Positions 1-64,000 of a stretch of DNA of 64,000 nucleotides are shown one piece after another; position 1 is the stretch's first letter, and every line of letters begins with the position of its first letter. The notes beneath the pieces are model-generated. The model ran no database searches. It had not been told where the DNA came from and saw nothing but the letters and a program-made list of their open reading frames with translations. A program made the position numbers and the translations under genes. This DNA comes from a virus, in the IMG/VR virus record IMGVR_UViG_3300027706_000269, positions 1-64,000 of that record. The stretch is one strand, 5' to 3'.

Positions 1-474
1 TCAGGGCATCGTGGCCAGCACCCGGATCTGCTCGGCCCAGCCATAGGGCCAAGGGCGGCCCAGCAGTCGCTCGACGGGGAGCTCGGGGGTGGCGGCGAGG
101 CGCTCCACCAACTCGGGGGCCAGCAGGGTCAGCCGCATCAGGCGATGGACCTGCGAGACGTCCATCCCCTCGGCCTTGGCGATCTCGGCCGCCGAGGCAA
201 CCCGTCCCTCGGTGAGCAGCCGCTGCCAGTGGTGCGCCAGCCCAAGCGCGCGCAGCAGCGCGGTGTCCGGGATCTCGGTGCGAGCGGGAGCGGCCCAGCT
301 CGAGTGCGCCTCGATGGCCGTCCGGACCCCAGGGGGTGGGATCACCGCGCGCCGGGTGCCACGCTGGACGAGCCGCCAGGGCACAAAGGTTTCCAGCTTC
401 ACGCCGCCGGCCGGTGCCGGGAGTTTCTGGGTGACCGGCGCCCCCTCGAAGCGTCCGCGGTGCTTGGTGCTCAC
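1..474 (-). CDS. Recombinase-associated HTH protein, paralogue A (157 aa)
   Basis: Small basic protein of unknown function, last gene of the leftward recombinase operon. Residues about 70-125 contain a HWQRLL segment followed by an HTH-like stretch (AEIAKAEGMDVSQVHRLMRL, then TLLAPELVE) that resembles the HTH of ParB/KorB-type proteins. It is paralogous to the next gene upstream, sharing ETFVP, HWQRLL, AEG and RLTLLAP. Its start overlaps the stop of that gene by 4 bp (ATGA), so translation is probably coupled. The stop codon occupies bases 1-3, so the gene is complete. A near-identical 154-aa copy lies at 48,469-48,933. A DNA-binding accessory or directionality role for the recombinase is inference from context. 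Confidence 0.75.
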   Translation of the reverse strand: MSTKHRGRFEGAPVTQKLPAPAGGVKLETFVPWRLVQRGTRRAVIPPPGVRTAIEAHSSWAAPARTEIPDTALLRALGLAHHWQRLLTEGRVASAAEIAKAEGMDVSQVHRLMRLTLLAPELVERLAATPELPVERLLGRPWPYGWAEQIRVLATMP

Positions 475-854
475 GCGGCCTCCTCGAAGCGTCGCACGAT
501 CTCGCGCTGCGCCTCCCAGGCCACCGGCAGCGGATTGCGCTGGAACCAGATCAGGCTCATCCGGCGCGGCTGTCGCCCGGCCATCAGCAGCTCAACGATG
601 TCGGGCGCGAGCAGCGTCAGGCGCAGCAGTTCGTTGACCACCGAGTGGTGCAGCCCTTCGGCGCGCGCAATGGCCGAGCCGCTCGGCATGGCGCCGCTGT
701 CCAACAACCGCTGCCAGTGGAAGGCCCTTGCCATCCCTTCGATGAGCGTGCTGTCGTGCGTGTCCCGGTCCTCGGCCTTGTGCTGAACCAGCCGGCGCAC
801 GCCGCGCCGCCGCAGGGTCAGCGGCACAAAGGTTTCGCGAACTCCGTCTTTCAT
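471..854 (-). CDS. Recombinase-associated HTH protein, paralogue B (127 aa)
   Basis: Conserved small protein directly downstream of the recombinase. The start at 854 is chosen because it forms a 4-bp ATGA overlap with the recombinase stop and because the second copy (48,930-49,313) has the same start and length. It has the same layout as the neighbouring paralogue: ETFVPLTLRRRG near the N-terminus, HWQRLL near residue 50, then an HTH-like segment (SAIARAEGLHHSVVNELLRL) and TLLAPDIVE. Inferred to bind DNA with or for the recombinase; no function is established from sequence. Confidence 0.75.
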   Translation of the reverse strand: MKDGVRETFVPLTLRRRGVRRLVQHKAEDRDTHDSTLIEGMARAFHWQRLLDSGAMPSGSAIARAEGLHHSVVNELLRLTLLAPDIVELLMAGRQPRRMSLIWFQRNPLPVAWEAQREIVRRFEEAA

Positions 855-2230
855 GCTTCGACCTCCAGCAACTCGGCGCCGATGCTCCTGGGCGCGAACT
901 CGCCAATCAAAGCGTCCCAGCCCAGTTCGCGCCACTTCACCTTGATCCCCTGCATCTCGTCGGTGTGGACGAGGTCGATGCGCTCGATCATGAGGTTGGC
1001 AATGCGGTGCCGCTCGACCGGGAAGAGCTGATCCCACACGTCGTTCAGCCGCCCCATCGCCATCACGACGGCGGCTTCGTCCATGGGCGCGCCCTGGCGC
1101 TGGACCTGGCGCACGACGGCGGCGACGGATTCGGGGCTGGTGAGCACGGTCCGGATCTGGGCCACGACCGCCGCTTCGATCTCGCCGGCGGGCAGGCGCT
1201 CGTAGCTCTTGCCGGGTGCGCCGAACCGGCTCTCAGACTTGGAGACGTAGTACTGGTACTTGCGGCCGTTCTTGCGCGAGTACGTTGGGTACATGCGTTC
1301 GCCCGTCGGCGCGTACAGCAGCCCCCGCAGCAGCGCGTCGTTGCGCGAGCGGATCTTGGTGTCCACCGACCGCGCGTGGCTGTCGCGGGCCAGCACCGCA
1401 TGCACCTGATCCCACAGCTGGCGTTCGATGATCGGCTCGTGCTGCGCCGGGTACCACTGGCCGCGATTTGACAGTTCTCCGAGATAGATGCGGTTGCGCA
1501 GCACCTTGTGGATGTACTTCTTGTCGATGCGCGTGCCGGTACGCACGCGGCCGTCCTGGGTCGTCCATGCCTTGGTCGTGACGCCCTCGGCAGTCAACCG
1601 GGCGGCGATCTGCGTGGGTGATCCGATGGTCAGCATCTCCTCGAACATCCGCCGCACCACCGCCGCCTCGGCTGGGTTGACCACCAGTTGGCGGTTGACC
1701 ACGTCGTAGCCGATGGTGGGCACGCCGCCCATCCACATTCCCTTCTTCTTGGCGGCGGCGATCTTGTCGCGGATACGCTCGCCGGTGACCTCGCGCTCGA
1801 ACTGGGCGAAGGACAGCAGGATGTTCAGCGTCAGCCGCCCCATCGAGGTGGTGGTGTTGAACTGCTGCGTGACCGACACGAAGGACACGCCCTGGCGCTC
1901 GAACACCTCGACCATCTTGGAGAAGTCGGCCAGGCTGCGCGTGAGGCGGTCGATCTTGTAGACCACCACGATGTCGACCAACCCGCGCTCGATGTCGGCC
2001 AGCAGACGCTTGAGGGCCGGCCGCTCGGTGTTGCCGCCGGAGTAGCCGGGGTCGTCGTAGTCGTCGACGACCGGAATCCACCCCTCGGCGCGTTGGCTGG
2101 CGATGAAGGCATGGCCCGCCTCCTTCTGCGCGTCGATGGAGTTGAACTCCTGGTCGAGTCGTTCATCCGACGACACCCGGCAGTAGACCGCGCAGCGCTT
2201 GCGCGGCTTCGAGGATGCGATTTCCGCCAT
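851..2230 (-). CDS. Large serine recombinase (integrase), 459 aa
   Basis: Site-specific DNA recombinase expected to integrate and excise the prophage. The N-terminal resolvase/invertase catalytic domain begins with YCRVSSDE (nucleophilic serine about residue 20) and contains DDPGYSGGNTERPAL and YKIDRLTRS. A 'recombinase' domain follows (GYDVVNRQL through the KVLRNRIYLGE region). The segment where a zinc beta-ribbon is expected (LLYAPTGERMYPTYSRKNGR) has no cysteines, which is unusual for large serine recombinases. The start at 2,230 is chosen for the 1-bp TGATG overlap with the upstream DUF2924 gene. Highly similar to the copy at 49,310-50,689. Confidence 0.93.
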   Translation of the reverse strand: MAEIASSKPRKRCAVYCRVSSDERLDQEFNSIDAQKEAGHAFIASQRAEGWIPVVDDYDDPGYSGGNTERPALKRLLADIERGLVDIVVVYKIDRLTRSLADFSKMVEVFERQGVSFVSVTQQFNTTTSMGRLTLNILLSFAQFEREVTGERIRDKIAAAKKKGMWMGGVPTIGYDVVNRQLVVNPAEAAVVRRMFEEMLTIGSPTQIAARLTAEGVTTKAWTTQDGRVRTGTRIDKKYIHKVLRNRIYLGELSNRGQWYPAQHEPIIERQLWDQVHAVLARDSHARSVDTKIRSRNDALLRGLLYAPTGERMYPTYSRKNGRKYQYYVSKSESRFGAPGKSYERLPAGEIEAAVVAQIRTVLTSPESVAAVVRQVQRQGAPMDEAAVVMAMGRLNDVWDQLFPVERHRIANLMIERIDLVHTDEMQGIKVKWRELGWDALIGEFAPRSIGAELLEVEA

Positions 2231-2682
2231 CAGACACCTCCCTTCAGGCCGAAGAACAGCGGGCCGCTCCAATGCTGGCCGGTGATGTGCCGCGCCACGG
2301 CGGTCAGGCTCTTGAAGCGGCGGCCTTCGTATTCGAAGTGACCGTCGGCGTCGACCGTCACCCGATGCTCGCGCTCGCCCCATTCGCGCAGCAGCACAGT
2401 GCCGGGGGCGAAGTCGAACTTGCGCGCGCGGGCACGCAGTTTGATCTTGGAGTGCTTGGCGCCGATGGCCTCCAGGCGCTGGCGGGTTTGGGGGGGCAGG
2501 CCGCCGAAGGCTTCCTCCTGCAGCTTGTAGGCAAGGCGCGATTCAACAAAGGTGCGGTTCGGAAACTCCGGTCGGCGCTCGAAGTAGCGATCCCAGAGCG
2601 TCCAGAGCTCGGCCATCGGCAGGTGGCCCAGTTCGGCAATCCGTGCGGCGACGCTGGCGTGCTTGTCGTTCATGTCGTTCAT
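2230..2682 (-). CDS. DUF2924 domain protein (150 aa)
   Basis: DUF2924 family protein, commonly found next to phage serine recombinases; biochemical role unknown. The N-terminal helical part contains AELWTLWDRYFERRPEFPNR; the C-terminal part has the hallmark REWGEREHRVTVDADGHFEYEGR and FKSLTAVARHITG, which suggests a small DNA-associated fold. The start at 2,682 (ATG) has an AGGAG about 8 bases upstream; a GTG lies one codon earlier. The start overlaps the stop of the 63-aa upstream gene, and the stop overlaps the recombinase start, so the five-gene operon looks translationally coupled throughout. Confidence 0.88.
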   Translation of the reverse strand: MNDMNDKHASVAARIAELGHLPMAELWTLWDRYFERRPEFPNRTFVESRLAYKLQEEAFGGLPPQTRQRLEAIGAKHSKIKLRARARKFDFAPGTVLLREWGEREHRVTVDADGHFEYEGRRFKSLTAVARHITGQHWSGPLFFGLKGGV

Positions 2683-2873
2683 CACAACGGCTCCTGTAGA
2701 GAGGGGGTTGTATGAACGCGCTGGTGGGGCAGGAAGCCAAGCTCGATGTCGCGCTGGTTTGGCTTCGGTGCGACACGCGTACGGACAATAGCGCTTGCGA
2801 GGATGGCAGTGATCTCACCCGCACGCGCGGCGGGGCTCATGTCTGCGGGAGAAGGCAGTTCGAGGTGGTTCAT
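2682..2873 (-). CDS. Small conserved protein at head of recombinase operon (63 aa)
   Basis: First gene of the leftward recombinase operon. The N-terminal half (LELPSPADMSPAARAGEITAILASAI) is conserved with the 63-aa gene at 51,132-51,323, which supports the reading frame and start. The C-terminus contains LGFLPHQRVHTTPS, encoded by the 31-bp repeat described separately; similar peptides would be readable from all five copies of the repeat. It overlaps the DUF2924 gene by 1 bp. Function unknown; possibly a leader-type regulator of the recombinase operon. Confidence 0.65.
   Translation of the reverse strand: MNHLELPSPADMSPAARAGEITAILASAIVRTRVAPKPNQRDIELGFLPHQRVHTTPSLQEPL
2712..2742 (-). repeat. 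31-bp leader repeat, copy 1
   Basis: ATGAACGCGCTG at 2,712-2,723 and GAAGCCAAGC at 2,733-2,742 (plus-strand reading), 21 bases from start to start, as in all five copies. It lies 30-60 bases upstream of the DUF2924 start on the minus strand, inside the end of the 63-aa gene. A matching TTGGCTTC further right could pair with GAAGCCAA. Confidence 0.75.
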
Positions 2874-2936
2874 GACGGCTCCAGGGAATCGAAACCGTCA
2901 GTGATGGTCCGCGAGGCCGTCCGAAACGGATGGCAA

Positions 2937-2987
2937 CGCATAGCAATGCGTCTCTATCTTGCAAATCTTGTTTCGCAAGAATACAAT
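2937..2987. promoter_or_regulatory. Promoter of the XRE-PIN operon, possibly divergent with the recombinase operon
   Basis: Rightward: TTGCAA at 2,959-2,964, 17-bp spacer, TACAAT at 2,982-2,987, a near-consensus sigma-70 promoter 26 bases before the XRE-ImmA start. TTGCAA is its own reverse complement. Leftward, it is followed after 16 bp by TATGCG (2,942-2,937), a weak -10 for the recombinase operon. Inverted repeats CGCAT/ATGCG (2,937-2,950) and CTTGC/GCAAG (across 2,958-2,979) could be operators for the XRE protein. The rightward promoter is well supported; the leftward one is speculative. Confidence 0.7.
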
Positions 2988-3012
2988 GCGGTTCTTTCCT
3001 CAGAGGACTGCC

Positions 3013-4131
3013 ATGCTCGACCGTCTTTCCCCTCGCTTGGTGGGCTATCGCGTGAAAGCTGCACGCGAGGGCAAGGGCTGGACGCAAGAACAGTTGACTG
3101 CCGCGATGGGCATCAACGATCGGCAGACGCTGTCGGACATCGAGAAGGGCAAGCGGCTGGTGAAGCCAGATGAGTTGGTCCTGCTGTCCGACGTGCTCGA
3201 CCGCGACGTCGAGTTCTTTCTGGACCCGTTCGCTGTCACCGGCGAGGCTCAGTTCAACTGGCGCGCAGCTCCCGAGATCGACGAGGCGAGCCTGGACGCG
3301 TTCGAGCTAAAGGCGGGCCAGTGGATTGGCCTCCTGCGATGGCTGAGGGCGTCAGAGAACCAGCAAGGCCCGCTCAAGCACAGCCTGAGGCTCACCGCGC
3401 AGTCCTCGTTCGAGGATGCCCAGGCGCGGGCCGAAAGCCTCGTACAGGCGCTGGAGTTGGGTGATGTGCCCGCCGAGCGCCTGATTGAGCGCGTGGAGCG
3501 CGGTCTCGACATTCCGGTGCTGTTCGTGGATACCGTCCAAACCGAGGAAGGCGAGTCGATTTCAGGCGCGACCTGCCACTTGCAGGATCTGGGCGTCATC
3601 CTTATCAACCGTCACGAGCCCGAATCGCGGCGCTTCTACGACCTCGCGCATGAGCTGTTCCATGCGCTGACTTGGGACGCGATGCAGCCCGACCACCGGG
3701 AATCGAATTCGGTTGAGGACCGCTCCCGGGGCAAGCGCATCGAGCAACTGGCCAACAACTTCGCGGCTGCGCTGCTCATGCCGACGGCATCGCTGGACCG
3801 TCTGATTGACCGACGCCGCATCGACGACGCAGCCCACCTAGCGGAGATTGCAGCCCAGCTGCGCGTGGCGCCGGCAGCGCTGGCGTGGCGGCTGTTCAAC
3901 CTGCGATGGATCACGGAGCCGACGCGCCAGGCGCTCCTGTCTGAGCGGCAGCGGCTCTCGCGATCTGCAATTCCGAAGCGTTTCTCGCCTGTGTTCGTTG
4001 CGATGCTGCATCGGGCGATCGACCATGGGAGGCTGTCGGCGCGTAAGGCAGCTAAGGCGATGGGCATGAGCCTCACGCAGCTGGTCGACCTGTTTGCTGA
4101 GCATTCCTTGGCTGCACCCTATGAGCTTTGA
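3013..4131 (+). CDS. XRE-family regulator with ImmA/IrrE-type metallopeptidase domain (372 aa)
   Basis: Predicted DNA-binding regulator and zinc protease. An N-terminal XRE HTH spans about residues 10-62 (RVKAAREGKGWTQEQLTAAM). The ImmA/IrrE peptidase domain follows, with the zinc motif HELFH at residues 213-217 and the family's downstream FAAALLMP. Proteins of this architecture typically control an adjacent toxin or stress operon, often by cleaving a repressor. The start at 3,013 has AGAGGA upstream and follows the promoter at 2,959-2,987. The PIN gene starts 12 bp after its stop, so the two are probably co-transcribed. Role as antitoxin or sensor of the operon is inference. Confidence 0.9.
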   Translation: MLDRLSPRLVGYRVKAAREGKGWTQEQLTAAMGINDRQTLSDIEKGKRLVKPDELVLLSDVLDRDVEFFLDPFAVTGEAQFNWRAAPEIDEASLDAFELKAGQWIGLLRWLRASENQQGPLKHSLRLTAQSSFEDAQARAESLVQALELGDVPAERLIERVERGLDIPVLFVDTVQTEEGESISGATCHLQDLGVILINRHEPESRRFYDLAHELFHALTWDAMQPDHRESNSVEDRSRGKRIEQLANNFAAALLMPTASLDRLIDRRRIDDAAHLAEIAAQLRVAPAALAWRLFNLRWITEPTRQALLSERQRLSRSAIPKRFSPVFVAMLHRAIDHGRLSARKAAKAMGMSLTQLVDLFAEHSLAAPYEL

Positions 4132-4143
4132 GGTGCGCCCGGA

Positions 4144-4686
4144 ATGCAGCAGGTCGTCGCTCCTCACGCCCGGGTCCGCGTTTTCGTCGACACCAATGTC
4201 ATCCTCGAAGCCTTCCGCGTTGGGTGCTGGTCATCACTGGCAACTACCTTTTCGATTGAAACCGTCGAGAAGTGCGTCGAGGAAGCCCTGACAGGGGACC
4301 CGACTGATCCGCGCCACGTAGCTGTCGATCGCGACGTTCTGGTCGCAGGTTTGTCGGCGCGCCACCCGGTCGACAAACGCACCATCGCCAGGTTCGGGCT
4401 TGCCCATCCGGCCAGCGCTGGACTCGACGCCGGGGAGCTTCACTTGCTGGCCTGGCTCCATGACCAAGGATTGATGGGGACAGTCAAGCTGCTGCTATCG
4501 ACGGCGGACAAGGCGGCGATCGTCGCCGCCGGTCGTCTCGACTGGCTCGATCTGGTGACGTCTCTGGAGCAATTGGCCCAGCAAGCCGGCGTCGGCCGAG
4601 TTCAGATCGACCAAATGGCTCGCCACTACCGCCAGCGGTGGCTCGATGAGATCAAGGTGAAGGTCCGTCTCGGGATCATCCCCTGA
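4144..4686 (+). CDS. PIN-domain protein, putative RNase effector (180 aa)
   Basis: PIN-fold nuclease candidate. Acidic residues in the expected order: D16 in VDTNVIL, D95 and E98 in LDAGELHLLAW, and D122 in STADKAA, which matches the metal site of PIN RNases. The C-terminal third (about 140-180) is a helical extension. Middle gene of a three-gene operon: regulator 12 bp upstream, large protein 28 bp downstream. This arrangement (HTH-peptidase plus PIN-like toxin) fits a toxin-antitoxin-like pair; the substrate cannot be told from sequence. Confidence 0.82.
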   Translation: MQQVVAPHARVRVFVDTNVILEAFRVGCWSSLATTFSIETVEKCVEEALTGDPTDPRHVAVDRDVLVAGLSARHPVDKRTIARFGLAHPASAGLDAGELHLLAWLHDQGLMGTVKLLLSTADKAAIVAAGRLDWLDLVTSLEQLAQQAGVGRVQIDQMARHYRQRWLDEIKVKVRLGIIP

Positions 4687-4714
4687 CAGGAAGGTTGAGC
4701 AACAAGAACGAACA

Positions 4715-6928
4715 ATGACCCAGGCGAAGAAGAACACTGCCTCGTTCCATCGGTTTGTTGAAACCGCATCCCTTGGTGCCATTCGGACGCTTTGCGACAG
4801 CGTCAGCGACCTGGCAGGTCAGCTGTGGGTTACGTCCGCGCTCGCGCAACTGACGCCTGAGGCCGATGCCCAGACGTGTGCCCAGGCTCGACGGGCGCTG
4901 TCCGACGGCTGCCGACATCTGACCACGGAATCCCTGTCGAGGCTTGAAGGCGATGCGCGACGGGTGATCGCATTGGCCGAAGGCAAAGGTCCCGCGGCAA
5001 TCAAAGTCGTCGAGCGCGACATCTACAAATTCGATGATCCGGAAGGCGGACTACGTGCCGGCTTTGATGCACAGACCGACGACCTTGGGAGATCGGTGTT
5101 CCTGCTGATTCGGGTGCCCCAGCTGTTCGAGGAGGCCGAGCGATTCCACTTCGCCGAGCACTATCGGAATTTCGGTCGCCTCTATGAAGCCTTCGAGGTC
5201 GACTGCGACCAACTGGCGCAATTCGAGTGGAACGAAGCCGCCAAGGCCGCGTTCGAGACCAAGATCAAGGAGCAGCTGCAGATCTCCGGTCCTTGCCTCA
5301 TTCAGCACTTCGAGGTCTCCCAGTCTGATGACGGTGCAGGTTCGCCTTCACTGCACATGTTCTTGATCCGGCATGCCGGAATGACCAGCAGCGTCCAGGA
5401 CACCTTGCCCGATCTCTCTCTACAGCCCATCCACTACAAGCCTCCGGTCGAAGCAACACTGCTATTCGAACCTGCCCAGAAGCGGATCGAGGTGTTCGCC
5501 GAGCAGGCAGCCGAGCGTCCGCTGATCGCCGCTGCGTTCGCGGAAGTCGCGACGGGATCAGATCTTTCAGGTAGGCCGATGTCGCTTCGCCAGTACAACC
5601 TGGAGCGCTTCTATCGGTCGCTTCATCTGTCGCAAGCCGAGGTGGAACATCTTGGTGTTTTGGACGTGCGAGTGGTCGAGGCCGAAGCGCGGCCGCAGAA
5701 CCTCAAGCGCCGTGTGGTGGTAAAGGTCGACAAGGACGACGACATCGATACCGCAGCGCGCGCCATGCTCGGCGACAACAACATCTTCAGCCGGGCAACG
5801 TTGATCAGCCGGGTCGTGATCAACCTGCGGTTCGAACGTAACGGTAAGGAGGTGAACCTGCCGATCACGCTGAGCGCGCCTAATCGTTGCAACCTAGCAA
5901 GCCGTCAGGACCCGCGCGACCGCGAGTTGGGCTATGCGGTCCTTGAGGCCTACGGCATCGTCAGATCGGTCGCGCCACTCGATGCCGCGAGCGAGGCCGG
6001 GCAGTTCAGCGCGATGCTGCGGTTGTATGAGTCGGATTGTGCGGAAGTCTCCCGCGCTGAACTGCACAACTGGGGCGCGGACGTTTCCGTGCTGCGGTCG
6101 GCGGGCTTCCTGGTTCCGAAGGCGCGGGCATCATTTGTGACCCGAGTTCGCGACGATGGGACGGTACTCCAGGCGCCAGTGCGTTCGATTGAAGGGCGGC
6201 TGGTCTTTGACGACCCGCAGACCGGACTCCTGGTTGCGGTTGATCCCAGCGAGCTGGAGCGATTCGAGGTCAAACGGGACTGGCTCACCGAGCGTGTCAT
6301 CAAGGGGTTGCGCGGGGCGATGCGCATGGGGCGCACGCCGCGGTCAACCGGTCCCGTCGTGAAGCTCGGTACGCTGGTCGACGGAAACGACGATGTTCCG
6401 GTGCACCTGGCTCGCTGCCTTGACCGAATGGATGTCATTGCCTCTGTAGACAGCAGTCTGCGCGGCGACGGTCAGTCGGGCTGGGGTGTGGTTCTGACAG
6501 CCACGGAGGTTTGTCCTGAGTTCCTCGGGGCGAACGTCATCGTGCAGTTGGCTGACGTCCTGATGGCGGACGAAGCTGGAATCACTGTCGACCAGACACG
6601 GCTGATGCAGATCCTGCGCGATGGTCGCCAGCGAGCCATCGCCGCAGCCGTTCCTGATCTGCGCATCACCTGCGATATCGCGGGCAAGGAAACGGCCACG
6701 CTCATCATCCCTGGCAAGCTGCCGTTCTCTCTCGTCGGGGGCAAACAAGTTCTGGTGGTCGAGCGCTTGATGCAAGCGCATCGCGCAGGCAATCCGGTTG
6801 TCACCGGTGGCGCGCTGTTCGAAGGCATGAGCAGCAAGTCTCCTGCCCAGCTCTTTACTGGCGATACCTGGAAGCAGTACATCGGGCATCCACCCGACAA
6901 GTCCCGGGGGTGGATGCTGCTGCTCTGA
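4715..6928 (+). CDS. Unrecognised 737-aa protein of the PIN operon
   Basis: No known domain recognised. A soluble protein with no clear membrane segment or signal peptide and no Walker A or visible nuclease motif. It is homologous along most of its length to the 751-aa protein at 51,428-53,683. Shared landmarks are a P-x-RC-x-LA segment followed by D-x-R...LEA-x-G (about residues 390-415), a DWL-E motif near 525, GVVLT-x-T...F-x-G-x-NV near 595-610, and a strong C-terminal signature: PGK-x-P, RL-x-x-A-x-x-AG-x-P, SPA-x-LFTG, then R-x-W close to the end. It is the third gene of an operon with a regulator and a PIN protein in both elements. Inferred to be the partner, sensor or effector scaffold of the PIN protein. 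Confidence 0.8.
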   Translation: MTQAKKNTASFHRFVETASLGAIRTLCDSVSDLAGQLWVTSALAQLTPEADAQTCAQARRALSDGCRHLTTESLSRLEGDARRVIALAEGKGPAAIKVVERDIYKFDDPEGGLRAGFDAQTDDLGRSVFLLIRVPQLFEEAERFHFAEHYRNFGRLYEAFEVDCDQLAQFEWNEAAKAAFETKIKEQLQISGPCLIQHFEVSQSDDGAGSPSLHMFLIRHAGMTSSVQDTLPDLSLQPIHYKPPVEATLLFEPAQKRIEVFAEQAAERPLIAAAFAEVATGSDLSGRPMSLRQYNLERFYRSLHLSQAEVEHLGVLDVRVVEAEARPQNLKRRVVVKVDKDDDIDTAARAMLGDNNIFSRATLISRVVINLRFERNGKEVNLPITLSAPNRCNLASRQDPRDRELGYAVLEAYGIVRSVAPLDAASEAGQFSAMLRLYESDCAEVSRAELHNWGADVSVLRSAGFLVPKARASFVTRVRDDGTVLQAPVRSIEGRLVFDDPQTGLLVAVDPSELERFEVKRDWLTERVIKGLRGAMRMGRTPRSTGPVVKLGTLVDGNDDVPVHLARCLDRMDVIASVDSSLRGDGQSGWGVVLTATEVCPEFLGANVIVQLADVLMADEAGITVDQTRLMQILRDGRQRAIAAAVPDLRITCDIAGKETATLIIPGKLPFSLVGGKQVLVVERLMQAHRAGNPVVTGGALFEGMSSKSPAQLFTGDTWKQYIGHPPDKSRGWMLLL

Positions 6929-6957
6929 TCGCTACCTCTAGAGGAGTCAACGCCGTG

Positions 6958-6979
6958 CGGGCTGCCCTTGGGCAGCCCG
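6958..6979 (+). terminator. Hairpin terminator after PIN operon
   Basis: Perfect 10-bp stem CGGGCTGCCC / GGGCAGCCCG with a 2-base loop, 30 bases after the stop of the 737-aa gene. The following T-rich tract (ttctgcttct) is weak, so termination may be partial. Confidence 0.65.
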
Positions 6980-6994
6980 TTCTGCTTCTGGCAT

Positions 6995-7036
6995 CCACCT
7001 ACATTCGACCTACAAAACATCAGCGGACGACCTACA
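6995..7036 (+). promoter_or_regulatory. Helically phased direct repeats upstream of early operon
   Basis: Three copies of C(C/G)ACCTACA start at 6,995, 7,006 and 7,028, i.e. offsets of 11 and 22 bp, which puts them on the same face of the helix. They lie 50-90 bp before the first early gene (7,088). Likely operator or activator sites for an early regulator; the binding protein is unknown. No equivalent repeat is seen before the early operon of element 2. Confidence 0.5.
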
Positions 7037-7087
7037 GACCGATTCGAAGAATGAGACGTGCCCTTTCACTACACAGGAGCACATCTC

Positions 7088-7354
7088 GTGAATACCCGAG
7101 TCCCTTCTGTTCAGACGCGCAGCCAATCTGCACGCTGGACGCAATCTGCAGGCGAAGTCCGCCTTGCCCTCAACGAGCATGAGCTGGCGGCCCGCTGGGG
7201 CCTGTCGGTCAAGACCCTGCGCCGCTGGCGTCAAGAGCAGCTCGGCCCGGTCTTCTGCAAGCTGGGCGCCCGCGTCACCTACCTGATCTCCGAAGTCGAA
7301 GCTTTCGAACGGCGCGTCTCGCGCTACTCGACCTTTGCTCGGGCGTACCAGTGA
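7088..7354 (+). CDS. HTH (MerR/excisionase-like) DNA-binding protein (88 aa)
   Basis: Small winged-helix protein: NEHELAARWGLSVKTLRRWR is the HTH and LGARVTYLISEVEAFE the wing and C-terminal strand-helix, typical of phage excisionase/AlpA-type regulators. It opens the early operon, followed after 11 bp by the 159-aa gene. The start chosen is GTG at 7,088, 8 bases after AGGAG. The copy in element 2 (54,974) has an ATG and an almost identical HTH. Function as early activator, repressor or Xis cannot be separated from sequence. Confidence 0.8.
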   Translation: MNTRVPSVQTRSQSARWTQSAGEVRLALNEHELAARWGLSVKTLRRWRQEQLGPVFCKLGARVTYLISEVEAFERRVSRYSTFARAYQ

Positions 7355-7365
7355 GGGAGACGGCC

Positions 7366-7845
7366 ATGAGTGACCTGACCGTATTCCCCGCCGACATTGC
7401 CGCGATGTCGGTCGGCCAATTGGCCGCGCTTCCGCCTGACCAGAAGGCCGAGATCTCCCGCAACCTCGACGAAGCCCTTGATTGGCTCAAGAAGGCGCGC
7501 GCCAAGTTCGACGTGGCGCTGGATGCGGCCTATGGCGAACAGGTCCGCGCCGCGCGCTTCGAGGCCGGCAAGGACTTCGGCGTCATCCATCTCCAGGACG
7601 GCCCGCTGCGCGTCACGGTCGACACCCCGAAGCGCGTGTCCTGGGACCAGGCGCAGCTCGCTGCCACCGCTCGGCGCATCGCCGAGGCCGGCGAGAAGGT
7701 CGAGGACTACCTGGACGTCGAGTTCAGCGTCTCCGAGTCGCGCTTCAACAACTGGCCCGCGGCTCTGCGCTCGCAGTTCGAGGCCGCGCGCACGGTCAAG
7801 CCTGGCAAACCCACGTTTCGGCTGACCTTGACCTCGGAGGACTGA
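7366..7845 (+). CDS. Conserved early phage protein, unknown function (159 aa)
   Basis: Not recognised beyond a phage early-gene family. The first 65 residues are predicted helical and charged (KAEISRNLDEALDWLKKA). The remainder alternates short strands and helices with a conserved GKDFGVIHLQDG segment. It sits between the HTH gene and the antirepressor in both elements, strongly conserved (copy 55,248-55,727). ATG at 7,366 follows a GAGG-containing leader. The neighbourhood suggests a recombination or host-takeover role, but nothing in the sequence proves it. Confidence 0.75.
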   Translation: MSDLTVFPADIAAMSVGQLAALPPDQKAEISRNLDEALDWLKKARAKFDVALDAAYGEQVRAARFEAGKDFGVIHLQDGPLRVTVDTPKRVSWDQAQLAATARRIAEAGEKVEDYLDVEFSVSESRFNNWPAALRSQFEAARTVKPGKPTFRLTLTSED

Positions 7846-7848
7846 TCC

Positions 7849-8604
7849 ATGAACAACGAACTGATTCCGTTCGATTTCGAGGGCCGGCCGGTCCGTGTTG
7901 TCACCGACGCACAAGTCGAGCCGTGGTTCGTCGCGGCGGATGTCGCCCAGTCGCTCGACTACCGCATGGCCAGCGACATGACCCGCTCGCTCGATGACGA
8001 CGAGAAGGGTACGCAGATTGTGCGTACCCCCTCGGGCGATCAGGAGATGCTGGTCATCAACGAATCCGGCTTGTACTCGGCGATCCTCAAGAGCCGCAAG
8101 CCCGAGGCCAAGCGTTTCAAGCGCTGGGTGACCCGCGAGGTGCTGCCGGCCATCCGCAAGACGGGTCGCTACGCGCTGTCTGGAACACCGGCACTGCCTG
8201 CCCCGACCCAAGACCGTGTGAGCTCGATTCTGCTGATCGGCGAGGCCGTCGCCAAGGTTCCCGGGGTGAAGCCCGGCATCGCGATGGCGGCCACGCTCAC
8301 ATGCATCCACGAGAACACGGGCTTGGCGGTCGAGACCCTGCGACGCGCGCTGCCGGCCGCGAACGAGGCGATTTGCTCGCTCAACGCCACCCAGCTCGGC
8401 AAGCTGCTCGGCCTGTCTGCCAAGGCCACCAACCAGCGTCTGGCCCAGCACGGCCTGCAGTTCCGCAACGAACGCGACGAGTGGGAGCTGACCGAGGCCG
8501 GCGAGGCTTGGGCCGAAGCGATGCCGTACTCGCGCAACGGGCACAGCGGCTATCAGATTCTCTGGAACCCCGCCGTCGCCGAGCAGCTGAAGGAGGTGGC
8601 GTGA
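7849..8604 (+). CDS. BRO-N domain antirepressor-like protein (251 aa)
   Basis: Phage antirepressor family. The BRO-N domain covers about residues 1-105 (FDFEGRPVRVV, WFVAADVA, KRFKRWVTREVLPAIRKTG). The C-terminal half carries a phage HTH-type module (NATQLGKLLGLSAKATNQRL) ending with HSGYQILWNP. It could bind DNA or neutralise a repressor. Starts 3 bp after the preceding gene; its stop overlaps the next start (TGATG). Compared with 55,731-56,504 the C-terminal halves are nearly identical, while residues about 35-75 of the BRO-N domain are strongly diverged, which indicates domain swapping. Confidence 0.88.
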   Translation: MNNELIPFDFEGRPVRVVTDAQVEPWFVAADVAQSLDYRMASDMTRSLDDDEKGTQIVRTPSGDQEMLVINESGLYSAILKSRKPEAKRFKRWVTREVLPAIRKTGRYALSGTPALPAPTQDRVSSILLIGEAVAKVPGVKPGIAMAATLTCIHENTGLAVETLRRALPAANEAICSLNATQLGKLLGLSAKATNQRLAQHGLQFRNERDEWELTEAGEAWAEAMPYSRNGHSGYQILWNPAVAEQLKEVA

Positions 8605-9425
8605 TGGCCCTTCCCATCATCACCGCCGACCAACGTCTGCGCGAGAAGCAGGGCGTGAAGCTCGTGCTTCTGGGCAAGAGCGGCATCGGCAAGACCACCC
8701 AGCTCAAGACACTGCCCGAGGCCTCGACTCTGTTCGTCGATCTGGAGGCCGGCGACTTGGCCGTCAAGGACTGGCGCGGCGACTGCGTGCGTCCGACCAC
8801 CTGGCCGGAGTTCCGGGATCTGGTCGTATTCCTGGCCGGCCCCAACCCGGCATTGCCGCCCGAGGCGCCGTTCTCGGACGCGCACTACCGGCACGTGTGC
8901 GAGCGCTACGGCGACCCGGCGCAACTGGCCAAGTACGACACCTACTTCGTCGACAGCATCACTGTGCTGGCGCGGCTGGCGCTGATCTGGTCGAAGGCGC
9001 AGCCGCAGGCTGTGTCCGAGCGCACTGGCAAGCCGGACACGCGCGGCGCCTACGGACTGCTCGGTACCGAGATGCTGACCGCGCTCACCCACTTGCAGCA
9101 TGCCCGCGGCAAGCACGTCGTGTTCGTCGCGATTCTCGACGAGCGCATCGACGACTTCAACCGCAAGGTGTTCGTGCCCCAGATCGAGGGCGCCAAGACC
9201 GCTGCCGAACTGCCCGGCATCGTCGACGAGGTGGTGACGCTCGCCGAGATCAAGGCCGAGGACGGCAGCGCCTACCGCGCCTTCGTCACCCACACCCTGA
9301 ACCCCTACGGCTACCCGGCCAAGGACCGCTCCGGTCAGCTCGATGTGCTGGAGCCGCCCGACCTGCGCGCGCTGATCGAGAAGTGCGCCGCCGCCACCCA
9401 CATCCCGAACACCACCAAGGAATAA
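8604..9425 (+). CDS. RecA-like/Sak4-type phage ATPase (273 aa)
   Basis: Phage nucleotide-binding protein of the Sak4-like recombinase group: Walker A GKSGIGKT at residues 24-31, a Walker B-like TYFVDSITVL near 115-125, and a C-terminal sensor region with HVVFVAILDERIDDFNRKVFVPQI. Sak4 proteins promote annealing or strand exchange together with a phage SSB, and the next gene (4 bp downstream) encodes a candidate SSB. ATG 8,604 overlaps the antirepressor stop. The copy at 56,504-57,334 is highly similar. Confidence 0.85.
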   Translation: MALPIITADQRLREKQGVKLVLLGKSGIGKTTQLKTLPEASTLFVDLEAGDLAVKDWRGDCVRPTTWPEFRDLVVFLAGPNPALPPEAPFSDAHYRHVCERYGDPAQLAKYDTYFVDSITVLARLALIWSKAQPQAVSERTGKPDTRGAYGLLGTEMLTALTHLQHARGKHVVFVAILDERIDDFNRKVFVPQIEGAKTAAELPGIVDEVVTLAEIKAEDGSAYRAFVTHTLNPYGYPAKDRSGQLDVLEPPDLRALIEKCAAATHIPNTTKE

Positions 9426-9428
9426 GCC

Positions 9429-10034
9429 ATGACCGCTTGGAACGACTTCAACGACGCCGAACAGCAGCAGACCTTCGACCTGATCCCCAAGGGCACGGTC
9501 GCCCGAGTCCGGATGACTATCAAGCCCGGCGGATACGACGACCCGGTGCAGGGCTGGACCGGTGGATACGCCACGCAGAGTTTCGAGACCGGCTCGGTCT
9601 ACCTGGCCTGCGAGTTCGTCGTGCTGGAGGGCGAGTACGCCCGCCGCAAGATGTGGAGCAATGTCGGCCTGCACAGCCCAAAGGGACCGGCTTGGGGGAA
9701 CATGGGGCGGAGCTTCGTCCGTGCCGCGCTGAACTCTGCGCGCAACATCCGCCCTCAGGACAGTTCGCCGCAGGCCGCCGCTGCCCGCCGCATCCAGGGC
9801 TTCCACGAGCTCGATGGCCTGGAGTTCGTTGCGCGCATTGACATCGAGAAGGACGGGCGCGGCGAACTGCGCAACGTCGTGAAGATGGCGGTCGAGCCCG
9901 ACCAGGCGGACTACGCCCAAGCGTTGGGCGCGGCGCCTGTACCCGCTGCGGTGACGCGTTCTGCATCTGCACCGGCGGCTCCCATGCAGGCAGTCCGCCC
10001 TGCCGTCCCTGGCAAGCCCGCCTGGGCGCAGTGA
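9429..10034 (+). CDS. Predicted single-stranded DNA-binding protein (DUF669-like) (201 aa)
   Basis: A beta-rich core (LIPKGTVARVRMTIKPGG, SVYLACEFVVLEGEYARRKMW) looks like an OB-fold. The low-complexity Ala/Pro tail from about residue 160 resembles the flexible tail of SSB proteins, though it ends AWAQ rather than in the usual acidic tip. Such proteins sit directly after Sak4-like ATPases in phage recombination cassettes and probably coat ssDNA for them. The family name is by resemblance and context, not by a diagnostic motif. Confidence 0.7.
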   Translation: MTAWNDFNDAEQQQTFDLIPKGTVARVRMTIKPGGYDDPVQGWTGGYATQSFETGSVYLACEFVVLEGEYARRKMWSNVGLHSPKGPAWGNMGRSFVRAALNSARNIRPQDSSPQAAAARRIQGFHELDGLEFVARIDIEKDGRGELRNVVKMAVEPDQADYAQALGAAPVPAAVTRSASAPAAPMQAVRPAVPGKPAWAQ

Positions 10035-10043
10035 GGGGGGCGG

Positions 10044-10553
10044 ATGAAATGCTGGGTCTGCAAACGACAGGCCCGGGGCTTCGGCCACACCGACAACCGG
10101 CACGGTGTCGGCGATCCCCGGCGCTACCCCATCGACTGGGTGTTCTGCTCGCGTCGCTGCCAGGAGGCGTTTCACGCGCTTTACGGCAACTGGCTGCGCG
10201 TGAAGGAAGGGGCGCGAAACGAGACGGAGGTCACCATGATCGATCCGTCTGACGTCGAGCTGGCCGCCATGCGCAAGTGCCTCAAGGCTTTCGGCGAAGC
10301 GGCAGGCGAGATCGGCTTTGCCAAGCCACTCGGTGAGTACGCGGAGGCAGAGGCGTTGCAGGTTATCGACGCCATCGTCACCTGCTACACGGAGGCGATG
10401 GTCGAGCACCATGAGGCGACCAAGTACCCCCCAGTGCGCGGAATGACGCCAACGCCCGACCCCATGAGGGCGGATGCGAGCCCATTCGCCGACATGGCCG
10501 ACGACCTGCCTTGGGAACATCCCGGGCAGCAGACCAAGGGGAAGAAGCCATGA
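10044..10553 (+). CDS. DUF6511-like zinc-ribbon protein (169 aa)
   Basis: The N-terminal zinc-binding motif pairs CWVC (residues 3-6) with FCSRRC (about 34-39), flanking the conserved PIDWVFCS segment. The C-terminal half is helical (AAMRKCLKAFGEAAGEIGF, VIDAIVTCYTEAMVEHH) and ends in an acidic DDLPWE motif that could contact a replication partner. Located between the SSB and nuclease genes in both elements; overlaps the nuclease start by 4 bp. Role unknown; replication or recombination accessory by context. Confidence 0.75.
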   Translation: MKCWVCKRQARGFGHTDNRHGVGDPRRYPIDWVFCSRRCQEAFHALYGNWLRVKEGARNETEVTMIDPSDVELAAMRKCLKAFGEAAGEIGFAKPLGEYAEAEALQVIDAIVTCYTEAMVEHHEATKYPPVRGMTPTPDPMRADASPFADMADDLPWEHPGQQTKGKKP

Positions 10554-11296
10554 TGGACTTCAACTCCTCGGCCAGTCTCTCTGGCCTTCTGACCGCGTTG
10601 ATCGATACCGGGATGCAGCGCGCCCGGGCAGCGCAGCCGCGACGCACCTATCTGGGCGCATCGCGCCTCGGGGCCGAGTGCGAGCGTGCATTGCAGTACG
10701 AGTACGCCGCGGCTCCGGTCGATGCCGGCCGCGACACTGACGGGCGCATCCTGCGCATCTTCGAGCGCGGTCACGTCATGGAAGACTGCGCGGTGACGTG
10801 GCTGCGTGCGGCGGGCTTCGATCTGCGCACACGCAAGGCCAACGGCGACCAGTTCGGCTTCACCGCCTTGGACGGCCGCCTGCAGGGGCACGTCGATGGC
10901 GTGATCGTGGCCGGTCCCGACTTGGGTCATGGCTTCGGGTATCCGGCGCTGTGGGAGAACAAGTGCCTGGGCTCGAAGTCATGGCGCGAGTTGGAGAAGT
11001 ACCGGCTCGCTGTCGCCAAGCCCGTGTATGCGGCCCAGGTGGCGCTGTACCAGGCCTACCTTGATCTGCACGAACACCCGGCGCTGTTCACCGCAGTCAA
11101 CGCAGACACGATGGAGATTTACGCCGAGCTGGTGCCCTTCGATGCGGCGCTCGCGCAGCGCATGTCGGACCGCGCGGTCAAGGTGATCACCGCGACTGAG
11201 GCCGGTGATCTGCTGCCGCGCTCGTTCTCCGAATCTACCCACTTTGAATGCCGGATGTGCCCGTGGCAGGACCGGTGCTGGAGGAGTCAGGCATGA
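10550..11296 (+). CDS. RecB/Cas4-like PD-(D/E)XK exonuclease with Fe-S cysteines (248 aa)
   Basis: Predicted ssDNA-processing exonuclease. Motif order: H75/E78 in ERGHVMED, D116 in GHVDG, E136-x-K138 in WENK, Q163-x3-Y167 in QVALY. Cysteines C44, C234, C237 and C243 (CRMCPWQDRC at the end) match the 4Fe-4S layout of Cas4/AddB-type nucleases. In phage early regions such enzymes make 3' overhangs for the annealase, here the Sak4/SSB pair just upstream. Two in-frame ATGs at 10,550 and 10,553; the first gives the 4-bp overlap with the zinc-ribbon gene. The copy at 58,488-59,234 has the same length and the same residues. Confidence 0.88.
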   Translation: MMDFNSSASLSGLLTALIDTGMQRARAAQPRRTYLGASRLGAECERALQYEYAAAPVDAGRDTDGRILRIFERGHVMEDCAVTWLRAAGFDLRTRKANGDQFGFTALDGRLQGHVDGVIVAGPDLGHGFGYPALWENKCLGSKSWRELEKYRLAVAKPVYAAQVALYQAYLDLHEHPALFTAVNADTMEIYAELVPFDAALAQRMSDRAVKVITATEAGDLLPRSFSESTHFECRMCPWQDRCWRSQA

Positions 11297-11544
11297 GCAC
11301 CAAGCCCGATGCCGTCATGGCCGTCGAACCGATGATCGACGCCAAGCAAGCGGCCGCGTCGCTGCGGCTTCCGTACTACTGGTTCGCCGACCCGGCGATG
11401 CGCAGCAAGTACCGCATTCCGCACTACCTCCTGGGCGGGCTCGTTCGGTACCGGCTGTCAGAACTGTCTGCATGGGCGGCTCACAGCACTGCTGCGCAGG
11501 GGCGTGATGCTTTGCGGCCAAGCAAAGCCGAGGGGGGCGAATGA
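11293..11544 (+). CDS. Small HTH protein between nuclease and primase (83 aa)
   Basis: Excisionase/AlpA-like small protein: MIDAKQAAASLRLPYYWFADP is the helix-turn-helix part and IPHYLLGGLVRYRLSELSAWA the wing. It overlaps the nuclease stop by 4 bp and the primase start by 4 bp, so it is embedded in the replication operon. The copy at 59,231-59,485 differs mainly at both termini. May load or regulate the replication protein; function not established. Confidence 0.75.
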   Translation: MSTKPDAVMAVEPMIDAKQAAASLRLPYYWFADPAMRSKYRIPHYLLGGLVRYRLSELSAWAAHSTAAQGRDALRPSKAEGGE

Positions 11545-13823
11545 TCGACTTCAACGACGTTGCTCCCGCCCCGGAGCGCAGCCTCGATGCCGAGCGCGAT
11601 CAGATCCGCGCTGCCTTGTTGGCCCGGCTCGAATCGGTGCTGTTCACCCTGTTTCCTGCCGGCAAGAAGCGGCGAGGCAAGTTCCTGATCGGTGACGTGA
11701 TGGGCAGCCCCGGCGACAGCCTTGAAGTGGTGCTCGAAGGCGAAAAGGCCGGCTTGTGGACCGACCGTGCTACGGGCGACGGCGGTGACATGTTCGACGT
11801 GATCGCCCGCCATATCGGCTCGGACGTCCACGCCGACTTCCCGCGCGTGCTCGGTGTTGCCGCTGACCTGATCGGTCGCGCTCGGCCGGTTGCGCCGCGT
11901 CGGCCGAAGAAGGAGGCTCCGGTCGATGACCTTGGTCCGGCCACCGCCAAGTGGGACTACCTCGACGCCGCTGGCCGACTGATCGCGGTCGTCTACCGCT
12001 ACGACCCGCCCGGCCAGAGGAAGGAATTCCGTCCCTGGGACGCGCGCCGCCGCAAGATGGCCCCGCCCGAGCCGCGCCCCCTCTACAACCAGCCGGGTCT
12101 GACGACGGCAGCGCAGGTCGTGCTCGTCGAAGGCGAGAAGTGCGCGCAGGCGCTGATCGACGCTGGCATCGTGGCCACCACTGCCATGCACGGCGCCAAC
12201 GCGCCGGTGGACAAGACTGACTGGTCGCCGCTGGCCGGCAAGGCGGTACTTGTCTGGCCCGACCGCGACAAGCCGGGGTGGGAGTACGCGGTGCAAGCGG
12301 CTCAGGCCATCCTGTCCGCCGGCGCCAAGTCCTGCCACATCCTCTACCCACCTGAGGATGCCGCCGAGGGCTGGGACGCGGCCGACGCCATGTCCGAAGG
12401 CTTCGACGTGGCGGCCTTCCTGGCCCACGGCCCGCGTGTGCAGATGCACGACATCGCGGACCCCGGAGAGCCGGTGGTCGGTACTGACGAATCGGTATGG
12501 GGTACCGAAGACGCACTGGCGCTGGCCTTCACTCGTCGCTACCACCGTGACTGGCGCTACGTTGCCGCGTGGGGACGGTGGTTGGTGTGGGATGGTCAGC
12601 GCTGGCGCACCGAGGACACGCTGGCCGCGACTGATCTCATCCGCGGCGTCTGCCGGCATGCAGCCGTCCAGGCCGATAACCCCAAGGTGGCGGCCAAGCT
12701 GGCCACCTCTGGCACCGTTGGCGGCGTGGAACGGCTGGCTCGCGCGGATCGGCGACATGCCGCAACCACGGCCGAATGGGACGCCGATTCCTGGCTGCTC
12801 AACACGCCGGGCGGTGTTGTCGATCTCAAGACGGGTCGGCAGCGCCCGCACGACCGGGCAGACCGGATGACCAAGATCACCACTGCCACGCCGGCCGGCG
12901 ACTGCCCGACCTGGCGGCAGTTCATCGCCGAAGTGACTGGCGGCGATGCCGCGTTGCAGGCGTACATGCAGCGCATGGCGGGCTACGCGCTCACCGGATC
13001 GACGCAGGAGCACGCGCTGTTCTTTCTCTACGGGACCGGTGCGAATGGCAAATCTGTGTTCGTCAACACGTTGGCCACGATCCTGGGCGACTACGCGTCG
13101 AACGCGCCGATGGACACCTTCATGGAGACCCGTACCGATCGACATCCGACTGACATGGCTGGCCTACGCGGCGCGCGTTTCGTGGCAGCGATCGAGACGG
13201 AGCAAGGGCGGCGGTGGGCCGAATCCAAGGTCAAGAGCCTCACGGGCGGCGACAAGATCTCCGCGCGCTTCATGCGCCAAGACTTCTTCGAGTTCTTTCC
13301 GCAGTTCAAGCTCTTCGTCGCTGGCAACCATAAGCCGGCCATCCGCAACATCGACGAGGCGATGAAACGGCGGCTGCACTTGATCCCGTTCACGATCACC
13401 GTGCCGCCCGAGCGCCGGGATAAGCACTTGCAACAGAAGTTGCTGGCTGAGCGAGACGGCATCCTGGCCTGGGCGGTGCAGGGCTGCCTGGACTGGCAGC
13501 GCCTGGGTCGGCTCGATCCGCCGCAACAGGTGGTGGAAGCGACCGAAGAGTACTTCGAAGCCGAGGACGCGCTGGGCCGTTGGCTCGACGAGCGCTGCGT
13601 GCTCGACGCCAATTCCAAGTCACTGACCAGCGAACTCTTTGCCGACTGGAAGCAGTGGGCCGAGTCCGCCGGCGAGTTCGCCGGCTCCCAGAAGCGCTTT
13701 GCTGACCTGCTGCTCACCCGTGGCGTGGAGAAGTGGCGCAACACCGTGGGGCTGCGCGGCTTCCGAGGCGTGGGCCTCAAGCACCCGCCCGCGCCCGCCT
13801 ACACCCCCTACGCCGATCACTGA
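11541..13823 (+). CDS. TOPRIM primase / SF3 (D5-type) helicase (760 aa)
   Basis: Bifunctional phage replication protein. The N-terminal region (about 1-130) is variable. The TOPRIM primase core has E198 in VLVEGEKCAQAL and the D241-x-D243 pair in VWPDRDKPG. A D5_N-type linker precedes the SF3 helicase with Walker A GTGANGKS at 498-505, followed by the MDTFM...HPTDMAGLRGAR segment and the motif around FVAGNHKPAIRN. It would unwind and prime at the phage origin; a nested inverted repeat lies directly downstream (13,842-13,943). Start overlaps the small HTH gene by 4 bp. Confidence 0.93.
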   Translation: MIDFNDVAPAPERSLDAERDQIRAALLARLESVLFTLFPAGKKRRGKFLIGDVMGSPGDSLEVVLEGEKAGLWTDRATGDGGDMFDVIARHIGSDVHADFPRVLGVAADLIGRARPVAPRRPKKEAPVDDLGPATAKWDYLDAAGRLIAVVYRYDPPGQRKEFRPWDARRRKMAPPEPRPLYNQPGLTTAAQVVLVEGEKCAQALIDAGIVATTAMHGANAPVDKTDWSPLAGKAVLVWPDRDKPGWEYAVQAAQAILSAGAKSCHILYPPEDAAEGWDAADAMSEGFDVAAFLAHGPRVQMHDIADPGEPVVGTDESVWGTEDALALAFTRRYHRDWRYVAAWGRWLVWDGQRWRTEDTLAATDLIRGVCRHAAVQADNPKVAAKLATSGTVGGVERLARADRRHAATTAEWDADSWLLNTPGGVVDLKTGRQRPHDRADRMTKITTATPAGDCPTWRQFIAEVTGGDAALQAYMQRMAGYALTGSTQEHALFFLYGTGANGKSVFVNTLATILGDYASNAPMDTFMETRTDRHPTDMAGLRGARFVAAIETEQGRRWAESKVKSLTGGDKISARFMRQDFFEFFPQFKLFVAGNHKPAIRNIDEAMKRRLHLIPFTITVPPERRDKHLQQKLLAERDGILAWAVQGCLDWQRLGRLDPPQQVVEATEEYFEAEDALGRWLDERCVLDANSKSLTSELFADWKQWAESAGEFAGSQKRFADLLLTRGVEKWRNTVGLRGFRGVGLKHPPAPAYTPYADH

Positions 13824-13841
13824 CCGCCATGACCACCGATC

Positions 13842-13943
13842 GGACTGACGGATTTGACGGTCCACGTCGTAAGTTTTCCCGCGCGGGCGCGCGTACACGC
13901 GCCTCAAGCGGGTTTCGATGCGGTCTGTCCGATGTGTCAGTCC
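13842..13943. promoter_or_regulatory. Nested inverted repeats between helicase and resolvase genes (candidate origin)
   Basis: GGACTGAC (13,842-13,849) pairs with GTCAGTCC (13,936-13,943). An inner palindrome GGCGCG/CGCGCC (13,886-13,903) is nearly concentric with it, within an alternating-GC core. The same architecture with different sequence occurs at the same place in element 2. This is most of the only notable non-coding gap in the early operon. Origin, operator or processing site are all possible. Confidence 0.45.
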
Positions 13944-13962
13944 CCAAACAAGGACTGCATCC

Positions 13963-14439
13963 ATGAACCCGACTCTTTTGGCCCTCGACCTGGGCACCCG
14001 AACCGGCTGGGCGCTGCGCAGCAGTGACGGCCACATCACAAGTGGCAGCGAGAGCTTCCGCCCGCAACGATTCGAAGGCGGCGGGATGCGCTTCTTGCGC
14101 TTCAAGCGCTGGCTCACCGAAATCAAGTCTCAGGCGGACGGCATCGGCGCGCTGTACTTCGAGGAGGTTCGCCGCCATGCCTCGACAGACGCGGCGCATA
14201 CCTACGGTGGATTTCTTGCAACGCTGACCGCGTGGTGTGAGCACCACCAGATTCCGTACCAGGGCGTGCCTGTCGGCACCATCAAGAAGCACGCCACCGG
14301 CCGGGGTAACGCTGGCAAGGACCAGGTCATTATCGCTGTCCGTAGCCGAGGACATGCGCCGGTCGACGACAACGAAGCCGACGCACTGGCGCTGTTGCAT
14401 TGGGCGATTCAGGACCACGGCGTGGGGCAGGAGGTGTGA
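13963..14439 (+). CDS. RuvC-like Holliday-junction resolvase (158 aa)
   Basis: RNase H-fold junction endonuclease: LALDLGTRTGWAL near the N-terminus (D9), the central acidic strand LYFEEVRRH (E67), and the C-terminal DDNEADALALL with paired aspartates, the usual RuvC/phage resolvase triad. Would resolve branched DNA before packaging or during recombination. ATG 13,963 follows AAGGA in the leader. The next gene begins 1 bp after the stop. The copy at 61,891-62,367 has a replaced, AT-rich central stretch. Confidence 0.88.
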   Translation: MNPTLLALDLGTRTGWALRSSDGHITSGSESFRPQRFEGGGMRFLRFKRWLTEIKSQADGIGALYFEEVRRHASTDAAHTYGGFLATLTAWCEHHQIPYQGVPVGTIKKHATGRGNAGKDQVIIAVRSRGHAPVDDNEADALALLHWAIQDHGVGQEV

Positions 14440-14440
14440 G

Positions 14441-14650
14441 ATGAAGATCCCGACTCCGCCCTACCGCTGTCCACTTGGCAGGCTCCAACCCGAGGCGACC
14501 GACCTCGAGTTGCTCAAGCAACGCGGCTGGCGCGATCAGCACATTCTGGTCATCAACGAAACCGACGAGCGGTTGGACTTCGTCGAGCGCGAGTTCGTGC
14601 GCCGCATCGGCGAACGTCTCTACGGCGCAGGAGGGCCGCGCCGTGGCTGA
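14441..14650 (+). CDS. Small conserved phage protein (69 aa)
   Basis: Unknown function. Shape conserved with the 69-aa gene at 62,369-62,578: PxYRCPLGRLQPE at the N-terminus, RGWR-x-Q in the middle and ERELIRRIGERLYG-type C-terminus. Positioned between the resolvase and a DUF6362-like gene, overlapping the latter by 8 bp, so probably translationally coupled. No metal-binding pair (only one cysteine) and no HTH evident. Confidence 0.7.
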   Translation: MKIPTPPYRCPLGRLQPEATDLELLKQRGWRDQHILVINETDERLDFVEREFVRRIGERLYGAGGPRRG

Positions 14651-15059
14651 GTGGACCATCGAGGACGTGGCAGCTCGCTTCGAAGAGGCTGCCACCACCG
14701 GAAGACGCCTACCCCCGGTGCGGGTGCAGGGCTACTTCAACACCTGGCCGGTCTTCGTGCGACAGGAGTGGGAGGCGTTCGCCGCCGACGAGAAGGTCTA
14801 CCGGCCTTTCCCACCCAGCCCTGAGGCTGTCGATCGCATGCTGGAGACGATGCGCTGGGTGCAGTGGCTCGAGGTCGAGCAGCGCCACCTGGTGTGGATG
14901 CGGGCCAAGCGCTACGGCTGGCGAGACATCACGATCCGATTCGCGTGCGATAGGACGACGGCATGGCGGCGCTGGCAGAAGGCGCTGCAGATGGTGGCTG
15001 ACCGGCTCAATGGCGAGGGGGCACGGCTGCCGTCCAAAGCCGTGGGCAACGTCGGGTAA
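14643..15059 (+). CDS. DUF6362-like phage protein with C-terminal HTH (138 aa)
   Basis: Last gene of the early operon, next to cos. The N-terminal part contains RLPPVRVQGYFNTWP; the C-terminal part has a sigma-region-4-like HTH (YGWRDITIRFACDRTTAWRRWQKAL). Phage proteins of this sort often act as late regulators or small DNA-binding proteins. The start taken is GTG at 14,643, equivalent to the ATG of the homologue at 62,571. That the same gene precedes cos in both elements suggests a role in late transcription or packaging; this is inference. Confidence 0.72.
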   Translation: MAEWTIEDVAARFEEAATTGRRLPPVRVQGYFNTWPVFVRQEWEAFAADEKVYRPFPPSPEAVDRMLETMRWVQWLEVEQRHLVWMRAKRYGWRDITIRFACDRTTAWRRWQKALQMVADRLNGEGARLPSKAVGNVG

Positions 15060-15157
15060 CGACGATCGCCTGTGTCCTCGTGTTGCTGTCCTTGTCCATT
15101 TTCGAGATCGACCACGCTGCAACAAACCGGGGCTTCGTCGCTACTATTTCAGCTATG

Positions 15158-15300
15158 TTCTGGACAGCAGTGGCGGTTGAGGCGGCGGCCCCAGGCGAAA
15201 GGGGTCCTTCCTCCCGAAGATGCCATGCGGGGGGCGCGAGCGCGGCATTCGCCTAGCGTCCGACTGCAAACCCAGGTTTGCAGGGGTTTGCAGGTTTGCA
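15158..15300. other. cos: cos packaging site (lambda-like cosQ-cosN-cosB), element 1
   Basis: GGGTCCT at 15,202-15,208 equals lambda cosQ. About 18 bases later the GC block GCGGGGGGCGCGAGCGCGGC (15,227-15,246) occupies the cosN position. To its right, TGCAAACC/GGTTTGCA form a perfect inverted repeat (15,265-15,282), followed by two more GGTTTGCA copies (15,285-15,300) that could be cosB-like sites for the small terminase. The whole block recurs at 63,820-63,959 with the 25 bases around cosN identical. Lambda-type Nu1/GpA terminase genes support cos packaging. The exact nick positions are not determinable here. Confidence 0.78.
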
Positions 15301-15344
15301 CCCCGACCCATCCAGCCCCGCCAGTGATCGCATCACTTGCCCGA

Positions 15345-15372
15345 CGCCTCCCTCGCGGAGGCGTTTCTATTT
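15345..15372 (+). terminator. Rho-independent terminator right of cos
   Basis: CGCCTCC / GGAGGCG stem (15,345-15,351 and 15,357-15,363) with a 5-base loop, followed by TTTCTATTT. Would stop early-operon transcription before the methyltransferase genes. Confidence 0.7.
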
Positions 15373-15440
15373 CCTCGGCCCGCGACCGGTTGGCTCCTTG
15401 CCGATCCGGGCCGTTTTCATTTGAGGTTCCGATCCTGAAG

Positions 15441-16832
15441 ATGCTCAACGTCGACTACCGCAAGGTCGAGACGCTGATTCCGTACGCACGTAACCCGCGC
15501 ACGCATTCCGACGCGCAGGTGGCCAAGATCGCCGCGAGCATCGTCGAGTACGGCTGGACCAACCCGGTGCTGGTCGATGGCGACAACGGCGTCATCGCCG
15601 GGCATGGACGGCTCGCCGCCGCCCGAAAGCTCGGCCTCGAAGATGTGCCGGTGATCGAGCTGGGCCACTTGACGCCGGCGCAGAAGCGCGCCTACGTCAT
15701 CTCCGACAACCGCCTGGCCCTCGACGCTGGGTGGGATGAGGAACTGCTGGCGCTGGAGTTGGCTGAGCTGTCCGAGGCCGGCTACGACCTGGCGCTGACC
15801 GGATTCGACGAGTCCGAGATCGACGCGCTGCTCGCGCCCGAGCCGGCCGACGCCGAGTCGGACGCAGAATCGGAGGATGCGGCCGACGACGTGCCTGAGG
15901 CACCGGCCGTCCCGGTCTCCCGCACCGGTGACATCTGGGTACTCGGCAAGCACCGTCTCATCTGCGGTGATGCCACCGACGCGCAGGTGGTCGCCACGCT
16001 GATGCAAGGCGAGGCGGCCGCGTTGTGCTTCACCTCGCCGCCCTATGGCAACCAGCGCGATTACACCAGCGGCGGCATCGCCGACTGGGATGGTCTGATG
16101 CGCGGCGTGTTTGCCAGCCTGCCGATGGCCACAAGCGGCCAGGTGCTGGTCAACTTGGGTCTGATCCACCGCGACAACGAGGTCGTCCCGTACTGGGACG
16201 GCTGGCTCGCGTGGATGCGGACGCAGGGCTGGCGGCGCTTCGCCTGGTACGTGTGGGACCAGGGGCCCGGCATGCCGGGCGACTGGGCGGGCCGCTTCGC
16301 CCCGAGCTTTGAGTTCGTCTTCCACTTCAACCGAGCGAGCCGCAAGCCCAACAAGATCGTGCCCTGCAAGCACGCCGGCCAGGAGTCGCACCTGCGCGCC
16401 GATGGATCGTCGACCGCCATGCGCAGCAAGGATGGCGAGGTCGGAGGCTGGACCCATGCTGGCCAGCCGACGCAGGACACACGCATCCCCGACTCAGTGA
16501 TTCGCGTGATGCGCCACAAGGGCAAGATCGGCCAGGGGATCGACCACCCGGCCGTGTTCCCAGTGGCGCTGCCCGAGTTCGTCATCGAGGCGTACACGGA
16601 CCCCGGCGATCTCGTGTTCGAGCCGTTTGGTGGCAGCGGCACGACGATGCTGGCCGCCGAGCGCACCGGTCGGATCTGCCGCACCGTCGAGATCGCGCCC
16701 GAGTACGTGGACGTCGCCGTGCGCCGCTTCCGGCAAAACCATCCGGAGGTGCCGGTGACCCTGCTCGCGACCGGCCAGTCCTTCGAGGAGGTGGCGGCCC
16801 AGCGGCTGGCGCCGGAGGAGGTCGCGGCATGA
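15441..16832 (+). CDS. ParB-domain / DNA methyltransferase fusion 1 (463 aa)
   Basis: Phage DNA methyltransferase with an N-terminal ParB/Srx-like domain (NPRTHSDAQVAKIAASI, GVIAGHGRLAAARKLG, about residues 1-130), an acidic linker (about 130-160) and a C-terminal MTase: catalytic TSPPYGNQ and SAM-binding EPFGGSGTT near the end, the beta-class order. Probably modifies phage DNA to evade host restriction; the target base (N6-A or N4-C) is uncertain. The start at 15,441 is the first ATG in frame with the ParB domain; its SD is weak, and a start a few codons upstream is possible. Overlaps the paralogous next gene by 4 bp. Confidence 0.85.
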   Translation: MLNVDYRKVETLIPYARNPRTHSDAQVAKIAASIVEYGWTNPVLVDGDNGVIAGHGRLAAARKLGLEDVPVIELGHLTPAQKRAYVISDNRLALDAGWDEELLALELAELSEAGYDLALTGFDESEIDALLAPEPADAESDAESEDAADDVPEAPAVPVSRTGDIWVLGKHRLICGDATDAQVVATLMQGEAAALCFTSPPYGNQRDYTSGGIADWDGLMRGVFASLPMATSGQVLVNLGLIHRDNEVVPYWDGWLAWMRTQGWRRFAWYVWDQGPGMPGDWAGRFAPSFEFVFHFNRASRKPNKIVPCKHAGQESHLRADGSSTAMRSKDGEVGGWTHAGQPTQDTRIPDSVIRVMRHKGKIGQGIDHPAVFPVALPEFVIEAYTDPGDLVFEPFGGSGTTMLAAERTGRICRTVEIAPEYVDVAVRRFRQNHPEVPVTLLATGQSFEEVAAQRLAPEEVAA

Positions 16833-18082
16833 CGGCGTCCTGGCTGGCCGACAAGATCGAGCAGTGGCCGACGGCCAAGTTGCTGCCGTATGCGCGCAAT
16901 GCGCGGACGCACTCGGACGCGCAGGTCGCCCAGATCGCCGCGTCCATCGCCGAGTTCGGCTTCACGAACCCCATCCTCGCCGGAAGCGACGGGGTGATCG
17001 TCGCCGGGCACGGGCGTCTCGCGGCTGCGCAGAAGCTCGGGTTGGAGGTGGTCCCGGTCGTGGTCCTGGATCACCTGAGCCCAACGCAGCGCCGGGCGCT
17101 GGTGATCGCCGACAACCGCATCGCCGAGAACGCGGGCTGGGACGAGGCGATGTTGCGCATCGAACTGGAGGCCCTGCAGAGCGAAGGCTTTGACCTGGAC
17201 ATCACGGGCTTCGACGCTGATGCCTTGGCCGAGCTGATGGCCGGCGACGAGCCCGACGCCGAGGGCCAGACCGATGACGACGCGGTGCCCGAGGTCACCG
17301 AAACAGCAGTCTCGCGCCCGGGCGACATCTGGTTGCTCGGACACCACCGCCTGCTCTGCGGCGATGCGACGGTCGCCAACAGCTACGAACACCTGCTGGC
17401 CGGCGAGTCAGTGGACATGGTCTTCACCGATCCTCCCTACAACGTCAACTACGCCAACAGCGCAAAGGACAAGATGCGCGGCAAGGATCGCGCGATCCTG
17501 AACGACAACCTGGGTGACGGCTTCTACGACTTCCTGCTCGCCGCGCTGACGCCGACCATCGCCCAGTGCCGTGGCGCGATCTACGTGGCGATGTCCTCCA
17601 GCGAGCTTGACGTGCTGCAGGCCGCGTTCCGCGCCGCGGGCGGCCACTGGTCGACCTTCATCATCTGGGCGAAGAACACCTTTACGCTGGGTCGCGCGGA
17701 CTACCAGCGCCAGTACGAACCGATCCTGTACGGCTGGCCGGAGGGGGCGCAGCGTCACTGGTGCGGCGACCGTGACCAGGGCGACGTGTGGAGCATCAAG
17801 AAGCCGCAGAAGAACGACCTGCACCCGACCATGAAGCCGGTCGAGCTGGTCGAGCGCGCGATTCGCAATTCGAGCCGCCCGGGCAACGTGGTCCTGGACC
17901 CGTTTGGTGGCTCGGGCACGACACTCATCGCCGCCGAGAAGTCAGGGCGGCAGGCGCGGCTGATCGAGCTCGACCCCAAGTACGTCGACGTGATCGTGCG
18001 CCGTTGGCAGGACTGGACAGGAAAGCAAGCCGCCCGTGAGGGGGACGGTTTGTTGTTCCCTTCGGTGACGGCTCTGGGATAA
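16829..18082 (+). CDS. ParB-domain / DNA methyltransferase fusion 2 (417 aa)
   Basis: Tandem paralogue of the preceding gene. The ParB-like domain is clearly related (NARTHSDAQVAQIAASI, GVIVAGHGRLAAAQKLG). The MTase domain is divergent: catalytic motif TDPPYNVNY and SAM motif DPFGGSGTT, with a loop KKPQKNDLHPTMKP typical of beta-class N6-adenine/N4-cytosine enzymes. The two genes therefore probably methylate different sites. Translationally coupled to gene 1 (4-bp overlap). The C-terminus ends just before a convergent small gene at 18,106. Confidence 0.87.
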   Translation: MTASWLADKIEQWPTAKLLPYARNARTHSDAQVAQIAASIAEFGFTNPILAGSDGVIVAGHGRLAAAQKLGLEVVPVVVLDHLSPTQRRALVIADNRIAENAGWDEAMLRIELEALQSEGFDLDITGFDADALAELMAGDEPDAEGQTDDDAVPEVTETAVSRPGDIWLLGHHRLLCGDATVANSYEHLLAGESVDMVFTDPPYNVNYANSAKDKMRGKDRAILNDNLGDGFYDFLLAALTPTIAQCRGAIYVAMSSSELDVLQAAFRAAGGHWSTFIIWAKNTFTLGRADYQRQYEPILYGWPEGAQRHWCGDRDQGDVWSIKKPQKNDLHPTMKPVELVERAIRNSSRPGNVVLDPFGGSGTTLIAAEKSGRQARLIELDPKYVDVIVRRWQDWTGKQAAREGDGLLFPSVTALG

Positions 18083-18105
18083 GCCTGGCAATGTGCCTAC
18101 AACGG

Positions 18106-18327
18106 CTACTTGTAGCCGCTGTCTTTCATGCGCCGCACGTATTCGTCCAACGGCATCCCTGATCGGTCGAAGACCTCCTTCCCAGTAAAGCCCGTCCTGG
18201 GAGTGCGAGGCTCAAATCCCTTGCGGCCCTTCTCGGCAGGAATACCAATCTTGCATTCGGGGCAGACGGTAGGCGGGGCAGCGTCGATTACGGCCCGACA
18301 TGCTGGGCAGCGAATGGTCTTCTTCAT
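18106..18327 (-). CDS. Zinc-ribbon small protein (73 aa)
   Basis: Leftward gene in the middle of the rightward late region. The N-terminal rubredoxin-like zinc knuckles CPACR and CPECK (residues about 7-25) are followed by a basic linker and FDRSGMPLDEYVRRMKDSGYK. The start at 18,327 has GGGAG 5 bases upstream; an earlier in-frame ATG lacks one. No family recognised. First of four leftward genes between the methyltransferases and terminase. Confidence 0.65.
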   Translation of the reverse strand: MKKTIRCPACRAVIDAAPPTVCPECKIGIPAEKGRKGFEPRTPRTGFTGKEVFDRSGMPLDEYVRRMKDSGYK

Positions 18328-18406
18328 GGTTCTCCCAGATTCCGCAGCAGGCGTTTCCAACGGACGTAATTATCGCAATCACTATCTCGATTGAATACAT
18401 GGCGCC

Positions 18407-18775
18407 TCAGGCGGAAATTGCTTCGTCGGTGATCGCACAGTGAATCACGAAGCCCGTCAGGTACGGCAGGCCGCGCGGGATGCCGTACTGCTTGCTGGTC
18501 TGACGGCCGATCGTCCAGCCCATCCATTGCCGGGTGGCGGCGTGGATTGCTTCCTCCAGCGTCTGACCGCGGTACAGACCGCTGTGCACCTCGTCCGCGA
18601 AGTGGCGGCCGTGGCGGCTGTCGAGGAAGATCCGCACCGATTCGAGGGACTCTCCGGTGGCATCCGAGACGGTGGTCATCGCCAGGCGCCAGGCGGCCTC
18701 GGCCTGCTCGTTCATCGTGCCCCAGAAGCCCCAGGCGTCGTTCTGGGTGCCGGGGATGGTCTGCTGGATCGTCAT
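18407..18775 (-). CDS. Conserved hypothetical protein (122 aa)
   Basis: Not recognised. The sequence has helical stretches (NEQAEAAWRLAMTTVSDATG) and a segment RHGRHFADEVHSG followed by LEEAIHAATRQWMGW, common in plasmid and phage accessory proteins. The C-terminus is hydrophobic (GLPYLTGFVIHCAI), not long enough to call a membrane anchor. Its leader carries copy 2 of the 31-bp repeat (18,812-18,842). The SD is weak. Member of the inverted four-gene block. Confidence 0.6.
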   Translation of the reverse strand: MTIQQTIPGTQNDAWGFWGTMNEQAEAAWRLAMTTVSDATGESLESVRIFLDSRHGRHFADEVHSGLYRGQTLEEAIHAATRQWMGWTIGRQTSKQYGIPRGLPYLTGFVIHCAITDEAISA

Positions 18776-18811
18776 GGTGGTACCCGTTCTGTGGATCGTT
18801 GCGATGCGTCT

Positions 18812-18842
18812 ATGAACGCGCTGTTCGATCAGGAAGCCAAGC
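18812..18842 (-). repeat. 31-bp leader repeat, copy 2
   Basis: ATGAACGCGCTG at 18,812 and GAAGCCAAGC at 18,833 (plus-strand reading). It lies 37-67 bases upstream of the 122-aa gene start, in the non-coding gap before the DUF3489 gene end. Confidence 0.75.
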
Positions 18843-18872
18843 TCTTCTCGGCCTCCTTCTCGATCTTTCTGC

Positions 18873-19403
18873 TCAGACGACCCGGTAGATCCGTTCGCCG
18901 CCCTGCGGCTTCTCGGAGACGATGGCGAGACCCAGCTTCTTCTTGAAGGCGCCAGCGAAGGTGCCGCGTACCGTGTGCGGCTGCCAGCCGGTGGCCTCGC
19001 AGATCTGGCGGACCGTCGCGCCCTCAGGGCGCTTGAGCATGCGGATCACGTCGGCCTGCTTGCTGTTCTCGCGGGTACGCGGCTTCTCAGTCGGGCGCTC
19101 CTGCGCCCAGGTTGCCTCGGCGGCAGTCACGGCAGCCTCGATCTCAGGGTCCGCCTCAATCGGTGCGGCGGCAGGCGCGGCCGGTTCGGGGCGCTGGCGT
19201 CCCAGCGCGTCGTAACCCTCGGCCGCCACGAAGCAGTCGGTGCCGTCGGTCGTGATCAGCGCGCGGCTGAAGAGACCGTCGAACACCTTCTTGCGGGCGC
19301 CGCCTTTGATGTTGTCGGGGAACCAGACGATCTTGCCGTCGGTGTGCTCCAGGGCGTAGGCCAGGATGGCGTGCTGGGCGGGGGTCAGGGTGATAGTGGT
19401 CAT
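18873..19403 (-). CDS. DUF3489 domain protein (176 aa)
   Basis: DUF3489 family, common on proteobacterial mobile elements. An N-terminal winged-helix-like half (LTPAQHAILAYALEHTDGKI, GGARKKVFDGLFSRALI) leads to an Ala/Pro/Glu-rich linker (about residues 70-110). The C-terminal DUF3489 HTH follows: SKQADVIRMLKRPEGATVRQI and GWQPHTVRGTFAGAFKKKLG. Likely DNA-binding; target unknown. ATG at 19,403 has GAAGGAG upstream. The leader contains the best version of the 31-bp repeat with a perfect hairpin (19,461-19,487). Confidence 0.82.
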   Translation of the reverse strand: MTTITLTPAQHAILAYALEHTDGKIVWFPDNIKGGARKKVFDGLFSRALITTDGTDCFVAAEGYDALGRQRPEPAAPAAAPIEADPEIEAAVTAAEATWAQERPTEKPRTRENSKQADVIRMLKRPEGATVRQICEATGWQPHTVRGTFAGAFKKKLGLAIVSEKPQGGERIYRVV

Positions 19404-19439
19404 GGGCTGCTCCTTCGCAGGGGTTGATTGGGTGACGTG

Positions 19440-19487
19440 ATGAACGCGCTGTTCGCGTGTGAAGCCAAGCGCTGTCTGCTTGGCTTC
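19440..19487 (-). repeat. 31-bp leader repeat, copy 3, with hairpin
   Basis: ATGAACGCGCTG at 19,440 and GAAGCCAAGC at 19,461-19,470. The latter pairs perfectly with GCTTGGCTTC at 19,478-19,487 (10-bp stem, 7-base loop). It sits between the 88-aa gene and the DUF3489 gene, 37-84 bases before the latter's start. No T-tract follows, so this is not an ordinary terminator. Confidence 0.78.
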
Positions 19488-19497
19488 GCGCTGTGAG

Positions 19498-19764
19498 TCA
19501 GGTCTTGCGCAGCACCGCGATGCCGGCTTGCGCGAGTTCCAAGGCAGCGGCGTGGAACGCCATCTCGCCGACCCACGGCGCAGCCCGCGCGTCGTCGAGC
19601 AACTGGTCGATGACCGGCCTGGCCTTGGCGCGCATCGCCGCGCAGGCGGCCTCCAGGTCGTCGCGGCTGGCGGCGGCCACCTCGTTACGGCAACTGCGCA
19701 CGAGGACCGTCAGCGCAGCTTCCGCCAGCTTGGTGGCCAAGGTGTCGGGGGTGTTGGTGTTCAT
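19498..19764 (-). CDS. Small helical hypothetical protein (88 aa)
   Basis: First gene of the leftward block. Predicted all-helical and Ala-rich (TLATKLAEAALTVLV, LEAACAAMRAKARPVIDQLLDDA); no family recognised. The start at 19,764 is preceded by AGGA about 8 bases upstream and by copy 4 of the leader repeat. The much longer frame extending further upstream on this strand is antisense to the terminase small-subunit gene and was not used. Confidence 0.6.
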   Translation of the reverse strand: MNTNTPDTLATKLAEAALTVLVRSCRNEVAAASRDDLEAACAAMRAKARPVIDQLLDDARAAPWVGEMAFHAAALELAQAGIAVLRKT

Positions 19765-19799
19765 CGGGCGTCCTGTGAGCGGGTTGTTGGCGTGACGTG

Positions 19800-19830
19800 A
19801 TGAACGCGCTGTTCCGGATGGAAGCCAAGC
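19800..19830 (-). repeat. 31-bp leader repeat, copy 4
   Basis: ATGAACGCGCTG at 19,800 and GAAGCCAAGC at 19,821, followed by a degenerate pairing arm (GCTTG...GGC). It lies 36-66 bases upstream of the 88-aa gene and in the gap before the rightward terminase genes. Confidence 0.75.
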
Positions 19831-19882
19831 GCTATCTGCTTGTGTTGGCGAAGGGCTGACGATGAATTGATCGAAGAGGGCA

Positions 19883-20410
19883 ATGGGAATCTCGATTCGG
19901 GCGTACGCCCGCCACCGAGGCGTGACCGACACGGCCGTGCACAAGGCCATCCGTACCGGACGCATTACGCCGGAGGAAGACGGCACCATCGACGTCGACA
20001 GGGCAGATCGCGAGTGGGCGCGCAACTCCGAGGCGCCCAAGGCAGGGACCCGCGCAAGAGCCGTTAAGGCCGCTGTGCCGGAGTCCGCGGCTGACGCGCC
20101 TGCCGGGCTGCCCGCGGGCGGTGCGTCGCTCCTGCAGGCGCGCACCGTGAACGAGGTGGTCAAGGCGCAAACGAACAAGGTGCGGCTCGCGCGCCTCAAG
20201 GGCGAACTGGTCGACCGCAACCAGGCCATCGCGCATGTGTTCAAGCTGGCCCGATCCGAGCGCGACGCGTGGTTGAACTGGCCGGCCCGCATCTCGGCGC
20301 AGATGGCCGCACGGCTCGACGTCGATCCTCACGCAATGCACATCGCGCTGGAGGCATCCGTGCGCGAGCACCTGCAGGAGCTGGGCGAACTTCGTCCTCG
20401 GGTGGACTGA
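19883..20410 (+). CDS. Terminase small subunit, Nu1-like (175 aa)
   Basis: DNA-recognition subunit of the packaging motor. The N-terminal winged HTH (IRAYARHRGVTDTAVHKAIRTGRIT) would bind cosB-type repeats. An Ala-rich linker (about 50-85) leads to the helical C-terminal half (ARTVNEVVKAQTNKVRLARLKGELVDRN), which in lambda Nu1 contacts the large subunit. Stop and the terminase large-subunit start overlap (TGATG). The GGTTTGCA repeats at cos are the probable target. Confidence 0.85.
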   Translation: MGISIRAYARHRGVTDTAVHKAIRTGRITPEEDGTIDVDRADREWARNSEAPKAGTRARAVKAAVPESAADAPAGLPAGGASLLQARTVNEVVKAQTNKVRLARLKGELVDRNQAIAHVFKLARSERDAWLNWPARISAQMAARLDVDPHAMHIALEASVREHLQELGELRPRVD

Positions 20411-22380
20411 TGCTGGACGTCGACTACGAGGGCGCCACCGAGATCGAGCGCGCCTGGCGCGAGGGACTGACACCGGACCCGTTGCTGACGGTGTCCGAGT
20501 GGTCGGACCGCCACCGGATGCTCTCCAGCAAGGCCTCCGCCGAGCCGGGGCGCTGGCGCACCAGCCGCACGCCGTACCTCAAGGCGATCATGGATTGCCT
20601 GTCGCCGACCTCGCCGGTCGAGCGGGTGGTGTTCATGAAGGCTGCCCAACTCGGCGCCACCGAGATGGGCTCGAACTGGATCGGCTACGTGATCCACCAC
20701 GCACCCGGGCCGATGATGGCGGTGTGGCCGACGGTGGAAATGGCCAAGCGCAACTCGAAGCAGCGCATCGACCCGCTGATCGAGGAGTCGTCCGCCTTGG
20801 CCGAACTGATCGCCCCGGCGCGCTCGCGCGACTCCGGCAACACGATCCTGGCCAAGGAGTTTCGGGGCGGCGTGCTGGTGATGACCGGTGCCAACAGCGC
20901 GGTTGGCCTGCGCTCGATGCCGGTTCGCTATCTGTTCCTCGACGAGGTGGATGGCTATCCCCTCGACGTCGAGGGCGAAGGCGACGCGATCTCGCTGGCC
21001 GAGGCGCGCACACGCACCTTCGCGCGCCGCAAGATCTTCATCGTCTCGACGCCGACGATTTCGGGCGCGAGCGCCATCGAGCGCGAGTACGAGGCGAGCG
21101 ATCAGCGCAGGTACTTCGTGCCGTGTCCGCACTGCTCGCACCGCCAGTGGTTGAGGTTCGAGCAACTTCGATGGGAGCGCGGCGAGCCCGAGTCGGCGGC
21201 CTACATCTGCGAGTCGTGCGACGCGCCGATTGTTGAGCACCACAAGACCTGGATGCTGGAGCACGGCGAGTGGCGCGCGATGGCCCCGGAGAACGGCTCC
21301 AAGACGGCAGGCTTTCACCTGTCCTCGCTGTACAGCCCGGTGGGCTGGCGCAGCTGGCGGGACATCGCCGCGGCCTGGGAGGCGGCGGTCAGCAAGGAGT
21401 CCGGGTCGGCCGCGGCGATCAAGACCTTCAAGAACACCGAACTCGGCGAGACCTGGGTCGAGGAAGGTGAAGCGCCTGACTGGCAACGACTGGTCGAGCG
21501 GCGTGAGGACTACCCGCTGGGCCGTGTGCCCGAGGGTGGGCTGCTGCTGGTGGGTGGCGCCGACGTGCAGAAGGATCGCATTGAGGCGTCGATCTGGGCG
21601 TTCGGGCGTGGTAAGGCCTCGTGGCTGGTGGAACACCGTGTGCTCATGGGTGACACCGCGCGAGACGCCGTGTGGAAACGCTTGGCGGAGCTGGTGGCGG
21701 AGCGTTGGACACACGCGTCGGGCGCCGCGATGCCGCTGGCCCGCTTCGCGCTCGACACGGGCTTTGCGACACAGGAGGCCTACGCCTTCGTTCGCGCCAG
21801 CCGTGACCCGCGCGTGATGCCTGTCAAGGGCGTTCCGCGCGGGGCCGCACTGATTGGCACGCCGACCGCGGTGGACGTCTCGCTCGCCGGCAAGAAGCTG
21901 CGCCGGGGCATCAAGGTCTACAGCGTGGCGGTCGGCATCGCCAAGCTGGAGCTCTACAACAACCTGCGCAAGAGCGCGGATGTGGGTGAGGACGGCCTGA
22001 GCGTGATCTACCCGGCCGGATTCGTTCACCTGCCGAAGATCGATGCGGAGTTCATCCAGCAGCTCTGTGCCGAGCAACTGATCACGCGCCGCGACCGCAA
22101 CGGCTTCCCGATTCGGGAGTGGCAGAAGGTGCGGGAGCGCAACGAGGCGCTGGACTGCTACGTGTACGCCCGGGCCGCCGCGAGCGCAGCCGGGCTGGAT
22201 CGCTTCGAGGAGCGCCACTGGCGCGAGCTCGAACGACAACTTGGGATGGACCGGCCACCGGATGAGCCGCCACCGATTCAGACATTCGACGCAGATGAGG
22301 CCACCCACAGCGGTGGCCTCGCTGCTTCTGGAGCCCGCATCACCGGCCGGCGCGTCATCAAGAGCCGCTGGATCGGTTGA
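20410..22380 (+). CDS. Terminase large subunit, GpA family (656 aa)
   Basis: ATP-driven DNA translocase and cos endonuclease. The ATPase domain has a P-loop-like KAAQLGATE at residues 77-85 and Walker B YLFLDEVD at about 174-181. A zinc-finger-like insertion pairs CPHC with CESC (about residues 238-278). The C-terminal nuclease domain starts with GGADVQKDRIEASIWAFGRGK. Length is typical for lambda GpA (about 640 aa). The GpA type with an Nu1-like partner implies cos rather than headful packaging. Confidence 0.95.
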   Translation: MLDVDYEGATEIERAWREGLTPDPLLTVSEWSDRHRMLSSKASAEPGRWRTSRTPYLKAIMDCLSPTSPVERVVFMKAAQLGATEMGSNWIGYVIHHAPGPMMAVWPTVEMAKRNSKQRIDPLIEESSALAELIAPARSRDSGNTILAKEFRGGVLVMTGANSAVGLRSMPVRYLFLDEVDGYPLDVEGEGDAISLAEARTRTFARRKIFIVSTPTISGASAIEREYEASDQRRYFVPCPHCSHRQWLRFEQLRWERGEPESAAYICESCDAPIVEHHKTWMLEHGEWRAMAPENGSKTAGFHLSSLYSPVGWRSWRDIAAAWEAAVSKESGSAAAIKTFKNTELGETWVEEGEAPDWQRLVERREDYPLGRVPEGGLLLVGGADVQKDRIEASIWAFGRGKASWLVEHRVLMGDTARDAVWKRLAELVAERWTHASGAAMPLARFALDTGFATQEAYAFVRASRDPRVMPVKGVPRGAALIGTPTAVDVSLAGKKLRRGIKVYSVAVGIAKLELYNNLRKSADVGEDGLSVIYPAGFVHLPKIDAEFIQQLCAEQLITRRDRNGFPIREWQKVRERNEALDCYVYARAAASAAGLDRFEERHWRELERQLGMDRPPDEPPPIQTFDADEATHSGGLAASGARITGRRVIKSRWIG

Positions 22381-22403
22381 CCCGTTTGCCGCTGAGGATC
22401 TTA

Positions 22404-22610
22404 GTGACCTACACCACCACCCAACTCGACGCGCTCAAGCGTGCGCTGGCCACCGGCGAGCGCCGCGTGAGCTTCGCCGACAAGACCGTTGAGTACCGCT
22501 CGGTCGAGGAGCTGCAAGCGGCGATCCGCACCGTGGAGTCCGAACTCGCGCGCAGCGCTGGGGCGAGCCGCAAGCGCCAGATTCGGATCACGACGGCGAA
22601 GGGCTTCTGA
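22404..22610 (+). CDS. Head-tail joining protein, gpW-like (68 aa)
   Basis: Small protein in lambda gene W position between terminase and portal. TTTQLDALKRALATGERRV and VEYRSVEELQAAI with a basic C-terminus fit gpW, itself 68 aa. The start chosen is GTG at 22,404 with GAGG 6 bases upstream. The open frame extends to 22,377, but that version has no ribosome site. Closes the portal vertex after packaging. Its stop overlaps the portal ATG. Confidence 0.82.
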   Translation: MTYTTTQLDALKRALATGERRVSFADKTVEYRSVEELQAAIRTVESELARSAGASRKRQIRITTAKGF

Positions 22611-24121
22611 TGTCCTGGGTCGCCAAACTCCGCGGCCTGTTCGGCCAGACGCCGGTTCACGAGGCGGCTGGGCGCGGTCGCCGCTCACTCGCCTGGATGC
22701 CGGGCAACCCCGGCGCGGTGGCCGCCATGCTGGCCACCAGCGCCGAGCTGCGCGTCAAGAGCCGCGACCTGGTGCGCCGCAATGCGTGGGCGCAGGCCGG
22801 GATCGAAGCCTTCGTCGCCAACGCCGTCGGCACCGGCATCAAGCCGCAGAGCCTGTCCACGGACGAACGCTTCAAGACGGAGGTCCAGGCTCTGTGGCGC
22901 GACTGGACCGAGGAAGCAGACGCGGCCGGCCAGACCGACTTCTATGGTCTGCAGGCGCTGGCTTGTCGCGCGATGCTCGAAGGTGGGGAGTGCCTGATCC
23001 GTCTGCGTCCCCGCCGGCCAGAGGACGGACTCGCGGTGCCACTGCAGCTTCAATTGCTGGAACCCGAGCATCTGCCGATCAGCCTCAACACCGAGCTGCC
23101 CTCCGGCAACGTGGTGCGCGCCGGTATCGAGTTCGATGCGTTGGGGCGCCGAGTGGCCTACCACCTGTACCGCTCGCACCCGGAGGACGGTCGGCTGGCG
23201 CCGATGTCGGGCCAGGGAGGACTGGACACGGTCCGCATCCCAGCGTCCGAGATCATCCACCTCTACCGCGTTCTGCGCCCCGGACAGATCCGCGGCGAGC
23301 CGTGGCTGTCCCGGGCCCTGGTCAAGCTCAACGAACTCGACCAGTACGACGACGCCGAGCTGGTGCGCAAGAAGACCGCTGCGATGTTCGCCGGCTTCGT
23401 GACCCGCCAGAGCCCCGAGGACAACCTGATGGGCGAAGGCGCCGCGAACGACGACGGCATCGCACTTGCCGGTCTGGAGCCCGGAACGCTGCAGATCCTG
23501 GAGCCGGGCGAGGACATCAAGTTCTCCGACCCGGCCGATGTGGGCGGCTCGTACTCCGAGTTCCTGCGCACCCAGTTCCGTGCCGTGGCGGCCGCCATTG
23601 GCGTGACCTACGAGCAGCTGACCGGTGATCTCACCGGGGTCAACTACTCGTCCATCCGCGCCGGGATGCTGGAGTTCCGCCGCCGCTGCGAGATGGTCCA
23701 ACACGGCGTGCTGGTGCACCAGATGTGCCGACCGGTGTGGGCGGCGTGGATGAAGCAGGCCGTGCTGGCTGGCGCACTCGATGCGCCGGGCTTCGCCCGA
23801 GGCGGCGCCGCCAGGCGACGGCAGTACCTGCAGGCCAAGTGGATTCCGCAGGGCTGGCAGTGGGTTGACCCCGAGAAGGAGTTCAAGGCCATGCTGCTCG
23901 CCATCCGCGCGGGCCTCATGAGCCGCTCCGAGGCCATCTCGGCTTTCGGCTACGACGCCGAGGACGTCGACCGCGAGATCGCCGCCGACAACCGCCGCGC
24001 CGACGACCTCGGCCTGATCTTCGATTCCGATCCGCGCCGCACGTCCAAGGACGGCGCGAACTTGGCAGACACGGCCGAGCCGAACCGAAGCGCAGGCGAC
24101 ACCACGGCCTCATCGACCTGA
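22610..24121 (+). CDS. Portal protein, lambda gpB family (503 aa)
   Basis: Dodecameric channel of the capsid vertex. Typical family features: RRSLAWMPGNPG and LRVKSRDLVRRNAWAQAGIE near the N-terminus, IPASEIIHLYRVLRPGQIRGEPWL in the middle, EPGEDIKFSDP and GVTYEQLTGDLTGVNYSSIR towards the C-terminus, then KWIPQGWQWVDPEKE. The C-terminal 40 residues are hydrophilic. Full length for the family. Begins 1 base into the gpW stop codon. Confidence 0.93.
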   Translation: MSWVAKLRGLFGQTPVHEAAGRGRRSLAWMPGNPGAVAAMLATSAELRVKSRDLVRRNAWAQAGIEAFVANAVGTGIKPQSLSTDERFKTEVQALWRDWTEEADAAGQTDFYGLQALACRAMLEGGECLIRLRPRRPEDGLAVPLQLQLLEPEHLPISLNTELPSGNVVRAGIEFDALGRRVAYHLYRSHPEDGRLAPMSGQGGLDTVRIPASEIIHLYRVLRPGQIRGEPWLSRALVKLNELDQYDDAELVRKKTAAMFAGFVTRQSPEDNLMGEGAANDDGIALAGLEPGTLQILEPGEDIKFSDPADVGGSYSEFLRTQFRAVAAAIGVTYEQLTGDLTGVNYSSIRAGMLEFRRRCEMVQHGVLVHQMCRPVWAAWMKQAVLAGALDAPGFARGGAARRRQYLQAKWIPQGWQWVDPEKEFKAMLLAIRAGLMSRSEAISAFGYDAEDVDREIAADNRRADDLGLIFDSDPRRTSKDGANLADTAEPNRSAGDTTASST

Positions 24122-24141
24122 GGCGAACTGAAGGACTACCC

Positions 24142-25362
24142 ATGACCCTGTTGCCCCACGTGGCGGCGCGTCTCTTTGGCGCGCCGCTGCTGATCCATCG
24201 CCCGAAGCTCGACGTGATCCTGGCCGTCCTCGGTCCCCGCGTGGGTTTGACGGACCTCGCCGCACCTGCCGGCTACACGCCGCCGGAGCGCAGCCCCAGC
24301 CACGCAAACGCGAAGGTGGCGGTGATTCCGATCCACGGCACGCTGGTGCGCCGAACCATCGGCCTCGAGGCGGCATCAGGCCTGACCAGCTACGCGAGCA
24401 TCGGTGAGCAGATCGATGCGGCGCTGGCCAACCCGGACGTGGCGGCCATCCTGCTGGACGTGGACTCACCGGGCGGCGAGTCGGGCGGCGTCTTTGACCT
24501 CGCCGACCGCATCCGCGCGGCCGCGCAGATCAAGCCGGTGTGGGCCGTGGCCAACGACATGGCCTTCTCCGCGGCCTACGCACTGGCTTCGGCGGCCACC
24601 AAGGTGTACGTCTCGCGCACCGGCGGTGTGGGTTCCATCGGCGTCATCGCGATGCACGTCGACCAGTCCGTCAAGGACGCGCAGGACGGCGTTCGCTACA
24701 CCGCCGTCTTTGCTGGCGACCGCAAGAACGATCTCAACCCGCACGAGCCGATCTCCGATGAGGCCCACGCCTTCCTCCAGGCGGAAGTGAACCGGGTCTA
24801 CGGCCTGTTCGTCGAGACGGTGGCCCGTCACCGGGGCATCGAACCGTGCGCGGTGCGCGACACCGAAGCCGGTCTGTTCTTCGGCCAGGCCGCCATCGCC
24901 ATGGGCCTGGCCGACGCCATCGGCACTTTCGATGACGCCCTCGCGCAGCTCGCCGCCTCGCTTTCCTCATCCCCGATGGCGATTGCCGCCCGGGGGCCTT
25001 TCCTCAACCTCCAGACGGAGTCCTCCATGAATGATCGATCCGACCCCGCTGCTGCTGATCGGCCTGCTGCTGATCGCACTGGCAGCGTTCAACAACCGGC
25101 GCCCGCCACCGCAATGAGCATGGCCGACGCCATCGAGATCGCCCAGACCTGCACGCTGGCAGGACGCGCCGATCTGATCGCCGGCTTCCTCGAAGCCAAC
25201 ACGACGCCGGCAAAGGTGCGAAGTCATCTCCTCGCCGCGCAAGCCGATGCGTCGCCCGAGATCGTGACGCGCATCGCACCGGAGGCTGCCGTCAGCAACC
25301 CGCTGGTCGATGCGGCCAAGCAACTGGCCGCGAAGTCCGCTGCCTTGAAGAAGGAGATCTGA
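24142..25362 (+). CDS. Capsid maturation protease (S49/SppA-ClpP fold) fused to scaffold (406 aa)
   Basis: Lambda C-like serine protease. Strand-turn signature VIPIHGTLVRR, oxyanion region DVDSPGGESGG (about 107-116), nucleophile S143 in NDMAFSAAYALAS and general-base K195 in AGDRKNDLNP. After about residue 290 a low-complexity linker leads to a helical scaffold-like C-terminus (MADAIEIAQTCTLAGRADL, VDAAKQLAAKSAALKKEI). An in-frame start at 25,027 could make the scaffold alone. It cleaves the scaffold and itself during head maturation. Confidence 0.9.
   Translation: MTLLPHVAARLFGAPLLIHRPKLDVILAVLGPRVGLTDLAAPAGYTPPERSPSHANAKVAVIPIHGTLVRRTIGLEAASGLTSYASIGEQIDAALANPDVAAILLDVDSPGGESGGVFDLADRIRAAAQIKPVWAVANDMAFSAAYALASAATKVYVSRTGGVGSIGVIAMHVDQSVKDAQDGVRYTAVFAGDRKNDLNPHEPISDEAHAFLQAEVNRVYGLFVETVARHRGIEPCAVRDTEAGLFFGQAAIAMGLADAIGTFDDALAQLAASLSSSPMAIAARGPFLNLQTESSMNDRSDPAAADRPAADRTGSVQQPAPATAMSMADAIEIAQTCTLAGRADLIAGFLEANTTPAKVRSHLLAAQADASPEIVTRIAPEAAVSNPLVDAAKQLAAKSAALKKEI
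25027..25362 (+). CDS. Embedded scaffold protein, Nu3-like (internal start, 111 aa)
   Basis: In lambda, Nu3 is translated from a start inside gene C. Here an ATG at 25,027, in frame with the protease at residue 296, is preceded by GGAG at 6-base spacing, exactly at the protease/scaffold boundary. The product would be the helical C-terminal region. That an in-frame ATG with SD exists is seen; that it is used is inference. Confidence 0.6.
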   Translation: MNDRSDPAAADRPAADRTGSVQQPAPATAMSMADAIEIAQTCTLAGRADLIAGFLEANTTPAKVRSHLLAAQADASPEIVTRIAPEAAVSNPLVDAAKQLAAKSAALKKEI

Positions 25363-25363
25363 C

Positions 25364-25744
25364 ATGCCGACCGTGTTCACCGAATCGATGAACCTGGGCG
25401 ACCTGCTCAAGTACGAGGCGCCCAATCTGTACTCGCGCGACCGCGTGACGGTGGCTGCCGGCCAGAACCTGCCACTCGGCGCGGTCGTGGGCATGGTCAC
25501 CGCCACGGGCAAGGTCAAGCAGATCGACCCGTCGGCCACTGACGGCACCCAGGTCGCTGCAGGCGTCCTGATGCAAGCCTGTGACGCTGCGCTGGCCGAG
25601 CGCACGGACGGCCTGATCGTGGCCCGCCACGCCATCGTCGCCGACCACGCCCTGCAGTGGCCCACCGGCATCACCACCGGCGAACAGCAGGCCGCCATTG
25701 CCCAGCTCAAGGCGCTGGGCGTTCTCGTTCGCCAGGGAGTCTGA
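25364..25744 (+). CDS. Head decoration protein D (126 aa)
   Basis: Lambda gpD-like trimer that clamps the expanded capsid. SRDRVTVAAGQNLPLGAVVGMVTATGKVKQ and ADHALQWP are typical of the HDPD family. Slightly longer than lambda gpD (110 aa). Located between protease and major capsid as in lambda; 1 bp after the protease stop. Confidence 0.88.
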   Translation: MPTVFTESMNLGDLLKYEAPNLYSRDRVTVAAGQNLPLGAVVGMVTATGKVKQIDPSATDGTQVAAGVLMQACDAALAERTDGLIVARHAIVADHALQWPTGITTGEQQAAIAQLKALGVLVRQGV

Positions 25745-25746
25745 CC

Positions 25747-26766
25747 ATGCAGAACATCTTCGAAAACCCCGCCTTCTCGATGTCGGCGCTGACCACCGCC
25801 ATCAACCTGCTGCCCAACAACTACGACCGCCTGGGCGCCATGGGTCTCTTTGTCGACAAGCCGCAGCGCTTCCGTTCGGTCATCGTCGAGGAGCACAACG
25901 GCGTGCTCACGCTGCTGCCGACCATGCCCCCCGGCTCGCCGGGCACCGTGGGCGTGCGTGGCAAGCGCAAGGTGCGTTCCTTCACCATTCCCCACATCCC
26001 GCACGACGACGTGATCCTGCCCGAGGAGGTCCAGGGCATCCGCGCCTTCGGCTCCGAGACGGAGCTGCAGACCGTGGCCGGCGTGATGGCGCAGCACCTG
26101 CAGACGATGCGCAACAAGCACGCGATCACGCTGGAGCATCTGCGCTTTGGTGCGCTCAAGGGGCTGATCCTCGATGCCGACGGCAGCGTGATCTACAACC
26201 TGTACGACGAATTCGGCATCGCGGCGAAGACCTTCGCGTGGGACATCGCCGCGCACGACAGCGACTTTGACGTTGGCAAGGCCTGCCGGGAACTGCTGCG
26301 CTACGTCGAGGACAACCTGCAGGGCGAACGGATGACTGGCCTCCATGTGTTCGTCGGCAAGGACTTCTTCGAGGCGCTCACCGCGCACGACGATGTCATC
26401 GCGGCCTACGAACGCTGGCAGGACGGCTTGGCGCTGCGTTCGGATATGCGCTCGGGCTTCACCTTCTGCGGCATCACCTTCGAGGAGCATCGAGGCCGCG
26501 CGACCGCGCCCGGTGGCAGCGTGCGCCGCTTCGTCGAGGAGGACGAGGGGCACGCCTTCCCGCTGGGCACGATGGACACCTTCGCCACCTACTACGCCCC
26601 GGCCGACTTCAACGAGACGGCCAACACGGTGGCGCTGCCCCTGTACGCCAAGCAGGAGCCGCGCAAGTTCGACCGTGGCACTGATCTGCACACCCAGGCC
26701 AACCCGCTGCCGCTGTGCCACCGCCCGGCACTGCTGGTCAAGCTCGTGATGGGCGCCGACGCATGA
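25747..26766 (+). CDS. Major capsid protein E (339 aa)
   Basis: HK97-fold coat protein of the lambda gpE family: MSALTTAINLLPNNYDRLG near the N-terminus, the RGKRKVRSFTIPHIPHDD E-loop region, LRFGALKGLILDADGSVIYN, and the C-terminal FNETANTVALPLYAKQEPRKFDRG. Length matches lambda gpE (341 aa). ATG at 25,747 directly follows the gpD stop. Its stop overlaps the next start by 4 bp. Confidence 0.93.
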   Translation: MQNIFENPAFSMSALTTAINLLPNNYDRLGAMGLFVDKPQRFRSVIVEEHNGVLTLLPTMPPGSPGTVGVRGKRKVRSFTIPHIPHDDVILPEEVQGIRAFGSETELQTVAGVMAQHLQTMRNKHAITLEHLRFGALKGLILDADGSVIYNLYDEFGIAAKTFAWDIAAHDSDFDVGKACRELLRYVEDNLQGERMTGLHVFVGKDFFEALTAHDDVIAAYERWQDGLALRSDMRSGFTFCGITFEEHRGRATAPGGSVRRFVEEDEGHAFPLGTMDTFATYYAPADFNETANTVALPLYAKQEPRKFDRGTDLHTQANPLPLCHRPALLVKLVMGADA

Positions 26767-27065
26767 GCCTCGTCGAGCAGGTCTACGCCGCGGCCGCCAA
26801 CGCCGGTCTGCTGAAGGAGTGCCTTTGGCAGCCAGCAGATGGCGCGCCCGTCGAGTCGCGGCTGGTGGGCTTCTCGGCCCCGGACGACACGTTGCTCGAC
26901 GGGCTCGCCAGCAGCACCGAGTACGTCATCACCTACCCGGCCTCAGCCTTCGTGGGTCTCGCTGCCCGCGACACGGTCTTGATCGTGGGCGCGAGCTTCC
27001 AGGTGCGCGAGGTCCGGGCAGTGGGCGACGGCGCGGAGATGCGCGCCAAGCTGACCCGGCTGTAA
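26763..27065 (+). CDS. Head-tail connector, gpFII-like (100 aa)
   Basis: Small protein in the lambda FII position right after the capsid gene. Predicted beta-rich: VESRLVGFSAPDDTLLDGL, STEYVITYPASAFVGLAARDTVLIVGASFQVREVR. The size and the 'TYP...L..D..+I+G..++VR+V' layout fit the FII/gp10-type head-tail joining family. Would join the filled head to the tail. Family assignment is mainly by position and size. Confidence 0.7.
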   Translation: MSLVEQVYAAAANAGLLKECLWQPADGAPVESRLVGFSAPDDTLLDGLASSTEYVITYPASAFVGLAARDTVLIVGASFQVREVRAVGDGAEMRAKLTRL

Positions 27066-27068
27066 CCC

Positions 27069-27515
27069 ATGGCCGATCAATCGATCCGCGAGCAGATCCT
27101 GCTGGCGGTGATGGCGGCTGTGCGTCCCGCGGCTGAGCGGTTGGGCGCCACGGTCCACCGTTCCCCGACGGTGGCCATCGGCCGGGAGCAATGCCCGGCC
27201 CTGGTGGTGTTTGCCGAGGGCGAGGCGATCACCGAGCGCGCCAACGACCGCGTCACGCGCGAGTTGACCGTTCGCATCGTCGCCCTGGCCCGGGCTGTGC
27301 CGCCCATCGCACCCGAGACCGAGGCCGATCGCTTGCTCACCGCGGCGCACGCTGCGTTGATGGCCGACCTGAACCTCGGTGGCCTGGCCCTCGGTATCCG
27401 CGAGCAGGAGTGCGATTGGGAGGTGGAAGACGCGGACGCCGTGGCCGCCGCCATCCCGGCGCGCTACGCGATCACCTACCGAACGCTGGCGCGCGACCTC
27501 TCCTTACCAGGATGA
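27069..27515 (+). CDS. Tail completion/terminator protein, gpU/gpZ-like (148 aa)
   Basis: Alpha/beta small tail protein: REQILLAVMAAVRPAAERLGATVHRSPTVA, then the strand LTVRIVALARAV and a C-terminal VAAAIPARYAITYRTLARDL. The pattern (helix, short strands, 'TYRT' near the end) matches phage tail-completion proteins that cap the tail tube. Positioned between head connector and tail tube. Whether it corresponds to lambda U or Z cannot be decided. Confidence 0.7.
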   Translation: MADQSIREQILLAVMAAVRPAAERLGATVHRSPTVAIGREQCPALVVFAEGEAITERANDRVTRELTVRIVALARAVPPIAPETEADRLLTAAHAALMADLNLGGLALGIREQECDWEVEDADAVAAAIPARYAITYRTLARDLSLPG

Positions 27516-27519
27516 CCCC

Positions 27520-27741
27520 ATGCCCCGACTTGTCTTGAAGTGCCCGCACACGCACGCGGGCAAGGCCTTCCAGGGCGGCGACCAGATCGATGTCGACGCG
27601 ACCGCAGCTGACTGGCTGATCGCCCACGGCGTCGCCGCACCGGCTGCCGTGCCGCAGACCCTGCGAGTAGATGCAGACCCCGAACCCGCTGACCTCAAAC
27701 CCGACCTTCCCCGGTCCCAACGCAAGGAACCCAAGCCATGA
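27520..27741 (+). CDS. Small tail-region protein (73 aa)
   Basis: Short protein with an N-terminal beta motif (LKCPHTHAGKAFQGGDQIDVD) and ADWLIAHGVAA, a fold often seen as a small accessory protein upstream of phage tail tubes. The C-terminus is charged and Pro-rich. ATG at 27,520 directly after the completion protein; overlaps the tail-tube start by 4 bp. Precise role unknown. Confidence 0.65.
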   Translation: MPRLVLKCPHTHAGKAFQGGDQIDVDATAADWLIAHGVAAPAAVPQTLRVDADPEPADLKPDLPRSQRKEPKP

Positions 27742-28490
27742 GCACCTACGCCAGTTTCCAAGGCCGCGTCTTCCTCGGTAAGCGCGACATCGCCGGCCTT
27801 CCCATCGAAGTGCGCTCGCCCGGCAACGTCGCCGAGTTGAAGCTCTCCCTCAAGACCGACGTCTTGGAGCACTACGAGAGCCAGACCGGCCAGCGCTCGC
27901 TCGACCACCGCATGGTCAAGCAGAAGTCGGCGACCGTGAACCTCACCATCGAGGAGTTCACCAAGGAGAACCTGGCGCTCGCCCTTTACGGCACCCATGT
28001 GGTCGGCACGCCGGGAACCGTCACCGACGAGCCCATCGGCGGGGCCACGCCGACGGTCGGCGACCGCTACTTCCTCGCACACCCGAAGGTCTCTTCGCTG
28101 GTGGTGGTCGACTCGGCCGGCACACCCGCCACGCTGACGGCCGGCACCCACTACACGGCCGATCTGGACTTCGGTGCCCTCCAGTTCTTGGATACCACCG
28201 GCTTCACCGCGCCTTTCAAGGCGAGCTACGCCTACGGCGTCGCTACCGAGATCGGCATCTTCACGCAGGCGCTGCCCGAGCGGTACCTGCGGCTCGAAGG
28301 CGTCAACACCGCCCAGGGCAACGCCAAGGTGCTGGTCGAGCTCTACCGCGTGGCCTTCGACCCGCTCAAGGAGATCTCCTTCATCTCCGACGAGTACAAC
28401 AAGTTCGAACTGGAAGGCTCGCTGCTGGCCGACAGCACCAAGCCCTTCGACGCGGTGCTCGGCCAGTTCGGCCGCATCGTGCAGCTCTGA
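27738..28490 (+). CDS. Major tail tube protein (250 aa)
   Basis: Likely gpV-type tail tube subunit. The N-terminal half carries the tube fold (FQGRVFLGKRDIAGLPIEVRSPGNVAEL, LTIEEFTKENLALALYG). An inserted domain with TLTAGTHYTADLDFGALQFLD resembles an Ig-like decoration. A C-terminal strand set follows (VLVELYRVAFDPLKEISFISDEY). It lies directly before the G/GT chaperone genes, as in lambda. Confidence 0.82.
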   Translation: MSTYASFQGRVFLGKRDIAGLPIEVRSPGNVAELKLSLKTDVLEHYESQTGQRSLDHRMVKQKSATVNLTIEEFTKENLALALYGTHVVGTPGTVTDEPIGGATPTVGDRYFLAHPKVSSLVVVDSAGTPATLTAGTHYTADLDFGALQFLDTTGFTAPFKASYAYGVATEIGIFTQALPERYLRLEGVNTAQGNAKVLVELYRVAFDPLKEISFISDEYNKFELEGSLLADSTKPFDAVLGQFGRIVQL

Positions 28491-28504
28491 GGAATGGGTG
28501 AGCC

Positions 28505-28906
28505 ATGAACGATCTGGACACCCTCGTCCCCCAAGGGATCGAACTCGTCATCGACGGCGAGCCCCTGGTCATCAAGCCGCTCAAGGTCGGGCAGTTGCCC
28601 GGCTTTCTGCGCGCCATCTCGCCGGTGATGCAGCAGATCTCGTCCACCGAGATCGACTGGCTGACCCTCTTCGGTGAGCGCGGCGATGACCTTTTGTCCG
28701 CCATCGCCATTGCGGTCAACAAGCCCCGGGCATGGGTCGACGAACTGGCCGCCGACGAGGCGATCCTGTTGGCGGCCAAGGTGATCGAGGTGAACGCCGA
28801 TTTTTTTACTCGGACGGTGATGCCGAGGCTCGACGGGGTGCTCGCACCGGGCCTGAAGGTGCCCACGACGACGGCGGCGGGTGGTTCGACGTCGTCCAGC
28901 ACCTGA
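28505..28906 (+). CDS. Tail assembly chaperone G (133 aa)
   Basis: Unshifted product of the chaperone pair. The N-terminal core VIDGEPLVIKPLKVGQLPGFLRAI and LLAAKVIEVNADFF matches phage tail assembly chaperones that coat the tape measure during tail growth. The frame ends at 28,906 after a Thr/Ser-rich tail that is probably an incidental read-out. A heptamer for -1 frameshifting lies at codons about 99-101. Confidence 0.85.
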   Translation: MNDLDTLVPQGIELVIDGEPLVIKPLKVGQLPGFLRAISPVMQQISSTEIDWLTLFGERGDDLLSAIAIAVNKPRAWVDELAADEAILLAAKVIEVNADFFTRTVMPRLDGVLAPGLKVPTTTAAGGSTSSST

Positions 28907-29112
28907 TCAACCACGGCCACCGACTGCCCGACGTCCTCGACTACACGCTGGCGCAGTTGCGCGGCTTCATGGCGGCCACGACCCGGTCCGACGCCACACG
29001 GGACGCCCGACTGTTGTCGCTGATCGCTATCGGCTCCCGCGGCGACACGCGCCAGCTCGACAAGACCCTCGACCGCCTGACAGACCATGCGCATCTCGAT
29101 CCGCATCGATAG
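28505..29112 (+). CDS. Tail assembly chaperone GT (-1 frameshift product, about 202 aa)
   Basis: Fusion made by a -1 shift at T TTT TTT (28,801-28,807). Reading then continues in the next frame from 28,807 (YSDGDAEARRG...) to the stop at 29,110-29,112. The shifted part has no ribosome start of its own but contains the family-typical FDVVQHLINHGHRLPDVLDY and AQLRGFMAATTR, so it is the T domain. This repeats the lambda G/GT arrangement, in which a minor fraction of fusion protein recruits the tail tube protein. It overlaps the next gene by 26 bp. Confidence 0.82.
28801..28807 (+). promoter_or_regulatory. Programmed -1 ribosomal frameshift site
   Basis: Seven T residues in frame as T TTT TTT (X XXY YYZ) at the end of the conserved G region. 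In a 65%-GC genome an in-frame Phe-Phe run of TTT codons is itself unusual. G-C-rich sequence downstream could form a stimulatory structure. Confidence 0.82.
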
Positions 29113-29731
29113 CGCCGCCGGCAACGCACAGTTGCGCCGCTGGGGCGGCGAGTTCCGGACCAAGGTGCAGAGAGCGGTGGAGCGCGCCATGCGCACCGAG
29201 GCCACCGAGATCAAGGACGACGTGCGTGCCCATGTGGCCGGTCAGATGTCGGTGGTCAGGAAGTCCTTCCTCAAGGGCTTCACCGCCAAGGTGCTGGCCA
29301 AGGACCCGAAACGGCTGCCGGCGCTCTACGTCGGCTCGCGGATTCCGTGGTCGGCCATGCACGAGACCGGTGGACAGATCGCCGGGCGGATGCTGATCCC
29401 CTTGCACGGACGGGTCGGACGCAAGCGCTTCAAGGCGCAAGTGGCCGAACTCATGCGCGGCGGCAACGCCTACTTCATCAAGAACGCCAAGGGGAACATC
29501 GTCCTGATGGCCGAGAACATCAAGGAGCACGACCGGCCGCTGTCGGGCTTCAAGCGCCGCTACCGCAAGGCCGAAGGCGTCAAGCGGCTGAAGCGCGGCG
29601 CCGACATTCCCATCGCCGTGCTCGTGCCCAAGGTGGTGCTCAAGAAGCGCCTGAACGTTGAGCGCCTGGTGGCGGGCCGGATTCCGCGTCTGTCGGCTGC
29701 CGTCGAGCGCGAGATTAGCGTCGTCGACTGA
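29087..29731 (+). CDS. Minor tail protein, DUF6441-like (214 aa)
   Basis: Basic protein preceding the tape measure. N-terminal helices (RWGGEFRTKVQRAVERAMRTEATEIKDDVRAHV), a central AMHETGGQI / PLHGRVGRKRFK segment and a C-terminal half with IPIAVLVPKVVLKKRLNVE, the layout of DUF6441-type minor tail proteins. Starts inside the end of the GT frame and ends 3 bp before the tape measure. Possibly a tail-tip or tube component; function inferred from position. Confidence 0.7.
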   Translation: MRISIRIDSAAGNAQLRRWGGEFRTKVQRAVERAMRTEATEIKDDVRAHVAGQMSVVRKSFLKGFTAKVLAKDPKRLPALYVGSRIPWSAMHETGGQIAGRMLIPLHGRVGRKRFKAQVAELMRGGNAYFIKNAKGNIVLMAENIKEHDRPLSGFKRRYRKAEGVKRLKRGADIPIAVLVPKVVLKKRLNVERLVAGRIPRLSAAVEREISVVD

Positions 29732-29734
29732 CCC

Positions 29735-32700
29735 ATGGCCAAGCGAATCTCCATCCTCGTCGCGCTGGAAGGTGCCGACGAGGGGCTCAAGCGCGCCATC
29801 ACGTCGGCCGAGCGCAGCCTCGGCGAACTGTCCAACACGGCCAAGACCAGCGGCGCCAAGGCCGCGTCGGGCATCGCCGAAGTGCGCGCGGGCATGTCCG
29901 CCTTCGGCGAGCAGGTCAACCGGGCCAAGACCCAGTTGCTGGCTTTCCTGACGATCAATTGGGCTGGCGGCAAGGTCCAGGAGATCGTCCAGATCGCTGA
30001 CGCGTGGAACATGATGTCCGCGCGCCTGAAGCTGGCCACTGCCGGGCAGCGCGAGTACGTCACTGCGCAGAAGGAACTCTTCGCCATCGCGCAGCGCAGC
30101 GGCTTAGCCGTCCAGGAGACGGCCACGCTGTACGGCAAGCTGCAGCAGGCCGTGCGCATGCTCGGCGGCGAACAGCAGGACGCGCTGTCCATCACCGAGA
30201 GCATCTCGCAGGCGCTGCGGCTGTCGGGCGCGTCCGCCACCGAAGCCCAGTCGTCGCTGCTGCAGTTCGGCCAGGCGCTGGCCTCGGGCGTGCTGCGCGG
30301 CGAGGAGTTCAACTCCGTCGTCGAGAACAGCCCGCGCTTGGCGCAGGCCCTGGCCGATGGCCTGAACGTCCCCATCGGCCGGCTGCGCAAGCTCGCCGAA
30401 GAAGGCCGCCTGACCGCCGACGTGGTGGTCAACGCGCTGATGAGCCAGAAGGACAAGCTGGCCACCGAATACGCGCAGTTGCCGCAGACGGTCAGCCAGA
30501 GCTTCGAGCGCCTGCGCAACGCCTTCGCCCAATGGGTCAGCAAGGTCGACGAGTCCACCGGCTTCACCAAGAAGCTGGCCGAGGCGCTCACATTCCTCGC
30601 CAACAACCTCGACACGGTGATGCAATGGTTGAAACGCATCGCCGAAGTCGGGCTGGCGGTGCTGATCTACCGTCTGATCCCGGCCCTGATCACCGCCTGG
30701 CAGACGGCGGGAGCGGCGGCGGTCACGGCGGCCACCGCCACGTCGGCGGCGTGGGCGACTGCGAACCTGTCTGTGTCGGCAGCGGTGGCCAGCGTCGGCC
30801 TGCTCAAGACCGCGTTCGCGGTCCTGGGCGCCTTCCTCGTCGGCTGGGAGATTGGCACCTGGCTGTCCGAGAAGTTCGAGATCGTGCGCAAGGCCGGCAT
30901 CTTCATGGTGGAGATGCTGGTCAAGGGCATCGAGCAGCTGCGCTACCGCTGGGAGGTCTTCGCCGCCATCTTCACCTCGGACACGATTGCCGAGGCCACG
31001 AAGCACCACGAGGCTCGGCTCGCGGAGATGAACCAGATCTTCGCGCAGATGTATGCCGACGCCTCTCGCGGGGCGGAAGCGGTCAAGGGCGCGATGAACA
31101 CCGCCGCGACCACCGCCGAGGAGATCGCCAAGCGGCTGGAGGCCGTGCGCCAGGGCACGCAGGAGGCGGTCGGCCGGGGCATCGAGGCGGTGCACACCGC
31201 GCTGGAGCGCCTGAAGACCCGGCTCGGCGAGGTCGAGCAGGCTGTCGGCAAGGCCAACCAGACGGTCTTTGAGGCCACCGCCAAGATGGCCGAGGCGTAC
31301 AAGGGCCTCACGTCCATCGTCGAGGCCAATCTGCTGCGGCAGATCGAGGCGGTGAAGGCGCGCTACCAGCAAGAGCAGTCGGCGCTGGAGACCACCAAGC
31401 AGTCCGAGGCGGCGCTGATCACCAAGGCGACGCAGCTGCTTACCGAGGCGCTGACCCATCAGACGACGTTGCGCCGGCAGGCGACGACGGACACCCTCAA
31501 GCTGATCGATGACGAGTCACGAGCCCGCGTCGAGGCCGCGCGCCGGCAGGGGCAGACCGAGGAGGAGCGTCGAGCCAACGTCCAGCGCGTCGAGAACGAG
31601 ATCCTGGCGACCAAGCGCCAGACGATGACGCAGGCGCTGGCCGATTACCGGCAGCACATCGACGCCCTCAACGCCGAGGCCAACCGGCACCTCGCCGAGA
31701 TCAAGCGCATCGAGGAGGAGAAACGCCAGCTCTCGATGACGACGGAGGAGCGCATCCGCGACATCCGCCGTCAGGGCATGACCGAGTTCGAGGCCACCGA
31801 GGACCGCAAGCGCCAGGTCGCCGAGTACCAGGAGAAGGCACGCACGGCGCTGGCCAACGGCGAGTTCGAGCAGGCCCGGCAGCTCGCGCAGAAGGCGATG
31901 GACCTCGCCTCGCAGGTGGCGAGTGCCCAGACCAGCGAGGCCAAGCGCGGCGAGGATGCGCGCAAGGCTTCCGAGCAAGCGGTCACCCAGGTCACCCAGC
32001 TCGAGGCGCAGTCACGAGAGGCGTACCGCAAGCAGGAGTACGCGCAGGCCGAGGCCCTGATGCGTCAGGCCGACCAACTGCGCGCGGAACTGGCGCAGCG
32101 GACCAAGGAGGCGGACGCCCAGATCGCCCAAGGCAAGGACGGCGTCAACCAGGCCATCCAGCGCATCCGGGAGTCCGAGGAGATCCTCAACCAGACCCTG
32201 GACGCCGAGGCCAAGGCGCACCAGCGCGCCGCGCAGGCGGCGCTTTCGGCGCGCGACGAGATCCAGCGCACGCTCACCGAGACTTCCAACCAGATCGACC
32301 AGATCACGGCGAAGCTCGCCGAAGGGCTCAAGGTCACGCTCGACGCGGACACCTCGCGGTTCGACCAGGCGATTGCCGATCTCGACAAGGCCATCGCCGA
32401 GAAGCAGTACCTGCTGGCGATCCAGGCCGATCTGCAGGAGGCGGAGAAGAAGCTCAAGGAGTACGAGCAGCTGCTCAAGGAGGGCAAGACGCTACCGGTC
32501 GATGCCGACGTGTCGAAGGCCAAGGAGGCGCTCGACAAGCTCAAGGTCTACGCCGACCAGAACTCGCAGTTCGAACTCAAGGTGGCCACGGAGAAGGCGC
32601 AGGCGGCCATCACCAACGTCGAGGGGATGATCAAGGCACTGGATCGCATCCAGACCGAGTCCCGGCATCAGGTCAGCACCAACGCCGATGCGGCTCGCGC

Positions 32701-33787
32701 CGAGATCATGAGTCTCAACGGGGCCAACACCTCGAGCACGCACACGATCTACGTGCGCAAGGTGGAGACGAACGCCACCGGTGGCCTGGTCGGACGCGGT
32801 GTGCGCTGGTTTGCCAGCGGTGGCTTGGCCGCTGCTTCAACGCCAGGTGGGTCGGTGGCGGCCGCGTTCCCAAGGATGAGCGGCGGTTCCGTCCCCGGCT
32901 CGGGCCACCACGACACGGTGCCACGCACGCTGGAGGCCGGGGCCTTCGTGATCCGCAAGGCGGCGGTGCAGAAGTACGGCAGCGGCACGCTGGCGCGCCT
33001 GGCCAACGGGGTGGCGCGCTTCGCCGTCGGCGGTCCGGTGCGGGTATTCGGTGGCGGTCGCTCGCCGGCCAACGGCGAGCAGCCCAGCACTCCGAAAAAG
33101 AACCGCGAGGCTGCCGAAGCGCTGAAGATGATCGAGCTCGGCCTGAAGGCAATGAATGAGTACACCGGCTGGCTGGAGTGGAACTACGGCGCCTCGGTCA
33201 GTCTGGACATGAAGCGCAAGACGATGGCGTACTGGGGCGAGATGGCGCAGTCCGACCGCCGCGCCATCGAGGGGTTCATCGACCGCAAGACGCTGACCGG
33301 CAACGAGCGCCAGACGCTGGATCGCATCAAACAGAACTGGCGACAGGCAATGGCGCAGCCTCTGGTCTACGGCAAGGACGTCGAGCGCGAGCTGATCGAC
33401 TACATGGAGCAGAACCAGGGCGAGTTCTACCGGCTCGGTGGTATCGCCAAGTCGGACAGCGTGCCCGCCATGCTCACGCCGGGCGAGTACGTGGTGAACA
33501 AGGAGGCGGTGGCGCGCTACGGCGCGGGCTTCTTCGAGGCGGTCAACAGCCTGTCGGTGCCCGCCAAGGCGCTCGCGCAACGCGTGCAGGGCTTCGCCAC
33601 CGGTGGCCTCGTTCGGCCTTCGGGTGCGGCACCAGTGCGTCCCGTTCTGCCGCCTGAAGGTGCGCCGTCCCGCACCGTCCGGGTTGAACTGGCTGCAGGC
33701 GACCGCAAGGTCACCGCCTCGGTCGATGCGCGCGACGAGTCGCGCCTGCTGCAACTGCTGGAAGTCGCCCGGGCCCGGGCGGTCTGA
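29735..33787 (+). CDS. Tail tape measure protein (1350 aa)
   Basis: Length-determining protein of the siphoviral tail. Tape-measure N-terminal domain about residues 80-250 (SGASATEAQSSLLQFGQALASG, GEEFNSVVENSPRLAQALADGL). Hydrophobic Ala/Val-rich segments about 305-390 are possible membrane-insertion helices. A very long Glu/Lys/Gln-rich coiled coil runs from about 430 to 1000. The C-terminal part repeats Gly-rich TGGLVGRG/ASGG motifs and PRTLEAGAFVIRKAAV / SVPAMLTPGEYVVNKEAV, the tape-measure C-terminal signature in two copies. Largest gene in the window. Confidence 0.95.
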   Translation: MAKRISILVALEGADEGLKRAITSAERSLGELSNTAKTSGAKAASGIAEVRAGMSAFGEQVNRAKTQLLAFLTINWAGGKVQEIVQIADAWNMMSARLKLATAGQREYVTAQKELFAIAQRSGLAVQETATLYGKLQQAVRMLGGEQQDALSITESISQALRLSGASATEAQSSLLQFGQALASGVLRGEEFNSVVENSPRLAQALADGLNVPIGRLRKLAEEGRLTADVVVNALMSQKDKLATEYAQLPQTVSQSFERLRNAFAQWVSKVDESTGFTKKLAEALTFLANNLDTVMQWLKRIAEVGLAVLIYRLIPALITAWQTAGAAAVTAATATSAAWATANLSVSAAVASVGLLKTAFAVLGAFLVGWEIGTWLSEKFEIVRKAGIFMVEMLVKGIEQLRYRWEVFAAIFTSDTIAEATKHHEARLAEMNQIFAQMYADASRGAEAVKGAMNTAATTAEEIAKRLEAVRQGTQEAVGRGIEAVHTALERLKTRLGEVEQAVGKANQTVFEATAKMAEAYKGLTSIVEANLLRQIEAVKARYQQEQSALETTKQSEAALITKATQLLTEALTHQTTLRRQATTDTLKLIDDESRARVEAARRQGQTEEERRANVQRVENEILATKRQTMTQALADYRQHIDALNAEANRHLAEIKRIEEEKRQLSMTTEERIRDIRRQGMTEFEATEDRKRQVAEYQEKARTALANGEFEQARQLAQKAMDLASQVASAQTSEAKRGEDARKASEQAVTQVTQLEAQSREAYRKQEYAQAEALMRQADQLRAELAQRTKEADAQIAQGKDGVNQAIQRIRESEEILNQTLDAEAKAHQRAAQAALSARDEIQRTLTETSNQIDQITAKLAEGLKVTLDADTSRFDQAIADLDKAIAEKQYLLAIQADLQEAEKKLKEYEQLLKEGKTLPVDADVSKAKEALDKLKVYADQNSQFELKVATEKAQAAITNVEGMIKALDRIQTESRHQVSTNADAARAEIMSLNGANTSSTHTIYVRKVETNATGGLVGRGVRWFASGGLAAASTPGGSVAAAFPRMSGGSVPGSGHHDTVPRTLEAGAFVIRKAAVQKYGSGTLARLANGVARFAVGGPVRVFGGGRSPANGEQPSTPKKNREAAEALKMIELGLKAMNEYTGWLEWNYGASVSLDMKRKTMAYWGEMAQSDRRAIEGFIDRKTLTGNERQTLDRIKQNWRQAMAQPLVYGKDVERELIDYMEQNQGEFYRLGGIAKSDSVPAMLTPGEYVVNKEAVARYGAGFFEAVNSLSVPAKALAQRVQGFATGGLVRPSGAAPVRPVLPPEGAPSRTVRVELAAGDRKVTASVDARDESRLLQLLEVARARAV

Positions 33788-33798
33788 GTCCCATTCCC

Positions 33799-34206
33799 AT
33801 GCAACTGAAGAACCTCGCGACCGGGGTGGCTCTGCTATTGCCCGACGACTTGCTGTGGACCGACGAGCACGCCTGGACGCCGGCCGTGGCTTCGATGTCC
33901 TACCTCGTGACCGGCGCGCTGCTCGTGCAGTCCGCTGTGCGCCAAGCCGGTCGGCCGATCACGCTGGCCGGTGCCATCGACATGGCCTGGGTGACGCGGG
34001 CGACGGTTGCCGCGCTCTACGAGTGGGCCGCCGTCCCGCTGGGCGTGAGCAGCGGCCGCTTCGAGCTGACGCTGGCCGACAGGCGTGTGTTCGAGGTGGC
34101 CTTTCGGCACGGCGAGACACCTGTCGAGGCCGAGCCCGTCGCCGGCTTCCCCGCCCGATCCGACGACGACTTCTACCGACTGACCCTGCGATTCCTGGAG
34201 CTCTGA
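33799..34206 (+). CDS. Minor tail protein after tape measure (135 aa)
   Basis: Compact alpha/beta protein: N-terminal LLLPDDLLWTDEHAWTPAVASMSYLVTGALLVQ and C-terminal FRHGETPVEAEPVAGFPARSDDDFYRLTLRFLEL. It sits where lambda has gpM, and could be the distal tail ring component, but sequence likeness to gpM is not visible. Ends 1 bp before the 1199-aa gene. Not recognised beyond phage tail region. Confidence 0.68.
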   Translation: MQLKNLATGVALLLPDDLLWTDEHAWTPAVASMSYLVTGALLVQSAVRQAGRPITLAGAIDMAWVTRATVAALYEWAAVPLGVSSGRFELTLADRRVFEVAFRHGETPVEAEPVAGFPARSDDDFYRLTLRFLEL

Positions 34207-34207
34207 C

Positions 34208-37200
34208 ATGCCGATCCAATCCGGCGACGTGAAACTGCTGAAGTCCGCCGTGATGGCGGACGTGCCGGAAGGCGGCGGTGCGCCCACCGGAATCACCATC
34301 GCTGATGGCGTTTCCAACGCCATCTTCCCGGACATCTCCGAACTGGATCGTGCGGGCGGCCGGGTGAACCTGCGCAAGTCCTTCGTCTCGGTGCAGACGG
34401 GCGACACCGACACCTACTTCGGCGCGAACGTGATCGTCGCCGAGCCGCCTCAGGACCCGCGCGTCAGCGTAACGCTGTTCAGCACGGCCAAGACCTTCGA
34501 TACCCGCGAGCAGGCGCAGGTGCGCATCGAGGCCTATCTCAACAAGGGTCCGGAGTGGGCCGGCTATCTGTTCGAGAACCACATCGCCGGCCAGCGCGTG
34601 ATCCAGTTGTTTCAGCGCACGACCGACACCGTGCCCAACGTCGGGCAGACGCTGGTGCTGATCGAGAACGAGGGGCTCGGCACGCAGAAGGAGCAGTACG
34701 TGCGAGCGACGTCGGTCTCCGTCGTCGAGCGCACGTTCACCTACAACAACGACCAGGACTACAAGGCCTGCGTCGTCACGGTCAGCATCAGCGACGCGCT
34801 GCGGTACGACTTCACTGGCTCGCCGGCGAGTCGCACGTTCACGCGCATCGGCAGCGCTACCCGCGTGCGCGACACCGTGGTGGCCGACGCCGGTACCTAC
34901 GTCGGCGTGGTGCCGCTCACGCAGCCAGCGTCCGTTGGTGACTTCACCATCAAGGGCGCCTCGATTTACACCCAGCTCGTGCCGAGTGCGCAGACCGAGA
35001 CACCGATCTCGGGCGTAGCCCCGTATGCCGCTGCGGGTCTACCGGTGCCCGGCGCCGTGGCGGTGAGCTACACGGCAAGTCACGCCTGGACGCCGACCGT
35101 GGCGTTCAACCTGCCGGGCGGCTGCTTGCCGGGATCGCTCTCCATCCAGACGGCTGGCATCACGATCTTCGACGACGCGGGTCTGCTCAAGACGGCGAGC
35201 GGAACCATCGGCACCATCGACTACGCCAACGGCATCCTGACCCTGAACTCGGGCTCGATGTCGGGCTCCAAGGCCGTCACCTACACCCCGGCTGCCCGCA
35301 TCCTGCGCGCTCCGCAAAGCTCCGAGGTTCCGATCACCCCGGAGTCGCGCAGCCAGTCCTACGTCGGTACGGTGTTGCCCGTGCCGCAGCCTGGAACGCT
35401 GTCGATCAGCTACATGGCGCAGGGTCGCTGGTACGTGCTGTCCGACGGCGGCAACGGCTCGCTCAAGGGGCTGGATGCCAGCTACGGTGCTGGAACGATC
35501 AATCGCAACACTGGCGCGTTCGTCGTGACGCTGGGCGCGCTGCCCGACGTCGGTTCCTCGCTCATCCTGACGTGGAACGTCCCGACGCAAGAGACGCAGC
35601 AACCTTCGACGGCTCTCAAGGCGGCCCAGACCCTGACCCTGAATCCACCGGCCGAGAAGGCGGTGCAGCCAGGCACGCTGTCGGTGTCCTGGCAAGAGCA
35701 CGGCGGAAGCGACGGCACCAAGACGGCAACGGCCAACGCGGCTGGAGATCTCTCGGGTGCGGCAACGGGCCGGGTGAACATCGCGGGCAGCCGCGTCGAG
35801 TTCGCGCCCAACGTTCTACCCGCGGTGGGGACGCTGCTCACCGTGAGCTACGTGGCGGGGCCGAAGCAGGAGGACAGCTTCGCCCACCCGTCGCGCAACG
35901 GCGCGGGGCAGTTGCCGGTGACCGCGACGCTCGGCGCCATCGAGCCGGGCTCCCTGGAAGTCGAGTGGAACACCCTGACCGACGAGGCGGTACTCGGGGC
36001 GTACACCTTCCAGCAGTTGCTGGAGATGGGCGTGGCGGTGTCGATCTGGCGTGATCCCATCCAGATCGCACGAGACAACGGTGCTGGCGCGGTCGTGCTC
36101 AACGGGGTCAGCATCGGCACGGTCAACTACGCCACCGGGCAGGTGGCGTTCAACCCCGATGTGACCATCCGGATTCCGCGGCCGAACTACACGGCAGTGG
36201 CCATCAACGGCACCGGACGCTGGCGCCTGAACTACAGCGGCATGTCGTACGTCGACGCGCCTTCGGTGTACCCGAACGACGAGTCGGGCTTCGTGAAGCT
36301 GCGCTACAACAGCCCGGGCGCGACGAGCACGCTGACCGAGACCTTTGCGTTCGCGCCCTCGTTCAAGCTGGTGCCTGGCGTCAACGCGCAGGTGGTGAGC
36401 GGCACCGTGCTGCTCACCGTCCCCGGCGCGCAGCCCTGGGGTGACAACGGTCAGGGCACTTTGCGGGAGTTCACGCCCAGCGGCTGGGTGACGCGCGGCT
36501 CGATCAACTATCTCTCCGGCGACGTCACGCTCACCTCGTGGACGGCCGGCACCGATAACGCGATCACGCGCGCCAGCTGCGTGACCACGGTCGGCGAAAA
36601 CATCTCCAGCGAGTACGTGTTCCGGACGGGCGCAGCGCCCCTGCGCCCGGGTTCGCTCTCCGTCCAATTCGCCCGCGCGGTGGGTGGCACGCAGAGTGTG
36701 AACGCAGGCATCGACGGCAAGATCGAGGCGACCGGCGTCTCCGGCACAGTGGACTACGAGAGCGGATTGGTTCGCCTGCGCTTCGGCCGAATGGTGACCG
36801 CCGCCGGCAACGAGAGTCAGCCCTGGTACGCCGCCGAAGGGGTGGGCGCCGACGGCAAGATCTTCAAGCCCGAGCCGGTGGCGGCCTCCAGCGTGCGCTA
36901 CAGCGCGGTGGCCTACAGCTACCTCCCGCTGGACGCGAACCTGCTGGGTATCGACCCGGTGCGCCTGCCGAGCGATGGTCGCGTTCCCATCTTCCGGCCC
37001 GGGGGCTTCGCGGTGGTTGGGCACACCGGGCGCATCACCACATCGGTCAGCAACGGTCAGACCATCAACTGCGCGCGGGTTCGTCTTTCGCGCGTGCGGG
37101 TGGTGGGACACGACGGCACGGTCATCCACAGCGGCTACACCGCCGACCTCGAGGCCGGCACCGTCACGTTCACCAACGTCACCGGCTACAGCCAGCCGGT

Positions 37201-37807
37201 GACCATCGAGCACCGCGTCGAGGACATGGCCGTCGTTCGGGACGTGCAGATCAGCGGCGAGATCAGCTTCACGCGGGCGCTGACGCATGAGTACCCGGTG
37301 GCGAGTCCTGGTGACCCTTCATCCGGGAGTTTCGTCTCCAGCGCTCTGGTTGCCGGTGATCTCTTCGCCCGCGTCAGCCTGGTGTTCGACCAGGCCACTT
37401 GGAACGGCGCGTGGTCGGATGCGCTGGTCGGCAGCGCCGCCACCGCGACCTTCAACAACACGCAGTACCCGATCCAGGTCACCAATCGCGGTGCGCTGAC
37501 CGAGCGCTGGATCGTGCGCTTCACCAACAACACCTCGTTCGAGGTGATCGGCGAGAACGTCGGCGTCATCGCCACCGGCAACACCAGCGCTGACTGCGCG
37601 CCGAACAACCCGGCGACCGGCGTCCCGTACTTCCACCTCCCCGCGCTGGGCTGGGGCAATGGCTGGGCGACCGGCAACGTCCTGCGCTTCAACACCATCG
37701 GCGCGCAGTTCCCGGTGTGGGTGGTGCGCACCGTCCAGCAGGGCCCGGAGAGCGTGCCCGACGACAACTTCACGTTGCTGATCCGCGGCGACGTGGATAC
37801 CCCCTGA
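34208..37807 (+). CDS. Large repeat-containing tail structural protein (1199 aa)
   Basis: No lambda counterpart. An N-terminal domain of about 250 residues (FVSVQTGDTDTYFGANVIVA, TAKTFDTREQAQVRIEAYL) is followed by about six or seven divergent repeats of roughly 80-110 residues, each with a PG(T/S)L-strand, an internal loop and a GT(I/V)(D/N)Y-x-x-G-x-(V/L) strand, e.g. near residues 335, 430, 510, 635, 780 and 850. This suggests a string of Ig-like or beta-sandwich domains. Probably part of the baseplate or tail fibre, maybe receptor-binding. Essentially no cysteine-rich or enzymatic motif. Confidence 0.72.
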   Translation: MPIQSGDVKLLKSAVMADVPEGGGAPTGITIADGVSNAIFPDISELDRAGGRVNLRKSFVSVQTGDTDTYFGANVIVAEPPQDPRVSVTLFSTAKTFDTREQAQVRIEAYLNKGPEWAGYLFENHIAGQRVIQLFQRTTDTVPNVGQTLVLIENEGLGTQKEQYVRATSVSVVERTFTYNNDQDYKACVVTVSISDALRYDFTGSPASRTFTRIGSATRVRDTVVADAGTYVGVVPLTQPASVGDFTIKGASIYTQLVPSAQTETPISGVAPYAAAGLPVPGAVAVSYTASHAWTPTVAFNLPGGCLPGSLSIQTAGITIFDDAGLLKTASGTIGTIDYANGILTLNSGSMSGSKAVTYTPAARILRAPQSSEVPITPESRSQSYVGTVLPVPQPGTLSISYMAQGRWYVLSDGGNGSLKGLDASYGAGTINRNTGAFVVTLGALPDVGSSLILTWNVPTQETQQPSTALKAAQTLTLNPPAEKAVQPGTLSVSWQEHGGSDGTKTATANAAGDLSGAATGRVNIAGSRVEFAPNVLPAVGTLLTVSYVAGPKQEDSFAHPSRNGAGQLPVTATLGAIEPGSLEVEWNTLTDEAVLGAYTFQQLLEMGVAVSIWRDPIQIARDNGAGAVVLNGVSIGTVNYATGQVAFNPDVTIRIPRPNYTAVAINGTGRWRLNYSGMSYVDAPSVYPNDESGFVKLRYNSPGATSTLTETFAFAPSFKLVPGVNAQVVSGTVLLTVPGAQPWGDNGQGTLREFTPSGWVTRGSINYLSGDVTLTSWTAGTDNAITRASCVTTVGENISSEYVFRTGAAPLRPGSLSVQFARAVGGTQSVNAGIDGKIEATGVSGTVDYESGLVRLRFGRMVTAAGNESQPWYAAEGVGADGKIFKPEPVAASSVRYSAVAYSYLPLDANLLGIDPVRLPSDGRVPIFRPGGFAVVGHTGRITTSVSNGQTINCARVRLSRVRVVGHDGTVIHSGYTADLEAGTVTFTNVTGYSQPVTIEHRVEDMAVVRDVQISGEISFTRALTHEYPVASPGDPSSGSFVSSALVAGDLFARVSLVFDQATWNGAWSDALVGSAATATFNNTQYPIQVTNRGALTERWIVRFTNNTSFEVIGENVGVIATGNTSADCAPNNPATGVPYFHLPALGWGNGWATGNVLRFNTIGAQFPVWVVRTVQQGPESVPDDNFTLLIRGDVDTP

Positions 37808-37830
37808 ACTCGCAGACTGGAACTCACGAC

Positions 37831-39102
37831 ATGCCTGATCTCACCGTCAAGTACTTCAACAGCGGGATGACCGGTGCCCCTCAGATCGCCAACAACTGGG
37901 GCGATCTGGTGAGCATGCTCGACGCCTGCCTGGTCAACGGCTTCGCGCTGAAGGCCATCGACACGCTGACCTCGGTGGGCGGTATCGCCACGGCCACCAT
38001 CTCCTCCGGACATGCCTACCGCCCGGATCAGGTCGTGCTGATCGCCGGCGCCGAGCAGCCCGAGTACAACGGGCAGTTCCGCGTCCTCACGACGACCACC
38101 ACCACCTTCACCTTCGCGGTGTCGGGCACGCCGGCCTCGCCCGCGACGACCACGTCGAGCCTCAGTGCCAAGGTGGCGCCGCTCGGCTGGGAGAAGCCGT
38201 TCGCCGGCACGAACAAGGCGGCCTACCGGAGCAAGAACCCGCAGTCGCCGCAGAACCTGCTGTTGATCGACAACAGCCTCAAGACGCCGGGCTACACCAC
38301 GTCCTGGGCGAAATGGGCCAACGTCGGCATCGTGGAGGACCTCACCGACATCGACACCATCGTCGGTGCCCAAGCTCCCTACGACCCGAACAACCCGACG
38401 CAGAACTGGAAGCAAGCTCAAGCTGGCCAGTGGGGTTGGTACAAGTGGTACCACGCGCGCCAGGCTGGCTACGACAACTCCGGTGACGGAGGCGGCGGCA
38501 ACCGCAACTGGGTGCTGATCGGCGACGACCGGATCTTCTACCTGTTCCTTACCCACCAGGCCGGCTACAACTGGTACGGCCGCACGAGCTACTGCTTCGG
38601 CGATATCACAAGCTTCAAGCCCGGCGACAACTACGCCACGGTGCTGGCTGCGGACGACATCTACTGGAGCAACAACAACGCCGGCTACGCGAGCTACCCC
38701 GGCCAGAGCAGCGGCTACGGCCTTGCCATGTCATTGGACTTCACCGGCAAGGTCCTGCTGCGCAACCACACGCAGTTGGGCAACCCGGTCCGCTTCGGCG
38801 TCACCTCCCTCAACACCAACAACGGGCAGCAGATCTGCGGTCGCGGGCCGACGCCGTTTCCGAATGGCGCGGACTACAGCCTCTGGCTCTTGCCGACCTA
38901 CGTGCGTCAGGAGGACGGACACATCCGGGGTCTGATGCCCGGGATGCTGTGGATCCCGCAGGACCGCCCCTACAGCGACCAGACCATCGTCGACAACGTG
39001 GTCGGCCAGGCTGGCAAGCGTTTCCTGCTGGTGCGCACGCAATACAGCTCCGAGACCGAGGGTGCGCAGATCGCCTTCGACATCACCGGACCCTGGAGGT
39101 GA
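37831..39102 (+). CDS. Tail protein of unknown role (423 aa)
   Basis: Predicted beta-rich tail-tip protein. The N-terminal segment (VKYFNSGMTGAPQIANNWGDLVSMLDACLVNGF) resembles a conserved start of phage tail proteins that precede tail spikes. A Thr-rich stretch (TTTTTTFTFAV) and many Trp/Tyr residues (QWGWYKWYHARQAGYDN) mark the middle. No enzyme motif seen. Likely a baseplate or adhesion component expressed with its neighbours. Confidence 0.68.
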   Translation: MPDLTVKYFNSGMTGAPQIANNWGDLVSMLDACLVNGFALKAIDTLTSVGGIATATISSGHAYRPDQVVLIAGAEQPEYNGQFRVLTTTTTTFTFAVSGTPASPATTTSSLSAKVAPLGWEKPFAGTNKAAYRSKNPQSPQNLLLIDNSLKTPGYTTSWAKWANVGIVEDLTDIDTIVGAQAPYDPNNPTQNWKQAQAGQWGWYKWYHARQAGYDNSGDGGGGNRNWVLIGDDRIFYLFLTHQAGYNWYGRTSYCFGDITSFKPGDNYATVLAADDIYWSNNNAGYASYPGQSSGYGLAMSLDFTGKVLLRNHTQLGNPVRFGVTSLNTNNGQQICGRGPTPFPNGADYSLWLLPTYVRQEDGHIRGLMPGMLWIPQDRPYSDQTIVDNVVGQAGKRFLLVRTQYSSETEGAQIAFDITGPWR

Positions 39103-39105
39103 TCG

Positions 39106-40191
39106 ATGAGCTACCCGCTCAATGACACCTTCGCTACTGCGCCGGCGGCGGGCTACACCACCGTCCTCGGCGGGATGTCCGCCAGCCACAACGCCGCGCA
39201 GCAGGCTCTTGACCTCTCGGCGCCCAGCACGCAATCCATCCTTCGCTTCAACGAAGCGGCGAATGGGGACTTCTGGTTCGAGGCCGACATCGAACTGTTG
39301 ACCGACCCGAGTGGGCGCAAGCACGTCGGCCTGTGGATGACCACCGGCAACGCCGCGGAGGGTTACCGCTTTGCGCATCTGGACGGTGCCTGGAGCGTTT
39401 CGCGCTGGAGCAGCGGATTTGGCGACGGCGCTGCAGTCACCGGAAGCGTCAACGACGGGGCCCGGCCAATAGCCGGCATTGCTGCCACGGCGCCGACGTT
39501 CAACGTGGGACAGCGCCGGACTCTGCGCTGCGAAGTCATCACCGGTGCGCCCGATGCGAGTGGCGTGCCGTGGTCGCGGCTGCTCCAGTTCTCGGCCGGC
39601 GGTGTCGTGCTGTTCCAGGTGGCCGACGCGACGTACCGAGGCAAGCTCGTGCCGGGCGTGTTCCTCTACGGTGCGACCGCCCGCGTTCATGCCATCGCGG
39701 GCGACACGCCATCGGGCCTGCCTGCGTTTCCCGCTGTCGTTGCGGTCAACACGGCAGACGATCTGCAGCCGCTGACGGGCGGCTCGACCTCGGTGCTGTC
39801 CAGCCCCGGCGACAGCATTGGGGTCAGCGTCGATGCGGAGTTGATGCGCCTGAACAGCCCGGCGTCCGAGCGCTGGGATGACCCGGGCGCCTACGACCGC
39901 CACTTCCGAGCGATCCCGTCCGGTCGCAAGAACATCCACTTCAGCGGTATCGGCGTGATCGCGGGCACGGTCAAGGAGAAGGGCGTCCCCGACCAGCCGC
40001 TGGAGCGGCGCGTCCAACTCTTCAGCGAGAACACCCGCCTGCTGGTGGCTGAGACCTGGAGCGATGCCAATGGGGACTATCGCTTCGAGGTCATCGATCC
40101 GACCCAGCGCTACACGGTCGTGAGCTACGACCACAAGCACCTGTACCGCGCCGTGATCGCGGACAACCTTCAGCCGCAGTTGATGTCATGA
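39106..40191 (+). CDS. Tail protein, lectin-like N-terminus (361 aa)
   Basis: The first about 200 residues read as a jelly-roll-like domain (NGDFWFEADIELLTD, GLWMTTGNAAEGYRFAHLDGAWSVSRW, VLFQVADATYRGKLVPGVFLYG), reminiscent of concanavalin-type lectin folds. The last 90 contain a carboxypeptidase-regulatory/Ig-like motif (GVIAGTVKEKG, ETWSDANGDYRFEVIDPTQ). Suggests surface binding by the tail tip. Overlaps the next gene by 4 bp. Confidence 0.65.
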   Translation: MSYPLNDTFATAPAAGYTTVLGGMSASHNAAQQALDLSAPSTQSILRFNEAANGDFWFEADIELLTDPSGRKHVGLWMTTGNAAEGYRFAHLDGAWSVSRWSSGFGDGAAVTGSVNDGARPIAGIAATAPTFNVGQRRTLRCEVITGAPDASGVPWSRLLQFSAGGVVLFQVADATYRGKLVPGVFLYGATARVHAIAGDTPSGLPAFPAVVAVNTADDLQPLTGGSTSVLSSPGDSIGVSVDAELMRLNSPASERWDDPGAYDRHFRAIPSGRKNIHFSGIGVIAGTVKEKGVPDQPLERRVQLFSENTRLLVAETWSDANGDYRFEVIDPTQRYTVVSYDHKHLYRAVIADNLQPQLMS

Positions 40192-40583
40192 CCGTCGCCA
40201 TCACCGTCGAGCACAACGAGGCCCGGCTGGCCGGCACGCTGAACTTCCTGGATACCGGCAGCAACCCGGCGCGCCTGCGCATCTACGGGGGTGTGCGCCC
40301 GGCCACGCCGGCCACAACACCCACCAGCGCGATGCTGGTCGAGATCCGTCTGACCAAGCCCGCGGGCACGATCTCGAACGGGCTTCTGACACTGACGCAG
40401 CAGGAAGACGGCCTGATCACCGCCAGCGGCGTCGCCACCTGGGCCCGGCTGGTCAATGGCGATGACGTCACGGCGCTCGACCTGGACTGCAGCGGCACTG
40501 ATGGCAACGGCGATGTGAAGCTGGCCAGCACCACGCTGTACCTGGGCGGCGACGCCCGCATGGTCTCCGCCATCCTGGGCTGA
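40188..40583 (+). CDS. Small tail-tip protein (131 aa)
   Basis: Beta-rich small protein (EARLAGTLNFLDTGSNPARLRIYGG, MLVEIRLTKPAGTISNGLLTL, LVNGDDVTALDLDCSGTDGNGDVKL), typical of accessory baseplate proteins. No family recognised. Coupled by a 4-bp overlap to the lectin-like gene and followed after 4 bp by the hub-like gene, so it is part of the same complex. Confidence 0.65.
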   Translation: MTVAITVEHNEARLAGTLNFLDTGSNPARLRIYGGVRPATPATTPTSAMLVEIRLTKPAGTISNGLLTLTQQEDGLITASGVATWARLVNGDDVTALDLDCSGTDGNGDVKLASTTLYLGGDARMVSAILG

Positions 40584-40587
40584 AGTC

Positions 40588-42555
40588 ATGCCAGATCTCG
40601 GGTCGCCGCAGGTCCATCTGCGGTTCGACCGACCGGCGCCGACCGACGCGGACTTGCTGTTCGGCGCGGACTTCATCGCGCCTCGGAATGACCTGACGGT
40701 TCAGGCCGTCCTGCCCTTACCGGGCGTCGATGTTCGGTTCATCCCGCCCGCGCGGCTTGAACTGCAAGTGCTGTTGCCGGCGCCCACGGTGAGCTCGGTG
40801 CTGCTGCGCCCGAGCGTGCCGTTGAACGTCGGGAGTGGCGAGAGCGCGATCTTGCCTGGGGTCGTGTTCGCCTCCGAGGTGCGTTACTTCTCGTGCGCCC
40901 AGCGCCCGACCGTGGGCCAGACGAAGCCTCTCTGGCAAGTAGCCCAGCGAAAGGAGGACGGGCCGACGCAAGCTCAGCAGGACGCGACTGCCAAGCCATC
41001 GGGCTGGGCTGCGCCCTGGCATCGCGCAAGCTCCCAACCGCAGGGCATCTCGCACCGACTGCCGCCCGTGCTGTCGGCTTCACGCGAACAGCGGCTTGGG
41101 CTCCACCAGGACGCCTCGCCGTTGCGACACGCGACCTGGTTCGGCCACCAGATCGCCACACACATCGAGGCCGTCCGCCTGGCTCTGTTCCAGAACGCGG
41201 GCGCTGTCCGTGATGCCACGCAGTTCCGGCACCAAGACGGCGACCGCAGCAAGCGGGCAAGCCGCTCAGGCGTCTGGCAAGGCGGTCGACGGGTCACGCG
41301 CGGCCAAGGCTCGGACTTTCAGAGCGCGTGGGCTGACCGTCGAGGCTGGCGAGGTCGCTACCAAGACGCCGTGCCGCCGCCCGCAGGGATCAGCCTGCTG
41401 GTGGTGCCCGAGCCTCCTGCGACGACGCCTTGCTACACGCCGAGCGCGGCCCTGCTGTTCGCCGCGTTGGCCGCGACCGATGGCCACCTGCTGTTCATCT
41501 GTGAGAACCACGACAACCCGCCTCCCGCCGAGGAGCCGGTGGTCGTTCCCATCCGGAGGCTTTACTTCGTGATCAACAACGTGACCCTGCATCGCGTGCT
41601 GGATGGCGCGGAGGTGCCGGTGTTCAGCCTGTCGCTGTCGCTGGATGCGGCGTCGTGGACCTGGGGTTTCGAGGCGTCGCTGCCGGCGAGTGCCGAGTCG
41701 TTGGTCGATCCCGGCGCCGCATCCGGACCGGTGGAGTTGCTGGCCAGCGTGAACGGCACGACGTTCCGCGTGCTGGCCGAGAACATCAGCCGCGAGCGCA
41801 TCTTCGGCGACGCCAGCATCCGCATCTCAGGCCGGGGACGCAACGCCGTACTGGCCGCACCCTATGCGCCGGTGATGACCTTCTCGAACACCGAGGGCTG
41901 CACAGCCCGGCAACTGATGGACGACGTGCTGACCATCAACGGCGTGCCGCTCGGGTGGTCCGTCGATTGGGGCCTGACCGACTGGAACGTCCCGGCCGGC
42001 GCGTTTGCCCACCAGGGGACGTGGATCGAGGCCCTGGCCGCCATCGCGGGCGCCGCGGGCGGCTACCTGATGCCCCATCCGACCGCGCAGAGCCTGCGAG
42101 TCCGACATCGCTACCCGGTGGCACCCTGGGAGTGGGGCTCCGTCACCCCGGACTTCGTGCTGCCCGTCGACGCGGTGGCCCGCGAGTCCCGGCGATGGCT
42201 GGAGAAGCCGGCCTACAACCGGGTGTTCGTCTCCGGACAAGGGGTGGGCGTGCTCGGCCAGGTCACGCGCGCCGGCACTGCAGGCGACGTGCTGGCACCG
42301 ATGGTCGTGGATGCACTGATCACCGAGGCGGCCGCCGCGCGCCAGCGCGGCATCGCGGTGCTCGCCGACACCGGCCGGCAAATCGAAGTCAGCCTGCGCC
42401 TGCCCGTGCTCGCGGAGACCGGAATCATCGAACCGGGAGCCTTCGTCGAGTACCAGGACGGCAGCGTGACCCGGCTCGGGCTGGTGCGCGCCACGCAGGT
42501 GCAGGCCGGCTTCCCCGAGGTCTGGCAGACGCTGGGGGTGCAGGCCTATGCATAA
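40588..42555 (+). CDS. Baseplate hub-like tail protein (655 aa)
   Basis: Two-part protein. The first about 300 residues are unusual: rich in Gln, His, Arg and Trp with short repeats such as (H/Y)QD and LRHATWFGHQ, and probably flexible. The C-terminal part (about 325-655) looks like a tail hub (VFSLSLSLDAASWTWGFEASLP, TFRVLAENISRERIFGDASIRISGRG, TARQLMDDVLTINGVPLGWS, LRVRHRYPVAPWEWG). Likely forms the tail-tip hub that contacts the cell. Overlaps the next gene by 8 bp. Confidence 0.72.
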   Translation: MPDLGSPQVHLRFDRPAPTDADLLFGADFIAPRNDLTVQAVLPLPGVDVRFIPPARLELQVLLPAPTVSSVLLRPSVPLNVGSGESAILPGVVFASEVRYFSCAQRPTVGQTKPLWQVAQRKEDGPTQAQQDATAKPSGWAAPWHRASSQPQGISHRLPPVLSASREQRLGLHQDASPLRHATWFGHQIATHIEAVRLALFQNAGAVRDATQFRHQDGDRSKRASRSGVWQGGRRVTRGQGSDFQSAWADRRGWRGRYQDAVPPPAGISLLVVPEPPATTPCYTPSAALLFAALAATDGHLLFICENHDNPPPAEEPVVVPIRRLYFVINNVTLHRVLDGAEVPVFSLSLSLDAASWTWGFEASLPASAESLVDPGAASGPVELLASVNGTTFRVLAENISRERIFGDASIRISGRGRNAVLAAPYAPVMTFSNTEGCTARQLMDDVLTINGVPLGWSVDWGLTDWNVPAGAFAHQGTWIEALAAIAGAAGGYLMPHPTAQSLRVRHRYPVAPWEWGSVTPDFVLPVDAVARESRRWLEKPAYNRVFVSGQGVGVLGQVTRAGTAGDVLAPMVVDALITEAAAARQRGIAVLADTGRQIEVSLRLPVLAETGIIEPGAFVEYQDGSVTRLGLVRATQVQAGFPEVWQTLGVQAYA

Positions 42556-42769
42556 CGTCTACCAGCAGTTCCGCCAACTGCTGCCCGACGCGCCGCTGCA
42601 GGCGGGCACGGTGACCGAGGTCGCCGTCGGCGTCATCACCGTTCAACTACCGGGTGGCGGTGTCCTGAAGGCGCGCGGCACCGCCAACCTCGGCCAGAAA
42701 GTGTTCGTGCGGGACGGCGTTGTCGAAGCCGTCGCGCCCAGCCTGCCGCTCGAACTCATCGAGGTCTGA
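42548..42769 (+). CDS. Small hub-associated protein (73 aa)
   Basis: Short all-beta protein (GTVTEVAVGVITVQLPGGGVLKARGTANLGQKVFVRDGVVE) that looks like a single OB-fold, as in the tip of phage spikes or hub assembly proteins. Last gene of the tail operon, ending before a strong terminator. Family not recognised. Confidence 0.7.
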   Translation: MHNVYQQFRQLLPDAPLQAGTVTEVAVGVITVQLPGGGVLKARGTANLGQKVFVRDGVVEAVAPSLPLELIEV

Positions 42770-42792
42770 CCCACCGCTGATTCATCCCTGAG

Positions 42793-42827
42793 GCCCGCCC
42801 AGTTGCACACGCGCTGGGCGGGCTTTG
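42793..42827 (+). terminator. Terminator at end of tail operon
   Basis: 10-bp perfect stem GCCCGCCCAG (42,793-42,802) / CTGGGCGGGC (42,814-42,823), followed by a short T-rich run (tttgcattt). Confidence 0.8.
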
Positions 42828-42867
42828 CATTTGGCTTCGCCGCAACTTCGTTGACCTGGAGGAAACG

Positions 42868-43176
42868 ATGACCGATCCCATCCCGACCGATCCGCCCGCG
42901 CTGGTGGAGAACATGCTGCTTCTGAGACGCGAGGACTTCGACGACTTGCTCGACCGCGCCGCCGAACGTGGGGCCGAGCGTGTCCTGTCCCATCTCGGCC
43001 TGGAAAACGGCAGTGCCGCCAAGGACATCCGCGAGCTGCGCGATCTGCTGGAAGCCTGGCGCGATGCCCGCCGCACCGCATGGCGAACCGCCGTCAAGGT
43101 CATCACCACCGGCATCCTGGCCGCGCTGTTAGTCGGCGCTGCCATCAAGTTGAAGCTCATGGGAGGTGGCCAATGA
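42868..43176 (+). CDS. Small membrane protein of lysis cassette (102 aa)
   Basis: A hydrophilic, coiled-coil-like N-terminal 75 residues (REDFDDLLDRAAERGAERVL, DIRELRDLLEAWRDARRTAW) is followed by one transmembrane helix (VITTGILAALLVGAAIKL) at the C-terminus. Such DUF6127-like proteins are found beside phage holins and may be an accessory holin or spanin-like regulator. Overlaps the holin start by 4 bp. GGAGG lies just upstream of the start. Confidence 0.68.
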   Translation: MTDPIPTDPPALVENMLLLRREDFDDLLDRAAERGAERVLSHLGLENGSAAKDIRELRDLLEAWRDARRTAWRTAVKVITTGILAALLVGAAIKLKLMGGGQ

Positions 43177-43649
43177 TCGAGACCTTGCTCGGCGGCCTCC
43201 TGGGAGGAGCCTTCCGTCTGGCGCCCGAAGTGCTGAAGTGGCTGGACCGCAAGGGCGAGCGCGCCCACGAGCTGGCAATGCAGGACAAGGCGCTGGAGTT
43301 CGAGAAGCTGCGCGGCGCCCAGCGCATGGCCGAGATCGGTGCCGGGGCCGATGCCGCATGGAACGTGGGCGCCCTCGAGACCCTGCGCGAGGCGGTCGCC
43401 GCCCAGGGGCAGCGATCGGGCGCCCGCTGGGCCGATGCGCTGTCGGCGAGCGTGCGGCCCATCATCACCTACTGGTTCATGGCGCTCTACTGCGCGGCCA
43501 AGACCGCGGCGTACGTGGGCGCCCTCGAGGCCGGTGCGGATTGGATTCTGGCCATCCAGGCGGCCTGGACCGAGGCCGACCAGGCCCTGTGGGCGGGCGT
43601 CCTGAACTTCTGGTTCTTGGGCCGGGTGTTCGAACGGGTGAGAGCATGA
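43173..43649 (+). CDS. Holin, 3TM family (158 aa)
   Basis: Pore-forming lysis protein of the 'holin of 3TMs' type. Characteristic N-terminus LLGGLLGGAFRLAPEVLKWLDRKGERAHELAMQ, a charged middle, then hydrophobic segments SVRPIITYWFMALYCAAKTAAYVGAL and ALWAGVLNFWFLGRVF. Times release of the endolysin. Overlaps the lysozyme gene by 4 bp. Confidence 0.85.
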   Translation: MIETLLGGLLGGAFRLAPEVLKWLDRKGERAHELAMQDKALEFEKLRGAQRMAEIGAGADAAWNVGALETLREAVAAQGQRSGARWADALSASVRPIITYWFMALYCAAKTAAYVGALEAGADWILAIQAAWTEADQALWAGVLNFWFLGRVFERVRA

Positions 43650-44128
43650 CGTCGGGGGTGATCGCCGTCCCGCAGGCGGCCATCGAGCTGGCCAAGCGCT
43701 TCGAGGGCTTCCACCGCGTGCCAAAGAACGATCCCGGCCGCGCGCATCCTTACATCTGCCCGGCCGGCTACTGGACCATCGGCTACGGGCATCTGTGCGA
43801 TCCGAAGCACCCGCCGATCACGAAAGGCGAGGCCGAGGCCTACCTCGCCCAGGACCTGAAGGTGGCGCTCGCCGCCACGCTTCGCTACTGCCCGGTGCTG
43901 GCTACGGAGCCCGAGAACCGACTCGCGGCCATCGTGGACTTCACCTTCAACCTTGGCGCGGGGCGGCTGCAGACATCGACGCTGCGGCGGCGGGTCAATC
44001 AGCGGGACTGGGATGCTTCTGCGCGTGAGCTAAGAAGGTGGGTATACGGCGGAGGTGGGGTGCTGTCGGGGTTGGTAACACGCCGCGAGGCGGAAATCGA
44101 ACTGCTGAAAGCTGGAGACTTGGGGTGA
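43646..44128 (+). CDS. Endolysin, T4-type lysozyme GH24 (160 aa)
   Basis: Muramidase that cleaves peptidoglycan glycan strands. Catalytic glutamate in KRFEGFHRVP (about residue 19), followed by the GH24 TIGYGH motif (residues about 45-50), with the intervening segment slightly longer than in T4. C-terminal AAIVDFTFNLGAGRLQTSTL and RRWVYGGG match the helical lobe. No signal peptide or signal-anchor, so export depends on the holin. Confidence 0.92.
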   Translation: MTSGVIAVPQAAIELAKRFEGFHRVPKNDPGRAHPYICPAGYWTIGYGHLCDPKHPPITKGEAEAYLAQDLKVALAATLRYCPVLATEPENRLAAIVDFTFNLGAGRLQTSTLRRRVNQRDWDASARELRRWVYGGGGVLSGLVTRREAEIELLKAGDLG

Positions 44129-44488
44129 CTTCGTTCTGGCTGTCATCTGCCTCAGATCCCTTACTGCCTGCTAGCTCCAGAAGCTCCCTGACGCTACAAT
44201 CAGAATCCTGAGCGTTCGGAGAGTAAAAGTGGATCACGAGTTTTCGGGGAAGCTCGTGAACATGACAAAACACTCGGTTCTGTGCGCTTACTGGGCGCCT
44301 TAGCTTTAACCGCCATCCCGTTCGATGTGGGGTGATTAAAGGATTTCCTAGCGCCTCACCATTTGCCCGCTCCGGCGAAATAGCCATTGGCGAGCTCTCC
44401 GCCGCTAAACAGGCGATTGGAACGTCAGTCTCATAAATAACCACAAATTAGCCATGGCATCAAATAGCGTAGCAGGAAGGTTCTTCAA
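44129..44488. other. 360-bp AT-richer intergenic region
   Basis: Base composition drops here to that of the following RM cassette. No convincing ORF: the one longer open frame is leftward, begins inside this gap, lacks an SD and overlaps the lysozyme end in antisense. Several AT-rich stretches may hold the promoter of the gene at 44,489, but I could not single out a -35/-10 pair. An imperfect GAGCTC-centred hairpin is seen near 44,390. Confidence 0.5.
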
Positions 44489-45445
44489 GTGATGCGACAG
44501 ATTAAGAGTGCAGATGCAGTGACGATACTGCATAACGATGCGCCGAAAGTGATCGAAGAGATCAACGATTTCACATCGCAGACGTTCAAGACACGAGGGG
44601 GACGCCTAGGCAGTGGCATGGGTAGCCTGCTCGAAGCCCTGTGGGTCTATTACATGAACAAAACCCTCATGAATGAGGGTGGATTGGCACGGGAATGTGA
44701 ACTTGCGTGGATGCAAGATCACGAGCCCTCCGATTTTGCCTGCCTGCAAAGAGGGGCCGAATGGGAGCCTCGGAGTCGACGTGGCGAGTTGTTTCGTATC
44801 GAAGCCAAGTCCATGAATATTGGCGTAGACGAAGCCAAAGGACACTTCACAAACCTTGCCAAGGAAACGGCAGAGCATGATCAGCTTCTTGTGCTCATCT
44901 GGTCATGGACCGAGCTGGGAAATAATTATTCATGGCCAAGAATTCACGATTACTTCCTTGGCCCTTCGCTGCCGATTATCAGGGCGCGAGATCAGCTTCA
45001 CCTCGCGCGAGGAGGGTTGTTCGTTGATAGAAGAGAATGCCCTGATGGGTGTGCGCCAGAAGCATGTACACACGATGGAGAGCCACTAAACGCAGCAAGG
45101 AAGCGCGAGCGCCGATCAGGTCCGCAGTCATGCAAGCCAGCAAACGTCGAGTATGCTGCCAATTTTGGCGGCCTCGTGCGGATGCTGAAGACCGACAATG
45201 ATGCTGCGCGTTCGGTCTTTCGGAGACTGCGGAAGGCCGATGATGTGGTTCATGCCTATATATCCTTCATTCACACGCACTTTCCGTCCGAGGAGATCAA
45301 CCACTTTAAGAAAGCTGAATGGCAATCTGTGTTGAAATCCCTTGGGATCAAAGCTAACAATGTGACCGCCGCCGAAGCTAATAAACTGTTGCGGGAGCAT
45401 GTGCCCGACTACCAAGATCACCTGCGGAGATTATTCTATAGTTAG
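44489..45445 (+). CDS. Putative restriction endonuclease, PD-(D/E)XK type (318 aa)
   Basis: Predicted nuclease subunit of the RM cassette. PSD at residues 80-82, then E105-x-K107 in ELFRIEAKSMN, a PD-x(n)-(D/E)xK arrangement. Upstream is GSGMGSLLEALWVYYMNKTL (helical), downstream EAKGHFTN and a hydrophobic strand LLVLIWSWTE that continues the fold. There is no helicase domain, so it is not a canonical HsdR. Convergent with the S-subunit gene, with the stop codons overlapping. Codon usage is lower in GC than the phage genes. The family is not recognised; the nuclease call rests on motif plus neighbours. Confidence 0.65.
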   Translation: MMRQIKSADAVTILHNDAPKVIEEINDFTSQTFKTRGGRLGSGMGSLLEALWVYYMNKTLMNEGGLARECELAWMQDHEPSDFACLQRGAEWEPRSRRGELFRIEAKSMNIGVDEAKGHFTNLAKETAEHDQLLVLIWSWTELGNNYSWPRIHDYFLGPSLPIIRARDQLHLARGGLFVDRRECPDGCAPEACTHDGEPLNAARKRERRSGPQSCKPANVEYAANFGGLVRMLKTDNDAARSVFRRLRKADDVVHAYISFIHTHFPSEEINHFKKAEWQSVLKSLGIKANNVTAAEANKLLREHVPDYQDHLRRLFYS

Positions 45446-46140
45446 GTCGCCACCTCAATTTCGATGACCGGTGTTCCTGACGAGAGCGCAGCCAAGAGTC
45501 CTTTAGCCTGTTGTGCAGGAAGCGTATCCAAGCGCGAACGCAAGGCGATGATCTCTTGATCGATCTGGGCAAGCTGTTCAACCAGTTTTGCTTGCACATC
45601 GAGAGGTGGAACGGGAACTTCGATGTCGAGTAGATCCCGCGTTGACATGCGCGGCAGAGATGCGCCTACGGTGAACTTGCTTGCAAACTGTGTGACGAAT
45701 GACGAAGCGAGGATGTGTCGCAAATAGCGTGAGAGAACAACGTCTTTGCGTGGAGAAAGTACGATGAACTCGCCGGAACACATGCCTTCGGACACCGGGG
45801 GGTGTGCCAGATAGACTTTGTTTAACTCAGGGCGCAGACGTCCATAGAGAACGTCGCCGACCCGAAACGTCTTCGACCGAGACTTTATCGACGACGCAGG
45901 TCGTGGAGAGAATTCCACCAACTCTCCGGTCGTCGATCGGACGTTTTCGAGGCCCACGTAGACAATGGGCTCGCTCCCGTACTGCCGGGGGTCGACTGTG
46001 GAGCGGCGCTCGTCGGCCAACTCTTTCAAGGGACGCATCCGGTAAGCAGATTTCCCGGCGAACTTCGTCTCAGTGAAATAAGAAACCGTCCACCGATCAG
46101 CCCGAAACAGTTTTGCACTTTCGACTACCATCGTCCACAT
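45442..46140 (-). CDS. Half-size specificity subunit (HsdS-like, single TRD) (232 aa)
   Basis: DNA-recognition subunit with one target-recognition domain instead of two. The N-terminal TRD contains YVGLENVRSTTGEL, VGDVLYGRLRPELNKVY, GMCSGEFIVLSPR and LPRMSTRDLLDIEVPVPPLD. The C-terminal dimerisation helix is QAKLVEQLAQIDQEIIALRSRLDTL. Typical type I S proteins carry two TRDs in about 400 aa, so this one probably dimerises and recognises a palindromic or bipartite site. ATG at 46,140 has AGGAGG 7 bases upstream and overlaps the M stop (TGATG). Confidence 0.85.
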   Translation of the reverse strand: MWTMVVESAKLFRADRWTVSYFTETKFAGKSAYRMRPLKELADERRSTVDPRQYGSEPIVYVGLENVRSTTGELVEFSPRPASSIKSRSKTFRVGDVLYGRLRPELNKVYLAHPPVSEGMCSGEFIVLSPRKDVVLSRYLRHILASSFVTQFASKFTVGASLPRMSTRDLLDIEVPVPPLDVQAKLVEQLAQIDQEIIALRSRLDTLPAQQAKGLLAALSSGTPVIEIEVAT

Positions 46141-47756
46141 CACCAACCCTCCTTATCAATGAATGCCTTGAAGCGATCCGCAACCGCATTGAGGTTGCTT
46201 TCGCCGCACGTGCGGCCGCTGGCGTCATAGCCAATGGAATCAACATCGGCCAAAAAGATGTTGTAGTTACGTGTATACGTTTCACTAACCTCGTGCTTTC
46301 TGAGAATCAGAACGCTGGTCTTGATGTTTGCCCCGAAGGGGGAAAACGTCTCGATAGGGAGGCTAATGATTGCGCGAACACGTGCATGTCGTTCAATCCA
46401 ACTGCGAACTTTCGCGGTGTTTCGATTGCTCAATACACTATCGGGAAGGACGATGGCGAGGCGCCCTCCGTGGCGAAGTAGCTGGAGGCAACGTTCCAGA
46501 GCCACGATTTCTAGCGAGACTGTTGATCCGCATACTGTTGCAAGCTCAAATGGTCCAAGTTGTGTAAGGCTGTCACGCGGTAGATCTATGCCAAATGGCG
46601 GATTGGTCATCACGAGGTCGAACGTTTCGCGATAAAGGTCTGGGTAATTGGAGAACGGCAAGAGCGAATCGCTGCACCGGATGTTGCTATGCCCGTCGCC
46701 ATGTAGCCGCATGTCGGTCATGGCGATTCTGACCATACGATCGCTCTTCTCGATGCCGTGCAGCCGCGTGAAGGCAAACTCGTGGAACAGCTTGTCGGCC
46801 TTGGCGTGCATTCGTCGCACGTAATCGATAGCAGAGGTCAAGAAGTGGCCGGAGCCGCAGAATGGATCAATGATTAGCTCGCGAACGTTTGGCTGCATTA
46901 CCCTCACGATGAAGTCGATGACTTCTTTTGGTGTGAAGTACTGCCCCATTCCTGCGCGGATAGCTGGAGCTAGGACGTTTTGGAATGCGCGGCCCTTGAT
47001 ATCTACGGGTGATGCGGTCAGGTCGTGGTGTTGTAGGAGCTCAACTGCTCGAACGATGGCTGGACTTGATAGAAGCAATGGCTCACGAAAGACGCCACGG
47101 GAACGTTCATATGTCGGTATCTTATTGGAGAAAATTGCTCTGTCTTCATCGATCGCTCGCAGATAGAGCTGACGGATTTCGGCCGCGCATTCTTCGACCG
47201 ATCTGTAGCGTGAACGTTGGAATAAGAGTTCGCCCGTCTTAACGCTTTGCTCCTCATCGAAAAGCTTGGCGTAGATTAACTTGCAAATTTCGTCCAGTGC
47301 ATCGGGTGCGTGAAGTCCATCGATGTCTCGGAACGCGCTGTGCACTTCAAACAGTACGTTTTCAAGATTGCTTGTAAGGGGTTTGAGAGATTTAGGCTCA
47401 AGGCGATAAGCGGATGCCAGAATGTTTGGTTTCTCGAACGATGCGACGTAGTCGAAGTCGCCCGTGCGGAAACTGCGCCGGATGATCTTTGTGACTTGCC
47501 CTGTGGCGTCTAGCTGAATCCCTATGCTGGCAGTGGGCACGGAAAGGAGACACTTTCGAAGATGCGCGTCGGCATCCGGCGCAGCCCCCTTGGCAACTCC
47601 GCAGACTATGTACTTGGTCCCTCGGTCGTTGTGAACGACATAGACATCGTTGTCTGACTCTTGTGCGTAGCGGGAAATAACGTGGCCGCTGTCGGCTGGC
47701 AGCGAGAGCGCCGCAGCGATGAGTTGTTGAACCGTGGTGAGCAAGGGCCACTCCAT
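46140..47756 (-). CDS. N6-adenine DNA methyltransferase (HsdM-like) with nuclease-like N-terminus (538 aa)
   Basis: Gamma-class adenine methylase: FTPKEVIDFIVRVM entry (275-287), SAM motif DPFCGSG (297-303) and catalytic NPPF (385-388). The first about 110 residues look like an HsdR-N-type PD-(D/E)XK fold (DVYVVHNDRG, then a strand), but the place of the ExK motif reads VCGVAKG, with glycine where the catalytic Glu should be. It therefore looks inactivated, with the nuclease supplied by the separate gene at 44,489. Operonic with S. Confidence 0.85.
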   Translation of the reverse strand: MEWPLLTTVQQLIAAALSLPADSGHVISRYAQESDNDVYVVHNDRGTKYIVCGVAKGAAPDADAHLRKCLLSVPTASIGIQLDATGQVTKIIRRSFRTGDFDYVASFEKPNILASAYRLEPKSLKPLTSNLENVLFEVHSAFRDIDGLHAPDALDEICKLIYAKLFDEEQSVKTGELLFQRSRYRSVEECAAEIRQLYLRAIDEDRAIFSNKIPTYERSRGVFREPLLLSSPAIVRAVELLQHHDLTASPVDIKGRAFQNVLAPAIRAGMGQYFTPKEVIDFIVRVMQPNVRELIIDPFCGSGHFLTSAIDYVRRMHAKADKLFHEFAFTRLHGIEKSDRMVRIAMTDMRLHGDGHSNIRCSDSLLPFSNYPDLYRETFDLVMTNPPFGIDLPRDSLTQLGPFELATVCGSTVSLEIVALERCLQLLRHGGRLAIVLPDSVLSNRNTAKVRSWIERHARVRAIISLPIETFSPFGANIKTSVLILRKHEVSETYTRNYNIFLADVDSIGYDASGRTCGESNLNAVADRFKAFIDKEGW

Positions 47757-47847
47757 GAGACTATACGTCTGAGTGAGTTAGGACATCTTGTCGCATTTTA
47801 GCCCATGAGTCCACAGACAACACCCCTTTGTGCCGGCCAAGTCATAA

Positions 47848-48030
47848 TCCCCCAACGGCCCGCAGGCGATTGCCAACGTCGAGGTACTGGCCGCGATCGC
47901 CGAGCAGACCGGCCGACCGGTGCGACTGGTGGCGATCAGCCATGCACAAGCGGTTGCAGGCATGCGCCAAGCCGGGAGGTCTGAGCTCCTCGTACAGGTC
48001 ATGTCCAACCTCAACCGCTTCATTCAGTGA
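47848..48030 (+). pseudogene. Remnant 3' coding fragment, no start codon
   Basis: An open frame bounded by TAA (47,845-47,847) and TGA (48,028-48,030). It reads like the C-terminal end of a real protein (NGPQAIANVEVLAAIAEQ, then GRPVRLVAISHAQAVAGM, ending LNRFIQ), with high-GC codon usage unlike the neighbouring RM genes. No start or SD. Could be the tail of a gene cut by integration or by the RM insertion. Family unrecognised. Confidence 0.45.
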
Positions 48031-48178
48031 GTCCGTGTGCAGCGAGGCTACAGCGCGCTCCCGCAGGTTCGGCGGGAAACGGACATACGCCCTAAACTTT
48101 CCGGTCTGGTCCGATGGATTGCGCAGGGGTTTGGGAAATGAGTTCGAAATCGGTGGTTGTCTGCACCACCAATACCCC

Positions 48179-48208
48179 AAGGCCAACCGATCTCGGTTGG
48201 CCTTTTTT
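48179..48208 (+). terminator. Strong rho-independent terminator
   Basis: 8-bp perfect stem GGCCAACC / GGTTGGCC with a 6-base loop and T6. A second hairpin GGTGGT/ACCACC lies just before it (about 48,148-48,166). Confidence 0.85.
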
Positions 48209-48431
48209 CATGCCCGCAACGCCAGTATTGGCGCGGTTTCCGGGCGGCGCCTTGCGGACGCGCACGCCGTCTGGGCGCCGTTCCCGCCCCGACAGCGCCT
48301 CTCTGTTCTCGGTTTTTCTCTGCGGCCCGTGGTGGGAACCAGGGGCCACCTCCTTGTCTGACAAGGACTTAGAGACCCCCGGTTGTAGTCAGAAACTGCC
48401 TTGCGGCGGCGACCCGGGCGCGACGAAGCGC

Positions 48432-48452
48432 AAAAAAGCCGCCCGCAGGCGG
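48432..48452 (-). terminator. Terminator of second recombinase operon
   Basis: Read leftward: CCGCC-TGCG-GGCGG stem followed by GC and T6 (the A6 at 48,432-48,437). It lies 17 bases after the stop of the last gene of the operon (48,469). Confidence 0.8.
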
Positions 48453-48468
48453 GTGCGGCGGCGTGACA

Positions 48469-48933
48469 TCAGTCAAGCAACCGCACCTGCTCGCGCCAGC
48501 CGTAAGGCCAGGGGCGGCCCAGCACCTTCTCGACGGCGAGGTCGGGCGATCCGATCAGCCGCTCGACCACCTCGGGCGCGAGCAGCGTCAGCCGCATCAG
48601 GCGATGCACTTTGGATACATCCAGCCCTTCGGCCTGGGCGATCTCGGCCGCCGACGCCACCCGCCCCTCATGGAGCAGCCGTTGCCAGTGGTGCGCCAGC
48701 CCGAGCGCGCGCATCAACGCCGTGTCCTTGGCCTCGGTGCGCGCCGGGCCGGCCCACGTCGAGTGAACCTCCACACCTTTCGGTGCGCCGGGCGGCGCGA
48801 TCACCGCGCGCCGGATGCCGCGCTGCACCAGCCGCCAGGGCACGAAGGTTTCCAGTTTCACGCCGCCCGCCGGCGTCGGCAGTTTCTGGGTGACCGGCGC
48901 TCCCTCGATGCGTCCCCGGTGCTTCGTGCTCAC
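48469..48933 (-). CDS. Recombinase-associated HTH protein, paralogue A, element 2 (154 aa)
   Basis: Second copy of the gene at 1-474. The N-terminus (STKHRG-x-EGAPVTQKLP) and HTH (AEIAQAEGLDVSKVHRLMRL) are conserved. The region about residues 45-65 and the C-terminus diverge (SPDLAVEKVLGRPWPYGWREQ), and it is three residues shorter. Overlaps the next gene by 4 bp. Last gene of the operon, ending just before its own terminator. Confidence 0.75.
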   Translation of the reverse strand: MSTKHRGRIEGAPVTQKLPTPAGGVKLETFVPWRLVQRGIRRAVIAPPGAPKGVEVHSTWAGPARTEAKDTALMRALGLAHHWQRLLHEGRVASAAEIAQAEGLDVSKVHRLMRLTLLAPEVVERLIGSPDLAVEKVLGRPWPYGWREQVRLLD

Positions 48934-49313
48934 GCTTTCTCCTCGAAGCGCCGCACGATCTCGCGCTGGGCCGCCCAGTCCACCGGCAGCGGGTGGCGCT
49001 GGAACCAGATCAGGCTCATCCGGCGTGGCTGCCGCCCGGCCATCAGCATCTCGACGATGTCGGGCGCGAGCAGCGTCAGGCGCAGCAGCTCGTTGACCAC
49101 CGAGTGGTGCAGCCCTTCGGCACGCGCGATGGCCGAGCCGCTGGGCATCGCGCCGCTGTCTAGCAGCCGTTGCCAGTGGAAGGCCCGTGCCATCCCTTCG
49201 ATGAGCGTGCTGTCGTGCGCGTCCCGGTCCTCGGCCTGGTGCTGAACCAGCCGGCGCACGCCGCGCCGCCGCAGGGTCAGCGGCACGAAGGTCTCGAGCG
49301 TCCCGTCCTTCAT
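48930..49313 (-). CDS. Recombinase-associated HTH protein, paralogue B, element 2 (127 aa)
   Basis: Counterpart of 471-854, same length and start context (4-bp overlap with the recombinase stop). Only scattered substitutions, mostly outside the HWQRLL and RLTLLAP segments, so the gene is under selection in both elements. Role inferred, as for the other copy, from its coupling to the recombinase. Confidence 0.75.
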   Translation of the reverse strand: MKDGTLETFVPLTLRRRGVRRLVQHQAEDRDAHDSTLIEGMARAFHWQRLLDSGAMPSGSAIARAEGLHHSVVNELLRLTLLAPDIVEMLMAGRQPRRMSLIWFQRHPLPVDWAAQREIVRRFEEKA

Positions 49314-50689
49314 GCCTCGACCTCCAGCAGCTCGGCGCCGATGCTCCTGGGCGCGAACTCGCCGATCAAGGCGTCCCAGCCCAGTTCGCGCCACTTCACC
49401 CGGATGCCCTGCATCTCGTCGGTGTGGACGAGATCGATGCGCTCGATCATCAGGTTGGCGATGCGGTGCTGCTCAACCGGGAAGAGCTGATCCCACACGT
49501 CGTTGAGGCGCCCCATCGCCATCACGACCGTGGCCTCGTCGATCGGTGCGCCCTGGCGTTGGATGTGGCGCACGACGGCGGCGATGGATTCGGGGCTGGT
49601 CAGCACGGTGCGGATCTGGGCCACGACCGCCGCCTCGATCTCGCGGGCGGGCAGGCGCTCGTAGCTCTTGCCCGGCGCGCCGAAGCGGCTCTCGGACTTG
49701 GAGACGTAGTACTGGTACTTGCGGCCGTTCTTGCGCGAGTACGTGGGGTACATGCGTTCGCCCGTCGGCGCGTACAGCAGCCCGCGCAGCAGCGCATCGT
49801 TGCGCGAGCGGATCTTGGTGTCCACCGACCGCGCGTGGCTGTCGCGGGCCAGCACCGCGTGAACCTGGTTCCACAGCTGGCGTTCGATGATCGGCTCGTG
49901 CACGCCGGGGTACCACTGGCCCCGGTTCGACAACTCCCCGAGGTATATGCGGTTGCGCAGCACCTTGTGGATGTACTTCTTGTCGATGCGCGTGCCGGTC
50001 CGCACCCGCCCGTCCTGCGTCGTCCACGCCTTGGTCGTGATGCCCTCGGCGGTCAGGCGCGCTGCGATCTGCGTGGGTGAGCCAATGGTCAACATCTCCT
50101 CGAAGATGCGGCGCACCACCGCCGCCTCGGCGGGGTTGACCACCAACTGGCGATTGACCACGTCGTAGCCGATGGTGGGCACGCCGCCCATCCACAGCCC
50201 CTTCTTCTTGGCCGCGGCGATCTTGTCGCGGATGCGCTCGCCCGTGACCTCGCGCTCGAACTGGGCGAAGGACAGCAGGATGTTGAGCGTGAGCCGCCCC
50301 ATCGAGGTCGTGGTGTTGAACTGCTGCGTGACCGAGACGAAGGACACGCCGTGGCGCTCGAACACCTCGACCATCTTGGAGAAGTCGGCGAGGCTCCTCG
50401 TCAGGCGGTCGATCTTGTAGACCACCACGATGTCGATCAGCCCGCGCTGGATATCGGCCATCAGGCGCTTCAAGGCCGGGCGCTCGGTGTTGCCGCCGGA
50501 GTAGCCGGGGTCGTCGTAGTCGTCGGCCACCGGAATCCATCCCTCGGCGCGCTGGCTGGCGATGAAGGCGTGCCCGGCTTCCTTTTGCGCATCGATGGAG
50601 TTGAACTCCTGGTCGAGCCGCTCGTCCGACGACACCCGGCAGTAGACCGCACAGCGCTTGCGCGCCTTGGTGGAGGCGATTTCCGTCAT
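49310..50689 (-). CDS. Large serine recombinase, element 2 (459 aa)
   Basis: Same length and domain order as the gene at 851-2,230, with only scattered differences (e.g. MTEIASTKA versus MAEIASSKP at the N-terminus, and VADDYDD versus VVDDYDD). The catalytic YCRVSSDE and the cysteine-free beta-ribbon region (LLYAPTGERMYPTYSRKNG) are identical. Two such similar integrases probably recognise the same att site, which would explain the tandem arrangement. Confidence 0.93.
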   Translation of the reverse strand: MTEIASTKARKRCAVYCRVSSDERLDQEFNSIDAQKEAGHAFIASQRAEGWIPVADDYDDPGYSGGNTERPALKRLMADIQRGLIDIVVVYKIDRLTRSLADFSKMVEVFERHGVSFVSVTQQFNTTTSMGRLTLNILLSFAQFEREVTGERIRDKIAAAKKKGLWMGGVPTIGYDVVNRQLVVNPAEAAVVRRIFEEMLTIGSPTQIAARLTAEGITTKAWTTQDGRVRTGTRIDKKYIHKVLRNRIYLGELSNRGQWYPGVHEPIIERQLWNQVHAVLARDSHARSVDTKIRSRNDALLRGLLYAPTGERMYPTYSRKNGRKYQYYVSKSESRFGAPGKSYERLPAREIEAAVVAQIRTVLTSPESIAAVVRHIQRQGAPIDEATVVMAMGRLNDVWDQLFPVEQHRIANLMIERIDLVHTDEMQGIRVKWRELGWDALIGEFAPRSIGAELLEVEA

Positions 50690-51132
50690 CAGGCGCCTCC
50701 CTTCAGGCCGAAGAACAGCGGGCCGCTCCAATGCTGGCCGGTGATGTGCCGCGCCACGGCGGTCAGGCTCTTGAAGCGGCGGCCTTCGTATTCGAAGTGA
50801 CCATCGGCGTCAACCGTCACCCGGTGCTCGCGCTCGCCCCATTCGCGTAGCAGCACGGTGCCCGGTGCGAAGTCGAACTTGCGCGGGCGCGCGCGCAGTT
50901 TGATCTTGGAGTGCTTCGCGCCGATGGCCTCAAGGCGCTGGCGCGTTTCGGGTGCGAGTCCGCCGAAGGCTTCTTCCTGCAGCTTGTAGGCGATACGGGA
51001 TTCGACATGGGTGCGGTTCGGAAACTCCGGGCGCCGCTCGAAGTACCGATCCCAGAGCACCCAGAGTTCGGCCATCGGCAGGTGACTCAGCTCGGCGATC
51101 CGCGCCGCGATGGAAGCTTGTTTCTCGTTCAT
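50689..51132 (-). CDS. DUF2924 domain protein, element 2 (147 aa)
   Basis: Counterpart of 2,230-2,682, three residues shorter at the N-terminus. Core motifs LWVLWDRYFERRPEFPNR, REWGEREHRVTVDADGHFEYEGR and LTAVARHITGQHWSGPLFFGLKGG are retained. ATG 51,132 has AGGAG about 8 bases upstream and overlaps the 63-aa gene stop. The open frame continues upstream, but only the downstream start matches the first copy. Confidence 0.87.
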   Translation of the reverse strand: MNEKQASIAARIAELSHLPMAELWVLWDRYFERRPEFPNRTHVESRIAYKLQEEAFGGLAPETRQRLEAIGAKHSKIKLRARPRKFDFAPGTVLLREWGEREHRVTVDADGHFEYEGRRFKSLTAVARHITGQHWSGPLFFGLKGGA

Positions 51133-51323
51133 CACAACTTCTCCTGTTGAGAGGGGGTTGTATGAACGCGCTGGTCGGGCAAGAAGCCAAGGCGAACCGC
51201 GCTCTGTTCCAGCCCGGAAGACCCGAGGGTACGGACGATGGCGGCCGCAAGGATGGTGGTGATTTCGCCAGCACGGGCGCTGGCGCTCATCTCTGCCGGA
51301 GATGCAAGTTCGAGGTTCTTCAT
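51132..51323 (-). CDS. Small conserved protein at head of recombinase operon, element 2 (63 aa)
   Basis: Counterpart of 2,682-2,873 with identical length: LELASPAEMSASARAGEITTILAAAIVRT at the N-terminus and LGFLPDQRVHTTPS near the C-terminus. Middle residues differ completely, which suggests that only the two ends matter. The C-terminal peptide coincides with leader repeat copy 5. Function unknown. Confidence 0.65.
   Translation of the reverse strand: MKNLELASPAEMSASARAGEITTILAAAIVRTLGSSGLEQSAVRLGFLPDQRVHTTPSQQEKL
51162..51191 (-). repeat. 31-bp leader repeat, copy 5
   Basis: ATGAACGCGCTG at 51,162 and GAAGCCAAG at 51,183, with the fixed 21-base offset. The last base of the 31 differs (G in place of C). 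It lies 30-60 bases upstream of the DUF2924 start. Confidence 0.75.
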
Positions 51324-51427
51324 GACGGCTCCAGGGAATAGAAACCGCCAGGGATGATGTGCGCAGCTTTCCGAAGCGGATCGCAACGCCGATCAATCGG
51401 CGCGGCGCGCTGACGCCTCAACGGCGG

Positions 51428-53683
51428 TCAGACGTCTTCGGTGACTGCTTCGATCGCAGCGCTGCGCGTGTCGCTGTCATCGACGATCACTCGATCGAGT
51501 GGGGTCAGCTTCAGCTGCCACGCCCGCGTGCCTGGGACCTTTTCGAGATAGTCGCGCCAGGGCGAGTGCTTGCCGGTGAAGAGGTTGGCCGGAGACGTGC
51601 AGCCCGTGCCGGCCATCAGCGCCTTCGTGTTGACGTGGGGCGTTCCTGCGGCCCAGGCCTCCACCAGCCGCTGCAAGACGGCGATCCTTGCTTTGCCCGT
51701 GACCCGCCACGGCGCCTTGCCCGGAAGGTACAGCGTCGCCGCGTGACCATCGGGGGCGACCTTGAGCGTCACCGTCGACCCGCCCATGGCCGCCAGTTGC
51801 CCGTGGCGATAGGCCACCTTCAGCCGGTCCAGGTCGATGGCGCTGCCGTTGCCCGCATCGGCGAGCACATCCTCGATGGGAATGACGACATTGGTGCCGG
51901 CGAATGGCAGCGGCGTCGAGGTCGTCGTCAACACCACGCCCGCCACCGGGCGCGGACGAAGCCTCAGCGCAGCGTCGACTTTCGCGTACGCGCGCTCGTG
52001 GGACATCCTGGAGGCGAAGTACAGCGCCACGGCATGGCCGTCGATGTCGATCTCGCCAAGGAACACCGGCTCGTCGTCGAAGTGCCGACTGCGGGGTCCT
52101 TTCAAGGCCGATCCCAGCGCCGTGATCAATTCCTCGCGCAACCAGTCCAGCTGCACCTTCCAGCGCCGGGCGAGACGGGCCGGCATGACCACGTCGTTGC
52201 CCGTCAGAGGATCGCGGTAGCGCACGGTGTCGGCATCGGCGCAGCGTTCGAGCACCACCTTCATCGGCTCGCCTTCGTCGACGGGGACCGACAGCTCGGC
52301 GATGCGCTCGCCTTCGATGAGGATGCCTTCGTCCTGCAGCCGCTCGATGTCGATGCCGAGCTTATGCAGTGCGAAGCCGTCCATCGGGCTGCTGGCGCTC
52401 TCCAGAAGCCGGGCCACCTGCGCGATCAGGCTCGGATCGTCCCGCCCGCAGCCCGGGTGCAGCGGTTTGCGCACCCCCAGGGCCTCGAGCAGTTGCATCC
52501 CGGCGCGGCGCAGGCGTTGGTCTTTCTCGCCAGCCAGACTGCAGCGACCGGGCTCGGCCAGCACGATGGCCAGCGGGGTGGCCGCCGTCTCCCCCTCGAA
52601 CACCAGTTCGGCCACCAGGGTCACACCGAGCAAGGCACCAGGCTGCGCGAAGGGGTGGTTGCCCCAGCGCTCGTCGATCACCTCGTGCAGTTCTGCGCCG
52701 CTGTCGATGTGCAGCGTGACGGCGTCCGTGGCATGCCCAAGCAAAGCCTTGGCTTCGGTCAGATACAGCCGCTCGATGCGGCCCCCGTCGATGCGCGGCT
52801 TGGTGTCCTTCAGTGGCCGCGCAAAGCGCGACAGATCGTAGCGCGAGCGGTCCAGCGGACGGTTCGACAAGGGGGCCTTGAAGCCGTGCCGGGACAGCAC
52901 GTTGGCCAGCGGCGCACGGGTGCCCAGCGTCGGGGCAAAGACTTCGACGAGCCCACGATGAGGCGCGTAGATGAGGGTGGCGTCGCGCGCCGGGAAGTAG
53001 AAGAAGCTCTTGCGCTGGCGGTTGCGCATCTCCACCGCGGCCACCTGATCGCCGGCGAAGCGCACCACGAGGTAGTGCGTCGTCTGGGTCTGGCCTTGCC
53101 GGTCCGGCTCCTCCACGGCCACGTGGATGACCTCGCAGGGCTCAGCCAGCCGCATCGCCTCGGTGAGTTGCGCTTCCAGCCGGTCCTTGACCGCATCGTT
53201 CCACAGGAAGGGCGGCGCCTCGCCAGGCACGTCGAACGCGTCGTGCAGGCGTTTGAGCCCCTTCAGGTCCTGGGTGTTGACGATGGACTCGGCAGTGTCG
53301 AAGAGCTTGATCGAGGCCTCGCTGTGCGTGCGCATCCACACCGCGCGACCGACCTCGCCGCCTTCTTGCGCACGAAACCGTGCGAGCAGGTCCTCGTCGT
53401 AGAGCTGCTCGGCGACGGTGGCGAGGATGGCGGCCCCGCGTGCGGTGCTCAGGCGCAGCACCCGCAAGGCTTCGCGCTCGGCCGGATCGCGCCGCTCCTT
53501 GCGCAGGTGCTTGATGTGCTCGATGAGGGCAGCGCTCAGCTCCTTGTCCGCCCGCGTCCAATCAAACCCGCGCTGCAGTCCCAGGCACTCGGGCAGGCCG
53601 GCGAACAGCTTGAGGACTGAGGCCGGCACGCGCTCGACCAGCTCCAGCAGACAGTGTGCGTTGGTCAGGGTCTTCTTGCCCAT
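51428..53683 (-). CDS. Unrecognised 751-aa protein of the second PIN operon
   Basis: Homologue of the 737-aa protein at 4,715-6,928. Shared: ATL-x-(Y/F)-x-P...VEVFA, EPGRCSLAGEKDQR...LLEALG, KVQLDWLREEL, GVVLTTTSTPLPFAGTNVV, PGKAPWRVTGKARI...RLVEAWAAGTP and TSPANLFTGKHSPW. The N-terminal 150 residues differ more (LRKERRDPAEREALRVLRL). No membrane segment and no recognisable catalytic motif. GGAGGGAG lies directly before the ATG at 53,683. Third gene after an HTH gene and a PIN gene, 25 bp behind the latter. The open frame antisense to it is a composition artefact. Confidence 0.8.
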   Translation of the reverse strand: MGKKTLTNAHCLLELVERVPASVLKLFAGLPECLGLQRGFDWTRADKELSAALIEHIKHLRKERRDPAEREALRVLRLSTARGAAILATVAEQLYDEDLLARFRAQEGGEVGRAVWMRTHSEASIKLFDTAESIVNTQDLKGLKRLHDAFDVPGEAPPFLWNDAVKDRLEAQLTEAMRLAEPCEVIHVAVEEPDRQGQTQTTHYLVVRFAGDQVAAVEMRNRQRKSFFYFPARDATLIYAPHRGLVEVFAPTLGTRAPLANVLSRHGFKAPLSNRPLDRSRYDLSRFARPLKDTKPRIDGGRIERLYLTEAKALLGHATDAVTLHIDSGAELHEVIDERWGNHPFAQPGALLGVTLVAELVFEGETAATPLAIVLAEPGRCSLAGEKDQRLRRAGMQLLEALGVRKPLHPGCGRDDPSLIAQVARLLESASSPMDGFALHKLGIDIERLQDEGILIEGERIAELSVPVDEGEPMKVVLERCADADTVRYRDPLTGNDVVMPARLARRWKVQLDWLREELITALGSALKGPRSRHFDDEPVFLGEIDIDGHAVALYFASRMSHERAYAKVDAALRLRPRPVAGVVLTTTSTPLPFAGTNVVIPIEDVLADAGNGSAIDLDRLKVAYRHGQLAAMGGSTVTLKVAPDGHAATLYLPGKAPWRVTGKARIAVLQRLVEAWAAGTPHVNTKALMAGTGCTSPANLFTGKHSPWRDYLEKVPGTRAWQLKLTPLDRVIVDDSDTRSAAIEAVTEDV

Positions 53684-53708
53684 GCTCCCTCCGATACAGC
53701 GCGGTGCC

Positions 53709-54281
53709 TCACATGGCCATGACCCATGGGCGCATCACCGCCACCGATTGCGTCAGCCCCTGCGCCAGCAGGGTGTCCAGGTAGTCGTCCGCCGACTTGG
53801 GCGGGTTCTTCAGACTGCGGCGGTGGCGGGCGACTGCTTCGAGCACGCCGGCCGGGTGCAGATCCAGCAGATCGACGATGAAGTCGTCCGGATGCTGCGC
53901 CGCGAGGTTGTAGGGCTTGAGCGCCTCGGGCGGGAAGTCCTTGAGGTTGAAGGTCACGATGAGGCTGGCGCCGGCGTGGATGGCGGCCGCCACCACATGG
54001 CGGTCGCTGGGGTCGGGCAACTCGATCGAGGCAATCAGGTACTCGAAGCCGGTGACCAGGCAGTCGCGGACGTGGGCGTTCATCAGCCGCCGCGTGCGCT
54101 CGAGCTGTTCGACCGAGAGATCGGGACGGCTGGCCAGCACGTGGCGCATCCACTCGTCGTGAATCATGTCGCTCCAGCGCGCCCGGTACAGGTCCGACAG
54201 CGCCAGATGCATCAACAGATCGCGCAGGGGCGCGGGATAGAGCACGCAGGCGTCGTAGACGACGGTGAAGTGCGAGCTCAT
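53709..54281 (-). CDS. PIN-domain toxin-like protein, element 2 (190 aa)
   Basis: PIN RNase candidate of a different subfamily from that at 4,144. VVYDACVLYPAPLRDLLM carries the first Asp (D10); the central part has DEWMRHVL. IELPDPSDRHVVAAAIHAGASLIVTFNLKDFPPE holds the remaining acidic residues and the family-typical VTFNLKDFP. The C-terminal helices end in DDYLDTLLAQGLTQS. Starts 4 bp after the HTH gene, the usual antitoxin-toxin order. Substrate unknown. Confidence 0.87.
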   Translation of the reverse strand: MSSHFTVVYDACVLYPAPLRDLLMHLALSDLYRARWSDMIHDEWMRHVLASRPDLSVEQLERTRRLMNAHVRDCLVTGFEYLIASIELPDPSDRHVVAAAIHAGASLIVTFNLKDFPPEALKPYNLAAQHPDDFIVDLLDLHPAGVLEAVARHRRSLKNPPKSADDYLDTLLAQGLTQSVAVMRPWVMAM

Positions 54282-54285
54282 CCGC

Positions 54286-54747
54286 TCAGTACCCCATGCC
54301 GAGTTCCTGGGCCTGCGCGGCCAGTTCGTCGAGGGCCTTGCGGCGCTCGGCATCGATCCGGTGCTTGTAGGCGATCACGTCCTGGTAACGCACCCGACGA
54401 TGCGTGCCGATCTTGTGGAACGGGATCTCGCCTTTTTCCAGCAACTGCACGAGGAAGGGCCGCGAGACGTTGAGCAGGTCGGCCGCTTCCTGCGTGGTCA
54501 GTTCGGCGTGGATGGGGATGACGGTGACGGCATTGCCCTGGCCGATCTCGGTCAGCACGTCCAGCAGCAACCGCAGCGCCGTCGTCGGCAGCGTCACTGA
54601 GCGCACGGCGCCCTTGTCGTCGTGGAAGTCGATCTGCTGGGTCTCGGCGCGCGTTTGCAGCACCGTCGAGAGCACGCGCCCGGATTCCCGAGCCAGCGCG
54701 ACGTCCTCGGCTGAGGGCAGCACCTTGGGGATGGTGGGGGTCGTCAT
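54286..54747 (-). CDS. HTH (excisionase-type) antitoxin-like regulator (153 aa)
   Basis: The N-terminal about 75 residues form a helical neutralising/dimerisation region (SAEDVALARESGRVLSTVLQ). The C-terminal MerR/excisionase HTH is typical of antitoxins paired with this PIN subfamily (LTTQEAADLLNVSRPFLVQLLEKGEIPFHKIGTHRRV, then YQDVIAYK). First gene of the leftward cargo operon, 36 bp behind a good promoter with direct repeats. Probably autoregulates the operon. Unrelated to the XRE-ImmA regulator that occupies this position in element 1. Confidence 0.85.
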   Translation of the reverse strand: MTTPTIPKVLPSAEDVALARESGRVLSTVLQTRAETQQIDFHDDKGAVRSVTLPTTALRLLLDVLTEIGQGNAVTVIPIHAELTTQEAADLLNVSRPFLVQLLEKGEIPFHKIGTHRRVRYQDVIAYKHRIDAERRKALDELAAQAQELGMGY

Positions 54748-54783
54748 GGGGCTCTCCTGGTCGGATCGGATGCGATAGGGGTC

Positions 54784-54811
54784 ATTGTAAACGAAACAAA
54801 CGAAATCGCAA
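54784..54811 (-). promoter_or_regulatory. Promoter with direct-repeat operator of the second PIN operon
   Basis: Read leftward: TTGCGA (54,811-54,806), 16-bp spacer, TACAAT (54,789-54,784). The spacer is occupied by two copies of TTTCGTTT (TTTCGTTTG, TTTCGTTTA), a likely operator that would block polymerase when bound. AT-rich island in high-GC surroundings. Confidence 0.75.
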
Positions 54812-54973
54812 TAACCGAAAAGACATTGTTCTAACCATACAAATCAAAGACTTAAGGCGCATGCCTGGCTCGCCACCGGTCGGGCCGCGCCCCGTGATCG
54901 CCTAAAAAGCACTCGCCCAAGCCCAAAGCGCCGGGCAATTCAATGAGGGCTCCCAAACAGAAGGAGCCCCGCC

Positions 54974-55237
54974 ATGCAGAAACACCCTGCATCTGTTCGA
55001 TCCACCCGGAACTTCTATCCGGCACCACCCGAAGGCACGACGCCGGTCGCGCTCAACGAGTTCGAACTCGCCGCCCGCTGGCGACTGTCCGTCCACACCC
55101 TGCGCCGCTGGCGGCAGGAGCAGCTGGGCCCGGTCTTTTGCAAGCTGGGCGCACGCGTCACCTACCTGATCAGCGACGTCGAGGCCTTCGAGCGGCGCGT
55201 CTCGCGCTACTCGACCTTCGCTCGGGCATACCAGTGA
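54974..55237 (+). CDS. HTH (MerR/excisionase-like) protein, element 2 (87 aa)
   Basis: Counterpart of 7,088-7,354. The C-terminal 60 residues are nearly identical (FELAARWRLSVHTLRRWRQEQLGPVFCKLG), whereas the N-terminal 25 are unrelated. ATG at 54,974 with AAGGAG 8 bases upstream. Opens the early operon; the gap before it lacks the phased repeats seen in element 1. Confidence 0.8.
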   Translation: MQKHPASVRSTRNFYPAPPEGTTPVALNEFELAARWRLSVHTLRRWRQEQLGPVFCKLGARVTYLISDVEAFERRVSRYSTFARAYQ

Positions 55238-55247
55238 GGGGGCGGCC

Positions 55248-55727
55248 ATGAGCGACCTCACCCTCTACCCCGCCGACATCGCCGCGATGTCCGTCGGCCA
55301 GCTGGCTCAACTCCCGCCCGCCCAGAAGGCGCAGATCAGCCGCAACCTCGACGAAGCGCTCGCCTGGCTCAAGCAAGCCCGCGCCAAGTTCGACGCTGCG
55401 CTGGAGGCCGCCTACGGCGAGCAGGCCCGTGCTGCCCGCCTCGAGGCGGGCAAGGACTTCGGCGTCGTGCACCTGCAGGACGGTGCGCTGCGCGTGACGG
55501 TCGATGTCCCGAAGCGCGTGTCCTGGGACCAGGCGCAACTGGCGGCGATTGCCCGGCGCATCGCCGCCGCCGGCGAGAAGGTCGAGGACTACCTCGACGT
55601 CGAGTACTCCGTCTCGGAATCGCGCTTCTCCAACTGGCCGCCGGCACTGCGCGCCGGGTTCGAGGCCGCCCGCACCGTCAAGCCCGGCAAGCCCACGTTC
55701 CGGCTGGCCCTCGTCTCGGAGGAGTGA
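55248..55727 (+). CDS. Conserved early phage protein, element 2 (159 aa)
   Basis: Counterpart of 7,366-7,845; same length, with substitutions scattered evenly (LTLYPADIAAMSVGQLAQLPPAQKAQISRNLDEAL). GKDFGVVHLQDG is retained. Conservation in both elements argues for a real function, which stays unknown. Confidence 0.75.
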   Translation: MSDLTLYPADIAAMSVGQLAQLPPAQKAQISRNLDEALAWLKQARAKFDAALEAAYGEQARAARLEAGKDFGVVHLQDGALRVTVDVPKRVSWDQAQLAAIARRIAAAGEKVEDYLDVEYSVSESRFSNWPPALRAGFEAARTVKPGKPTFRLALVSEE

Positions 55728-55730
55728 TCC

Positions 55731-56504
55731 ATGAGCACCGAACTGATCCCGTTTGATTTCGAAGGCCGTCCGGTCCGGGTCGTCACGGATGCCCAAGGCG
55801 AACCGTGGTTCGTCGCGGCGGATGTGTGCGCGGTTCTTGAACTGCCGAACACCACCCGCGCCCTGGCGCGGCTGGACCCTGACGAGCAAGCCCTGATCTC
55901 GATTCAGGGCATCTCGCGCGGCAATGACCAGGTCAACGTCGTCAACGAGCCCGGGCTGTACAGCCTGGTCCTCGGCAGCCGCAAGCGCGAGGCCAAGCGC
56001 TTCAAGCGCTGGGTCACCCACGAGGTGCTGCCGGCGATCCGCAAGACGGGCAGCTACACGGCGCCAAGTGCACGCCCGACCCTGCCGGCACCCACCCAGG
56101 ACCGCGTCGCCGCTCTGCTGCTGATCGGCGAGGCCGTGGCCAAGGTGCCGGGGGTCAAACCCGGCATCGCGATGGCGGCCACGCTCTCCTGCATCCAGGA
56201 GAACACGGGCTTGGCGGTCGAGACGCTGCGCCGCGCCCTTCCTGCCAGGGACACTGCCGCGAACGAGGCGATCTGCTCGCTCAACGCCACCCAGCTCGGC
56301 AGGCTGCTCGGCCTGTCGGCCAAGGCCACCAACCAGCGTCTGGCCACGCACGGCCTGCAGTTGCGCAACGAACGCGACGAGTGGGAACTGACCGAGGCCG
56401 GCGAGGCCTGGGCCGAAGCCATGCCGTACTCGCGCAACGGGCACAGCGGCTACCAGATCCTCTGGAACCCGGCGGTCGCGGAGCGGCTGAAGGAGGTGGC
56501 GTGA
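55731..56504 (+). CDS. BRO-N antirepressor-like protein, element 2 (257 aa)
   Basis: Flanks are nearly identical to 7,849-8,604 (LIPFDFEGRPVRVVTDAQ at the start, SLNATQLGRLLGLSAKATNQRL and the C-terminus). Residues about 38-75 (CAVLELPNTTRALARLDPDEQALISIQGISRG) are unrelated in detail, and six extra residues follow LRRALPA. The swapped part is the specificity-bearing portion of BRO-N, so the two prophages may answer to different partners. Confidence 0.88.
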   Translation: MSTELIPFDFEGRPVRVVTDAQGEPWFVAADVCAVLELPNTTRALARLDPDEQALISIQGISRGNDQVNVVNEPGLYSLVLGSRKREAKRFKRWVTHEVLPAIRKTGSYTAPSARPTLPAPTQDRVAALLLIGEAVAKVPGVKPGIAMAATLSCIQENTGLAVETLRRALPARDTAANEAICSLNATQLGRLLGLSAKATNQRLATHGLQLRNERDEWELTEAGEAWAEAMPYSRNGHSGYQILWNPAVAERLKEVA

Positions 56505-57334
56505 TGGCCCTCCCCATCATCACCGCCGACCAGCGGCTGCGCGAGAAGCAGGGCGTGAAGCTCGTGCTTCTAGGCAAGAGCGGCATCGGCAAGACCAGCC
56601 AGCTCAAGACGCTGCCGGAAGGATCGACCCTGTTCGTCGACCTCGAGGCTGGCGACTTGGCCGTCAAGGACTGGCGCGGCGACTGCGTGCGCCCGAGCAC
56701 CTGGCCGGAGTTCCGCGATCTCGTGGTGTTCCTCGCCGGCCCGAACCCGGCGCTGCCCGCCGACGCGCCGTTCTCCGAGGCGCACTACCGGCATGTGTGC
56801 GAGCGCTACGGCGATCCCGGTCAACTCGCCAAGTACGACACCTACTTCGTCGACTCGATCACGGTACTCGCGCGCCTGGCGCTCGTCTGGGCCAAGACCC
56901 AGCCGCAGGCCTACAGCGAGCGCAACGGCAAGCCCGACACCCGGGGCGCCTACGGCCTGCTCGGCTCGGAACTCATCGGGGCGCTGACCCACCTGCAGCA
57001 CGCGCGCGGCAAGCACGTGGTGTTCGTGGCCATCCTCGACGAGCGCCTGGACGACTTCAACCGCAAGGTCTTCGTGCCGCAGATCGAGGGCGCCAAGACC
57101 GCGGCGGAACTGCCCGGCATCGTCGATGAAGTCGTGACGCTGGCCGAGATCAAGGCCGAGGACGGATCGTCCTACCGCGCCTTCGTCTGCCACACGGTGA
57201 ACCCCTACGGCGTCCCGGCCAAGGACCGCTCCGGCCAGCTCGAGTTGCTGGAGCCGCCGAACCTGCGCGCGCTGATCGACAAGTGCGCCGCCGCCACTCG
57301 AATCCCGCCATCCCCCACTGCATCCCAGGAGTAA
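56504..57334 (+). CDS. RecA-like/Sak4-type ATPase, element 2 (276 aa)
   Basis: Counterpart of 8,604-9,425. Walker A GKSGIGKT is kept, with TSQLKTLPEG following. Differs chiefly at the C-terminal tail (IPPSPTASQE). Overlaps the antirepressor stop by 1 bp. Expected to work with the SSB-like product of the next gene. Confidence 0.85.
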   Translation: MALPIITADQRLREKQGVKLVLLGKSGIGKTSQLKTLPEGSTLFVDLEAGDLAVKDWRGDCVRPSTWPEFRDLVVFLAGPNPALPADAPFSEAHYRHVCERYGDPGQLAKYDTYFVDSITVLARLALVWAKTQPQAYSERNGKPDTRGAYGLLGSELIGALTHLQHARGKHVVFVAILDERLDDFNRKVFVPQIEGAKTAAELPGIVDEVVTLAEIKAEDGSSYRAFVCHTVNPYGVPAKDRSGQLELLEPPNLRALIDKCAAATRIPPSPTASQE

Positions 57335-57337
57335 GCC

Positions 57338-57964
57338 ATGACCCATTGGTCCGATTTCAACGACGCCGAACAGCAGCAGCACTTCGACCTGATCCCCAAG
57401 GGCACGCTCGCCCGCGTGCGCATGACCCTCAAGCCCGGGGGCTACGACGACCCGGCCCAGGGTTGGACCGGCGGCTACGCCACGCAGAGCTTTGAAACTG
57501 GCTCGGTGTATCTGGCGGCCGAGTTCGTGGTGCTGGAGGGCGAGTACGCCCGGCGCAAGCTGTGGTCGAACATCGGCTTGCACAGCGCGAAGGGCCCGGC
57601 CTGGGGCCAGATGGGGCGCAGCTTCGTGCGCGCCGTGCTCAATTCCGCCCGCAACGTCCATCCGCAGGACATGAGCCCGCAGGCCGCCGCCGCGCGGCGC
57701 ATCCAGGGCTTCCACGAGCTCGACGGCATCGAGTTTGCGGCCCGCATCGACGTCGAGAAGGACGGCCGCGGCGAGTTGAAGAACGTCATCCGAAACGCCG
57801 TCGAGCCCGACCACCCGGACTACGCCCGCCTGATGGGGCTGCCGCCGAAGAACCCCGGCAGTGGTTCCACCGGCGCGCCCGCCGCAGCAACCCCGCCGCG
57901 CACGACGCCGCCCGTCAACCCGCAACGCCCCGCCATGCCGGGCAAGCCCGCCTGGGCGCAGTGA
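57338..57964 (+). CDS. Predicted ssDNA-binding protein, element 2 (208 aa)
   Basis: Counterpart of 9,429-10,034. The beta-rich core is conserved up to about residue 165; the Gly/Pro/Thr-rich linker after it is rewritten and longer, while the terminal PGKPAWAQ is identical. A conserved tip after a drifting linker is what is expected if the C-terminus docks partner proteins, as in SSB. Confidence 0.7.
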   Translation: MTHWSDFNDAEQQQHFDLIPKGTLARVRMTLKPGGYDDPAQGWTGGYATQSFETGSVYLAAEFVVLEGEYARRKLWSNIGLHSAKGPAWGQMGRSFVRAVLNSARNVHPQDMSPQAAAARRIQGFHELDGIEFAARIDVEKDGRGELKNVIRNAVEPDHPDYARLMGLPPKNPGSGSTGAPAAATPPRTTPPVNPQRPAMPGKPAWAQ

Positions 57965-57975
57965 GAGGAGGGTCA

Positions 57976-58491
57976 GTGAAGTGTTGGGTCTGCAAACGAC
58001 AGGCGCGCGGCTACGGCCACTCGGACCTTCGGCATCCGGTGGGCGACGCCCGGCGCTATCCGATCGACTGGGTGTTCTGCTCGCGGCGTTGCCAGGAGGC
58101 GTTTCATGCGCTCTACGGTCAGTGGCTGCGGGTGCGGGACGGACGCCCACCCCTCGGGGAGGTCGCGATGATCGACCCGTCTGACGTCGAAATGGCCGCG
58201 ATGAGGAAGTGCCTCAAGGCCTTCGGCGCGGCGGCAGAACGCATCGGCTTCGACAAGCCCCTCGGCGCGTACTCCGAGGACGAGGCGCTCCAGGTGATCG
58301 ACGCCATCGTCACCTGCTACACGGACGCGATGGTCGAGCACCACGAAGCGACCAAGTACCCGCCGGTGCGGGGCTTGAAAGACCCGGTGTCCGACCCCTT
58401 CGCCGACCTCGAGGACGATCTGCCGTGGGAGGAGCCGAAGGCTCAAGCGCAGACGGCACGCACGGCAGCACCCAAGGAGGCGCGGCGATGA
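57976..58491 (+). CDS. DUF6511-like zinc-ribbon protein, element 2 (171 aa)
   Basis: Counterpart of 10,044-10,553. The start must be GTG (57,976), because the conserved CWVCKRQARG begins two codons later. Cysteine pairs CWVC and FCSRRC are kept, and the acidic EDDLPWEE tail is conserved. Overlaps the nuclease start by 4 bp. Confidence 0.75.
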   Translation: MKCWVCKRQARGYGHSDLRHPVGDARRYPIDWVFCSRRCQEAFHALYGQWLRVRDGRPPLGEVAMIDPSDVEMAAMRKCLKAFGAAAERIGFDKPLGAYSEDEALQVIDAIVTCYTDAMVEHHEATKYPPVRGLKDPVSDPFADLEDDLPWEEPKAQAQTARTAAPKEARR

Positions 58492-59234
58492 TGGACTTCA
58501 ACGCCTCCAAGAGCCTGTCGGGTCAGGTCACGGCGCTGATCGATGCCGGGATGCAGCAGTCTCGCGCGGCGCAGCCTCGCCGCACGTACCTGGGCGCCTC
58601 GCGCCTCGGGGCCGCGTGCGAGCGCGCGCTGCAATACGAGGTCGCCGACGCCCCGGTCGATCCGGGTCGCGAGACCGACGGTCGCATGCTGCGCGTCTTC
58701 GAGCGCGGCCACCTTATGGAGGACTGCATGGTCGGATGGCTGCGCGCGGCGGGCTTCGATCTGCGCACGCGCGACGACGCGGGCGAGCAATTCGGCTTCT
58801 CGGCGCTGGACGGGCGCCTGCAGGGCCACGTCGATGGCGTGCTCGTCGCCGGGCCCGACCTCGGCTTTGGGGCCGGCTATCCCGCGCTGTGGGAGAACAA
58901 GTGCCTGGGCGCCAAATCGTGGCGCGAGTTGGAGAGACATCGCCTCGCGGTCGCCAAGCCCGTCTATGCCGCCCAGGTCGCGCTCTACCAGGCCTATCTC
59001 GAACTGCACGCGCACCCGGCCCTGTTCACGGCGGTAAACGCCGACACCATGGAGATCCACGCCGAGCTGGTGCCGTTCGATGCGGCGTTGGCGCAGCGCA
59101 TGTCCGACCGGGCGGTGAAGGTCATCACGGCCACCGAGGCGGGCGAACTGCTGCCGCGCTCGTTCTCCGATCCCACCCATGTCGAGTGCCGGATGTGCCC
59201 GTGGCAGGACCGGTGCTGGAGGGCTGCGGCATGA
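58488..59234 (+). CDS. RecB/Cas4-like Fe-S exonuclease, element 2 (248 aa)
   Basis: Counterpart of 10,550-11,296, identical length. Active-site GHVDG, WENK and QVALY and the CRMCPWQDRC cluster are unchanged. Differences cluster in the surface segment about residues 50-62 and 94-100. Starts on the first of two ATGs, as in element 1. Confidence 0.88.
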   Translation: MMDFNASKSLSGQVTALIDAGMQQSRAAQPRRTYLGASRLGAACERALQYEVADAPVDPGRETDGRMLRVFERGHLMEDCMVGWLRAAGFDLRTRDDAGEQFGFSALDGRLQGHVDGVLVAGPDLGFGAGYPALWENKCLGAKSWRELERHRLAVAKPVYAAQVALYQAYLELHAHPALFTAVNADTMEIHAELVPFDAALAQRMSDRAVKVITATEAGELLPRSFSDPTHVECRMCPWQDRCWRAAA

Positions 59235-59485
59235 GGACCCGATCCGTATCGACGACGGGCGCGATTGGCGAGCCCATGATCGACGCCAAGCAAGCCGCGG
59301 CCAGCCTGCGCCTGCCGTACTACTGGTTCGCCGATCCAATGATGCGCGCCAAGCACCGCATCCCGCACTACCTTCTGGGTGGGCTGGTGCGCTACCGGCT
59401 GTCGGAACTGCAGGTTTGGGCCTCGCACCACGCGAGAGCCATGGCCCGCAGCGCGTCGGATGGCAGCGAGGAGGGCGGTGCATGA
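59231..59485 (+). CDS. Small HTH protein, element 2 (84 aa)
   Basis: Counterpart of 11,293-11,544. The core IDAKQAAASLRLPYYWFADP and RIPHYLLGGLVRYRLSEL is conserved; the first 14 and last 20 residues are not. Four-base overlaps on both sides keep it coupled to nuclease and primase. Confidence 0.75.
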   Translation: MRTRSVSTTGAIGEPMIDAKQAAASLRLPYYWFADPMMRAKHRIPHYLLGGLVRYRLSELQVWASHHARAMARSASDGSEEGGA

Positions 59486-61752
59486 TCGATTTCAACGCTC
59501 TCCCGGACCCGCCCGCCGACGCCGACCCCACCGCGCGCCGCGAGGAGATTCGCGCCGCCCTGCTCGCGAGGCTGGAGTCGGTGCTGTTCACCCTGTTCCC
59601 CGCTGGAAAGAAGCGCCGCGGCAAGTTCTTCATCGGCGACGTGCTCGGCAGCCCGGGCGACAGCCTGGAGGTCGTGCTCGACGGCGACAAGGCGGGACTC
59701 TGGACCGACCGTGCCGAAGGCTCCGGCGGCGATGTGTTCCACCTGATCGGCGCCCACTTCGGCGTGGACGTGCACGGCGACTTCGCCCGCGTCCTCGACC
59801 TGGCCGAGGACCTCGTCGGCCGAGCGCCCACGGCGCCGCCGCGCAAGGCGGCCAAGAAGGCCCCGATCGACGACCTCGGCCCGGCCACCGCCAAGTGGGA
59901 CTACCTCGACGCACAAGGGCGCCTCATCGCCGTGGTCTACCGCTACGACCCGCCCGGGCGCAAGAAGGAATTCCGGCCCTGGGACGCCAAACGGCGCAAG
60001 ATGGCCCCGCCCGAGCCGCGGCCGCTGTACAACCAGCCGGGGATCCAGGACGCCGCCCAGGTCGTGCTGGTCGAGGGCGAGAAATGCGCCCAGGCCTTGA
60101 TCGAGCTCGGGATCGTGGCCACCACCGCGATGCACGGGGCGAATGCGCCCGTGGACAAGACCGATTGGTCGCCGCTGGCGGGCAAGGCCGTCCTCCTCTG
60201 GCCCGATCGCGACAAACCCGGCTGGGACTATGCGATGGCCGCGGCGCAGGCCGCACTCGCCGCCGGCGCCGCCTCCTGCGACGTGCTGCTGCCGCCCGAC
60301 GACAAGCCCGAGGGGTGGGACGCGGCCGACGCCGTCGCCCAAGGCTTCGACGTCGCCGCCTTCATCGCCTCGGGCCCGCGGATGAGCATCAAGCCAGCAC
60401 TTGGGCAGCCCACGCAGGAGCCTTCCGTCTGGGCCACCGACGACGCGCTGGCGCTGAGCTTCACCAGCCGCTACAGCGAAGACTGGCGCTACTGCGCCGC
60501 CTGGGGCAAGTGGCTGGTGTGGGACGGCCGGCGCTGGCAGGCGGACGAGACGCTGTTGGTGCACCACCTCATCCGGGCGATCTGCCGCGAGGCCGCCCTC
60601 AAGGCCGACTCCCACCGGCTGGCGGCCAAGCTCGCCGCGAGCAGCACGGTCGGCGGCGTGGAGCGGCTGGCGCGCACCGACCGGCGGCACGCCTCCACCT
60701 CGCAGGAGTGGGACGCGGATCTGTTCGCGCTCAACACGCCGGGCGGCGTGGTCGACCTGCGCACCGGGCGGCTGCGTCCCCACGACCGCGCCGACCGCAT
60801 GACCAAGCTCGCCACCGCCACGCCCCGCGGCGACTGCCCCCGCTGGCGGGCGTTCCTGGCCGACGTCACCGGGGGCGATACCGACCTGCAGGCCTACCTG
60901 CAGCGCATGGTGGGCTATTGCCTCACCGGCTCGACGGCGGCGCATGCGCTGTTCTTCCTCTACGGCACCGGCGCCAACGGCAAGTCGGTGTTCGTGAACA
61001 CCTTGGCCACGATCCTCGGCGACTACGCCACCAGCGCGCCGATGGACACCTTCATGGAGGCGCGCGGCGACCGGCATCCGACCGATCTCGCGGGCCTGCG
61101 CGGGGCGCGCTTCGTCTCCTCCATCGAGACCGAGCAGGGCCGGCGCTGGAACGAGTCCAAGGTCAAGGCGATCACCGGCGGCGACAAGGTCTCGGCGCGC
61201 TTCATGCGCCAGGACTTCTTCGAGTACACGCCCCAGTTCAAGCTGGTCATCGCCGGCAACCACAAGCCCGCGATCCGCAACGTGGACGAGGCGATGAAGC
61301 GCCGGCTGCACCTGATCCCCTTCACCGTGACCATCCCGCCCGAGCGGCGCGACGCCGGGCTCACCGACAAGCTCCTGGCCGAACGCGACGGGATCCTCGC
61401 CTGGGCGGTGCAGGGCTGTCTGGCCTGGCAGCGCGAGGGGCTCCGGCCCCCGGCCAGCGTGGTGTCGGCCACCGCCGAGTACTTCGACGAGGAGGACGCC
61501 GTCGGCGACTTCCTGGACGAAGAGGCGCAGCGCCACCCGCAGGCCCGCGTGGCCGTGGCCGACGTGTTCCAGCGCTGGCAGGACTGGGCCGGCCGGCGCG
61601 GCGAGTACGTGGGCACAAGCCGCTGGCTCGCGCAGCAACTGGCCAACCGCGGCTTCGAGCGCACGCGCATCCACGGCGGCGTCAAGGCCCTGGCGGGCCT
61701 GTCGCTCAAGCCCAAGGACTCCGGCGTACGGCTCCCGTACCGCGACGACTGA
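59482..61752 (+). CDS. TOPRIM primase / SF3 helicase, element 2 (756 aa)
   Basis: Counterpart of 11,541-13,823. TOPRIM VLVEGEKCAQAL and WPDRDKPG, and Walker A GTGANGKS, are unchanged. The C-terminal about 100 residues (after the helicase core) are wholly different: EEDAVGDFLDEEAQRHPQARVAV and YVGTSRWLAQQLANRGFERTRI versus LGRWLDERCVLDANS and EFAGSQKRFADLLLTRGVEKWR. The C-terminal domain of such helicases often binds the origin, and the inverted repeats downstream of the two genes also differ. Confidence 0.93.
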   Translation: MIDFNALPDPPADADPTARREEIRAALLARLESVLFTLFPAGKKRRGKFFIGDVLGSPGDSLEVVLDGDKAGLWTDRAEGSGGDVFHLIGAHFGVDVHGDFARVLDLAEDLVGRAPTAPPRKAAKKAPIDDLGPATAKWDYLDAQGRLIAVVYRYDPPGRKKEFRPWDAKRRKMAPPEPRPLYNQPGIQDAAQVVLVEGEKCAQALIELGIVATTAMHGANAPVDKTDWSPLAGKAVLLWPDRDKPGWDYAMAAAQAALAAGAASCDVLLPPDDKPEGWDAADAVAQGFDVAAFIASGPRMSIKPALGQPTQEPSVWATDDALALSFTSRYSEDWRYCAAWGKWLVWDGRRWQADETLLVHHLIRAICREAALKADSHRLAAKLAASSTVGGVERLARTDRRHASTSQEWDADLFALNTPGGVVDLRTGRLRPHDRADRMTKLATATPRGDCPRWRAFLADVTGGDTDLQAYLQRMVGYCLTGSTAAHALFFLYGTGANGKSVFVNTLATILGDYATSAPMDTFMEARGDRHPTDLAGLRGARFVSSIETEQGRRWNESKVKAITGGDKVSARFMRQDFFEYTPQFKLVIAGNHKPAIRNVDEAMKRRLHLIPFTVTIPPERRDAGLTDKLLAERDGILAWAVQGCLAWQREGLRPPASVVSATAEYFDEEDAVGDFLDEEAQRHPQARVAVADVFQRWQDWAGRRGEYVGTSRWLAQQLANRGFERTRIHGGVKALAGLSLKPKDSGVRLPYRDD

Positions 61753-61760
61753 CCACCCAC

Positions 61761-61859
61761 GGTGACCGAAGGTGACTGGCCCAGGGATTGAATCGCTTTA
61801 CGCGCGTACGCGCGCGCGGGCGGAAGGGATATTCCCCACGGCGGTCACCTTCGGTCACC
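61761..61859. promoter_or_regulatory. Nested inverted repeats between helicase and resolvase genes, element 2 (candidate origin)
   Basis: Perfect 16-bp arms GGTGACCGAAGGTGAC (61,761-61,776) and GTCACCTTCGGTCACC (61,844-61,859) flank a 14-bp perfect palindrome CGCGCGTACGCGCG (61,801-61,814) that is almost concentric with them. Each arm itself contains a direct repeat of GGTGAC. Same position and layout as 13,842-13,943 in element 1, but different bases. Confidence 0.55.
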
Positions 61860-61890
61860 GGCATGAGAACACGAACGAAGGACTGCAACG

Positions 61891-62367
61891 ATGACAGCAA
61901 CGATCCTGGCCCTCGACCTGGGCACCACCAGCGGTTGGGCGCTGCGCGACCGCACCGGCCGCATCACCAGCGGCAGCCAATCCTTCAAGCCACAGCGATT
62001 CGAAGGCGGCGGCATGCGCTACCTGCGCTTTGGCCGTTGGATTTCTGAAATTCAGACATCGGTTTCTGAACTTCAGTTTTTGTACTTCGAGGAAGTGCGC
62101 CGCCACGCCTCCACCGATGCCGCGCACGCCTACGGCGGGTTCCTCGCCACGCTCACGGCCTGGTGCGAGCACCACGGCGTCCCCTACCAGGGCGTGCCGG
62201 TGGGCACGATCAAGAAGCACGTCACCGGTAAGGGCAATGCGAGCAAGGACGAGATGATGGCGGCCATGCGCGCGCGCGGCTACCTGCCCACCGACGACAA
62301 CGAAGCCGACGCCCTGGCGCTGTTGCACTGGGCCATCCAGCAGCACGACGCGGCGCAGGAGGCGTGA
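61891..62367 (+). CDS. RuvC-like resolvase, element 2 (158 aa)
   Basis: Counterpart of 13,963-14,439. Catalytic LALDLGTTSGWAL, LYFEEVRRH and DDNEADALALL are retained. The stretch between them (SEIQTSVSELQF) is encoded by an AT-rich patch (62,041-62,082) that replaces GC-rich codons of element 1 and contains two tandem palindromes. Protein length is unchanged. Confidence 0.88.
   Translation: MTATILALDLGTTSGWALRDRTGRITSGSQSFKPQRFEGGGMRYLRFGRWISEIQTSVSELQFLYFEEVRRHASTDAAHAYGGFLATLTAWCEHHGVPYQGVPVGTIKKHVTGKGNASKDEMMAAMRARGYLPTDDNEADALALLHWAIQQHDAAQEA
62044..62076. repeat. Tandem palindromes inside the resolvase gene
   Basis: TCTGAA-A-TTCAGA (62,044-62,056) and TCTGAA-C-TTCAG (62,065-62,076), offset by 21 bp (two helical turns). 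They fall in a short AT-rich patch absent from the element 1 copy of the gene. Confidence 0.6.
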
Positions 62368-62368
62368 G

Positions 62369-62578
62369 ATGGACATCCCGACTCCTCGCTACCGCTGCCC
62401 GCTGGGGCGCCTGCAGCCCGAGCCGATGGACGTGGAGGCCGTCAAACGCCGCGGCTGGCGCGAGCAACGCCTGCTCGTCGTCTGCCTCGACGACGACCGG
62501 CTCGACGGGATGGAACGCGAGCTGATCCGCCGAATCGGCGAGCGGCTCTACGGTGCACGGGAGGCGCGCCATGGCTGA
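62369..62578 (+). CDS. Small conserved phage protein, element 2 (69 aa)
   Basis: Counterpart of 14,441-14,650, same length. RYRCPLGRLQPE, RGWREQ and RELIRRIGERLYG are kept. It overlaps the next gene by 8 bp, as in element 1. Function unknown. Confidence 0.7.
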   Translation: MDIPTPRYRCPLGRLQPEPMDVEAVKRRGWREQRLLVVCLDDDRLDGMERELIRRIGERLYGAREARHG

Positions 62579-62990
62579 GTGGACCGTCGAGCGGGTGGCC
62601 GAACGCTTCCGGGAGGCGGCCATCACCGCCCACCGATTGCCGCCCGTGCGCGTGCAGGGCTACTTCAACACCTGGCCCGCGATCCGGCGCATGCCCTGGG
62701 AGACGCTGGGGGCCGAGCCGACGATCCGGCGCTTCCCGCCCAGCCCCGAGGCCATCGAGCGCATGCTCGAGACCATGCGCTGGGTCTTGTGGCTGGAGGA
62801 AGAGGAACGCCACCTGGTATGGATGCGCGCCGAGCGCCACCGCTGGCGCGAGATCTGCGCCCGCTTCGGCTGCGACCGGACCACCGCCTGGCGGCGGTGG
62901 CAGCGGGCGCTCTCGATCGTGGCCGACCGTCTGAACGGAGAGCAAGGAACTTCTCGACACATGGTGCCACTAAGTGGCATACTTCGCTAA
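62571..62990 (+). CDS. DUF6362-like phage protein, element 2 (139 aa)
   Basis: Counterpart of 14,643-15,059, here with an ATG. RLPPVRVQGYFNTWP and the HTH (RWREICARFGCDRTTAWRRW) are conserved. The last about 15 residues are new sequence reading into the toxin operator, as if the insertion of the toxin-antitoxin pair replaced the original 3' end. Its stop overlaps the toxin start by 1 bp (TAATG). Confidence 0.72.
   Translation: MAEWTVERVAERFREAAITAHRLPPVRVQGYFNTWPAIRRMPWETLGAEPTIRRFPPSPEAIERMLETMRWVLWLEEEERHLVWMRAERHRWREICARFGCDRTTAWRRWQRALSIVADRLNGEQGTSRHMVPLSGILR
62965..62979. promoter_or_regulatory. Palindromic operator of the toxin-antitoxin pair
   Basis: Perfect 7-bp inverted repeat TGCCACT-A-AGTGGCA ending 10 bases before the toxin start, inside the end of the preceding gene. 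A CATACT at 62,978-62,983 could be the -10 of a promoter it covers. Typical of type II antitoxin autoregulation. Confidence 0.65.
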
Positions 62991-63373
62991 TGAGAAGAGT
63001 CTTCAAGACGCGCCACTTCGCTCGTTGGATGCGCAAGACCGAACTGACAGACGCCGGGTTGTGTCAAGCGGTCGAGGAGATGGCCGCGGGCCTCATCGAT
63101 GCCGACCTGGGCGGTGGCGTGGTGAAAAAGCGCGTGGGCTTGGCTGGCCGCGGCAAGCGTGGTGGCGCGCGCACCTTGATCGCCACCAACAAGGGCGATC
63201 GCTGGTTCTTCGTCTACGGCTTCGAGAAAAACGAGCGGGCCAACATCGATGACGAGGAACTGGAAGCGCTGCAGGATCTGGCCGCCGATCTGCTGGCCCG
63301 TCCCGCGCGCCAGTTGGATGAATCCGTTGCCGACGGAACATTGCAGGAGATTTGCCATGACAAACGAGCCTAA
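62990..63373 (+). CDS. RelE/HigB-like toxin (127 aa)
   Basis: Type II toxin of the RelE/ParE superfamily (COG4737-like). FKTRHFARWMRKTELTDAGLCQAVEEM forms the N-terminal helices, followed by VVKKRVGLAGRGKRGGARTLIATNKGDRWFFVYGFEKNER, the conserved basic strand region. Toxin precedes antitoxin, the HigBA order, with a 17-bp overlap. Probably an mRNA interferase on the ribosome; stabilises the prophage or acts in defence. Absent from the same place in element 1. Confidence 0.88.
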   Translation: MRRVFKTRHFARWMRKTELTDAGLCQAVEEMAAGLIDADLGGGVVKKRVGLAGRGKRGGARTLIATNKGDRWFFVYGFEKNERANIDDEELEALQDLAADLLARPARQLDESVADGTLQEICHDKRA

Positions 63374-63680
63374 GTCCAAGAGCCGCCTGCTCGAAGCCGT
63401 TCACGAAACGGCGCGCGACCTGCATCGCCTGGGCTTCATCGACAAGCGCAAGATGCGCAAGTACGACGCGCTGTGCCTGGAGCCGGTGCATGAATACGAC
63501 GCTGAGAAAGTGCGCGCCTTGCGCGAACGCCTGCACTTGAGTCAGGCCGTGCTGGCATCGGTCCTCAACACCAGCGTCTCGACCGTGCGCAAGTGGGAAG
63601 TGGGCGACAAGAAGCCCAGTGGTCCCTCGCAGAAGCTGCTCGACCTCATCGAACGCAAGGGGCTGGAGGCGGTGCTCTGA
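63357..63680 (+). CDS. XRE-family antitoxin, HigA/COG2944-like (107 aa)
   Basis: Antitoxin partner of the RelE-like toxin. The N-terminal half (LLEAVHETARDLHRLGFIDKRKMRKYDAL) should wrap the toxin. The C-terminal XRE HTH (VRALRERLHLSQAVLASVLNTSVSTVRKWEVGDKKPSG) would bind the palindrome at 62,965-62,979. The start lies within the toxin gene, which couples translation. Confidence 0.88.
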   Translation: MTNEPKSKSRLLEAVHETARDLHRLGFIDKRKMRKYDALCLEPVHEYDAEKVRALRERLHLSQAVLASVLNTSVSTVRKWEVGDKKPSGPSQKLLDLIERKGLEAVL

Positions 63681-63819
63681 TGGGGTAGCTCTTCCAAACC
63701 CATGCGCAACGTTGATGAACGCAGGGCGCGCTGACAGACAGTTTCGGACTGGATGCAAATCCGGGGTCGTTCAGGGGTGCAACAAAGCAGGCCGATCAGG
63801 GGTAGTATCTCGGCTAACT
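63681..63819. other. Gap between antitoxin gene and cos
   Basis: About 140 bp with no ORF of note and no clear terminator. Matches the equivalent stretch of element 1 (about 15,090-15,157) only loosely (caacaaa...tagta). Confidence 0.5.
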
Positions 63820-63959
63820 TCTGGACAGCGGTGACGGTCGAGGAAGCCGCCCGGCCATTCACGGGTCCTTCCTGGCGACCCAGCCATGCGGGGGGCGCGA
63901 GCGCGGCGCTTCGATAGCGTCAGGGTGCAAACCGAGGTTTGCAGGGTTTGCGGTTTGCA
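63820..63959. other. cos: cos packaging site, element 2
   Basis: cosQ-like GGGTCCT at 63,863-63,869; the cosN-like GC block within 63,883-63,907 has 25 bases identical to element 1. TGCAAACC/GGTTTGCA inverted repeat at 63,926-63,943, followed by GGTTTGC (63,945) and GGTTTGCA (63,952-63,959). Conserved spacing; flanking sequence has diverged, so the conserved bases are probably functional. Confidence 0.78.
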
Positions 63960-64000
63960 GCCCTCCAGCCCGAGACCTTCTCCCCGACACCCCCAGCCCG

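Follow-up and report, generated by a model that had tools for sequence, protein, structure and literature searches.

The best described packaging sites of this kind are those of phages lambda and 21, in which cosQ, cosN and a cosB of the order R3-I1-R2-R1 lie in series and are served by the gpNu1-gpA terminase. In lambda, GGGTCCT stands 30 bases before the cut and nu1 adjoins cos. In lambda, 21 and N15, the discrimination of self DNA by the terminase small subunit (TerS) rests on a few genetic contacts, and passages of PMC4669245 and PMC9026076 on lambda and 21 assign specificity to the TerS helix and the R sequence. The N15 cosB has no IHF site and uses one R site near cosN (R3 at bp 48-59) together with a remote inverted one. 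Enterobacterial PICI, according to passages of PMC9026076, are satellite islands that carry copies of cosQ and cosN; those with Rpp-TerS are without the R repeats of the helper and use Rpp. Finally, the Rhodobacter cluster RcC phage RcDormio has, according to Table 3 of PMC8601537, a 5' overhang of 11 bases derived from sequencing reads.

The site described here lies in a 64-kb window, which is the whole stretch of DNA analysed (64,000 nucleotides) and comes from a virus record of 91,816 bases. Two related prophages follow one another in this record, both pointing the same way, with cos copies at 15202-15300 in prophage 1 and at 63863-63959 in prophage 2 (Table 1). Judged from its sequence, the first of these is very probably the DNA site where the phage cuts and begins to pack its genome. 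Its plan is directly visible and is shared with lambda and 21 in the cosQ 7-mer, the GC-rich cosN, the repeated TerS sites of which one is inverted, a GpA-type terminase large subunit (TerL) and a TerS with a putative winged helix-turn-helix (wHTH). The window, on the other hand, has 8-bp units in a tight 36-bp array that spans bp 36-71 as counted from the predicted end, with no IHF consensus nearby, an 11-base instead of a 12-base end (by homology), a TerS gene 4.6 kb away and many further specificities among its relatives. It resembles N15 in the missing IHF site and in a TerS site close to cosN, and differs from it in having a tight array of four units. What is new here is a compact-array variant of the lambda-type cos with a remote TerS gene, whose repeat falls within a readable family of TerS-DNA specificities. 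Taken as a whole, we consider it highly likely that this is the cos of a temperate phage built on the lambda plan, with a TerS wHTH acting on four GGTTTGCA units, a GpA-type TerL nicking cosN and specificity set by the two helix residues x1 and x2 defined below.

Two features of a lambda-type cos are present: GGGTCCT shortly upstream of cosN at a fixed spacing, and repeated putative R units with one inverted by cosN, a reading based on sequence and on covariation with TerS. Two others, neither of them strictly defining, are absent, namely a TerS gene beside cos, as in the lambda layout, and an IHF site between R3 and R2, which is absent in N15 as well. The GC block between cosQ and TAGCGTC reads ATGCG-GGGGGCGCGAG-CGCG. 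No IHF site is found in the array, the sole match in the window to the IHF consensus being at 54842, and the position of the array relative to the predicted end leaves no room for one. An earlier note on this DNA had placed cos at 15158-15300, with one inverted and two direct sites of new sequence. The site is indeed there, starting at 15202 with cosQ, and the inverted unit stands; the direct copies in prophage 1 are three rather than two; and the repeat does appear new, as a literature search for GGTTTGCA gave only chance-like matches among the matches listed. In prophage 2 the array consists of an inverted unit and three direct ones, two of them exact and the other (63945-63952) with one mismatch. 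Exact GGTTTGCA occurs seven times in the 64 kb, against 1.34 expected and with none of 100 shuffles reaching seven, and all seven fall within the two cos copies.

Table 1. Features of the window around the two cos copies, with positions counted from its first base.
Feature	Position	Strand	Remarks
Serine recombinase (integrase-like), prophage 1	851..2383	-	PF00239, PF07508
DUF6362 / phrog_6836 gene	14475..15059	+	usual left neighbour of this cos
cosQ, prophage 1	15202..15211	+	GGGTCCT extended to GGGTCCTTCC; 63 bp before palindrome in 110 of 119 stretches
Predicted cosN cohesive end, prophage 1	15230..15240	+	GGGGGCGCGAG; from alignment with RcDormio ends, uncertain by a base or two
TAGCGTC element between cosN and cosB	15254..15260 and 63915-63921	+	consensus sequence from 155 modules
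cosB R unit 1, inverted GGTTTGCA	15265..15272	-	
cosB R unit 2, direct GGTTTGCA	15275..15282	+	palindrome TGCAAACC-CA-GGTTTGCA with unit 1
cosB R unit 3, direct GGTTTGCA	15285..15292	+	
cosB R unit 4, direct GGTTTGCA	15293..15300	+	
ParB-N / N6-N4 DNA methylase 1	15441..16832	+	start by similarity, within ORF 15072-16832
ParB-N / N6-N4 DNA methylase 2	16829..18082	+	
Inverted block	18407..19403	-	phrog_8020 protein 18407-18775 and DUF3489 protein 18873-19403
Terminase small subunit (TerS)	19883..20410	+	phrog_57; modelled recognition helix residues 16-24, x1=D16, x2=T17, x3=H20
Terminase large subunit (TerL)	20410..22380	+	GpA ATPase PF05876 E 2.5e-102; GpA nuclease PF20454 E 6.5e-96
Serine recombinase (integrase-like), prophage 2	49310..50731	-	~48.5 kb past prophage 1 recombinase
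cosQ, prophage 2	63863..63872	+	
Predicted cosN cohesive end, prophage 2	63891..63901	+	same 11 bases as prophage 1
cosB array, prophage 2	63926..63959	.	inverted 63926-63933; direct 63936-63943; near-copy GGTTTGCG 63945-63952; direct 63952-63959

Between the two prophages, the DNA of the cos regions can be aligned by blastn only over the intergenic block 15118-15304 / 63778-63963, at 77% identity, with the right flank of copy 2 ended by the end of the window. The flanks had earlier been said to differ; the flanking genes are nevertheless related, with protein identities of 71% for DUF6362, 67% for the first methylase, 77% for TerS and 78% for TerL. The two cos copies are 48.66 kb apart, and packaging from the first to the second would yield a hybrid genome of about one phage length. 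An N-6 DNA methylase gene (PF02384, 46140-47756, minus strand) lies near the join of the two prophages.

The conservation of the module can be observed directly. When IMG/VR was scanned for the palindrome by itself (TGCAAACCNNGGTTTGCA, cosQ being absent from the query), at least 119 stretches came up, and in 110 of the 119 listed GGGTCCT lies exactly 63 bp upstream of the palindrome, with one more at 64 bp; the other eight comprise two variants (L025, L114), two that are ended by the contig start with part of the GC block visible, and four that look like chance palindromes (L019, L069, L100, L109). Genomes scanned with a pattern that included cosQ, its gap allowed to vary by two bases either way, yielded 114 stretches, 111 of them at 63 bp, with titles mostly of Beta- and Gammaproteobacteria and a few MAGs labelled otherwise; strains of Tepidicella xavieri, Caldimonas and Thermomonas hydrothermalis are among the carriers. 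The 155 distinct modules hardly vary at the A at -65 or at many positions around cosN and TAGCGTC, and 123 of them have three direct units and one inverted. TAGCGTC is perhaps a TerL or spacing element; it is kept even in phages with other repeats, namely RcDormio (as TAGCGT) and AcaML1. In the phage collection, blastn of the cos region with 461 bases gave no match, a search with 94 bases at E up to 10 gave only 10 short chance-like matches, and no isolate with this module was found there by blastn. ZRG1, PBb001 and Haddon have neither GGGTCCT nor the palindrome, nor any cos above the null by matrix, and VarioGold was set aside as a comparison, being unrelated, with 3' ends and an HNH. In two loci (L614, L662) a cosQ-cosN match is followed by CACTTCATCATCATGG and no GTNNNCA array, which represents either another cosB type or another element.

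Where the DNA is cut can be predicted from RcDormio, whose TerL is 55% identical to that of the window and which shares with it the cosN core, TAGCGT and the order ParB - inverted genes - TerS - TerL, and departs from it in its GTTTCCA direct repeats and in a TerS helix reading VSHTAVGKAI. Its record begins GGGGGCGGAAGCGCG and finishes with AGGTTCTTCCGGACCCCTACGCTATGCG, and the end junction CTATGCG/GGGGGCGGAAG aligns to the cosN of the window, a homology to a read end that is plainly visible. Carried over by this alignment, the top-strand nick would fall after 15229, and 15230-15240 would be the 11-base 5' overhang. GGGTCCT then stands 28 bases before the predicted cut, compared with 30 in lambda, so that the nick could be off by one or two bases; the dyad symmetry of cosN, judged by eye, is weak. 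AcaML1 matches the same plan, with GGGTCCTCC, a GC block, TAGCGTCAG and then GTTTCCA units. Palindromes lie near contig starts among the listed rows of the palindrome scan, and none of those contig ends falls on the predicted cut. Were this a headful (pac) phage, TerS would bind the array and cutting would leave no fixed ends; we hold this to be very improbable, given the conserved GC-rich block at fixed spacing with cosQ, the GpA-type nuclease and the fixed 11-base overhangs of the relative RcDormio. The lambda cosQ-N-B plan put forward in the earlier note is supported by the exact cosQ spacing, by the homologous end in RcDormio and by the covariation of the array with the TerS helix described below.

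As had been noticed earlier, about 4.6 kb with two methylases and an inverted block separate cos from TerS: from the array end at 15300 to the TerS start at 19883 is 4.58 kb. This distance had been called unusual, which is true against lambda and not within this phage group. In 228 oriented loci searched with tblastn, DUF6362 is upstream on the same strand in 163 and methylase 1 downstream in 159; TerS is downstream on the same strand in 48 of the 228, at 2.0-6.7 kb with a median of 4.27 kb, many loci being too short to reach it. The remote-TerS layout is, on the strength of these 48 matches, the rule in this group. In AcaML1 and L672, TerS lies within about 170 bp after cos. The annotated gpNu1 of AcaML1 (L126, 10019-10480 against 4262-4795) was rejected as its TerS, as the extracted translation is not TerS-like; a hypothetical protein right after cos bears the TerS helix VSHTAVAKAI. 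Further GGTTTCCA units lie inside this helix-bearing gene.

TerL of the window, with its GpA ATPase and GpA nuclease domains, is a GpA-type terminase. TerS has no Pfam match. In its model, helices at residues 5-12 and 16-24 are followed by a wing-like stretch and then a helix at 38-50. Foldseek gave no match to this model at E < 0.001. The closest folds to residues ~1-52 are domains of packaging proteins (7lxs, 7lw0, 7lwr) at a modest Z of 6.5-6.8, with 7lxs at 6.8, and lambda gpNu1 (1j9i, rmsd 7.7) and 6hlk follow at Z 4.7, mixed with MerR/Xis-like rows.

The specificity of this family can be read by writing the unit as GTN4N5N6CA and the TerS helix as V[ST]x1x2AVx3KA, with x1 the first residue (16) of the second helix in the TerS model. 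Loci were gathered by TerL or TerS similarity and not by repeat, and repeat-selected loci were then added; cos was located by a matrix without the repeats, with a threshold higher than any score among 200 shuffled loci. Of the 131 distinct cos-TerS pairs so obtained, 123 were kept (32 repeat-selected, 91 TerL- or TerS-anchored). Eight were dropped: four with too few repeat copies, one ambiguous (L460, DT..R, with GTTCGCA/GTGCGCA units rather than GTTTGCA, and N6 still fitting) and three by the helix pattern, namely two false frames and L455, which has a real EN..R helix and a repeat, GTTGCGCA, that departs from the seven-base unit. The pairs fall into helix classes as follows: DT..H with triplet TTG (58 pairs), DT..R with TTG (4), DA or DS..R with TCG (17), DG, EA or EG..R with ACG (6), EK..R with CCG (2), EN or ES..R with GCG (6), HV or HP with TAC (20), HT..G/R with TTC (2), HT..A with TGC (2), HS..R with TCC (1), KS..M with GGA (2), and LS or AS..Q with GGT (3). 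From this tally, x1 fixes N6 in 123 of 123 pairs, N6 being G for D (80) and E (13), C for H (25), A for K (2), and T for L (2) and A (1). The mutual information is 1.00 of 1.00 bits for x1 and N6, and 2.34 of 2.37 bits for x1x2 and the triplet; x1 is the most informative for N6 of 48 N-terminal columns, and x2 is the best single column for N4 and for N5. As a predictor, x2 is imperfect, since HT..A is matched to TGC in two rows, and to TTC in AcaML1 when that site is read by eye.

Several loci lie outside these counts and were read by eye. The weight matrix missed AcaML1 and RcDormio, the cos of the latter being split across the record ends. The first six-frame pattern missed the TerS of L279, of L281 and of an alphaproteobacterial-looking group: L279 (DT..H) and L281 (DT..R) have GTTTGCA units and each also one GTTCGCA, and a GLSRGA[IV]QKA group, with x1 = R, has GGAATCCA / GGAAGCCA, that is, N6 = C. 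In a separate repeat-blind scan of 119 stretches, 105 loci were considered (27 earlier and 78 new, with 14 earlier loci left out), of which four were incomplete; the 101 typed cos regions carry TAC (51), TTG (32), TCG (14), ACG (1), TGC (1) or other units (2), so that the window belongs to one class among several.

This covariation is observed, and it can be explained without any contact between the residues and the bases if cos and TerS travel as one cassette and the matching residues merely hitchhike. The two are ~2-7 kb apart in most loci, and few independent switches can be resolved on the tree of TerS C-terminal parts, as such linkage would have it; we nevertheless regard linkage alone as improbable. 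First of all, among 511 comparisons in which the TerS C-terminal parts share at least 85% identity, the repeat differs 124 times, each time together with x1x2; both are the same in 377, the repeat is never different with x1x2 the same, and in 10 the repeat is the same with x1x2 different. In the bands below 85%, four comparisons have a different repeat and the same x1x2. Second, chemically alike residues go with the same base in different classes (D and E with G). Third, the top column of 48 for N6 is the first residue of the modelled recognition helix. Finally, the polarity of the helix agrees with lambda and Cro (see below). When repeats were permuted within C-terminal clusters (60, 75 and 85%), none of 1000 permutations at each level reached the observed x1x2-triplet information; N6 by itself lacks discriminating power in this test within the 85% clusters. 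At 90%, 118 rows collapse to 56 class-by-cluster combinations. A tree-based independent-pairs test on starred branches agrees in three of three (p 0.25), and is under-powered with only three usable pairs, so that independent switching is backed by many contrasts and not by a strong phylogenetic test.

The rule was also applied to a held-out set of cos sites, located through cosQ and cosN alone. These gave 92 cos matches: 18 identical to training, 55 without TerS in reach, one presumed duplicate and 18 new pairs, some of them on contigs whose cos was known earlier without its TerS, so that the pairs are new and the cos not always. The rule gave the correct N6 in 18 of 18, and the correct triplet in all 17 for which it made a prediction, the cases covering mainly two classes. 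No published code of TerS helix against cosB unit was found in the literature searched, which yielded lambda/21/N15/PICI work and general reviews.

Returning to the reading in which TerS contacts its repeats, the following sequence of events is proposed. TerS, made from the gene 4.6 kb away, would bind the four GGTTTGCA units through its winged helix-turn-helix; the inverted pair may suit a symmetric DNA-binding TerS dimer directly, presumably independently of the IHF-induced bend used by lambda. Bound TerS would position the GpA-type TerL over cosN, staggered nicks would leave 11-base 5' cohesive ends, and packaging would enter at the cosB-bearing end and halt at the cosQ-cosN of the next cos. 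Specificity would reside in the first residues of the recognition helix, with x1 reading N6 and x2 reading N4/N5, in which case TerS would prefer GGTTTGCA to GGTTACCA or GGTTCGCA. According to PMC9026076, the lambda TerS helix has its C-terminal end directed towards the 5' end of R3, and PMC5222340 has Gln27 and Ser28 of Cro contacting base pairs 2 and 4 of the half-site. A profile aligns the TerS helix with that of Cro, so that x1=Gln27, x2=Ser28 and K=Lys32, in a weak match (E 0.035). Lambda Cro on its operator is a regulator and not a packaging protein, and the register of half-site to R unit is our inference: if the GGT of an R unit is matched to the GG conserved in the half-site, bp 2 would be N6 and bp 4 would be N4. 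By this analogy, the likely polarity of the window's TerS helix on its unit agrees with lambda TerS and with Cro. The pairings also make chemical sense, an acidic x1 being paired with G, which faces cytosine, and His with C, which faces guanine.

We therefore think it probable, with less assurance than for the site itself, that the TerS proteins of a large phage group read cosB units by a general code of two to three residues (x1 for N6, x2 for N4/N5, with Cro-like geometry), with at least 10 natural specificities swapped on closely similar TerS backgrounds. If so, packaging compatibility could be read from sequence alone, including that of the helper of a capsid-less island with a borrowed cos array; such a code would predict which prophages cross-package and which satellites use which helper, and would help to place cos ends in many uncultured proteobacterial phages. 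Since matched pairs of TerS and site are plentiful in nature, and only a few residues vary for each base that varies, the specificity question is testable with natural parts.

The same cos is found in loci that look like satellites. Among the 65 GGTTTGCA loci that have 3.5 kb or more of sequence after them, seven show no match to the phage module genes. Six loci (L013, L158, L195, L219, L242 and L243) carry an 87-100% identical Toprim/AAA_25 (Rep-like) protein that ends 270-286 bp before cosQ, and these are candidate cos-stealing phage satellites carrying the same cos; unlike the PICI islands with Rpp-TerS, they bear the phage-type GGTTTGCA array. The 23.8-kb record of L013, which may be a fragment, encodes a tyrosine integrase, and nothing in it matches the window's TerL. 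These loci bear on one more reading of the array, as a centromere-like or operator site of the adjoining ParB-domain methylases with cosN nearby by chance. Two such genes directly follow the array, and iterated inverted sites are typical of ParB-type proteins; we give this reading very little credence, however, as the array lies at a constant distance from cosQ and cosN, varies with the TerS helix, is retained with cos in the six satellite-like loci without matches to these methylases, and in AcaML1 belongs to a cos directly followed by the TerS gene and not by a methylase. The genes after cos in L242, L243 and L013 are of the type I restriction-modification, OLD/Gabija-like, Fic and DUF3800 kinds, and the satellite-like elements have this defence-like cargo downstream, with no packaging genes nearby. 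A GGTTTGCA-type cos with Toprim/AAA_25 is seen in L190 and L223 too, with more distant forms in L169, L177 and L227.

Follow-up and report, generated by a model that had tools for sequence, protein, structure and literature searches.

The window, a stretch of 64,000 nucleotides from a viral record (IMG/VR IMGVR_UViG_3300027706_000269), carries at 44489–47756 a cassette of three open reading frames, R, S and M. R lies on the plus strand (44489–45445), starts at a GTG or at the next ATG, and is predicted to encode a stand-alone type II restriction enzyme of 318 aa (PADLOC model PDLC03408, REase_II, E 2.6e-163), with the codons of its candidate PD-(D/E)XK active site, D82 to K107, at 44732–44809. 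S, on the minus strand (45442–46146), is a half-size specificity subunit of 234 aa with one TRD (PDLC03590, Specificity_II, E 2.6e-78), a C-terminal helix region and, by Pfam, a single PF01420 (Methylase_S) domain; its start is likely the ATG at 46140. M, also on the minus strand (46140–47756), is a 538-aa N6-adenine methyltransferase subunit (PDLC03218, MTase_II, E 5e-242; PF02384, N6_Mtase, E 3.4e-36), and its residues 1–105 (47442–47756, minus strand) form a vestigial PD-(D/E)XK domain of HSDR_N_2-like type. R and S are convergent, with 3′ ends that overlap by four bases. The cassette region has a GC content of 0.53–0.55 and a third-position GC of 0.56–0.61, where the phage has about 0.67 and 0.81–0.94, respectively. 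An earlier reading made from the sequence only had described a single-TRD S, a separate and convergently encoded 318-aa protein (PSD...EAK) with no helicase, and a GC content below that of the phage; the length of S and its one Methylase_S match, the R reading frame and its residues, the absence of PF04851 and the GC values all agree with that description.

The gene set can be compared with several known kinds of restriction system. A type I filing was rejected, since HsdR with its ATP-dependent helicase motor is missing (no PF04851 restriction helicase occurs anywhere in the 91.8-kb record) and S has one TRD rather than two. A type IIB filing was likewise rejected, since the N-terminal nuclease domain fused to the methylase is there but its catalytic E and K are replaced. 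The features of the ‘Type 1 1/2’ systems, namely a separate HsdM-like M, a single-TRD S, a stand-alone R and no helicase, are all present. This kind is represented by AhdI, PshAI and BsaBI, with a stand-alone R, an HsdM-like M and a half-size S (PMC3874165, PMC2878638), and the same layout also appears in PMC6158711. The AhdI kind resembles the cassette in an M of about 60 kDa, a single-TRD S of about 25 kDa, a separate R and the lack of a helicase; the likeness is one of layout, the AhdI proteins being compared by description only. EcoKI of type I shares an HsdM-like methylase and the one-base overlap of hsdM and hsdS (PMC3510504), whereas the cassette has no HsdR, no helicase motor and an S with one TRD. 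The PADLOC models for type II restriction, specificity and methyltransferase proteins each cover R, S and M nearly full length, so the families as such are already on record as type II; PDLC03408, PDLC03590 and PDLC03218 make no mention of a dead nuclease domain.

The same convergent cassette, in gene order and orientation, was found in two further genomes, G390 and G718, whose R proteins are 69% and 80% identical to that of the window. The M stop and the S start overlap by one base in 3 of 3 cassettes, as TGATG in the window and G718 and as TAATG in G390. Around the G718 cassette, the surroundings look, as read from the open reading frames, like ordinary chromosomal genes with an integrase fragment. 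Against G718, dN/dS is 0.048 for R, 0.11 for S and 0.029 for the catalytic part of M, values that are rough because synonymous sites are near saturation; on these ratios, all three are under purifying selection. The S TRD is 57–76% identical among the R-bearing cassettes and 18% identical to that of L031, the prophage locus with the closest intact relative of M. Such conservation is expected if one and the same site has to be recognised by R and by S, and the S of L031 would, judged by this divergence, read a different target.

R carries P80-S81-D82 and E105-A-K107, and thus the conserved D..(D/E)xK residues expected of a PD-(D/E)XK nuclease. D82, E105 and K107 are invariant across five R homologues, two of which are cyanophage proteins about 35% identical to R, and these residues together with the helix glutamate E49 are the candidates for the active site. 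Searches of Pfam, NCBIfam and the PDB gave no meaningful relative of R, and no solved or curated nuclease relative was found; a lysine racemase match (E 0.018 and 0.17), which falls outside the active-site region, was put down to chance. A structure model of R built from two sequences reached a pLDDT of 42, and at that low confidence the predicted strand order is compatible with alpha-beta-beta-beta-alpha-beta. When profiles were compared, D82, E105 and K107 of R fell in register with D..ExK of the M nuclease domains in an alignment that was not significant, and no similarity between R and S was detected. R therefore looks recruited rather than duplicated; the evidence is weak because PD-(D/E)XK nucleases diverge beyond recognition, and a common origin of R and the old nuclease of M has no detectable support in the sequences.

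The R family is rare: it was found in two of the 398 genomes sampled for the phylum and in two of the 399 sampled for the order, Vulcaniibacterium gelatinicum being included in both counts. Plasmids, phages, E. coli genomes, viral contigs and the phylum and order samples yielded, apart from near-identical copies, only the R proteins of G390 and G718 and single genes of cyanophages. In T4-like cyanophages, a solitary R homologue of 233–250 aa, about 35% identical and with D82, E105 and K107 kept, is found at L006:5974-6675 (Synechococcus phage WH25-B; also QB2 and S-M1) and at L021:3358-4110, and the WH25-B gene sits directly behind psbA and psbD. The last ~57 residues of R occur in the cassette proteins and are missing from these single-gene homologues. 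No N6 methylase is present in the cyanophage records that carry R homologues, which suggests that the R family is able to work without S; the cyanophage protein may be a nuclease that derives from a restriction enzyme family and serves in homing or in competition between phages.

The closest solved structure to M is RM.BsaXI (PDB 8w0p), which matches from residue 144 on with E 2.3e-28. It has been reported that BsaXI cuts with an active nuclease domain, and that alanine at E73, D90, E105 or K107 abolishes cleavage (PMC11997821). Unlike the cassette, BsaXI has a two-TRD S and no separate R, and the N-terminus of M corresponds to the place of its nuclease domain by way of L031. The M protein of L031 (614 aa) is about 42–45% identical to the cassette M and retains an intact nuclease site (QADITI..IIETKK; PF13588, E 3.7e-20), and it matches RM.BsaXI across both nuclease and methylase (E 2.7e-36). 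In the methylase tree, L031 and the R-bearing clade are joined with support 1.0. The gene order of L031 is M, half-size S and then an apparent tyrosine integrase; like the cassette, this two-gene system has a half-size S, and unlike it, an intact D..ETK and neither R nor helicase in its record, which is 27 kb long and maybe a fragment. A close DNA relative of L031 was sought in E. coli and none was found.

In most relatives of M from viral contigs and plasmids, the N-terminus is an HSDR_N_2 domain (PF13588, E down to 6e-24), and about 35 of them retain D..(E/D)xK in the alignment. In the R-bearing cassettes, the ExK position reads GVA (window), AFA (G390) and AIA (G718), while the first acidic position is D in the window (D37) and E in both G390 and G718. 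Around the active site, the alignment of L031 (PFLIIETKK) with the window (KYIVCGVAK) is ungapped, so E is replaced by G53 and K by A55, as had been proposed from the G-V-A-K at this position. Local alignment scores between the L031 nuclease domain and the cassette M N-termini exceed those of every shuffle, with z of 11.5 for the window and 9.2 and 5.7 for the other two. In addition, the M N-terminus precedes a homologous connector and occupies the same protein position as the L031 nuclease domain. Structure prediction, a check named in the sequence-only reading, agrees with this: the AlphaFold2 model of the M N-terminus (pLDDT 73) has the order alpha-beta-beta-beta-alpha-beta, in which D37 falls at strand 2 and G53/A55 where strand 3 ends. 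With this model, Foldseek gave weak matches (best E 0.03), which include the restriction enzymes NhoI and EcoT38I, an EcoR124I complex chain, EndoMS and a Holliday junction resolvase. Pfam has no match to residues 1–120 of M in the window or in G718, and the profile of the N-terminus aligns with intact domains in register and without significance. By alignment score, position and predicted order together, the N-terminus of M is a homologue of the nuclease domain that type IIB fusion proteins like BsaXI carry.

The domain has changed faster than the rest of the protein. Between the window and G390, the methylase part is 76.5% identical and the N-terminus 28%, whereas pairs with intact domains whose methylase parts are 74–78% identical retain 65–68% in the N-terminus, and L063/L067, in which E is lost, retain 63% at a methylase identity of 77%. 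Against G718, dN/dS is 0.19 for M residues 1–90 and 0.029 from residue 121 on. Both measures indicate that the domain is relaxed, yet not free of constraint, and it is closed by a conserved RTGDFD stretch. The R family adjoins only the three ExK-less M genes of its clade and stands beside none of the other relatives compared, most of which have S genes of about 450–520 aa next to them, against 234 aa here. That a dead nuclease domain in M always comes with this R was rejected as a general rule: L045/L057 and L063/L067 lack the site and have no R of this family alongside, so site loss alone does not imply R. Two of the relatives are of separate note. The phage contig L032:681-2236 has an M reduced to what corresponds to residues 251–538 (52% identical), with the N-terminal part missing, together with a half-size S (TRD 42% identical) directly ahead of a terminase-like gene. 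At L057:2751-6958, a tandem pair of N6-methylase-like genes lies near an endolysin resembling that of the window, with no adjacent R of this family; the protein of the first gene begins with a nuclease-like domain without E and K.

The best reading of these sequences is that cutting passed from M to a separate gene. It draws on the homology of the N-terminus, the loss of E and K in 3 of 3 R-bearing cassettes, the R-less record of L031 and the fast change of the domain, within a comparison set of three R-bearing cassettes and one close intact relative. With a probability of roughly 0.7, the cassette is a phage-borne type II system of the ‘Type 1 1/2’ kind, whose M derives from a BsaXI-like fusion and in which R, a predicted separate nuclease, took over cutting. 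The AhdI methylase is an M2S2 assembly with the symmetric target GACN5GTC (PMC2878638); by analogy, an M2S2 methyltransferase would most likely assemble here from two copies each of M and the half-size S, and would mark a symmetric split target in both of its halves. R, as a separate PD-(D/E)XK-type nuclease, would most likely recognise the unmarked target by itself and cut it as a homodimer, and the lysogen would presumably benefit. An ancestor resembling L031 or BsaXI, with nuclease and methylase fused, would have lost its nuclease site, before or after R arrived, and R would have taken over cutting, and the N-terminal domain of M would have been retained as a fold minus the catalytic E and K. 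The sequence-only reading had proposed a type II/I hybrid whose nuclease activity left M for a new gene; the move is supported, and the layout is not new.

One alternative is that R has no DNA recognition of its own and is a motor-less subunit that docks on M2S2, perhaps on the dead domain, so that cutting and marking would alike take their specificity from S, comparable to a type I enzyme devoid of its motor. The constraint left on the dead domain (dN/dS 0.19) would fit this, and the C-terminal residues of R that the cyanophage homologues lack could be the docking part. However, R homologues stand in phage records that have no N6 methylase, and a system with a shared S would not need the similarity of the S recognition domain seen among R-bearing cassettes. 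AhdI-type R enzymes, moreover, act alone. Docking is thus unlikely, though it fares best among the alternatives to an independent R.

It is more doubtful still that the cassette no longer works, with R silent or inactive and the phage drawing use at most from M-S methylation. R is a candidate nuclease by sequence, with a fold model of low pLDDT, and the decayed domain of M is a precedent for nuclease loss at this very locus; against this, R is as constrained as the methylase, has no stops, keeps its candidate catalytic residues invariant and is retained in 3 of 3 cassettes. That the M N-terminus is an unrelated domain or a replacement that was never a nuclease is very improbable, since the missing Pfam match, the weak structure matches and the non-significant profile comparison are outweighed by the shuffle scores, the ungapped active site, the shared position before the connector and the predicted core order with D37 and G53/A55 in place.

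If R did take over cutting from M, the cassette is probably a preserved intermediate on the way from type IIB to a type II system of separate enzymes, in which an independent nuclease, with no detectable sign of being a copy of the old one, took over, a claim held less firmly than the transfer itself. Explicit models exist for the origin of separate restriction enzymes and methylases from combined ones, and Bower et al. (2018) proposed nuclease loss from the methylase as a step to type IIP, with R arising by gene duplication (PMC6158711). The present case supports the first step of that model and gives a duplication-derived R no support. As the layout is already known, the novelty appears to be the vestigial nuclease N-terminus of M, which the available portions of PMC3874165 and PMC2878638 do not describe for methylases of the AhdI kind. 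A search limited to the open-access literature turned up no methylase of this sort with a dead type IIB nuclease domain, a negative of little weight. If the reading is true, the cassette captures in nature a changeover between two kinds of restriction system, and a dead domain still in place, a replacement nuclease and a relative in the earlier state open this transition to bench testing. Questions that become approachable are whether the dead domain is dispensable, whether R depends on M-S, and whether the adoption of R froze the specificity of S. To our knowledge, no ‘Type 1 1/2’ methylase with such a domain has been described.

The 91.8-kb record consists of two tandem related phages (1–48400, and 48476 onward to 91816) with stretches that are 69–88% identical. 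The cassette is placed after the endolysin of the first phage, with a serine integrase gene heading the next phage just beyond it, and the second phage ends shortly past its own endolysin without a cassette. The segment 42892–48171, which contains the lysis genes and R-S-M, is shared at 99.83% identity with a prophage of V. gelatinicum, whose adjoining genes match those of the second phage at about 82%; the right end of this 5.3-kb segment is a probable att core, followed by an apparent tyrosine integrase gene. Such identity amid different flanks indicates that the segment is mobile phage cargo that was recently exchanged. R is only 69% identical between cassettes, so the R-S-M combination is old and, judged by this divergence, older than the segment exchange. 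The earlier proposal that the cassette was recently acquired as a moron therefore holds for the phage segment and fails for the gene combination. Elsewhere in the window, 16829–18082 holds a gene that matches ParB-like nuclease families towards its N-terminus and phage DNA methyltransferase families towards its C-terminus (phrog_498, phrog_67), and this stretch has a counterpart in the second phage.
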